Assembly: GCA_030149175.1 (NCBI GenBank)
Contig: JASBSA010000128.1
Coordinates: 1-33,688, forward strand
Length of the DNA: 33,688 bases
Reading direction: 5' to 3'
DNA from: Winogradskyella sp.
Lineage (GTDB): Bacteria > Bacteroidota > Bacteroidia > Flavobacteriales > Flavobacteriaceae
Shown: in pieces, positions 1-33,688 of the stretch
Position numbering within the stretch: position 1 is the stretch's first letter
Layout: each line of letters begins with the position of its first letter
Notes under the pieces: model-generated
Seen by the model: the letters and a program-made list of their open reading frames with translations, nothing else
Databases searched by the model: none
What the model was told of the DNA's origin: nothing
Position numbers and translations under genes: made by a program

Positions 1-59
1 AAAAATTTCCTCACAAAATCCCATTGCCTATCTCATAGACTTTGTTTACTTTAGTTGTT

Positions 60-2270
60 ATGACGGAAGTAGACATTGAAAAAGAAAATGCAGCCATTGC
101 ACAAGCCTACAAAGAGTTACTCAGAGTAAGCTATCAGACCTTAAGCAAAGACGATAAAAAATTGATTCGTCATGCCTTTGAGGTAGCTCTAGATGCGCAC
201 AAAGATCAGCGACGCAAATCTGGTGAAGCTTATATTTTTCACCCAATAGCTGTGGCAAAAATTGTGGCCCAAGAGATTGGTTTAGATGCCACTTCTATTG
301 CTGCAGCCTTACTTCACGATGTTGTTGAGGACAATCCAGATTACACCATTGCAGATATGGAACGCCTTTTTGGAGAAACCGTGGCACGTATTGTTGATGG
401 GCTAACCAAAATATCCGTACTCAACAAGGAAATGGATGTATCGTTGCAAGCAGAGAATTTCCGTAAAATGTTGCTCACACTCAATGAAGATGTCCGTGTT
501 ATCATTATTAAAATCGCCGACCGTTTGCACAATATGCAGACCATGGAGTCTATGCGAGACGATAAACAGGTAAAAATCGCTTCAGAAACCCTATACATCT
601 ATGCTCCATTAGCACACAGAATAGGGCTTTACAACATAAAAACCGAACTTGAGGATTTAGGTCTAAAATATACCGAACCCGAAGTTTACAATGACATTGC
701 AGAGAAAATGCAAGAAAGCAAAGAAGAGCAAGATGCTTACATAAAAGCGTTTTCGCAAGTCATTGAAAAATCATTGAATAAAGAAGGTCTTAATTACGAG
801 ATTAAAGGACGACCAAAATCCATTTTCAGCATTAGACGAAAAATGGTAAAACAAGGGGTTTCCTTTGATGAAGTCTATGATAAATTCGCGGTTAGAATCA
901 TTTATAAATCAGACTTTGAAAACGAAAAGTTTTTAGCCTGGAAAATTTATTCCATAGTTACAGACCACTTTACACCTAACCCAATCCGTTTACGCGACTG
1001 GATTTCGTCACCTAAGTCTACAGGCTACGAAGCACTGCATATAACAGTAGTTGGACCTAAAAGCCGTTGGGTAGAAGTACAAATTCGAAGTGAACGCATG
1101 AATGAGATTGCCGAAAAAGGGTATGCAGCACACTACAAATACAAAAATGCTAGCGATAAAGAAGATAACTTAGATCTTTGGATTAACAGACTTCAAGAAG
1201 CTTTAGAAAACAATGAAGCCAATGCTGTTGATTTTGTAGAGCAATTTAAACTGAACCTCTACTCTAAGGAAATCTTTGTGTTTTCGCCAAAAGGTGATTT
1301 AAAATCCTTACCAAAAGGTGCTACTCCACTAGATTTTGCATTTAGCATTCATACTGAAGTGGGCATGAAAACTCGTGGTGCAAAAGTCAACGGTAAGTTG
1401 GTACCGCTTAGTCACGAGCTACAAAGTGGTGATCGTGTAGAAATATTAACCTCAGATAATGCCAAACCAAACGCCAACTGGTTAGATTATGCAACAACAG
1501 CCAGAGCACGCAGTAAAATAAAATCGGCATTAAATGCACACACCAAAGAAATAGCCGAAGAAGGTAAAGAAATTTTAAGACGTAAGTTAAAACAACTCAA
1601 AATTACACTCAACGAAAAAGCAGTGAACGAGTTGGTCAACTACTTTAAGCTAAAAACATCATTAGATTTATTTTATCGCGTTGGTATTGGCACTATAGAC
1701 AATGCTAAACTCAAAGCTTTTGCTTCATCAAGGAGCAATGCTTTTATGAGCTACATTAAGAGCAAAATCCGTAAGCCAGACGTACCTAATAAGGATATTG
1801 ATAAGGATGAAATTACATCCAAATACGATATGCTGGTTTTTGGTAAGGAAGAAGAGCGTCTTAATTATACATTGGCTAACTGTTGCAACCCAATTCCTGG
1901 TGATCAAGTATTTGGTTTTGTTACTATAAACGATGGCATTAAGGTACACAAAAAGAACTGCCCTAATGCTGTAAGTTTACAGTCTAACTATGCTTACAGA
2001 ATTATGCAAGCTAAGTGGATAGATTCGTCACAACGCACGTATACATCGCATATTAAGTTATCTGGAATTGATAATCTTGGTTTGGTAAACGATATTACAA
2101 AACTCATTTCAGAAAACCTTCATGTAAATATGAAAAGTATAAGTTTTTCTAGTGATGACGGTATTTTTAACGGAGATATTACAGTAGAGGTAAAAAACCA
2201 AACCATGCTTAAAAACCTTATTGATAAGCTTAAAAAAATCAATGGTATTGATAAAGTGACAAGAGTTTGA
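60..2270 (+). CDS. spoT: bifunctional (p)ppGpp synthetase/hydrolase, RelA/SpoT family
   Basis: HD-domain motif ALLHDVVED, synthetase motifs GRPKSIFSIRRKM and GYEALH, VEVQIRSERMNEIAEKGYAAH, TGS domain (KEIFVFSPKGDLKSLPKGATPLDFAFSIHTEVG), C-terminal ACT. ATG at 60 preferred over the track start at 42 (TTG). Confidence 0.95.
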   Translation: MTEVDIEKENAAIAQAYKELLRVSYQTLSKDDKKLIRHAFEVALDAHKDQRRKSGEAYIFHPIAVAKIVAQEIGLDATSIAAALLHDVVEDNPDYTIADMERLFGETVARIVDGLTKISVLNKEMDVSLQAENFRKMLLTLNEDVRVIIIKIADRLHNMQTMESMRDDKQVKIASETLYIYAPLAHRIGLYNIKTELEDLGLKYTEPEVYNDIAEKMQESKEEQDAYIKAFSQVIEKSLNKEGLNYEIKGRPKSIFSIRRKMVKQGVSFDEVYDKFAVRIIYKSDFENEKFLAWKIYSIVTDHFTPNPIRLRDWISSPKSTGYEALHITVVGPKSRWVEVQIRSERMNEIAEKGYAAHYKYKNASDKEDNLDLWINRLQEALENNEANAVDFVEQFKLNLYSKEIFVFSPKGDLKSLPKGATPLDFAFSIHTEVGMKTRGAKVNGKLVPLSHELQSGDRVEILTSDNAKPNANWLDYATTARARSKIKSALNAHTKEIAEEGKEILRRKLKQLKITLNEKAVNELVNYFKLKTSLDLFYRVGIGTIDNAKLKAFASSRSNAFMSYIKSKIRKPDVPNKDIDKDEITSKYDMLVFGKEEERLNYTLANCCNPIPGDQVFGFVTINDGIKVHKKNCPNAVSLQSNYAYRIMQAKWIDSSQRTYTSHIKLSGIDNLGLVNDITKLISENLHVNMKSISFSSDDGIFNGDITVEVKNQTMLKNLIDKLKKINGIDKVTRV

Positions 2271-2357
2271 TTTTTATGGATTAAAAAGTATTGAAAACTT
2301 GTTCATTTCTTTCAACTTTAATCATAAATTAAATCATTCTTATCCTATATTTTTACG

Positions 2358-2365
2358 TAAATTTG
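2358..2365 (+). promoter_or_regulatory. -7 box TAAATTTG upstream of the fur-family gene
   Basis: TAnnTTTG 10 nt before ATG 2376. Confidence 0.45.
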
Positions 2366-2375
2366 CACCTTAATT

Positions 2376-2828
2376 ATGAATGCAACAACAGAAGAAAGTA
2401 ATCAGGAAATCGTAAAACGAGTTTTTACGCAATTCCTTGAAGATAAAGGCCATAGAAAAACACCTGAACGCTATGCCATACTTCAAGAAATTTACGATAG
2501 CCAAGAGCATTTTGATATAGAATCGCTATACATCAAAATGAAAAATAAAAACTATCGCGTAAGTAGAGCTACCCTTTACAATACCATAGAATTACTTTTA
2601 GAATGTAATCTCGTAAGAAAACATCAATTTGGTCAAAACCAGGCTCATTACGAAAAGTCATACTTCGATAAGCAGCACGACCATGTGATTCTTACTGATA
2701 CAGGTGAAGTTATAGAATTCTGTGATCCGCGCATTCAATCCATTAAAAAAACCATCGAAGAGGTTTTTGATATTGAGATAACTAATCATTCACTATACTT
2801 TTACGGTAATCGTAAAAAAGACGACTAA
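2376..2828 (+). CDS. Fur family transcriptional regulator
   Basis: [58 protein letters not shown] winged helix, then [16 protein letters not shown] metal-binding region. Confidence 0.92.
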
Positions 2829-2841
2829 CTAATTTTTTAAA

Positions 2842-4122
2842 ATGGCAGTAGACTTACTACTTGGATTACAATGGGGAGATGAAGGCAAAGGGAAAATTGT
2901 CGATGTATTCACCTCTAAATACGATATTATTGCGCGCTTTCAAGGTGGCCCAAATGCTGGTCACACTTTAGTTTTTAATGGGAGAAAGCACGTGTTACAT
3001 ACTATACCTTCTGGGATTTTTCACGACAATACTGTAAATTTAGTTGGTAACGGTGTAGTTATAGATCCTGTGATTTTTAAAAAGGAATTAGACAAATTAG
3101 AAGAGCAAAATGTTGATTATAAAACATCCCTCTACATCTCGCGTAAGGCACATATTATTTTACCTACGCATCGCTTATTGGATGCTGCGAGCGAAGCTTC
3201 AAAAGGGAAAGCAAAAATAGGTTCTACGCTTAAAGGTATTGGTCCAACTTATATGGACAAAACTGGTAGAAATGGTATTAGAGTTGGTGATATTGAATTA
3301 GCGGATTGGAAGGAAAAATATAGAGCTTTAGCCGATAAGCACGAAGCTATGATAGATTTCTACAATGTTGATATTCAATACGATTTAAAGGAGCTAGAAG
3401 CAGACTTTTTCAATGCTATCGAGACACTTAAAACCTTAAAGTTTATAGACTCCGAAGAATACGTCCACCAAGCACAACAATCTGGTAAAACGATTTTAGC
3501 AGAAGGTGCTCAAGGATCGCTTTTAGATATCGATTTTGGAACGTATCCTTTTGTAACATCATCTAATACAACAGCCGCTGGTGCATGTACAGGTTTAGGT
3601 GTGGCACCAAATCAAATTGGAGATGTCTTTGGTATTTTTAAAGCCTATACGACTCGTGTTGGCTCTGGTCCTTTTCCAACGGAATTGTTTGATGAGGATG
3701 GTGAAACTATGGGACGTGTTGGCCATGAGTTTGGCGCCACAACAGGTCGCCCAAGACGTTGTGGTTGGCTAGATTTAGTAGCTTTACGATATGCATGCCA
3801 AGTTAATGGAGTTACCCAATTAATTATGATGAAAGGTGATGTACTTTCTGGTTTTAAGACCTTAAAAGTGTGTACAGCTTACAAGTACAAAGGCGAAACA
3901 ATCACACACCTTCCATATAATATTGAAGAAGAAAACGTCACTCCTATTTATACAGAAGTAAAAGGTTGGTCAGAAGATTTAACAGGCATGACGGAAGCGT
4001 CGCAGTTACCTGAGACCTTCAATGATTATGTTACATTTTTAGAAAAGGAGCTTAACATTCCTATTACAATAGTATCTGTAGGTCCTGACCGTAAGCAGAC
4101 TATCGTCAGAAAAACGGTATAA
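2842..4122 (+). CDS. purA: adenylosuccinate synthetase
   Basis: GLQWGDEGKGKIVD, GGPNAGHTLV, GPTYMDKTGRNGIRVGD, GTYPFVTSSNTTAAGACTGLG, TTGRPRRCGWLDLVALRYA. Confidence 0.98.
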   Translation: MAVDLLLGLQWGDEGKGKIVDVFTSKYDIIARFQGGPNAGHTLVFNGRKHVLHTIPSGIFHDNTVNLVGNGVVIDPVIFKKELDKLEEQNVDYKTSLYISRKAHIILPTHRLLDAASEASKGKAKIGSTLKGIGPTYMDKTGRNGIRVGDIELADWKEKYRALADKHEAMIDFYNVDIQYDLKELEADFFNAIETLKTLKFIDSEEYVHQAQQSGKTILAEGAQGSLLDIDFGTYPFVTSSNTTAAGACTGLGVAPNQIGDVFGIFKAYTTRVGSGPFPTELFDEDGETMGRVGHEFGATTGRPRRCGWLDLVALRYACQVNGVTQLIMMKGDVLSGFKTLKVCTAYKYKGETITHLPYNIEEENVTPIYTEVKGWSEDLTGMTEASQLPETFNDYVTFLEKELNIPITIVSVGPDRKQTIVRKTV

Positions 4123-4203
4123 TTTTTAATTTTTTTGGTTCTGTTAAAAAAACTGTTAAACCATACTAAAGCTAATCTATTAGTGTTATTTTCTAAAAAC
4201 CAT

Positions 4204-6066
4204 ATGGCTTTGAATAGTTTAAAGAATCTAGTTTTCATCATAACAGTCTTTCTTTCGGCATGTAGTTTTGCTCAAGAAAAACAAAAGATTACCATAGAGT
4301 ATGCTGGTATTACGACTTCAGATCCGGAGATTGAAGATGGAGCTTTAATTTTTCTAAGAGATGATTCTCAGCAAGTGCATTTCATTCATAAAGGTGTAAA
4401 TCTGTGGTGCGACAAGGCGGTTTATTATCAAGACCAGGATTATATTGAAGCGTTTAGCAATGTAAATATGAAGCAAGGGGACTCTATATCTATGGTTGCT
4501 AAATATATAGATTATAGTGGTAAAACTGAAATTGCCGTCGCAAAGGGAGATGTGGTGTTAACCGAACCCAATTCGGTGTTAACTACCGACAAACTTTACT
4601 TTGACAGAACTCGACAACTCGCTTATTATGACACTAGCGGAAAGGTAGTAAGAGATTCGTCTGGTACCATTACCAGTCAAATAGGTCGCTACTACATGAA
4701 TGCAAAAAAATATCAGTTTACAAAAGATGTTGTTCTTGTAAGTCCGGATTATACTTTAAACACTGAACGCCTAGATTTTTTTCCAGATAATGGCCACGCC
4801 TATTTATTCGGGCCTTCAACCATAGTTGGTGAGGAAAGTAACATTTACACTGAACGTGGTTTTTATGACACAAATGCCAATACAGGTTATTTTCAACGTA
4901 ATGCTAAAATAGATTACGATAACCGAACGATTGAAGGAGACAGTATTTATTTTAATCGCAACAAAAGTTTTGCCTCTGCTACTAATAACATTAAAGTCAC
5001 CGACACCATAAATAGTAGTATCGTAAGAGGACATTATGCTGAAGTTTGGCGTGATAAAGATTCTGTTTTTATTACCAAGCGTGCTCTGGCTATTACTGTA
5101 CAAGAAAAAGATTCGGTGTATTTACATGCCGATACGTTAATGGTTACCGGCAAAGAAGATCATCGTATTACCAGAGCTTATTACAACGCCAAACTTTACA
5201 AAAGTGATTTAGCAGGTAAAGCAGATTCAATTCATGTAGACCACAAAACAGGTTTAACAGAGCTAATAAATCTTAGTAGGTTTAGCTCTACAGACGCTTT
5301 TTCTACAGCTCGTAAGCCTGTATTATGGAACATTGGCAACCAAATGACTGGCGATACCATTCACCTAATTTCTAATACAGAAACTGAGAAACTAGACTCC
5401 TTAAAAGTATTTAACAATGCCTTTTTGGTGAGCAAGGACACTATTAGCGAGGATGGGTATAATCAGATAAAAGGTCAGCGACTTATTGGTTTGTTTAAAG
5501 ACAATGAGCTTTACAATGTAGATATTATTAAAAATGCTGAAACGATTCGGTATATGCGAAATGAAACAAATGAACTCATTGGTATTCAAAAATCTAAATC
5601 CGGTAGTATTAATATTCAAATTGTAGAACAAGCTATAGAAGAAGTTAGGTTTATCAATCAGATTGATGGCAATATTTTTCCCGAACCCGATTTCCCAAGA
5701 AACGCAAGGCGTCTAAGAGGTTTTGATTGGCGTGGTGAAGAACGCCCAAGATCTGTTGAGGATTTGTTTAAAGACGATCCTCCTTTAGTGTTGCCTAAAA
5801 TTTCTGGCTTAGAGGATTATGTTCCACCTGAAGATTTCATTGATGACAGTGTTGCAGAACGGGTTGAAGAAGCAGGAAAAGCCACACCAAACAAACCAAA
5901 CAAAGCAGCTCAAAATCTTCCAAAAGAAGAAGACAATAAAGATTCTGAAGATAACAAGCCTAAAAAGGAGCAAACCGTTCAACCAAAAGTAGATTGGAAA
6001 CCAAAAACCAAACCTGCTGAAATTTCTGAAGAGAAGAAAAAACTAAAAGCTAAAGGAGGTCAATAA
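4204..6066 (+). CDS. OstA-like (LptA/LptD-N related) periplasmic/envelope protein
   Basis: N-terminal signal MALNSLKNLVFIITVFLSACSFAQ from ATG at 4204 (the track start at 4135 is a TTG), repeated OstA-like beta segments (GVNLWCDKAVYYQDQDYIEAFSNVNMKQGDSISM), charged low-complexity C-terminus. Confidence 0.82.
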   Translation: MALNSLKNLVFIITVFLSACSFAQEKQKITIEYAGITTSDPEIEDGALIFLRDDSQQVHFIHKGVNLWCDKAVYYQDQDYIEAFSNVNMKQGDSISMVAKYIDYSGKTEIAVAKGDVVLTEPNSVLTTDKLYFDRTRQLAYYDTSGKVVRDSSGTITSQIGRYYMNAKKYQFTKDVVLVSPDYTLNTERLDFFPDNGHAYLFGPSTIVGEESNIYTERGFYDTNANTGYFQRNAKIDYDNRTIEGDSIYFNRNKSFASATNNIKVTDTINSSIVRGHYAEVWRDKDSVFITKRALAITVQEKDSVYLHADTLMVTGKEDHRITRAYYNAKLYKSDLAGKADSIHVDHKTGLTELINLSRFSSTDAFSTARKPVLWNIGNQMTGDTIHLISNTETEKLDSLKVFNNAFLVSKDTISEDGYNQIKGQRLIGLFKDNELYNVDIIKNAETIRYMRNETNELIGIQKSKSGSINIQIVEQAIEEVRFINQIDGNIFPEPDFPRNARRLRGFDWRGEERPRSVEDLFKDDPPLVLPKISGLEDYVPPEDFIDDSVAERVEEAGKATPNKPNKAAQNLPKEEDNKDSEDNKPKKEQTVQPKVDWKPKTKPAEISEEKKKLKAKGGQ

Positions 6067-7242
6067 TTGCAAGACGATTTTTTTAAATACCAAGCGCAAA
6101 CCACACCTCATCCTTTGGCTATGGAAGTTAGCCACGCCAAAGGTTCGTATATTTTTGATAAAAACGGAAAATCCTATTTAGACTTTGTAGCTGGTGTTTC
6201 GGCTTGCTCCCTAGGTCATTCACACCCTAAAGTAGTGAATGCTGTTAAAAAACAATTAGACCAATACTTACACGTAATGGTTTATGGCGAATATATTCAA
6301 AAGCCAGCAATAGAACTTTCTAAACTTTTGGCACAGCATTTACCTGGACCTTTAGAAACAACCTATCTAGTTAACTCAGGTACGGAAGCTATAGAAGGCA
6401 GTCTAAAACTTGCCAGACGTTTTACTGGCAGAACAGAAATCATAGCTGCAAAAAATGCCTACCATGGTAATACTATGGGTTCGTTGAGCCTTATGGATTA
6501 TGAAGAACGTAAGTTACCTTTTTTACCGCTAATTCCAGATATAAAACACATAAGATTCAATTCTGATGCTGACCTAAAACAGATTACAAATAAAACAGCA
6601 GCTGTAATTTTAGAAACTATTCAAGGTGGTGCTGGGTTTATTGAGCCACAGAATAATTATCTTCAAAAAGTACAGCAACGTTGTAATGAGGTTGGAACTG
6701 TTTTCATTTTAGATGAAATTCAGCCAGGAATTGGCAGAACCGGAAAACTTTTCGGATTTGAAAACTATAATTGTCAGCCAGATATTGTAGTAACAGGGAA
6801 AGGCCTTGGTGGTGGTTTGCCTATAGGCGCTTTTACGGCATCAAAAGACATGATGTTAACCTTAAGCGATAACCCAAAACTAGGACACATCACCACATTT
6901 GGAGGCAATCCTGTAATTGCTGCCGCTGCACTTGCAACATTAAAAGAAATCACAGAATCTAGCCTGATGGATGACACTCTTGAAAAAGAAAAATTGATAA
7001 GGCAACACCTTCAGCACAAACACATTAAAGAGATTAGAGGAAGAGGGTTAATGCTCGCTGCTATTGTAGAAAATTCTGAAATAACCAATAAAGCCATCTT
7101 TAAAGCTAAAGAGGAAGGTTTAATCTTGTTTTGGCTACTTTTTGAACCCAAAGCCATAAGAATTACACCTCCACTTACCATTTCTAAAGAGGAAATTATT
7201 AAAGGCTGTAAAATAATCACTTCAATTTTAGACAATATCTAA
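6067..7242 (+). CDS. class-III pyridoxal-phosphate aminotransferase (acetylornithine/aspartate aminotransferase family)
   Basis: FVAGVSACSLGHSHPKVV, VNSGTEAIEGSLKLARRFTGR, ILDEIQPGIGRTGKLFGFE, VVTGKGLGGGLPIGAF. TTG start immediately after the TAA of the upstream gene. Confidence 0.92.
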   Translation: MQDDFFKYQAQTTPHPLAMEVSHAKGSYIFDKNGKSYLDFVAGVSACSLGHSHPKVVNAVKKQLDQYLHVMVYGEYIQKPAIELSKLLAQHLPGPLETTYLVNSGTEAIEGSLKLARRFTGRTEIIAAKNAYHGNTMGSLSLMDYEERKLPFLPLIPDIKHIRFNSDADLKQITNKTAAVILETIQGGAGFIEPQNNYLQKVQQRCNEVGTVFILDEIQPGIGRTGKLFGFENYNCQPDIVVTGKGLGGGLPIGAFTASKDMMLTLSDNPKLGHITTFGGNPVIAAAALATLKEITESSLMDDTLEKEKLIRQHLQHKHIKEIRGRGLMLAAIVENSEITNKAIFKAKEEGLILFWLLFEPKAIRITPPLTISKEEIIKGCKIITSILDNI

Positions 7243-7491
7243 TTTCTTTATTTTGTTTTAATCTTCTGATTTTCAATAATTAAAAAACTTTAAGCAACCT
7301 TTAAATCAATGTTAATTAATTTGTTAAAAACAAAAACACATTTAGCCTCGACCGTTGAATGATAACTGTAAATTAGTTTAGCAAACAATTTTCGAGAGCA
7401 GTACACTCATTAGGTTAAACAAAAACCTTATCAGTAAAACATAAACAGGTGTTCTCTAATCTCGATTATCGATTGAATCTTAAAACCGCTT

Positions 7492-8898
7492 ATGAATTAT
7501 AGTCACGAAGACGAAAACTATCCGCTTACAAGATTTGAATCTATGTTAAAAACAAATGATATTTTGTTTTTCGATTCAAATGAATTTGAAAACATCATTC
7601 ATCATTATCTCGAGAACGGAAAAATTGCTTTAGCAAAACGCGCGATTAAACTTGGTTTAGAACAACACCCTACATCTATAAATCTTAGACTATTTCAAGT
7701 AGAGATTTTAGTTATTGAGAATAAGTTTTCCGAAGCAGACGAGATTTTAGATATGCTTCATGACATAGAACCTAATAACGAAGAAATTTACATTCAAAAA
7801 GCTAATGTACTTTCTAAACAAGATCAACACGAAAAAGCGATAAGCACACTTTTAATTGCCATTGACATCTCTTCTACTCCAGAAGATGACTCTGATTTGT
7901 ATGCCTTAATCGGTATGGAGTATTTATTCCTCGATCAGTTTGAGAATGCCGTGATTTACTTTAAAAAATGCCTAGAAAGTGACACTTCCGATTATTCTGC
8001 GTTGCACAATATAGTTTACTGTTATGATTTCCTTGATCAAAATCAAGAAGCCATAAGCTATCTTAATACCTTTTTAGATTCAAACCCTTATTGTGAAGTA
8101 GCTTGGCATCAGTTAGGACGCCAGTATTTTACCATAAAAGATTACGCTAAAGCTAATGCAGCTTTTGATTTTGCAATCATTTCTGACGATACTTTTGTAG
8201 GTGCCTATATTGAAAAAGGAAAAGTTTTAGAAAAACTAAAGCAATACGAAGAAGCTATTGAAAACTATAAAGTAACGTTAGCCTTAGATGAACCCACATC
8301 CTTTGCTTTGTTGAGAATAGGATATTGTTATGAAAAGCTTGGTAAAGATGATTTGGCTGTACAATTTTTCAATAAAACTATTGAAGATGATGCCTTATTA
8401 GATAAAGGCTGGATTGCAATTACCAAGTTTTATATGAAACGCTTGGACTATAACAAAGCGTTGAAGTTTATAAAAAAGGCAGTAAATATTGATGGAGAAA
8501 ATGTGCTGTACTGGAAACTCTATGCTACCATTAACAAACGTTTAAATTTTCTTGAGGAAGCTGAAATTGGGTATAAACGCACTTTAGAACTCGGCAACTA
8601 TGAACTCGATACGTGGTTAGATCGTTCGGATATTTTAATTGCCTTGGGAGAATATGATGCTTCAATTTATAACCTTATTCAGGCTACAGAATTTTATCCT
8701 GAAAATCCTGAAATAGAATACAGACTTGGCGGTTTGTATTTTACAATACATCAAACCCAAGAAGGACGCTTTCATCTAAAAAATGCATTAAGGCTTAATG
8801 TAGATTACAGTTTTATCATTTCCGAACTCTTTCCTATGCTTAACGATAGGCCAATGATAAAGGCTATAATTTCGGAAGCAAAGAAGACTTCAGACTAA
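7492..8898 (+). CDS. tetratricopeptide repeat protein
   Basis: Multiple degenerate TPR units, e.g. AWHQLGRQYFTIKDYAKANAAFDFAIISDD, AYIEKGKVLEKLKQYEEAIENYKVTLALDE. Confidence 0.9.
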   Translation: MNYSHEDENYPLTRFESMLKTNDILFFDSNEFENIIHHYLENGKIALAKRAIKLGLEQHPTSINLRLFQVEILVIENKFSEADEILDMLHDIEPNNEEIYIQKANVLSKQDQHEKAISTLLIAIDISSTPEDDSDLYALIGMEYLFLDQFENAVIYFKKCLESDTSDYSALHNIVYCYDFLDQNQEAISYLNTFLDSNPYCEVAWHQLGRQYFTIKDYAKANAAFDFAIISDDTFVGAYIEKGKVLEKLKQYEEAIENYKVTLALDEPTSFALLRIGYCYEKLGKDDLAVQFFNKTIEDDALLDKGWIAITKFYMKRLDYNKALKFIKKAVNIDGENVLYWKLYATINKRLNFLEEAEIGYKRTLELGNYELDTWLDRSDILIALGEYDASIYNLIQATEFYPENPEIEYRLGGLYFTIHQTQEGRFHLKNALRLNVDYSFIISELFPMLNDRPMIKAIISEAKKTSD

Positions 8899-8934
8899 AA
8901 AAATCCATACCTTAGCACTTCTTATAAAAAAGAA

Positions 8935-9903
8935 ATGCAAAGACGTTTTTTAGACTATCTTATTATAACTTTTAAAGGTGTAGCAATGGGAGCTGCAGAT
9001 GTAGTACCTGGTGTTTCTGGTGGTACAATAGCCTTTATTTCTGGTATATACGAAGAACTTATTGAAAGTATAGACAAAGTAAATTTTGGTGTTTTTAAAG
9101 TATGGAAACAACAAGGCTTTAAAACCGCTTGGAAATCTATCAATGGCTCATTCCTTTTGGCATTATTTTCAGGAATTGCTATTAGTATTTTGTCCTTAGC
9201 CAAACTTATAAAATGGCTTTTACATAACGAACCCGTTTTATTATGGTCCTTCTTTTTCGGACTTGTTTTAGCTAGTATCCTTTACACTGCAAAACAGATA
9301 AAAGGTTGGTCACCAAAAATTATTTCGGCCATTATAGCGACCTCAGTATTATCTTATTATATAACTTTAGCTGAGCCGTTTGCTTCGCCAGATAGCCCAT
9401 TTTATTTATTATTCTGTGGATTTATTGCCATAATCGCCATGATTTTACCCGGTGTTTCTGGAGCATTTATACTTCTTATTTTGGGGGCATACCAAACGGC
9501 AATTGATACTGTTAACAACTTAAGAGATGGTTTGCTTACTGGTAATATGGAACTATTTAAAGATGCACTTTTAAAATTCGTATTATTAGCAATTGGCGCT
9601 GTAGTTGGATTAAAAGTATTCTCTAAAGCACTGAACTGGATGTTTAAACATCAAAAAAATCTAACGCTTGCTATCTTAACGGGTTTTATGATAGGCTCTC
9701 TGAATAAAATATGGCCATGGAAAAAAATTCTTAAAACCAGAATTAATTCTGAAGGCGAAGAAGTAACCTTGTTAGACCAAAGTATTTTACCCTCATCTTA
9801 TCAAGGAGATAATCAAATAATTTTAGCCATCATCTTTATTGTTGTTGGGTTTGCTACAATCTTAATTTTAGAAGGCTTAGGGAATAAAAAGAATAAAATC
9901 TAA
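8935..9903 (+). CDS. DUF368 membrane protein (polyprenyl-phosphate translocase family), copy 1
   Basis: GVAMGAADVVPGVSGGTIAFISGIYEELI and the internal echo MILPGVSGAFILLILGAYQ; multi-TM. Confidence 0.93.
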   Translation: MQRRFLDYLIITFKGVAMGAADVVPGVSGGTIAFISGIYEELIESIDKVNFGVFKVWKQQGFKTAWKSINGSFLLALFSGIAISILSLAKLIKWLLHNEPVLLWSFFFGLVLASILYTAKQIKGWSPKIISAIIATSVLSYYITLAEPFASPDSPFYLLFCGFIAIIAMILPGVSGAFILLILGAYQTAIDTVNNLRDGLLTGNMELFKDALLKFVLLAIGAVVGLKVFSKALNWMFKHQKNLTLAILTGFMIGSLNKIWPWKKILKTRINSEGEEVTLLDQSILPSSYQGDNQIILAIIFIVVGFATILILEGLGNKKNKI

Positions 9904-10922
9904 TGCAAAGTACCAGAACTTTTAAAGATCGTATTTTTTTGGTCATAAAAGGGCTGGCAATGGGAGCTGCAAATAAAGTTCCGGGAGTTTCTGGTGGAGT
10001 TGTTGCCTTTGTTGCAGGTTTTTACGAAGAGTTTATTTACTCACTTCAACGTGTTAATAAAACAGCATTCAAATTACTCTTTAATGGTCGTTTTAAAAGT
10101 TTTTACCAATACGTAAATGGTAAGTTCTTAGGACTTTTATTCTTAGGAATGATAGTGAGTTATTTTAGTGTTTCTAAAATTTTAGATTACCTTATCGTTA
10201 ACTACGAACTCTATGTATGGAGTGCATTTTTTGGTATGATACTAGGCTCTATCTATTATATAAGTAAAGATTTTAAAGCCTGGAATAGTAAAACTGTTAC
10301 AGCTCTAATACTTGGTGCTGTCGTTGGTCTGAGCATTAGTTTTTTAGATCCTGCAAAAGAAAATGATAATCTTTGGTTTGTGTTTTTTTGTGGTATTATT
10401 AGTGTTTCTGGCATGACGCTTCCTGGGTTTTCTGGGTCGTTTATTTTAATTCTATTAGGCAATTATGTATTACTTCTTGTAGACTCTGTTAATGCATTAT
10501 ACGATACAATTTCAGATATTTTTACTGGTAATTTTGAATTCATAAAAAATGAAGCTAGAATAAGGATGCTTAAAGTTCTTGGTGTCTTTACATTGGGTTC
10601 TGTAACAGGTCTGGTAACATTTTCACATGTATTAAACTATATTTTACATCATTATAAAAATATTACACTAGCAACTATTGTTGGCTTTATTATTGGATCA
10701 CTTGGTGTGGTTTGGCCATGGAAAGAAACTATTTACAAAACCAATATGGACGGTAGCTTTATTTTAGACTCTACTGGCAAACAAGTCATTGCAAATTATA
10801 AGCGCTTTTTCCCTGAAGCCACTACAGAAACTTACATAGCAATTGCTTATATTGGCTTAGGAATTCTCATTGTTTTGGGATTAGAATGGTATGGACAACG
10901 CACAAGACAAATCAAAGTTTAA
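9903..10922 (+). CDS. DUF368 membrane protein, copy 2
   Basis: GLAMGAANKVPGVSGGVVAFVAGFYEEFI and MTLPGFSGSFILILLGNYV; start overlaps the stop of copy 1 (TAATG). Confidence 0.93.
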   Translation: MQSTRTFKDRIFLVIKGLAMGAANKVPGVSGGVVAFVAGFYEEFIYSLQRVNKTAFKLLFNGRFKSFYQYVNGKFLGLLFLGMIVSYFSVSKILDYLIVNYELYVWSAFFGMILGSIYYISKDFKAWNSKTVTALILGAVVGLSISFLDPAKENDNLWFVFFCGIISVSGMTLPGFSGSFILILLGNYVLLLVDSVNALYDTISDIFTGNFEFIKNEARIRMLKVLGVFTLGSVTGLVTFSHVLNYILHHYKNITLATIVGFIIGSLGVVWPWKETIYKTNMDGSFILDSTGKQVIANYKRFFPEATTETYIAIAYIGLGILIVLGLEWYGQRTRQIKV

Positions 10923-11649
10923 ATTCGGGTTGGTAGGAAAAAACATTTCCTACTCATTTTCTAGAGGATATTTTTCGGATAAATTTAAAAACGAAGACTT
11001 ACCCCATTCTTATGTGAATTTTGATTTAGAATCAATTGACGAACTAAAGGATATTATTGAAAATACTTCAAACTTAAAAGGTCTTAACGTTACCATTCCT
11101 TACAAAGAAGAAGTAATTCCGTTATTAGATAAACTAAATAAACGTGCCAAAAACATTGGAGCAGTCAATACCATAAGATTTAAAAAAGGAAAACTAATTG
11201 GTTACAACACTGATTTTTATGGCTTCAAGCACTCATTAAAACCTCATATAAAAAAATACCATAAACGCGCTTTAATTTTGGGTACTGGTGGAGCTTCAAA
11301 AGCCATTGCTTATGCTTTAAAAAAGCTTGGTATTAAATATCATTATGTGTCGCGTACCAAAAGGAAAGGTGTTACCTATACCTATTCTGAATTAACTGAG
11401 GGCATCATTGCTAGATATCAAATCATTATTAATTGTACACCAATTGGTACGTTTCCTAATGTAAATGAATGCCCAAATATTCCTTACGATGGTATAACAG
11501 ACAGACATATTTTGTACGACCTTATCTATAATCCTGAGGAAACTAAATTCCTTTATTGCGGAAAGATAAAAGGAGCTACAACAATAAATGGCTTAGAAAT
11601 GCTAAAAATACAGGCAGAAAAAGCTTGGGAGATTTGGAATAAGCAATAA
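10891..11649 (+). CDS. aroE: shikimate dehydrogenase
   Basis: FGLVGKNISYSFSRGYF, LKGLNVTIPYKEEVIPLLD, IGAVNTIRF, GYNTDFYGF, LILGTGGASKAIAYAL; 32-nt overlap with the upstream DUF368 gene. Confidence 0.95.
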   Translation: MDNAQDKSKFKFGLVGKNISYSFSRGYFSDKFKNEDLPHSYVNFDLESIDELKDIIENTSNLKGLNVTIPYKEEVIPLLDKLNKRAKNIGAVNTIRFKKGKLIGYNTDFYGFKHSLKPHIKKYHKRALILGTGGASKAIAYALKKLGIKYHYVSRTKRKGVTYTYSELTEGIIARYQIIINCTPIGTFPNVNECPNIPYDGITDRHILYDLIYNPEETKFLYCGKIKGATTINGLEMLKIQAEKAWEIWNKQ

Positions 11650-11758
11650 TTAGTGATTAGTAAAACTAAATTCTAATAAACTTTTATTCAAAGTCTTCAA
11701 CATTCTTATTATCCAACGATTAAACAATTACACAAATAAACTTCATCCCTTTATTTCC

Positions 11759-11789
11759 TTTGTAATTCAACGAGTTGTTAGTATCTTTA
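11759..11789 (+). promoter_or_regulatory. promoter TTTG-N19-TATCTTTA upstream of the DUF349 gene
   Basis: -33 TTTG at 11759-11762, 19-nt spacer, -7 TATCTTTA at 11782-11789 (one mismatch to TAnnTTTG). Confidence 0.6.
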
Positions 11790-11813
11790 ACCTCTTAATA
11801 AATATTATGACTT

Positions 11814-13775
11814 ATGTCTGAGAATGATAACCTGCAAGATGCAGACGGAAAAAAAGAAGTAGAATTAAAAGAGTCTACACCACAAGAAGAATCAACTCAA
11901 AAAGTTGCGGAGAATACAGAAGAGACAAATGACACTGAAACTGTTCAAGATTCTGAAAATGAAACAAAAGCAGACTCTGATGCACACTCAGAAATTGAAG
12001 CTTCTAATGCAGAAGATGCAGAAGATGAGTCTAATGCCGAGAGACATGATGTAGAAGAAAAAGACTACCATGCCATGTCAATGCAAGATTTGGCAGAAGA
12101 ATTAAACAGGCTTTTAAAGCATCATAAAATTCAGACTATATCTAAGCAAGTCAATGAAATTAAGGCAGAATTCAATGCGAAATTCAGCGAACTTTTAGAA
12201 GAGAAAAAAGAAGAATTTATAAACGATGGTGGCAACGAAATAGATTTTTACTATACCAACGATACCAAAAAATTATTCAATCAACTCTACAAAGATTATA
12301 AGCAATCCATAAGTTCTTACTATAAAGAGCGAGAACATAATTTAAAACAAAATCTAGAAAACAGATTAGCTATTATAGAAGACATTAAAGGTCTACTTTC
12401 GGTAGAAGAAAATATGGGCACAACCTATAAAACTTTTAAGGAACTTCAAGAAAAATGGCGCAATGCAGGACCAATTCCGAGAGATAAGTACAATAACGCT
12501 TGGAATACATACCATCATCACGTAGAGCGTTTTTACGATTTCTTGCATCTTAATAATGATTTGCGAGACATGGACTTTAAGCACAACTATGATCAAAAAT
12601 TAAAGATTATAGAGCGTGCCGAAGAACTTGCAAAAGATGACAATGTAAACCGCGCTTTTAGAGAGCTTCAAGTATTACACAAACTTTGGAAAGAAGAACT
12701 TGGACCTGTAGCTAAAGAGCATAGAGAAGAGATATGGGAACGTTTTAGCAATGCCACAAAAACTATTCATGACAAACGTCAGGCTTACTATGCAGATTTG
12801 GACAAAGCCTATGAGAAAAATCTTGAAAAGAAAGAAGAAATAATAGCAAAAATACAAGCCATTGCAGATGACAAAGCCAAATCTCACAGTGGTTGGCAAA
12901 AGAAAATAAAAGAAGTGGAAGCGTTGCGCGAAGCTTTTTTTAATGCCGGTAAAGTACCTTTAAAAGTAAACGAAGCCACTTGGGCAAAGTTTAAAGACAC
13001 AGTAAGAACTTTTAACCGTGGAAAAAACAAATTCTACAAAGATTTAAAGAAAGATCAATACGAGAATCTTCAAAAGAAAAAAGAACTCATAAAAATTGCC
13101 GAAGAAAACAAAGACAGTGAAGACTTTGCAGTCGTTACACCTTTAATGAAGAAAATTCAGAGCGATTGGAAAAAAATCGGTCATGTACCAAGACGCGATA
13201 GTGATAAAATTTGGAAACAGTTTAAAAATGCATGTAATCACTACTTTGATAGAATGCATGCACAACGAAAAGCTGAAAACCAGCATTTATATGACGCTTT
13301 TGATAAAAAAGTAAAGCTGCTTGAAGACTTAAAGGTAATGGAATTAAGTGGTGACAACAAAGCTGATGTTGAAGATTTAAAAACCAGAATTGCCGACTGG
13401 AAAGCTATTGGTCACGTACCGCAAAACAAACGCTACATTGATGGTAAATTTTATAAAGCTATTGATGATGCCTTCGACAGGCTGAAAATGGAAAAGTCTA
13501 AATTAGAAATGGTAAAATTTGAAAGCAAGCTTGAAAATTTAGCCAGTAATGAAAATGATACTAGGCTTTTAGATAACGAACAGAATTTTATCCGTAAGAA
13601 AATTGGCGAGGTAAAATCTGAAATAACTCAACTAGAAAACAACTTACAATTCTTTACCAACGTAGAATCTGATAACCCTTTAGTAAAAGATGTGCATAAA
13701 AATATTGCTAAGCACAAAAAGGAATTAGAAACTTGGAAGACTAAGTTATCTAAGTTACGAGGAATGTATAGTTAA
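11814..13775 (+). CDS. DUF349 domain-containing coiled-coil protein
   Basis: Repeated LQEKWRNAGPIPRDKYNNAWNTYHHHVERFYDF / IQSDWKKIGHVPRRDSDKIWKQFKNACNHYFDR units; acidic N-terminal low-complexity tail. Confidence 0.9.
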   Translation: MSENDNLQDADGKKEVELKESTPQEESTQKVAENTEETNDTETVQDSENETKADSDAHSEIEASNAEDAEDESNAERHDVEEKDYHAMSMQDLAEELNRLLKHHKIQTISKQVNEIKAEFNAKFSELLEEKKEEFINDGGNEIDFYYTNDTKKLFNQLYKDYKQSISSYYKEREHNLKQNLENRLAIIEDIKGLLSVEENMGTTYKTFKELQEKWRNAGPIPRDKYNNAWNTYHHHVERFYDFLHLNNDLRDMDFKHNYDQKLKIIERAEELAKDDNVNRAFRELQVLHKLWKEELGPVAKEHREEIWERFSNATKTIHDKRQAYYADLDKAYEKNLEKKEEIIAKIQAIADDKAKSHSGWQKKIKEVEALREAFFNAGKVPLKVNEATWAKFKDTVRTFNRGKNKFYKDLKKDQYENLQKKKELIKIAEENKDSEDFAVVTPLMKKIQSDWKKIGHVPRRDSDKIWKQFKNACNHYFDRMHAQRKAENQHLYDAFDKKVKLLEDLKVMELSGDNKADVEDLKTRIADWKAIGHVPQNKRYIDGKFYKAIDDAFDRLKMEKSKLEMVKFESKLENLASNENDTRLLDNEQNFIRKKIGEVKSEITQLENNLQFFTNVESDNPLVKDVHKNIAKHKKELETWKTKLSKLRGMYS

Positions 13776-13778
13776 ATT

Positions 13779-13964
13779 ATGGACAACAAGCTATTAGGAA
13801 ACTTCATCATTGCTTTTCCACCTGCTGCTTATATTACCTATACCATTGTCATGAAAGAGCCAAATTCTGGTATAGATTGGACTTCCGTAGTTTTGTCAGT
13901 TTTAATTACAATGGTTAGTTATGCAATTGGAAAGAAAATAAAAAATAAAGGAGAAGCAGAATAA
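13779..13964 (+). CDS. small (61 aa) predicted two-TM membrane protein
   Basis: ATG 3 nt after the DUF349 stop; hydrophobic segments LLGNFIIAFPPAAYITYTIV and WTSVVLSVLITMVSYAIG; followed by a strong terminator hairpin. Confidence 0.65.
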   Translation: MDNKLLGNFIIAFPPAAYITYTIVMKEPNSGIDWTSVVLSVLITMVSYAIGKKIKNKGEAE

Positions 13965-13988
13965 GAATTTCTTAAAAAATATAAAACC

Positions 13989-14019
13989 AAAACCCATCTG
14001 TTATTATCAGATGGGTTTT
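13989..14019 (+). terminator. rho-independent terminator-like hairpin
   Basis: Perfect 12-bp stem AAAACCCATCTG-(TTATTAT)-CAGATGGGTTTT downstream of the DUF349/small ORF unit. Confidence 0.85.
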
Positions 14020-14178
14020 GTCCTAACTAAACTAAATTAACCTTAATTACAACCGCTTAATAATAATTAAGATTTCCTACTAAGATTATAAAAACGTTTT
14101 GCTTTTATATACTTTATTTACGTGGGAAATTTCTGTTTGGATGTCTAGTATTTGATTTTTGGAGAATTTTAACATTAT

Positions 14179-14206
14179 GAGATTCTGAAACAAGTTCAGA
14201 ATAACA
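14179..14206 (-). repeat. REP-like intergenic palindrome (GTTATTCTGAACTTGTTTCAGAATCTC on the - strand)
   Basis: Perfect 8-bp stem ATTCTGAA-(ACAAG)-TTCAGAAT at 14182-14202; resembles widespread Bacteroidota intergenic repeats (from memory, not searched). Confidence 0.6.
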
Positions 14207-14214
14207 ACAACAAA

Positions 14215-14988
14215 TTAAAGTGACTTAGCCTCTTCCCAAAAAACATCCATTTCAGATAAGGTCATATCTTTTAGTTGCTTATTTAATTCTTTGGATTTAC
14301 GCTCTAGATACTGAAAGCGTTTTATAAATTTTTTATTGGTGCGCTCTAAAGCATTTTCAGGATTCACTTTAAGAAAACGAGCATAGTTTATCATTGAGAA
14401 TAGCACATCACCAAATTCACTTTCTATCCTATCTTGATTACCTTTAGCTATTTCTGATTTTAATTCTGCTAGCTCCTCCTCTACTTTTTCAAAAACTTGC
14501 TCTGGTTGTTCCCAATCAAAACCTACACCTGCTACTTTGTCTTGTATACGGTTTGCTTTTACCATGGCTGGTAAACTTTTGGGCACACCTTCAAGAACAC
14601 TTTTCTTACCTTCTTTAAGTTTAAGTTGCTCCCAATTACGCTTTACGTCTTCCTCATTCTCAACCTTTACATCACTATAAATGTGAGGATGACGATCTAT
14701 AAGTTTATCACAGATGCTATTACATACATCTGCGATATCAAAATTGTTTGTTTCACTTCCTATTTTAGAATAGAAAACTATGTGCAACAGCACATCACCC
14801 AACTCTTTTTTTACCTCATCTAAGTCATTTTCTAAAATAGCATCACCAAGCTCATAAACCTCTTCTATGGTGAGATGACGCAACGACTCCATAGTTTGCT
14901 TTTTATCCCATGGACATTGCTCGCGCAACTCGTCCATAATAACAAGCAAACGCTCAAAGGCTTTTAGTTGGGCAGTTTTATCCGACAT
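14215..14988 (-). CDS. mazG: nucleoside triphosphate pyrophosphohydrolase MazG
   Basis: LREQCPWDKKQTMESLRHLTIEEVYELGDAI, KKELGDVLLHIVFYSKIG, VGFDWEQPEQVFEKVEEELAEL, EFGDVLFSMINYARFL. Confidence 0.96.
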   Translation of the reverse strand: MSDKTAQLKAFERLLVIMDELREQCPWDKKQTMESLRHLTIEEVYELGDAILENDLDEVKKELGDVLLHIVFYSKIGSETNNFDIADVCNSICDKLIDRHPHIYSDVKVENEEDVKRNWEQLKLKEGKKSVLEGVPKSLPAMVKANRIQDKVAGVGFDWEQPEQVFEKVEEELAELKSEIAKGNQDRIESEFGDVLFSMINYARFLKVNPENALERTNKKFIKRFQYLERKSKELNKQLKDMTLSEMDVFWEEAKSL

Positions 14989-15013
14989 TGTTAATTTATA
15001 GCTATATAAAATT

Positions 15014-15065
15014 CGTCAATTCGAGTGAATTTCATGATTGAAATGAATGAAATTTTTATCGAGAA
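15014..15065 (+). repeat. REP-like element copy A: CGTCAATTCGAGTGA-[hairpin ATTTCAT..ATGAAAT]-TATCGAGAA
   Basis: Termini match copy B (15090-15133) in inverted orientation; internal stem 15029-15035 / 15047-15053. Confidence 0.75.
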
Positions 15066-15089
15066 TAAGAATTTCTAACTTTGAAAATG

Positions 15090-15133
15090 TTCTCGATATA
15101 ATTCCTCATTCTTCGGAATCACTCGAACTGACG
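15090..15133 (-). repeat. REP-like element copy B (inverted): CGTCAGTTCGAGTGA-[hairpin ATTCC..GGAAT]-TATCGAGAA
   Basis: 14/15 match to the left end and 9/9 match to the right end of copy A, opposite strand; different internal stem. Confidence 0.75.
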
Positions 15134-15140
15134 TCTGTAA

Positions 15141-15569
15141 TTATTCTTCTTCGTCCGAAGCTGTTACTTCTTCTTCAGTTTCAAGAGATTCTAAAAGATT
15201 GTTTTTATGAAGTAAATTGTACCACTGGACCACTTTTTTAATGTCTGATGCATATACACGATCTTCATCATAATCTGGTAAAACTTCGAAGAAATATTCT
15301 TCTAAAGTATCTTTTCCATCTTTATGGCTAATCGATGTTTGTTCGCCATTCTCTTTATCTTTAATCTTCTTAAGTACATCCTTTAAAGGTACTTCTTCTG
15401 TTAAAGTATAAATAGCGATTTCACTTAAGATACTAATGTTACTATGTGCACCTACAGTGATTCTCTTTTTATCTAATAAAGATTGTACAACAGCACCAGT
15501 TCTTGTCTGTGTCACAATTTCATATAATCCTGGCTTACCAGAAATGGCTAAAATTTTATCTAAGCTCAT
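15141..15569 (-). CDS. DUF5606 domain-containing protein
   Basis: MSLDKILAISGKPGLYEIVTQTRTGAVVQSLLDKKRITVGAHSNISILSEIAIYT; location between def and mazG. Confidence 0.85.
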   Translation of the reverse strand: MSLDKILAISGKPGLYEIVTQTRTGAVVQSLLDKKRITVGAHSNISILSEIAIYTLTEEVPLKDVLKKIKDKENGEQTSISHKDGKDTLEEYFFEVLPDYDEDRVYASDIKKVVQWYNLLHKNNLLESLETEEEVTASDEEE

Positions 15570-15584
15570 ATTATTTTTTGATTT

Positions 15585-15609
15585 GTCAGGCTGAGCGCAG
15601 TCGAAGCCT
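15585..15609 (+). repeat. REP-like element GTCAGGCTGAGCGCAGTCGAAGCCT
   Basis: AGGCT..AGCCT stem; this word is familiar as a dispersed Bacteroidota intergenic repeat (not searched); lies in the def-DUF5606 gap. Confidence 0.6.
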
Positions 15610-15620
15610 TTTTTATTATA

Positions 15621-16211
15621 TTAACGCTTTCTACTCATTGCAGGAAAACGCATTTTATAATCTATTTTAATTTTTCCTTTTGAAATGTTTGTTAACTTTC
15701 CTTTTATCAAACGTTTTTTAAACGATGATAGTTTATCGGTAAATAAAATACCTTCGATATGATCGTACTCGTGCTGAATGACTCTGGCGATTAAACCATC
15801 ATATTCTTCAACATGCGTTTCAAAATTTTCATCTTGATATTGAATTTTAATCTTCGGTTTTCTGAAAACATCCTCTCTTACATCTGGAATACTCAAACAA
15901 CCTTCATTAAAAGCCCATTCATCCCCTTCTTCTTCCAAAATCTGAGCATTAATGAATGTTTTCTTAAAATTCTTCATTTGCTCTCTATCTGCTTCAGATA
16001 AATCTTCATCTTCTGAGAAAGGTTCCGTATCCACCAAAAACAAACGAATAGGTAAACCAATTTGTGGTGCTGCTAGGCCAACACCATAAGCACCATACAT
16101 AGTCTCATACATATTCTCTATAAGCTCATCAAGCTTTGGATAATCTTTTTCGATTTCCTTAGCTTTTTTCTTTAATACAGCATCTCCATATGCAACTATT
16201 GGTAATATCAT
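15621..16211 (-). CDS. def: peptide deformylase
   Basis: GVGLAAPQIGLPIRLFLVD, NEGCLSIPDVREDV, ARVIQHEYDHIEGILFTDKL. Confidence 0.97.
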   Translation of the reverse strand: MILPIVAYGDAVLKKKAKEIEKDYPKLDELIENMYETMYGAYGVGLAAPQIGLPIRLFLVDTEPFSEDEDLSEADREQMKNFKKTFINAQILEEEGDEWAFNEGCLSIPDVREDVFRKPKIKIQYQDENFETHVEEYDGLIARVIQHEYDHIEGILFTDKLSSFKKRLIKGKLTNISKGKIKIDYKMRFPAMSRKR

Positions 16212-16231
16212 AATTTTGTTGTTTTCGGGTG

Positions 16232-16239
16232 CAAAAGTA
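16232..16239 (-). promoter_or_regulatory. Bacteroidota -7 box TACTTTTG upstream of def
   Basis: TAnnTTTG consensus on the - strand, 20 nt before the def ATG; no obvious -33 TTG. Confidence 0.5.
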
Positions 16240-16249
16240 CAATTCTTAT

Positions 16250-16663
16250 TTAAGAATTTGAAGCTAAATAACTTTGCAATATCAAGGTTGCACTAATTTC
16301 ATCTACAAGTGCCTTATTTTGTCTTTGTTTTTTCTTTAAACCACTATCTATCATGGTTTGAAACGCCATCTTAGAAGTAAAACGTTCATCTACACGCACC
16401 ACAGGAATTTGTGGAATTTCTTTTTGCAGTTTTTCTAAAAACTTTTGAATATGCACTTCACTTTCTGATGCAGTATTATCCATTTGTTTTGGCTCACCAA
16501 CTACAAATTTTTCAACATCTTCGGTGGCAACATAAGTTTTTAAATACTGTATAAGTTCTTTTGTTTCAACTGTAGTTAAACCCGAAGCAATAATTTGCAT
16601 TGGGTCAGTGACCGCTAATCCTGTTCTCTTTGTACCATAATCTATGGCTAAAATTCTTCCCAT
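16250..16663 (-). CDS. ruvX: putative pre-16S rRNA nuclease / Holliday junction resolvase-like YqgF
   Basis: MGRILAIDYGTKRTGLAVTD, VVGEPKQMDNTASE, VRVDERFTSKMA. Confidence 0.95.
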   Translation of the reverse strand: MGRILAIDYGTKRTGLAVTDPMQIIASGLTTVETKELIQYLKTYVATEDVEKFVVGEPKQMDNTASESEVHIQKFLEKLQKEIPQIPVVRVDERFTSKMAFQTMIDSGLKKKQRQNKALVDEISATLILQSYLASNS

Positions 16664-16668
16664 TGTTG

Positions 16669-16676
16669 CAAAGATA
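16669..16676 (-). promoter_or_regulatory. -7 box TATCTTTG 5 nt before the ruvX ATG
   Basis: TAnnTTTG on the - strand; TTTG at 16700-16703 (revcomp) gives a 23-nt spacer. Confidence 0.55.
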
Positions 16677-16684
16677 GTGTAATA

Positions 16685-16717
16685 AAAAACGCTTCTTTAC
16701 AAAAAAGAAACGTTTTT
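16685..16717. terminator. hairpin AAAAACG-c-TTCTTT..AAAGAA-a-CGTTTTT
   Basis: Near-perfect inverted repeat with A-tract and T-tract arms, in the divergent ruvX/dapD intergene. Confidence 0.5.
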
Positions 16718-16828
16718 AAATTAGCAATTAATTAAGTCGTAGATTTTATTCCCTCTATAAATAAATCTCGTTAATTATATCTTTAAGACACCATATCTTT
16801 TAAATGGTCACATTTTCTTACAAAAAAA

Positions 16829-16862
16829 GAAAACTCCTCAATATAAGGGGAGAGGAGTTTTC
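16829..16862. terminator. hairpin GAAAACTCCTC-(12 nt)-GAGGAGTTTTC
   Basis: Perfect 11-bp stem in the ruvX/dapD divergent intergene; A-rich on the left (terminator-like on the - strand), TTTTC on the right. Confidence 0.6.
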
Positions 16863-17024
16863 ATAATTAGCTATTAATTAAACTCTCAGATAAACTTATA
16901 TGAAATAAATTTACATCGCATTTAATAGTATTGAGACACAACTTTTTAGAGTAGGTCACAATTCGTATTAAAAATATTTTACCAAGGATATTTATCAACT
17001 TATCTTTACTGAAATTTTAGACAC

Positions 17025-17840
17025 ATGAAACAATTACAAACCGTTATAGAAAATGCTTGGGAAGATCGCTCCCTTTTAACCAATCATGTAACCATTGATG
17101 CTATAAGAAGTGTCATAGATCTTATAGATGCCGGCACACTTCGTGTTGCAGAACCCACCGATAATGGCTGGCAGGTTAACGAATGGGTAAAAAAAGCCGT
17201 TGTACTCTACTTCCCAATTCAGAAAATGGAAACCTTCGAAGTGGGTATTTTTGAGTATCACGACAAAATTCCATTAAAACGTAACTATATGGAAAAAGGT
17301 ATTAGAGTAGTTCCGCATGCTGTGGCAAGACATGGTGCTTACATTTCTAAAGGGGTAATTATGATGCCGAGCTATGTAAATATTGGTGCTTATGTAGATG
17401 AAGGCACGATGGTAGATACCTGGGCGACTGTCGGTAGCTGTGCCCAAATTGGCAAAAATGTACATCTTTCCGGTGGTGTTGGTATTGGTGGTGTTTTAGA
17501 ACCTTTACAGGCCTCACCTGTAATTATTGAAGATGGAGCATTTATCGGAAGTCGCTGTATTGTTGTTGAAGGTGTCCATGTAGAAAAAGAAGCCGTTCTC
17601 GGTGCTAATGTAGTGCTAACGATGAGCACAAAAATTATAGATGTAACAGGTGACGAACCTGTTGAAATGAAAGGTAAAGTACCTGCGCGTTCGGTTGTAA
17701 TCCCAGGAAGTTACACCAAGAAATTTGCAGCTGGCGAATACCAAGTACCTTGTGCGTTAATCATAGGAAAACGTAAAGAAAGTACTGATAAAAAGACATC
17801 ACTTAATGATGCTTTACGTGAATATGATGTAGCAGTATAA
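17025..17840 (+). CDS. dapD: 2,3,4,5-tetrahydropyridine-2,6-dicarboxylate N-succinyltransferase
   Basis: Left-handed beta-helix hexapeptides; RVVPHAVARHGAYISKGVIMMPSYVNIGAYVDEGTMVDTWATVGSCAQIGKNVHLSGGVGIGGVLEPLQ. Confidence 0.97.
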   Translation: MKQLQTVIENAWEDRSLLTNHVTIDAIRSVIDLIDAGTLRVAEPTDNGWQVNEWVKKAVVLYFPIQKMETFEVGIFEYHDKIPLKRNYMEKGIRVVPHAVARHGAYISKGVIMMPSYVNIGAYVDEGTMVDTWATVGSCAQIGKNVHLSGGVGIGGVLEPLQASPVIIEDGAFIGSRCIVVEGVHVEKEAVLGANVVLTMSTKIIDVTGDEPVEMKGKVPARSVVIPGSYTKKFAAGEYQVPCALIIGKRKESTDKKTSLNDALREYDVAV

Positions 17841-17871
17841 TGGCTACGTTGTTATTTAGCTTTTTATAAAA

Positions 17872-18936
17872 ATGAAAGTTTTAATCATACAACAAAAAAT
17901 GATTGGTGATGTTTTAGCTTCAAGCATTTTATTTGAAGCTATTAAACATCATAATCATGATGCCGAGTTACACTATTTAATTAATACGCATACCTTTCCT
18001 GTTGTAGATCACAATCCTTTTATTGATAAAATTCAGTTCTTTACTCCAGAGCATGAAAAAAACAAGTTGAAGCTTATAAAATTTGCCAAACAGCTCAGAA
18101 AAGAAAATTACGATGTTATCATTGATGTTTACTCTAAATTATCGAGTAATTTGATTACACTTTTCTCTAAGGCAAAAATCAAAATCTCTATAGATAAAAG
18201 CAGAAATAGGTTATTTTACACACACTTATTTAAACACAAGGCAAAAGCAGATACCAACGCAGGTTTAGCCATAGAAAACCGACTGCAATTGCTGCAACCT
18301 TTAGGAATAGATACAAGTAAAATTGTTAGACCAAAAATATATCTAACCGAAGAAGAAAAATCTGCAGCCAAAACATTTTTAGAGTCACATCATATTAACA
18401 CCAACAAACCACTGTATATGATTGGAGTTTTGGGTAGTGGAGCCAACAAAACTTACCCTTTTGATTTTATGGCTTCAGTGATAGATAAAGTTGTTAAAAC
18501 GCAACCAGAATGTCAGATTTTATTTAACTACATTCCCAAACAAGAGACTGATGCCAAAGCAATCTTAGATTTGTGTGAATCTGAAACTCAAAAACACATC
18601 TACTTTGAGGTTTTTGGTAAAAGTTTGAGAGAATTTCTTACCATTACCCATCATTGCACTGCACTAATTGGCAACGAAGGAGGTGCTATAAATATGGCTA
18701 AAGCCTTACATATTCCAACATTTACAATTTTTTCACCGTGGATTAAAAAAGAAGCTTGGAATATGTTTGATGATAGCAAAAAACACGTGTCTGTTCACCT
18801 TAAGGATTTTGACAATCAACTATACTCAGGAGTTAAGCATCCAAAGGAGTTAAAACCTAAAGCTTCTGATTTATATTCAAAATTTAAACCTTCTTATTTT
18901 GAAGACAGCTTGGTAAAATTTTTAAATGACCTCTAA
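17872..18936 (+). CDS. glycosyltransferase family 9 (heptosyltransferase-like)
   Basis: MKVLIIQQKMIGDVLASSILFEAIKH, LIGNEGGAINMAKALHIPTFTIFSPW. Confidence 0.88.
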   Translation: MKVLIIQQKMIGDVLASSILFEAIKHHNHDAELHYLINTHTFPVVDHNPFIDKIQFFTPEHEKNKLKLIKFAKQLRKENYDVIIDVYSKLSSNLITLFSKAKIKISIDKSRNRLFYTHLFKHKAKADTNAGLAIENRLQLLQPLGIDTSKIVRPKIYLTEEEKSAAKTFLESHHINTNKPLYMIGVLGSGANKTYPFDFMASVIDKVVKTQPECQILFNYIPKQETDAKAILDLCESETQKHIYFEVFGKSLREFLTITHHCTALIGNEGGAINMAKALHIPTFTIFSPWIKKEAWNMFDDSKKHVSVHLKDFDNQLYSGVKHPKELKPKASDLYSKFKPSYFEDSLVKFLNDL

Positions 18937-18938
18937 AA

Positions 18939-19760
18939 CTAGCCTTTTTTGATACCAAATTCGGTCCACTTTTTATTTTCCTTTTTTGTAGTTGCCCGTA
19001 TTGCCAAATTTCGGTCTAAAGATTCTTTGGTTTTATAGCCACGAGCATGATCGAGATGCAAACAAATCGCTTTATAACGTATTTGTTTAGTTTTAATACC
19101 ATTGTTGATTAAACGCTCACCTAACTCTCTATCTGGCCCACCATATTGCATACGTTCATCGTAGCCATTTATAGCCAATAAATCAGATTTCCATGCCGAA
19201 GAATTACAATTGTTAAATGTGGCGCCTGTTGGTGTGACTACATCTAGAAAATTGGCTAAACCGTTTTTAGCAGAAAGCTTCAACTTATTTTTACCACCTA
19301 GTTCTCCTTGTTGCTTTAACCATTTTACCTCAAAACAACGCTTGGATTTTATATCATCTTCCACTATGGCCTCACTAATATCCATAGGTAGTTTACAATA
19401 ACCACCAGATAGAAAATAGCCTTTTTCGGCTTGTTTGGCATGGGTTTCAACAAAATCTTCACGAGGAATACAGTCGCCATCCGTAAATAATATGTAGTCA
19501 TGCTTAGCCATAACAATGGCTTCATTCAAAATTTTTTGACGTCGGTATCCTATATCTTCATGCCATGCATGTGTGATTTCTACAGGATAATCTTGTTTAA
19601 ATCGATCTATTAAGTCTTTGGTTTCGCTGGTTGAACCATCATCCGCAATAATAATGTCAAAATCCTTGTAAGTCTGCACACTATAACCGTACAACACTTT
19701 TTCTAACCAATCGGTTTTATTATAGGTGGCAATAATAACTGTAATTTTAGGTAATGCCAT
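18939..19760 (-). CDS. glycosyltransferase family 2, with C-terminal galactosyltransferase-type motif
   Basis: ITVIIATYNKTDWLEKVLYGYSVQTYKDFDIIIADDGSTSETKDLI, FTDGDCIPREDFVETH, MQYGGPDRELGERLINNGI. Confidence 0.92.
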   Translation of the reverse strand: MALPKITVIIATYNKTDWLEKVLYGYSVQTYKDFDIIIADDGSTSETKDLIDRFKQDYPVEITHAWHEDIGYRRQKILNEAIVMAKHDYILFTDGDCIPREDFVETHAKQAEKGYFLSGGYCKLPMDISEAIVEDDIKSKRCFEVKWLKQQGELGGKNKLKLSAKNGLANFLDVVTPTGATFNNCNSSAWKSDLLAINGYDERMQYGGPDRELGERLINNGIKTKQIRYKAICLHLDHARGYKTKESLDRNLAIRATTKKENKKWTEFGIKKG

Positions 19761-19763
19761 AAT

Positions 19764-20585
19764 TTATTTATTGATACCAAATTCGGTATACGTTGATTTA
19801 CTCCTTTTTGTTTCTTGTCGAATCTTCTTGTTATTCCTTTCAGATTGAACATTTTTATAAGGTCTTTCGTGGTGCAAATGTACACAAATCGTACTATACC
19901 GCACTTGTAGAAACTTGATTCCATTATTCATCATGCGTTCACCGACTTCTCTATCTTCCCCACCATACTGCATACGCTCGTCAAAACCATTTACTTCAAT
20001 AATATCTTTCTTATAACAAGACACATTCATGCCGTCAAACGTTGCTTTAGTTGGTGTGAATGCATTTAAAAGCTTCGCCTTAATTTTAGACCTGGTTAAT
20101 TTGTTAAGCTTAAACGTTTTGGGCTGACCTTTTGCTAAAAGCCACTGTTTATCGAAACATTTTTGATTTTCTATAATTTCTTTAGTGATACTTTGTGATA
20201 TTCTTTCAGTCAATTTAAAATACCCTCCTGATAGTGCACAATTTGGACGTTTTAATTTTAAGTGTGTTTCTACAAAATCCGCTCTAGCAATACAATCGCC
20301 ATCTGTAAAAATGAGATAGTCTGAATTGGATGCCATAATCGCTTTATTAAGGATTTTGGTTTTCTGAAACCCTTCATCCTCTTGCCAAACGTGAATGACA
20401 CTTAATTTTGAAGCAGTCTTAAAGGCATCAATTACTGTTTTTGTACTGTTGTCTGAACCGTCATCTGCAATAATCAATTCAAAATTAGAGACCGTCTGAA
20501 GCTCATAGCTATACAACACCAATTCTAACCATTTTGGTTGATTGTAGGTACTAATAATAACTGAAGCCTGAACTGGTGATTGCAT
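19764..20585 (-). CDS. glycosyltransferase family 2 (paralogue of the 18939-19760 product)
   Basis: ASVIISTYNQPKWLELVLYSYELQTVSNFELIIADDGSDNSTK, FTDGDCIARADFVETH, MQYGGEDREVGERMMNNGI; start MQSPVQ at 20585 preferred over the track start at 20624. Confidence 0.9.
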   Translation of the reverse strand: MQSPVQASVIISTYNQPKWLELVLYSYELQTVSNFELIIADDGSDNSTKTVIDAFKTASKLSVIHVWQEDEGFQKTKILNKAIMASNSDYLIFTDGDCIARADFVETHLKLKRPNCALSGGYFKLTERISQSITKEIIENQKCFDKQWLLAKGQPKTFKLNKLTRSKIKAKLLNAFTPTKATFDGMNVSCYKKDIIEVNGFDERMQYGGEDREVGERMMNNGIKFLQVRYSTICVHLHHERPYKNVQSERNNKKIRQETKRSKSTYTEFGINK

Positions 20586-20590
20586 AAGCA

Positions 20591-20598
20591 CAAAAATA
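20591..20598 (-). promoter_or_regulatory. -7 box TATTTTTG 5 nt before the glycosyltransferase ATG
   Basis: TAnnTTTG on the - strand in the 32-bp divergent gap; TTG at a 23-nt spacer (CAA at 20622). Confidence 0.5.
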
Positions 20599-20617
20599 CT
20601 ATTTTTACAACACTGAA

Positions 20618-21388
20618 ATGACAAGTATGTTAAAACTATCTGGTGTCATAATTACCTTTAATGAAGAACGGAACATAGAACGTTGTTTACAGTCTTTAGT
20701 GAATGTAGTTGACGAGATTGTGGTTGTAGATTCTTACTCGACCGATAATACCAAATCCATTTGTGAAAAATTCAATGTAACCTTTATTGAGCAAGAATTT
20801 CTGGGCTATATAGAACAAAAAAACTTTGCTTTAGAACAAACCACTTACAAGCATGTGGTGTCTTTGGATGGAGATGAAGCTCTTTCTGAAGCACTTCAAA
20901 AATCCATAATTCAACTGAAAAGTAATTGGGCATATGATGGGTATTATGCCAACCGATTTAACAACTTTTGTGGTCAATGGATAAAACATAGTGACTGGTA
21001 TCCCAATAAAAAACTACGCGTTTTTGACAAAACCAAGGCGAAATGGACAGGCATTAATCCACATGATAATGTACAGTTTCATGATAGTAAAACCAAGAGC
21101 GGTCATTTAAAAGGTGATATTTTACATTGGACCTATCAATCGTATTCCGAATTCAATAAAAAAACCGAGCATTTTTCAACCATTGCGGCCAAAGCCTATT
21201 ACGATAAGGGCAAGACAGCTCCTATTTGGAAAATAATATGGAATCCGACTTGGGCATTTTTTAAATCTTATATATTAAGACTTGGGATTTTAGATGGTTT
21301 TAATGGATTTGTTATTTGTGTTCAAACCGCTAACATTACCTTTTTGAAATATTCAAAGTTGCGAGAAATTTATAAGACTGGTAATTAA
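20618..21388 (+). CDS. glycosyltransferase family 2, WaaE/KdtX-like (LPS core)
   Basis: LSGVIITFNEERNIERCLQSLVNVVDEIVVVDSYSTDNT, QKNFALEQTTYKHVVSLDGDEALS, WYPNKKLRVFDKTKAKWTGINPHD. Confidence 0.9.
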   Translation: MTSMLKLSGVIITFNEERNIERCLQSLVNVVDEIVVVDSYSTDNTKSICEKFNVTFIEQEFLGYIEQKNFALEQTTYKHVVSLDGDEALSEALQKSIIQLKSNWAYDGYYANRFNNFCGQWIKHSDWYPNKKLRVFDKTKAKWTGINPHDNVQFHDSKTKSGHLKGDILHWTYQSYSEFNKKTEHFSTIAAKAYYDKGKTAPIWKIIWNPTWAFFKSYILRLGILDGFNGFVICVQTANITFLKYSKLREIYKTGN

Positions 21389-22158
21389 TTTTTCTTCTTC
21401 CTCCAGAAATAATATTTCTTTTTAAAGGCTTCTTTCTTTTTAAAACCTGAAGAAAATTTTTCAGAAAAATAATACATACGTTCCCTTACGGCTTCATGCG
21501 GTTTGTTAATGAGTTTTGCATATTCATCACTAATAATATCTAGCATATAATCCTTTGGAGATAATCGCGCAAAATTTGCCAAACGCTCATCATAAGACAA
21601 GGTTTTAAATTCCATCCGATTCAGGTCTACGAGATAAAAATCATAACCATCTGATGTTTGCTTTATAAGGGTGTTTCCTGGAGAATGATCTAAAAAATGA
21701 ATTCCTTTTTCATGCAGTTGGAACGTAAACTGTGTAAATTGTCTCAAGATATTATCATAATCCTCACATTGTGGCTCGTCAATCAGTTTACGTATTGTAA
21801 AATCATATTCCAATTGTTTACTGATGTAATAACTTTTACCAAAAACAAATAATGATGTAAACTCGACGTATGCTTCTGGACTTGGTGTCAATATCCCTGC
21901 CTCCAAAAGTTTATCTGCATACAAAAAAGAGCGCTCAGCTTTACTTTTTCTAAAAAATCGATAGACAATTTTATTTATAACATTCGGAACTTTAAATCCT
22001 TTTATGTTATACTTCACTCCATCAATTTCCAAGATCTTAATCACATTTCTATAGCCTGTACCAATGAGTTCTCCCTCTTTAGAAAACCGATTAAGTGTTT
22101 CTAAAATCAAGGGCTTAGTGAGTTCTGAATTTTTATGAATTTTAATCCTTACAGACAT
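21385..22158 (-). CDS. lipopolysaccharide kinase (Kdo/WaaP/InaA-like)
   Basis: Kinase-like fold motifs KGIHFLDHSPGNTLI and FYLVDLNRMEF; neighbourhood of LPS glycosyltransferases. Confidence 0.75.
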   Translation of the reverse strand: MSVRIKIHKNSELTKPLILETLNRFSKEGELIGTGYRNVIKILEIDGVKYNIKGFKVPNVINKIVYRFFRKSKAERSFLYADKLLEAGILTPSPEAYVEFTSLFVFGKSYYISKQLEYDFTIRKLIDEPQCEDYDNILRQFTQFTFQLHEKGIHFLDHSPGNTLIKQTSDGYDFYLVDLNRMEFKTLSYDERLANFARLSPKDYMLDIISDEYAKLINKPHEAVRERMYYFSEKFSSGFKKKEAFKKKYYFWRKKKN

Positions 22159-22177
22159 AAATAGCTTTAATTACCTG

Positions 22178-22185
22178 CAAAAGTA
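22178..22185 (-). promoter_or_regulatory. -7 box TACTTTTG for the LPS kinase gene
   Basis: TAnnTTTG on the - strand, 19 nt before ATG; TTG at a 23-nt spacer (CAA at 22209). Confidence 0.55.
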
Positions 22186-22199
22186 GGTATTTAATTCTT

Positions 22200-22207
22200 T
22201 AATTTTG
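22200..22207 (+). promoter_or_regulatory. -7 box TAATTTTG for the 22228 gene
   Basis: TAnnTTTG 20 nt before ATG; no clear TTG at -33. Confidence 0.45.
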
Positions 22208-22227
22208 CCAACATTCAACCAGAGGCT

Positions 22228-23079
22228 ATGTACAAGCATTATCTTATTACACGTTTTAATCTTAGAAATAAGAATTGGGAATTTACCAAGAACAACGAAA
22301 CACTATTAACTCGTGAATGGATGATCCATCGTATTGGTTTGTTCAGTAATTTTTGTTTACCATCTGTAGCCAATCAATCCAATACCAAATTTAAATGGCT
22401 TTTATTTTTTGATATCACAACTGATCAAGATTTTAAATCAGAAATCGAAGAACTTCTTCAACCTTACACACATTTTAAGCCATTTTACATCGATGGCATG
22501 GATGCTTTTCACAGCTCCATCAAAGATTATATCCTTGAAGACAGTAAGGACTCAGACTATATTATTACTTCCCGAATAGATAACGACGATTGCATTCATA
22601 GAGATTATATCAACACCATTCAGTCTCAGTTTCAATCCCAAGATTTTATGGCTATTGATATTTTAAAAGGCTACTCGCTTCAGATTTCACCCGAAATTAT
22701 GCTGGGTAAAAAGGAGCATATTTTTAATCCCTTTATCAGTCTTATCGAAAAAAATGATAATCCAAAGACCGTTTGGTTTAGTGACCATAACATGTGGAAA
22801 AAAGAATCTAGACGTATAGAAATTTCCGATAAGCGCCTATGGATGTCAATCATCCACGAAAAAAACAAAGTGAATGAGTTTGATGGCTATGACAATGTAG
22901 CCTGGGAGACAATTAGAGCAAATTTTAAAGTGTCTGAACACATAGACAACAAAGTCACCAATGAGATTATTCCACATAACAAATGGAGGTATTTAAGCTT
23001 TAAAAACAAATGCTATGTCAACTATGTTTTAGCAAGTAAAAAGTTTAAAAAGGCTTTGGGTCTTTACAAGATTAAATAA
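22228..23079 (+). CDS. putative rhamnosyl/glycosyl transferase
   Basis: YLITRFNLR...REWMIHRIGLFSNFCLPSVANQSNTKFKWLLFFDITTD, IITSRIDNDDCIHRDYI; putative rhamnosyltransferase-like family. Confidence 0.78.
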   Translation: MYKHYLITRFNLRNKNWEFTKNNETLLTREWMIHRIGLFSNFCLPSVANQSNTKFKWLLFFDITTDQDFKSEIEELLQPYTHFKPFYIDGMDAFHSSIKDYILEDSKDSDYIITSRIDNDDCIHRDYINTIQSQFQSQDFMAIDILKGYSLQISPEIMLGKKEHIFNPFISLIEKNDNPKTVWFSDHNMWKKESRRIEISDKRLWMSIIHEKNKVNEFDGYDNVAWETIRANFKVSEHIDNKVTNEIIPHNKWRYLSFKNKCYVNYVLASKKFKKALGLYKIK

Positions 23080-23150
23080 AGTTTTTCAATCTGAATTAAA
23101 ATAAATTGGCTCCTTTTTAAACATAGATAAACGGAGTAATTTTTAATTCA

Positions 23151-23158
23151 TACTTTTG
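23151..23158 (+). promoter_or_regulatory. -7 box TACTTTTG upstream of the GT4 gene
   Basis: TAnnTTTG 19 nt before ATG. Confidence 0.5.
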
Positions 23159-23177
23159 AATCCATAACGAAACTTAC

Positions 23178-24284
23178 ATGCGATTAATTCAGTTTACGGC
23201 CTCCAATGGTTGGAGAGGACACGAACAAAAAATTATTTATCTATACGAGGCATTTAAAGCTGAAGGCTATGTCGAAGATCAGTGGATTGTCTGCCCATCG
23301 GGTTCTGAAATAGAGCGTGTCGCGACCGATAAAGGCATGCAGGTCATTCCCTTTGACTACAAATCTGAATACAGTTTATCATACGCCAAAACATTTAAGA
23401 AACTTGCGGAGGAAAAAAGAGCTACTGTTATTTTTATTCACAGTAGTAAAGCGCACACTTTGGCAGTTTTAGCACATTTTATTTTTAGAATGAAGGTCCC
23501 CTTGGTACTTTGCAGAACACTTATAAAACGTGTCGATACCAATTTCTTTAGAAAATGGAAATACAACTACAAAGGCATCAAAAAAATAATTTGTGTGTCG
23601 CAACCTGTTGTCGAGTCCTTAAAATATGCTGTTAAAGACCATAGTCGTTTTACAATTATCGGTAGTGTTACGGATATCAATAAATTCAAAAAACAAAATC
23701 CCACAGGTCTATTACACAAAGAATTCAACATACCTAAAGATTACAAACTTATTGGTAACGTTGCAGAATTTACTGGTTTTAAAGACCATTATACATGGAT
23801 AGACACGGTTGAAATATTAGTAAAGGAAAATAAAATAAAAGAGAAGTATATACTTGTTGGCAAGGGCAGTTTAGAAGAGAATATAAAAAACTATGTTGAA
23901 GAAAAAGGACTTACAGAGCATATTATCTTCACAGGATTTAGACGCGATATTCCCGAGATTTTACCCGAGTTCGATGTATTTCTTTTTACCTCTAATAACG
24001 AACCAACAGGTGGTGTTCTATTAGAATCCTACGCTTGCAAAGTTCCTATCGTAGCCGCTGATGCAGGAGGTATTTCAGAGGTTATTGTTGACGGTGAGAC
24101 TGGTCTTTTAGCCGAAGTAGGCAATCCTAAAGATTTTGCCAAAAAAGTAAACTTACTAATACGTGACGAAAACCTACAAAATAAATTTACCAAAAATGGG
24201 TATCAATACTTATTAGACAACTTTACAAAGAAAGTTATCTCTAAAAAGATGCACGATGAATTATCTAAGCATCAGCTTCAATAG
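23178..24284 (+). CDS. glycosyltransferase family 4/1
   Basis: KYILVGKGSLEENIKNYVEEKGLTEHIIFTGFRRDIPEILPEFDVFLFTSNNEPTGGVLLESYACKVPIVAADAGGISEVIVDGETGLL. Confidence 0.93.
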   Translation: MRLIQFTASNGWRGHEQKIIYLYEAFKAEGYVEDQWIVCPSGSEIERVATDKGMQVIPFDYKSEYSLSYAKTFKKLAEEKRATVIFIHSSKAHTLAVLAHFIFRMKVPLVLCRTLIKRVDTNFFRKWKYNYKGIKKIICVSQPVVESLKYAVKDHSRFTIIGSVTDINKFKKQNPTGLLHKEFNIPKDYKLIGNVAEFTGFKDHYTWIDTVEILVKENKIKEKYILVGKGSLEENIKNYVEEKGLTEHIIFTGFRRDIPEILPEFDVFLFTSNNEPTGGVLLESYACKVPIVAADAGGISEVIVDGETGLLAEVGNPKDFAKKVNLLIRDENLQNKFTKNGYQYLLDNFTKKVISKKMHDELSKHQLQ

Positions 24285-25155
24285 GCAATTGTATTAAATC
24301 TCCTAATTCTTTATTTAGACGCTCAACAGTAAGACGCTTTAAAGCCGCCCAAGGAAAGAAAGTGAGTTCACCAAAATATGGCTTTCCATTTATAGAATAT
24401 AGGTCAACACGTACAAAAATAAAATCTCTAGATAATTTTTCTGATATGCTTATCAGCTCATTTAAATTATCTGGTTTTGGTAAATCTTTTTCAAGATAAT
24501 TTTTGGTGTTAGAGTCACCTTCAACCTTATTCCATTCTATATCATAATAACAGTTTCTGTATTTTCCATTACAGAATGTTTTAGCCCAAATGTATTTTGG
24601 TTTACCATGAATACAAAAGAACTTATAATCTACAATATTTTCGCTATCTGTTTGGTCTAGATAGTGTTCCGCTAAGATTCTTGGTTGTATTTCCTTATAT
24701 ATTGGCTCTTTATACTTAAAGTAATAATTTTTCCTGAGATATTTTTTAAGGGTCTGTTTTACTTCTAAAACATCTATTTTAGACTTATCATCAACTATAA
24801 CATTATAGCCAGATCCATGAGTACCTTTAAGAGCAAACTGATCAGGTAATGTATCAAAATCAACATCATCAACATTTTGATATATCCCAATAATATCTAC
24901 CAAATACTCCTCACCTATTTTATCCTTTACATATTGCCTTACCTCATACTTATCTACAAAATTTTTATAGTCTTCATTATATAGATTTAACTTTAGCCAT
25001 TGCAATTTCTCCATAAACTCCATAGGTTGGTCTATATTCAAATACTTCTCGTTTTTAAGATAATATTGTGCCTTTACAAATGCAAGGTCAGCATTAGGCT
25101 TATTTTTTAAATATTTAGACAGTAACTGATAATATTTTCGTTTTATGTAATTCAT
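24265..25155 (-). CDS. TupA-like ATP-grasp protein (polysaccharide-associated)
   Basis: FMEKLQWLKLNLYNEDYKNFVDKYEVRQYVKDKIGEEYLV, FALKGTHGSGYNVIV, DYKFFCIHGKPKYI, RVDLYSINGKPYFGELTFFPWA. Confidence 0.87.
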   Translation of the reverse strand: MNYIKRKYYQLLSKYLKNKPNADLAFVKAQYYLKNEKYLNIDQPMEFMEKLQWLKLNLYNEDYKNFVDKYEVRQYVKDKIGEEYLVDIIGIYQNVDDVDFDTLPDQFALKGTHGSGYNVIVDDKSKIDVLEVKQTLKKYLRKNYYFKYKEPIYKEIQPRILAEHYLDQTDSENIVDYKFFCIHGKPKYIWAKTFCNGKYRNCYYDIEWNKVEGDSNTKNYLEKDLPKPDNLNELISISEKLSRDFIFVRVDLYSINGKPYFGELTFFPWAALKRLTVERLNKELGDLIQLPIEADA

Positions 25156-25240
25156 TACGTAAATTATTTAGCTAAAATATCAATAGTTTTTAACATTAAT
25201 AAATTGACTAATTCTATTTTAATTCAACTAGAGTAAGTCG

Positions 25241-25248
25241 TATCTTTG
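25241..25248 (+). promoter_or_regulatory. -7 box TATCTTTG upstream of the CCA-transferase gene
   Basis: TAnnTTTG, 24 nt before ATG 25273. Confidence 0.5.
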
Positions 25249-25272
25249 CGAAACCATTTTTAATTCATAAAA

Positions 25273-26688
25273 ATGAATCATAAACAGGCTCTAAAACACG
25301 ATATTTTTAAAACCATTTCACAATCAGCAAAAGAACTAAATATAGATTCTTATGTTATTGGCGGCTATGTACGTGATTATCTATTGCAACGTGGCACAGC
25401 AAAAGATATCGATGTTGTAGCGGTTGGCAGCGGTATTGAGTTGGCACACCAAGTTTCTAAAAATCTTCCTCATCAACCTAAAGTTCAAGTTTTTAAAACT
25501 TACGGAACAGCAATGCTGCGCTATGAGGATATTGAATTAGAATTTGTAGGCGCCAGAAAAGAAAGCTACAACGAAGATAGCCGAAATCCAATTGTAGAAA
25601 ACGGAACTCTGCAAGACGATCAAAATCGACGTGACTTTACCATTAATGCATTGGCATTAAGCCTTAACAAGGCTAATTTTGGTGAGCTTTTAGATCCTTT
25701 CAACGGATTAGAGGATTTAGACAAAGGAATTATCCGAACACCGCTTGACCCAAATGTAACCTACAGTGACGATCCCTTAAGAATGATGCGAGCCATTAGG
25801 TTTGCAACACAGCTCAACTTTGAAATTGAAGAAAAATCCTTGAAAGCCATTACAGCCAATAAAGACCGAATCAAAATAATAACTAAAGAGCGGATTGTTA
25901 CAGAATTGCACAAAATCCTAGAAAGCGATGTGCCTTCCACCGGTTTTATCTTACTTGAAAAAACTGGTCTCTTAGATTATATTTTACCAGAGCTCACAGC
26001 TCTCAAAGGCATTGATGAGATTGAAGGACAACGTCATAAAGACAACTTCTATCATACCCTAGAAGTTGTTGATAACATTGCGCAGACTACAGACAATTTA
26101 TGGTTACGTTGGGCTGCACTTTTACATGATATCGGAAAAGCACCAACAAAAAAGTTCCATAAAAAAATTGGCTGGACCTTCCATGCCCACGAGTTTGTAG
26201 GCTCTAAAATGGTATATAAATTGTTTAAGCGACTTAAAATGCCATTAAATGACAAAATGAAGTTTGTTCAAAAAATGGTATTGATGAGCTCTCGCCCAAT
26301 TGTTTTAGCTAGTGAAGTTACCGATTCTGCAGTGAGACGTTTAGTATTTGATGCAGGTGAACATGTTGATGATTTAATGACCCTTTGCGAGGCTGACATA
26401 ACTACCAAAAATCCTAAAAAATTCAAAAAATATCACAGCAATTTTAAACTTGTACGAGACAAAATTGTTGAAGTTGAAGAGCGAGATCGTGTTCGTAATT
26501 TTCAACCACCTGTTTCTGGCGAAGAAATAATGAAAGTCTTTAATTTAAAACCTTCAAAAGAAATAGGAATAATTAAAGAAGCTATAAAAGAAGCTATTCT
26601 TGAAGGAGAGATCCCAAACGAACATGAGGCAGCCTACAACTTAATGATCGAAAAAGGAAAAAAATTAGGATTAACTATTCAGGATTAA
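25273..26688 (+). CDS. tRNA nucleotidyltransferase (CCA-adding) with HD domain
   Basis: [75 protein letters not shown]. Confidence 0.93.
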
Positions 26689-26714
26689 AACAAAAATTTG
26701 CAAAAGAAAGAAAA

Positions 26715-27731
26715 ATGAAAAAGGATAATAAAACCGTTATTTACTGGCTACTCACAGGTTGTTTCTTAATTTTTATTATGGTGATTGTAGGTGGTATTAC
26801 CAGACTTACGCATTCTGGCCTTTCCATTTCTAATTACAAGCTGATTTCTGGTACCATTCCGCCAATGAATGAGATTGAGTGGAATGAAGCTTTTGATTTG
26901 TACAAGCAATATCCTGAGTATCAAAAACTCAACTACGGTATGTCTTTAGAAGAGTTTAAAGACATTTACTTTTGGGAATGGATTCATCGTGTTATTGGTC
27001 GTTTTATTGGCCTAGTATTCATTATTCCATTTGTTTATTTTTTAATTAGAAAACAACTATCTAAATCCACTATCAAAAAATCGATTATACTTCTCATTAT
27101 GGGAGGTTTCCAGGGTTTTCTTGGATGGTATATGGTAAAAAGCGGTTTGGTAGATAGACCAGATGTTAGCCACTACAGATTGGCGGCACATTTAACAACC
27201 GCATTTTTAACTTTTGCCTATACCTTTTGGGTAGCTTTAGACTTGATCTTTCCAGATAAAAAAGCTGTTGATACCAAACTTAGAAACTTTATGCGACTAG
27301 GCCTAGTTGTTTTAATCATTCAAATAATTTATGGAGCCTTTGTTGCTGGGCTAGATGCGGGATGGATTCATAACCATTGGCCCTTTATGAGTGAAGGTAA
27401 GTTTATGCACGAAACGGTATACACTGAACAAAATCCAACGTACCTCAACTTTATAGAAGGCAAGAGCGGTGTACAGTTTGTACATAGAACTTTGGCATAT
27501 GTTGTTGTAATTTTTATGTTAGCCATTTGGTATAAAGCTACCCGTAGGGAAATTTCAAAATGGCAAATATTAGGTGTCAATAGCCTACTTCTTGTTGTTG
27601 GGATTCAATTTTTTCTTGGTGTACTCACCTTATTATTAGCAGTACCGGTTTGGCTAGGTGTTTTGCATCAGGTAGTTGCATTTATTTTGCTCAGTAGTAT
27701 GGTTTTTACACTGCACCGTTTTAGTAAGTAA
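26715..27731 (+). CDS. ctaA: heme A synthase COX15/CtaA
   Basis: MVIVGGITRLTHSGLSISNYKLISGTIPP, YFWEWIHRVIGRFIGLVF, FVAGLDAGWIHNHWPFM, VQFVHRTLAYVVV. Confidence 0.93.
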   Translation: MKKDNKTVIYWLLTGCFLIFIMVIVGGITRLTHSGLSISNYKLISGTIPPMNEIEWNEAFDLYKQYPEYQKLNYGMSLEEFKDIYFWEWIHRVIGRFIGLVFIIPFVYFLIRKQLSKSTIKKSIILLIMGGFQGFLGWYMVKSGLVDRPDVSHYRLAAHLTTAFLTFAYTFWVALDLIFPDKKAVDTKLRNFMRLGLVVLIIQIIYGAFVAGLDAGWIHNHWPFMSEGKFMHETVYTEQNPTYLNFIEGKSGVQFVHRTLAYVVVIFMLAIWYKATRREISKWQILGVNSLLLVVGIQFFLGVLTLLLAVPVWLGVLHQVVAFILLSSMVFTLHRFSK

Positions 27732-27736
27732 TGGGT

Positions 27737-27764
27737 AATGAGAAATGAGAAATGAGAAATGAGA
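27737..27764 (+). repeat. tandem heptamer array (AATGAGA)x4
   Basis: Exact 4 x 7 bp: AATGAGA AATGAGA AATGAGA AATGAGA. Confidence 0.97.
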
Positions 27765-27821
27765 AAATTACTAAACGCATAAACAACTCGACAGATAAAC
27801 AAATAAACCTTTAAAGCATTT

Positions 27822-27849
27822 ACCTAACACCTAACACCTAACACCTAAC
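27822..27849 (+). repeat. tandem heptamer array (ACCTAAC)x4
   Basis: Exact 4 x 7 bp: ACCTAAC ACCTAAC ACCTAAC ACCTAAC. Confidence 0.97.
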
Positions 27850-27902
27850 AAAATTCTCGATTTTTTAGAATTCGGATATTGGAATTTGGAATGTAGAAAG
27901 CT

Positions 27903-27910
27903 TATCTTTG
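27903..27910 (+). promoter_or_regulatory. -7 box TATCTTTG 4 nt before ATG
   Basis: TTG(27879-27881)-N21-TATCTTTG-CACC-ATG. Confidence 0.6.
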
Positions 27911-27914
27911 CACC

Positions 27915-28430
27915 ATGATTTACAGATTTAGAGTCATATTAGACAATGATACCGAAGATGATGTGTTTCGCGATTTAGAAATTCGTGAAACAGATACTAT
28001 GGAAGACTTACATAACATCATTACCCAATCTTTTGGTTTTGACGGTATGGAAATGGCTTCTTTTTATATTAGTGATGATGATTGGAACCAAGGTGAGGAA
28101 ATTGCCATGATGGATATGAGCGAAGCAGGCAATGAAGTGAAGATGATGAGTACTACTGTAATTAAAGATGTAGTACACGAAGCGTCCCCGAAACTCATCT
28201 ATGTCTATGATTTCCTAAATATGTGGACATTTTACGTAGAATTAGCAGAAATTGTTGACGAAGCTGTTGGCACGGACTACCCAAATCTAATGTTTGTACA
28301 TGGGCAGATACCTGATGCTGCACCAGATAAATCCTTTCAAGCTGATGATGATTTAGATTTTAATGAGTTTGATGATGACCTGGATATAGACGACTACGAT
28401 AATCTAGATTTTGACGAAAACTGGAATTAA
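27915..28430 (+). CDS. plasmid pRiA4b ORF-3-like family protein (IS1096 TnpR-like fold) with acidic tail
   Basis: IYRFRVILDNDTEDDVFRDLEIRETDTMEDLHNIITQSFGFDGMEMASFYISDDDWNQGEEI; poly-acidic C-terminus DDDLDFNEFDDDLDIDDYDNLDFDENWN. Confidence 0.8.
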   Translation: MIYRFRVILDNDTEDDVFRDLEIRETDTMEDLHNIITQSFGFDGMEMASFYISDDDWNQGEEIAMMDMSEAGNEVKMMSTTVIKDVVHEASPKLIYVYDFLNMWTFYVELAEIVDEAVGTDYPNLMFVHGQIPDAAPDKSFQADDDLDFNEFDDDLDIDDYDNLDFDENWN

Positions 28431-28877
28431 TCATTCTTTCCTCAATAGCGACTTCCTATTCAATACGTTTTTGATGATTATATCATTAACAAAATAATCT
28501 ACACCAGACCCAATAAGAATATTTTTACTTTCAAAATTTTGATACAGCCCATTTTGCAGTGGCTCACAAAAAAATAAAAAGCTATCTAGGTTATCAAAAT
28601 TTATTCTGTCTTCCAGCATCAATTTCGGTGGACTAAAATCTATACCTGATACATCAAAATTAAAGTCTTTTCTAATAGAAACCCATTCTGGTTTTTTAAA
28701 ATTAATGATAGACTTTTCTGTTTGTAATGATAAGTCTTTATTGAAATTTATATCTTCAGCCAATACGCTCTTAAAATAAAAATCAAATTCTTTAGAACTA
28801 TTATCATCGATGCTTTGAGCCTTAGATAAATTTACAAAACAAAGAAGGGAAAGTACCTTTATAGCAATAGATTTCAT
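28431..28877 (-). CDS. hypothetical secreted protein
   Basis: 148 aa with signal peptide MKSIAIKVLSLLCFVNLSKAQS; no recognised domain. Confidence 0.65.
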   Translation of the reverse strand: MKSIAIKVLSLLCFVNLSKAQSIDDNSSKEFDFYFKSVLAEDINFNKDLSLQTEKSIINFKKPEWVSIRKDFNFDVSGIDFSPPKLMLEDRINFDNLDSFLFFCEPLQNGLYQNFESKNILIGSGVDYFVNDIIIKNVLNRKSLLRKE

Positions 28878-28972
28878 AGATAATGTTTTTCATAAATTTA
28901 CAAAATAGTTTACAAAACTAAATCTACCTGTAACAAACTAATTAAACAATCGTCGTATAAACATAACCAATC

Positions 28973-28992
28973 AATACTGAATTTTCAGTATT
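28973..28992. promoter_or_regulatory. palindrome AATACTGAA-TT-TTCAGTATT flanked by direct repeats AACCAATCAAT
   Basis: Perfect 9-bp arms; direct repeats at 28965-28975 and 28998-29008. Confidence 0.6.
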
Positions 28993-29009
28993 ACAAAAAC
29001 CAATCAATT

Positions 29010-29930
29010 TTGGAACAACCCATTCTAACAATCAATAATCTCACAAAGAAATTTGGCTACCTCACAGCTGTAAAAGATTTAAGTTTTACCATTAACAAGG
29101 GAAACGTTTACGGTATTTTAGGACCAAATGGAAGTGGTAAATCCACCACTTTGGGTATCGTACTCAATGTGGTCAATAAAACTAGTGGAGGCTTTAATTG
29201 GTTTGATGGCAACACCTCTACTCATGATGCACTAAAACAAGTTGGTGCTATCATTGAGCGTCCAAACTTTTACCCTTATATGACAGCAGAACAAAACCTA
29301 AAGTTAGTTTGCAGAATTAAAGGTGTAGATTACAGCAAAATAGATGAAAAATTGGAAGTTGTTGGACTTTTGGATAGAAAAACCCATAAGTTTAAAACCT
29401 ACTCTTTGGGTATGAAACAACGTTTAGCCATTGCTTCTGCCCTACTTAATGACCCTGAGATTTTAATTTTAGATGAGCCTACTAACGGTCTAGATCCTCA
29501 AGGAATTCATCAAATACGTCAAATCATTAAAGAGATTGCTGCTAATGGTACCACTATTTTATTAGCTTCTCACCTTTTAGATGAAGTTGAAAAAGTGTGT
29601 TCGCACGTCGTGGTACTTAGAAAGGGTGAAAAATTGTATTCTGGTCGTGTAGACGAGATGATAAATAGCCACGGTTTCTTTGAGCTTAAAACAGAAAGGC
29701 ATGATGAGCTCCTTAGACTACTAGAAAATAATCCAGACTTTGGAAAACTAAAAGTTGAGGGAGACCTTATCACAGCATTTTTGAATGAACCAATGTCCGC
29801 TTCAGAGTTCAATACATTAATGTTTGAAAGAGGTATAGTGCTTTCTCACTTAGTAAAACGAAAAGAAAGTCTGGAAGAGCAGTTCTTACAACTTACAGAT
29901 GATCTAAAAGAAACTGTAGCTCAAAGTTAA
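29010..29930 (+). CDS. ABC transporter ATP-binding protein
   Basis: Walker A GPNGSGKST, signature YSLGMKQRLAIASALL, Walker B ILILDEPTNGLDPQG, H-loop ASHLLDEV; TTG start (no in-frame ATG seen nearby upstream). Confidence 0.95.
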   Translation: MEQPILTINNLTKKFGYLTAVKDLSFTINKGNVYGILGPNGSGKSTTLGIVLNVVNKTSGGFNWFDGNTSTHDALKQVGAIIERPNFYPYMTAEQNLKLVCRIKGVDYSKIDEKLEVVGLLDRKTHKFKTYSLGMKQRLAIASALLNDPEILILDEPTNGLDPQGIHQIRQIIKEIAANGTTILLASHLLDEVEKVCSHVVVLRKGEKLYSGRVDEMINSHGFFELKTERHDELLRLLENNPDFGKLKVEGDLITAFLNEPMSASEFNTLMFERGIVLSHLVKRKESLEEQFLQLTDDLKETVAQS

Positions 29931-30000
29931 AAATCAATCAATCATTTAATATCACATCAATCGAAACACAGATGTGAAAAAACAAATAACCAATCAACAA

Positions 30001-30828
30001 ATGTTACGACTTTTAAAACTAGAATTACAAAAACTATGGCTAAATAAGGTTAGCCGTATTCTTATTTTTGTATCATTTATATTACCCTTTACTGTATTAG
30101 TACTATCATCAATAAAAATCAATTTTTTTGGTTTTTTCACCTTAGAATTAGGTGAGTTAGGCATCTTCAACTTTCCTATAATTTGGCATATTACAACATT
30201 TTTCGCTTCTTACTTTAAGTTTTTCTTTGCTATTGTTGTGGTGAGTATGATTGGTAACGAATACAGCAACAAAACACTAAAGCAGAATCTTATTGACGGC
30301 TTAAGCAAAAAAGAGTTTATCCTATCAAAATTCTACACCATAGTGTTCTTTTCGCTTTGCGCAACTGTACTAATCGGAGTGGCTTCATTTTTTATAGGAT
30401 TGTACTATTCTAGTTATACTGAAGCATCAATTATTTTTAGAGAAGTTGAATTTTTACTGGCATATTTTGTAAAACTTGTAGGCTTCTTCAGTTTGTGTTT
30501 GCTCTTCGGTATGTTACTTCAGCGCTCTGCTTTTGCTTTAGGATTCCTGTTTGTACTTTATATTTTTGAATGGTTAATTTTTTGGGGAGCGTATGAAGTT
30601 TTTGACAGTGCAGACAAAGCCTTTAATGTTAAAAACTTTCTGCCTTTAGAATCTATGTACAAACTTATAGACCAACCTATACAACGCATTGTAATGACAA
30701 AATATCCCGAAAAAACAGATATAGCTTACGACTATGCAGTACACTGGTACGAAATTGCCATAGTACTAGGTTGGTCTGCACTTTTTATCTTTTTGTCCTA
30801 TCAATTATTAAAAAAGCGAGATTTATAA
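30001..30828 (+). CDS. ABC transporter permease
   Basis: Multi-TM ABC-2-like protein following the ATPase; MLRLLKLELQKLWLNKVSRILIF from ATG at 30001 (track start 29974 is GTG; start uncertain). Confidence 0.85.
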   Translation: MLRLLKLELQKLWLNKVSRILIFVSFILPFTVLVLSSIKINFFGFFTLELGELGIFNFPIIWHITTFFASYFKFFFAIVVVSMIGNEYSNKTLKQNLIDGLSKKEFILSKFYTIVFFSLCATVLIGVASFFIGLYYSSYTEASIIFREVEFLLAYFVKLVGFFSLCLLFGMLLQRSAFALGFLFVLYIFEWLIFWGAYEVFDSADKAFNVKNFLPLESMYKLIDQPIQRIVMTKYPEKTDIAYDYAVHWYEIAIVLGWSALFIFLSYQLLKKRDL

Positions 30829-30911
30829 TAGCTTTGTAGTAATTGCCATGTAATTTTAATACTAAATCTAGGAGTTTTTAACTTCTCCTTGTTATATTGT
30901 ATTGAACTATG

Positions 30912-30923
30912 TAGTGTACACTA
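30912..30923. promoter_or_regulatory. 12-bp perfect palindrome TAGTGTACACTA
   Basis: 8 nt upstream of the ATG of the secreted repeat protein; flanked by AACT/AGTT. Confidence 0.5.
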
Positions 30924-30931
30924 AAGTTATT

Positions 30932-33688
30932 ATGAAAAAGAGCTCTGTTTTAATATTCACCTTAATTTTTAGTGCCTTATCTTTTGCTCAAGAAGAAACC
31001 ACAAATTGGGCGTTTGGTAACAATGCTGGTCTTAATTTTGATTTAGCAACAGGAAATGTAACTCCTGTTACCACCGCCATAAGCACCTCAGAAGGGTGTT
31101 CTTCGATTTCTGATGAAAATGGTAATCTGCTATTCTATACTGATGGACAAACGGTTTGGAGCAGCAACCATCAAATAATGCCCAATGGTAATTATTTTGG
31201 TGGTGCAGGATTACTTGGCGATCCATCAAGTACGTCTTCTGGAGTAATTATTCCTCATCCTACTAATAGCGATTTGTATTATATATTTACTGTAGATGAA
31301 CCTCATCACAATAATGCTTGGGCTTCACCTAACCAAGGGCCTGCAGACCAAAATGGCAATCCTTTAAATTTTTATGAAGAGACTTTTGGAGATTTTCAAT
31401 CTGTACCAAATAATGATGATGGTTTTAATAATGGTTTTAACTATTCATTAGTAGATATGACTTTAAATGGTGGTTTAGGAGATATTGTACCCACTGAAAA
31501 AAACGTCCATCTCATAACTTACGATACCTCTCAACAAGATCAATCATTATATAAATGTGCTGAAAAAATAACAGCAGTTCAAGGGTCAGATTGCGAAACT
31601 ATGTGGGTAATTACTCAATTTGTTGATACATTTTATGCCTTTAAAATAGACGCCAGTGGGTTTAATAATTTAACTCCCGTTACTTCAACATTAGCACCTT
31701 CCATTACAACACAAGGTTACAGACGTAATGGTATTGGTTATATAAAATCATCACCAGATGGTACTAAAATAGCGGTTTGCCATGCTCAAAACATCAACCT
31801 TCCTAGTGACGATAATGATTCTTTTAATACGGGTAGTTTTTGGCTTTATGATTTTAATAACGAAACAGGAGTTGTAAGTAATCCTGTTAATCTACTATCC
31901 AACACTTCAACTTATGGCACAGAATTTTCAGCTGACTCTAAAAAAGTATATGTAACAAACAGAAATAATGTTAGGCAATTTGACCTTGACAACAATAATG
32001 CCGAAACCATCATACATCAGCAAGCACCAAATGCTGGGTTTATTTCTTCGATGCAGTTAGCACCCAATAATAAAATCTATGTATGCAATGGAGCAAACAC
32101 AAACAGCTTAGATGTTATAGAAGAACCTGCTGAAGCCGGATTAGCCTGCTCTTACAATGTTAACGGCCAACCATTAGCAGGAGGCACTAGTGCAGCTTTA
32201 GGTCTACCACCATTTATTACATCATTTCTTGGTTTTGAAATTGATATTATTAGAAATGGTATTAGCACTACAGAATTACGCTTGTGTACTGGAGATAGTT
32301 ATATCTTACAGGCAGATGATATTGTTGGCGCAGATTATGTTTGGTCTTTTGATGGTACACCAATTACTGGAAACAACCAAGCGCAACTCTTCATTGATGC
32401 TCCGGGTTTTTATGAAGTTTACATAGAACCCAACAATGGTGATTGCCCTATTGAAGGTAGTGCCGTTGTTGGAGTTTTTGATATTCCTGTAGCAAATCCT
32501 GTTTCAAACGTTACTGCCTGCGATGACTTTGCAAACGATGGTACATTCAATGGTTTCAACTTTACAAATAAAAATAGTGAAGCCCTTGCCACACAATCTG
32601 CAGCACAGTATAATGTACGCTATTTTGAATCCATGGATGATGCTAATAATCTTGAGAATGAAATTACATTCCCATACACAAACATCAGCAACCCACAAAC
32701 CATATACGTCAGGGTAGATAATACGGATAATACAAATTGCTTTGATGTTACCACTTTTCAGCTTGAAGTGTTTAACACACCTCATATTGTTCAACTTAAC
32801 AACATTGAATTTTGTGATAATGAAGGTGATCCAACAGATGGGTTTGCCTCAATAGAATTAGGCGATTTAATTCCAAATATTAGAGGTGCCCAACCAGAGG
32901 CCGATACCAATGTAACATTTCATCCAACACAACAAGATGCAGATGATAACACATCTCCATTACCATTAACTTACACCAATACTACAGCTGTCAACGAAAC
33001 TATTTTTGTTAGAATAGAAAATACAAATAATACAGATTGTTACAGTACTGGAAGTTTTCAACTTACCATTAATGATGCTCCAGTGGCAAATGATATTACC
33101 ATTATGCAATGTGATGAAGATGGTATACCAGAAGGCTTCACAACATTTAATATTGGTTTATTTAGCGATGATGTTATTAATAACGAAGCAGATAGAAACG
33201 TTACTTATCATCTTTCCTTTGAAGATGCCGAAAATGCACAAAATGAAATTAACGCTGATGCTTTTGACAATTTCTTTAATCCACAAATAATTTATGCAAG
33301 GGTCACCAATACCTCAACAGGTTGCGTGAGTTTTAGCGAAGTTTCTTTAGAGGTGAGTACCACTTCGTCCAACAATGCAAGTTTGGCTATCTGTGATGGT
33401 GATGGCAGTGAGGATGGCTTTGCCAACTTTAACCTCAATGACACCAATGCCATTGTACTTGCTGGTGCTCCTGCAGGTTTAGATCTTCAATACTATGAAA
33501 CCTATGACGATGCTTTGGTAGAATCTAATCCGCTTGGTACCAACTTTACCAATACCATTCCATATAATCAAACCATCTACGCACGGGTTGAAAACGCTAA
33601 TGCTTGCTATGGTATCAGTGAAATTGAACTTACAGTTTATGAGCTTCCCGATATTGAAACCGAATTTGAAACCTTATACTGTCTTAAT
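30932..33688 (+). CDS. secreted repeat protein, probable T9SS (type B CTD-like) cargo; 3'-truncated by window end
   Basis: Open frame of 919 codons: signal MKKSSVLIFTLIFSALSFAQ; propeller-like N-terminal region; Ig-like region; ~95-aa repeats (CDxxxDGFxxFN ... YYESxxDAxxxxN ... YARVENxxNxxCY). Absent from the ORF track because it has no stop in the window. Confidence 0.88.
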   Translation, partial: MKKSSVLIFTLIFSALSFAQEETTNWAFGNNAGLNFDLATGNVTPVTTAISTSEGCSSISDENGNLLFYTDGQTVWSSNHQIMPNGNYFGGAGLLGDPSSTSSGVIIPHPTNSDLYYIFTVDEPHHNNAWASPNQGPADQNGNPLNFYEETFGDFQSVPNNDDGFNNGFNYSLVDMTLNGGLGDIVPTEKNVHLITYDTSQQDQSLYKCAEKITAVQGSDCETMWVITQFVDTFYAFKIDASGFNNLTPVTSTLAPSITTQGYRRNGIGYIKSSPDGTKIAVCHAQNINLPSDDNDSFNTGSFWLYDFNNETGVVSNPVNLLSNTSTYGTEFSADSKKVYVTNRNNVRQFDLDNNNAETIIHQQAPNAGFISSMQLAPNNKIYVCNGANTNSLDVIEEPAEAGLACSYNVNGQPLAGGTSAALGLPPFITSFLGFEIDIIRNGISTTELRLCTGDSYILQADDIVGADYVWSFDGTPITGNNQAQLFIDAPGFYEVYIEPNNGDCPIEGSAVVGVFDIPVANPVSNVTACDDFANDGTFNGFNFTNKNSEALATQSAAQYNVRYFESMDDANNLENEITFPYTNISNPQTIYVRVDNTDNTNCFDVTTFQLEVFNTPHIVQLNNIEFCDNEGDPTDGFASIELGDLIPNIRGAQPEADTNVTFHPTQQDADDNTSPLPLTYTNTTAVNETIFVRIENTNNTDCYSTGSFQLTINDAPVANDITIMQCDEDGIPEGFTTFNIGLFSDDVINNEADRNVTYHLSFEDAENAQNEINADAFDNFFNPQIIYARVTNTSTGCVSFSEVSLEVSTTSSNNASLAICDGDGSEDGFANFNLNDTNAIVLAGAPAGLDLQYYETYDDALVESNPLGTNFTNTIPYNQTIYARVENANACYGISEIELTVYELPDIETEFETLYCLN
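32489..32782 (+). repeat. two-Cys repeat module 1 (98 aa)
   Basis: VANPVSNVTACDDFANDGTFNGFNF...RYFESMDDANNLEN...TIYVRVDNTDNTNCFDVTTFQLEVFNTP. Confidence 0.85.
32783..33082 (+). repeat. two-Cys repeat module 2 (100 aa)
   Basis: HIVQLNNIEFCDNEGDPTDGFASIEL...TIFVRIENTNNTDCYSTGSFQLTINDAP. Confidence 0.85.
33083..33370 (+). repeat. two-Cys repeat module 3 (96 aa)
   Basis: VANDITIMQCDEDGIPEGFTTFNI...YHLSFEDAENAQNEI...IIYARVTNTSTGCVSFSEVSLEV. Confidence 0.85.
33371..33649 (+). repeat. two-Cys repeat module 4 (93 aa)
   Basis: NNASLAICDGDGSEDGFANFNL...QYYETYDDALVESNP...TIYARVENANACYGISEIELTVYELP; module 5 begins DIETEFETLYCLN. Confidence 0.85.

Follow-up and report, generated by a model that had tools for sequence, protein, structure and literature searches.

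The CGTC-tagged REP superfamily was described by Di Nocera, De Gregorio and Rocco (2013; PMC3733652), who list Bacteroidetes among its hosts, including the flavobacterium Gramella forsetii (G. forsetii). According to that paper, the tag often reads TGTC or CCTC, the stem has 8-9 bp with A-T pairs 'almost invariably' at positions 1 and 2 (a typical feature and not an absolute one), the loop has 4-5 nt with listed exceptions, and a 3-nt unpaired tail, mostly CCA, follows. The same paper describes dimers that are predominantly arranged with the tags outside (HH) and reports no dedicated transposase, and the authors ask whether RAYTs or other enzymes move these repeats (PMC3733652). A second group of reference is formed by the GTAG REPs and BIMEs with RAYT/TnpA-REP in E. 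coli and Pseudomonas (PMC2817692, PMC6006769). The element analyzed here shares with them the short tagged hairpins, the inverted pairs, the extragenic location and the many copies, whereas its tag is [CT]GTCA and not GTAG, no Y1 gene adjoins it, and none is detectable in several genomes with high copy numbers.

The inverted pair between DUF5606 and mazG

The window, a stretch of 33,688 nucleotides, belongs to a Winogradskyella MAG of 2.53 Mb in 160 contigs that is 75% complete, and the nearest named relatives of the locus are likewise Winogradskyella. The original prediction had placed two inverted REP-like elements here, with ends CGTCAATTCGAGTGA...TATCGAGAA for copy A (15014-15065, plus strand) and CGTCAGTTCGAGTGA...TATCGAGAA for copy B (15133-15090, minus strand). 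The sequence check found its coordinates, end matches (14/15 and 9/9), interiors (28 and 20 nt) and inner stems all to be correct, and we therefore regard the pair itself as confirmed. The features of the locus are as follows:

14215..14988, minus strand: MazG nucleotide pyrophosphohydrolase, downstream gene (PF03819, E=1.8e-37)
14989..15140, no strand: 152-nt intergenic stretch, made up of the dimer with 7 and 25 nt of flank
15014..15066, plus strand: REP copy A, long type (sequence; covariance-model match 48.1 bits), with tag CGTC, A, outer stem ATTC/GAAT, tandem G.A core CGAG/CGAG and variable inner stem ATTTCAT/ATGAAAT
15067..15088, no strand: dimer spacer between the outer-stem bases of A and B (alignment)
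15089..15133, minus strand: REP copy B, short type (sequence; covariance-model match 52.6 bits; loop class tabulated), with tag CGTC, A, outer stem GTTC/GAAC, core CGAG/CGAG, inner stem ATTCC/GGAAT and loop GA-A-GAA-T-GA
15141..15569, minus strand: DUF5606/DUF6852 protein, upstream gene
15584..15609, plus strand: compact TGTC-tagged REP of canonical CGTC layout (TGTC AGGCT GAG CGCAGT CGA AGCCT), in the next gap, from DUF5606 to the peptide deformylase gene

Both flanking genes lie on the minus strand, the 152-nt gap runs from the DUF5606 stop codon to the mazG start, and copy B begins 7 nt past that stop codon. The motifs TTCGAGTGA and TATCGAGAA occur exactly twice each in the window, always inside the two copies (chance mean 0.18 and 0.28, respectively). 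We found that pairing reaches 1 bp beyond the ends first proposed: the base before TTCGAG pairs with the base after GAGAA, copy A having A-T at this place and copy B having G-C. The single 'mismatch' between the 5' ends of the two copies is therefore a compensated change. Together the two copies form a dimer whose tags face outward (the 'HH' arrangement).

The region as a whole folds far better than shuffled sequences, both as RNA (-41.8 kcal/mol, z -6.3) and as DNA (-27.6, z -6.1), whilst copy A folded alone does no better than its shuffles (z -0.5). The folding signal thus stems from the pair and the family and not from the single copy A. A cruciform or RNA of about 120 nt spanning both copies, as originally proposed, is possible by folding energy, but conservation applies to the individual hairpin, which is usually though not invariably part of an inverted pair.

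Anatomy, covariation and placement of the element

We aligned 193 copies and obtained the consensus [C/T]GTC A N TTC GAG TG A-stem-loop-stem-T N G TAT CGA GAA N', with CGTCA as the tag in 119 copies and TGTCA in 48. The fixed ends served to find the copies, so their invariance is not evidence, and the weight rests on the variable pairs. The outer N and N' positions both lie outside the search pattern and hence provide an unbiased test; they pair in 188 of the 193 copies, as C-G (88), G-C (85), A-T (9), G-T (4) or T-A (2). Inside the outer stem, the facing CGAG stretches form C-G, G.A, A.G and G-C, that is, a tandem G.A core, and this internal loop keeps the same register, with a fixed start of the inner stem, in 186/193 copies.

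Inner stems of at least 4 bp are present in 94% of copies, compared with 53% when the 3' halves were shuffled among copies. A non-redundant set of 33 equally long copies has 97.5% of its cells paired and a covariation of 0.447, against 0.112 after shuffling (0/500) and at most 0.157 in slid controls. The inner stem therefore varies through compensatory change, and its pairing is strongly conserved. Copies elsewhere thus bear out the description of the elements as REP-like, with conserved ends and a pairing-conserved middle, and as a selected structured element: their interiors hold complementary stems that pair and covary. A common loop class reads GA-x-GNA-y-GA, in which the closing pair x-y is A-T (31 copies) or G-C (26 copies). 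Very stable DNA mini-hairpins are known that contain tandem G.A pairs and GNA triloops, and together the GNA-like triloops and the tandem G.A core are suggestive of a role as single-stranded DNA.

Compared with the CGTC REPs as presented in PMC3733652, the element has the same unpaired CGTC/TGTC tag, the same A at the first stem position, a mostly intergenic location downstream of genes, and tags-outward inverted dimers, an inverted partner lying on the untagged side in 99/193 copies and on the tagged side in 29/193. It also resembles them in that no transposase gene flanked by the repeats was found, here for the Y1 class at 29 Y1 loci of the genus. It differs in that the outer stem is fixed as TTC/GAA with one free pair, and in that the first A has a T opposite it in only 72/193 copies and a C in 81/193. 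The second stem position is C-G or G-C in 173/193, and the G.A core breaks what would be a continuous stem. Further differences are the second, sequence-free hairpin in place of the 4-5 nt loop, the lack of CCA at the downstream positions and the presence of tandem clusters.

Compact TGTC REPs with the frame tag-A-N4-GAG-loop-CGA-N4'-T co-occur in the same genomes, including the one at 15584-15609 of the window, and bridging forms such as TGTCAGTTCGAGCGGAGTCGAGAACT combine the outer stem of the subfamily with a compact loop. Because the tag, its TGTC variant, the HH dimers and the location at gene ends are shared, and because compact and bridging forms co-occur, we place the element as a variant of the CGTC-tagged superfamily that is not one of the four described families. 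Overlap with a listed family is possible. The marks of the subfamily are the fixed outer stem, the tandem G.A core and the variable second hairpin.

Integron attC sites also combine conserved ends with a middle that varies in sequence but keeps its pairing. The element has a different core sequence, its copies sit between ordinary operon genes, and no cassette array was seen at the loci that carry it. An attC interpretation had been considered for a unidirectional cluster (genome G003) and was dropped, the cluster being an ordinary catabolic operon. Searching Rfam with the window gave no match at the gathering score, the best sub-threshold hit being the microRNA model MIR9481 (26.8 bits against a cut-off of 130), and a known RNA family was thus discarded at that threshold. 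One Rfam Flavo-1 RNA (L164:19385-19465, minus strand, 52.5 bits) has a REP dimer about 20 nt away, and another 20 loci of the element yielded no additional Flavo-1.

Distribution and the same gap in relatives

Further copies proved numerous and not few or absent, and the element is dispersed over the genomes of marine flavobacteria. The genome of the window contains 12-14 exact copies (14 with the pattern TTCGAGTGA-N(5-35)-TCGAGAA), and of 150 candidates scored with the covariance model, about 43 pass E<1e-3 and 50 pass E<0.1. Across the genus, exact copies occur in 62/69 genomes, with 1 to 73 per positive genome. The element is present in 156/400 genomes and 106/237 genera of the family sample. 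In the phylum sample it was found in 10/19 members of the family and in 1/179 Bacteroidota outside it, this sole positive being without a proper stem. A reversed-pattern control returned 0 matches in the genus and two stray ones in the family sample.

The window pair is one instance of a long-short heterodimer with a partly conserved spacer that recurs in several genera; in the alignment, the spacer stretch adjoining copy A is largely conserved in the long-short dimers of other genera.

We then compared the DUF5606-mazG gap between relatives. In a close Winogradskyella MAG (L025) only 3 nt separate the two genes, a near-empty site, whereas Winogradskyella algicola (W. algicola, L026) shares the 152-nt stretch with the window at 96.7% identity. 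The flanking genes of W. algicola are less similar to those of the window (DUF5606 90.2%, mazG 89.3% identical), a contrast that suggests either constraint or recombination at this site. The gap contains another dimer in L035, decayed or collapsed copies in L043, L044 and L066, and a compact REP in L040. In L046 (after position 3426) it holds a copy of the element with additional compact REPs inside its upper hairpin, as though REPs could insert into one another. Empty gaps are not the rule among the orthologous sites: only 22/75 measure at most 10 nt, and those of many other genera span 60-340 nt. Because short gaps are this infrequent, loss in L025 is possible and we claim no ancestral state. 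Among the copies compared, no recent transposition event with clean ends was seen.

Routes of spread and gene context

With a probability of about 0.7, we interpret the window pair as an HH dimer of a flavobacterial CGTC-REP subfamily, that is, of non-autonomous palindromic repeats mobilized in trans. The original prediction had raised a link to a RAYT/IS200-like Y1 transposase, and this link found no support. The genome of the window has a single Y1_Tnp gene, which is RAYT-like (L024:1450-2007, plus strand), and a different REP (CACTCGTTGC..GAGCGCTAGCGAGGG) lies on both sides of it, with repeats at 1110-1154 and 2017-2281. A PF01797 search detected no Y1 gene in several high-copy genomes, including the single-contig assemblies G036 and G278. 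Ten genomes with 20-58 exact copies yielded no credible Y1 gene with PF01797 and then with a profile built from the local Y1 genes. This profile gave nothing at E<=1 in G036, G020, G035, G068, G248, G348 and G391, and only short matches at noise level (E 0.1-0.3) in G278, G377 and G179. The profile does work, since true genes in G029 and G237 were found at E 1e-50 or better. Taken over own, genus and high-copy genomes, these searches led us to reject association with a RAYT as a requirement.

Matches to Y1 of about 500 aa appeared in many high-copy genomes and were set aside as Y1-HemF fusions, which have their own palindromes and are absent from other high-copy genomes. These proteins begin with a Y1 (HUH) transposase domain that continues in frame into the N-terminus of HemF, a coproporphyrinogen III oxidase. 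The ORFs encode about 490-530 aa with no stops and were seen in other genera besides about 20 genomes of Winogradskyella; examples are L152:343-1866 (minus strand), L159:1474-2964 (plus strand) and matches in G029 and G237, with HemF identified by Pfam in two. The L152 gene is flanked by CCTGCAAGGTTT..AAACCTTGTAGG palindromes.

Tentatively, we consider that CGTC-type REPs might spread independently of Y1/RAYT enzymes, through some other protein of the host or of an element that would recognize the single-stranded foot, namely the 5' tag with the tandem G.A core. Such a protein would read the foot, and the sequence of the upper hairpin would therefore be free while its pairing stays. The GNA-like triloops with their covarying closing pair would fit recognition as single-stranded DNA. 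It is unlikely, on the other hand, that these are classical REPs or BIMEs mobilized by a RAYT, that is, by a Y1 HUH transposase of their own genome. Their anatomy of a 5' tag and a hairpin is REP-like, and besides the window's own genome a Y1 gene is found across the genus (32/69 genomes), but that own gene is surrounded by another REP, 0/29 Y1 loci of the genus have the element within about 1.5 kb, and the ten copy-rich genomes are without a credible match. A RAYT that was lost, or that acts from elsewhere, is conceivable.

The position of the copies at genes bears on a different explanation, by which the element would be an immobile cis-acting RNA element or an mRNA 3'-end stabilizer or processing site, selected at many genes. 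Only 8/249 copies fall inside ORFs of at least 150 aa. Singletons lie mostly in sense orientation downstream of genes, many of them 6-16 nt past the stop codon, and between co-directional genes their sense:antisense ratio is 35:4. Part of the sample was drawn from hand-chosen clusters, and the safer figure is hence 20:4 (p=0.0015), counted once per locus and with the paa loci removed. In three Winogradskyella species (L164, L165 and L180) copies of the element stand behind several genes of the phenylacetate (paa) cluster, an operon named by protein resemblance, and the inner hairpin at the same paa position differs between these species.

The sense bias, the clustering behind stop codons, the repeated use in the paa operon and the strong fold as RNA would all suit such an RNA function. 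Several findings speak against it. Dimers are oriented almost symmetrically (35:21, p=0.08), without a clear bias; tandem arrays of copies exist, and species within one genus have anywhere from 0 to 73 copies; a site that is occupied in one species is near-empty in a relative; and no gene class common to the element loci was seen. Tolerated insertion sites can also yield a position bias. We therefore judge an immobile RNA element to be improbable.

Least probable is a MITE of a DDE-type insertion sequence: G278 does have about 24 near-identical dimers in a unit of ~180 bp with inverted repeats ACCCGTTGTGCATTTT (L243-L274), but such outer repeats are confined to G278, the dimers of other genera, including that of the window, being at background, so that a general MITE was rejected, and no ACCCGTTGTGCATTTT pair brackets a gene-sized interval in this single-contig assembly, every pair found spanning about 110-205 bp, which is why no full-length carrier was seen. 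The larger inverted-repeat unit could have carried the dimers passively during the burst in G278.

For the preferred reading, a trans-mobilized CGTC REP, we propose the following course. The layout [C/T]GTC-A-N-TTC-GAG-TG-[variable hairpin]-NG-TAT-CGA-GAA-N' comprises a conserved foot and, above it, a hairpin that is free in sequence and kept in its pairing. The foot consists of the 5' tag, which is unpaired, of a short outer stem with a covarying first pair, and of the tandem G.A core between two fixed pairs. The element may be recognized as a folded single strand via tag and foot. It could then spread as a hairpin or dimer through a putative enzyme supplied in trans. At the locus studied here, the copy just behind the stop codon is probably transcribed with both genes and would place a hairpin between their cistrons. 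This hairpin could shift the balance of DUF5606 and mazG message.

The subfamily provides a sharp, searchable consensus for the spread of CGTC REPs, an open question since 2013. It also offers high-copy genomes in single contigs that have no detectable Y1 gene, and close relatives in which one and the same site is filled, near-empty or decayed. With this consensus and these genomes and relatives, the spread of CGTC REPs becomes testable.
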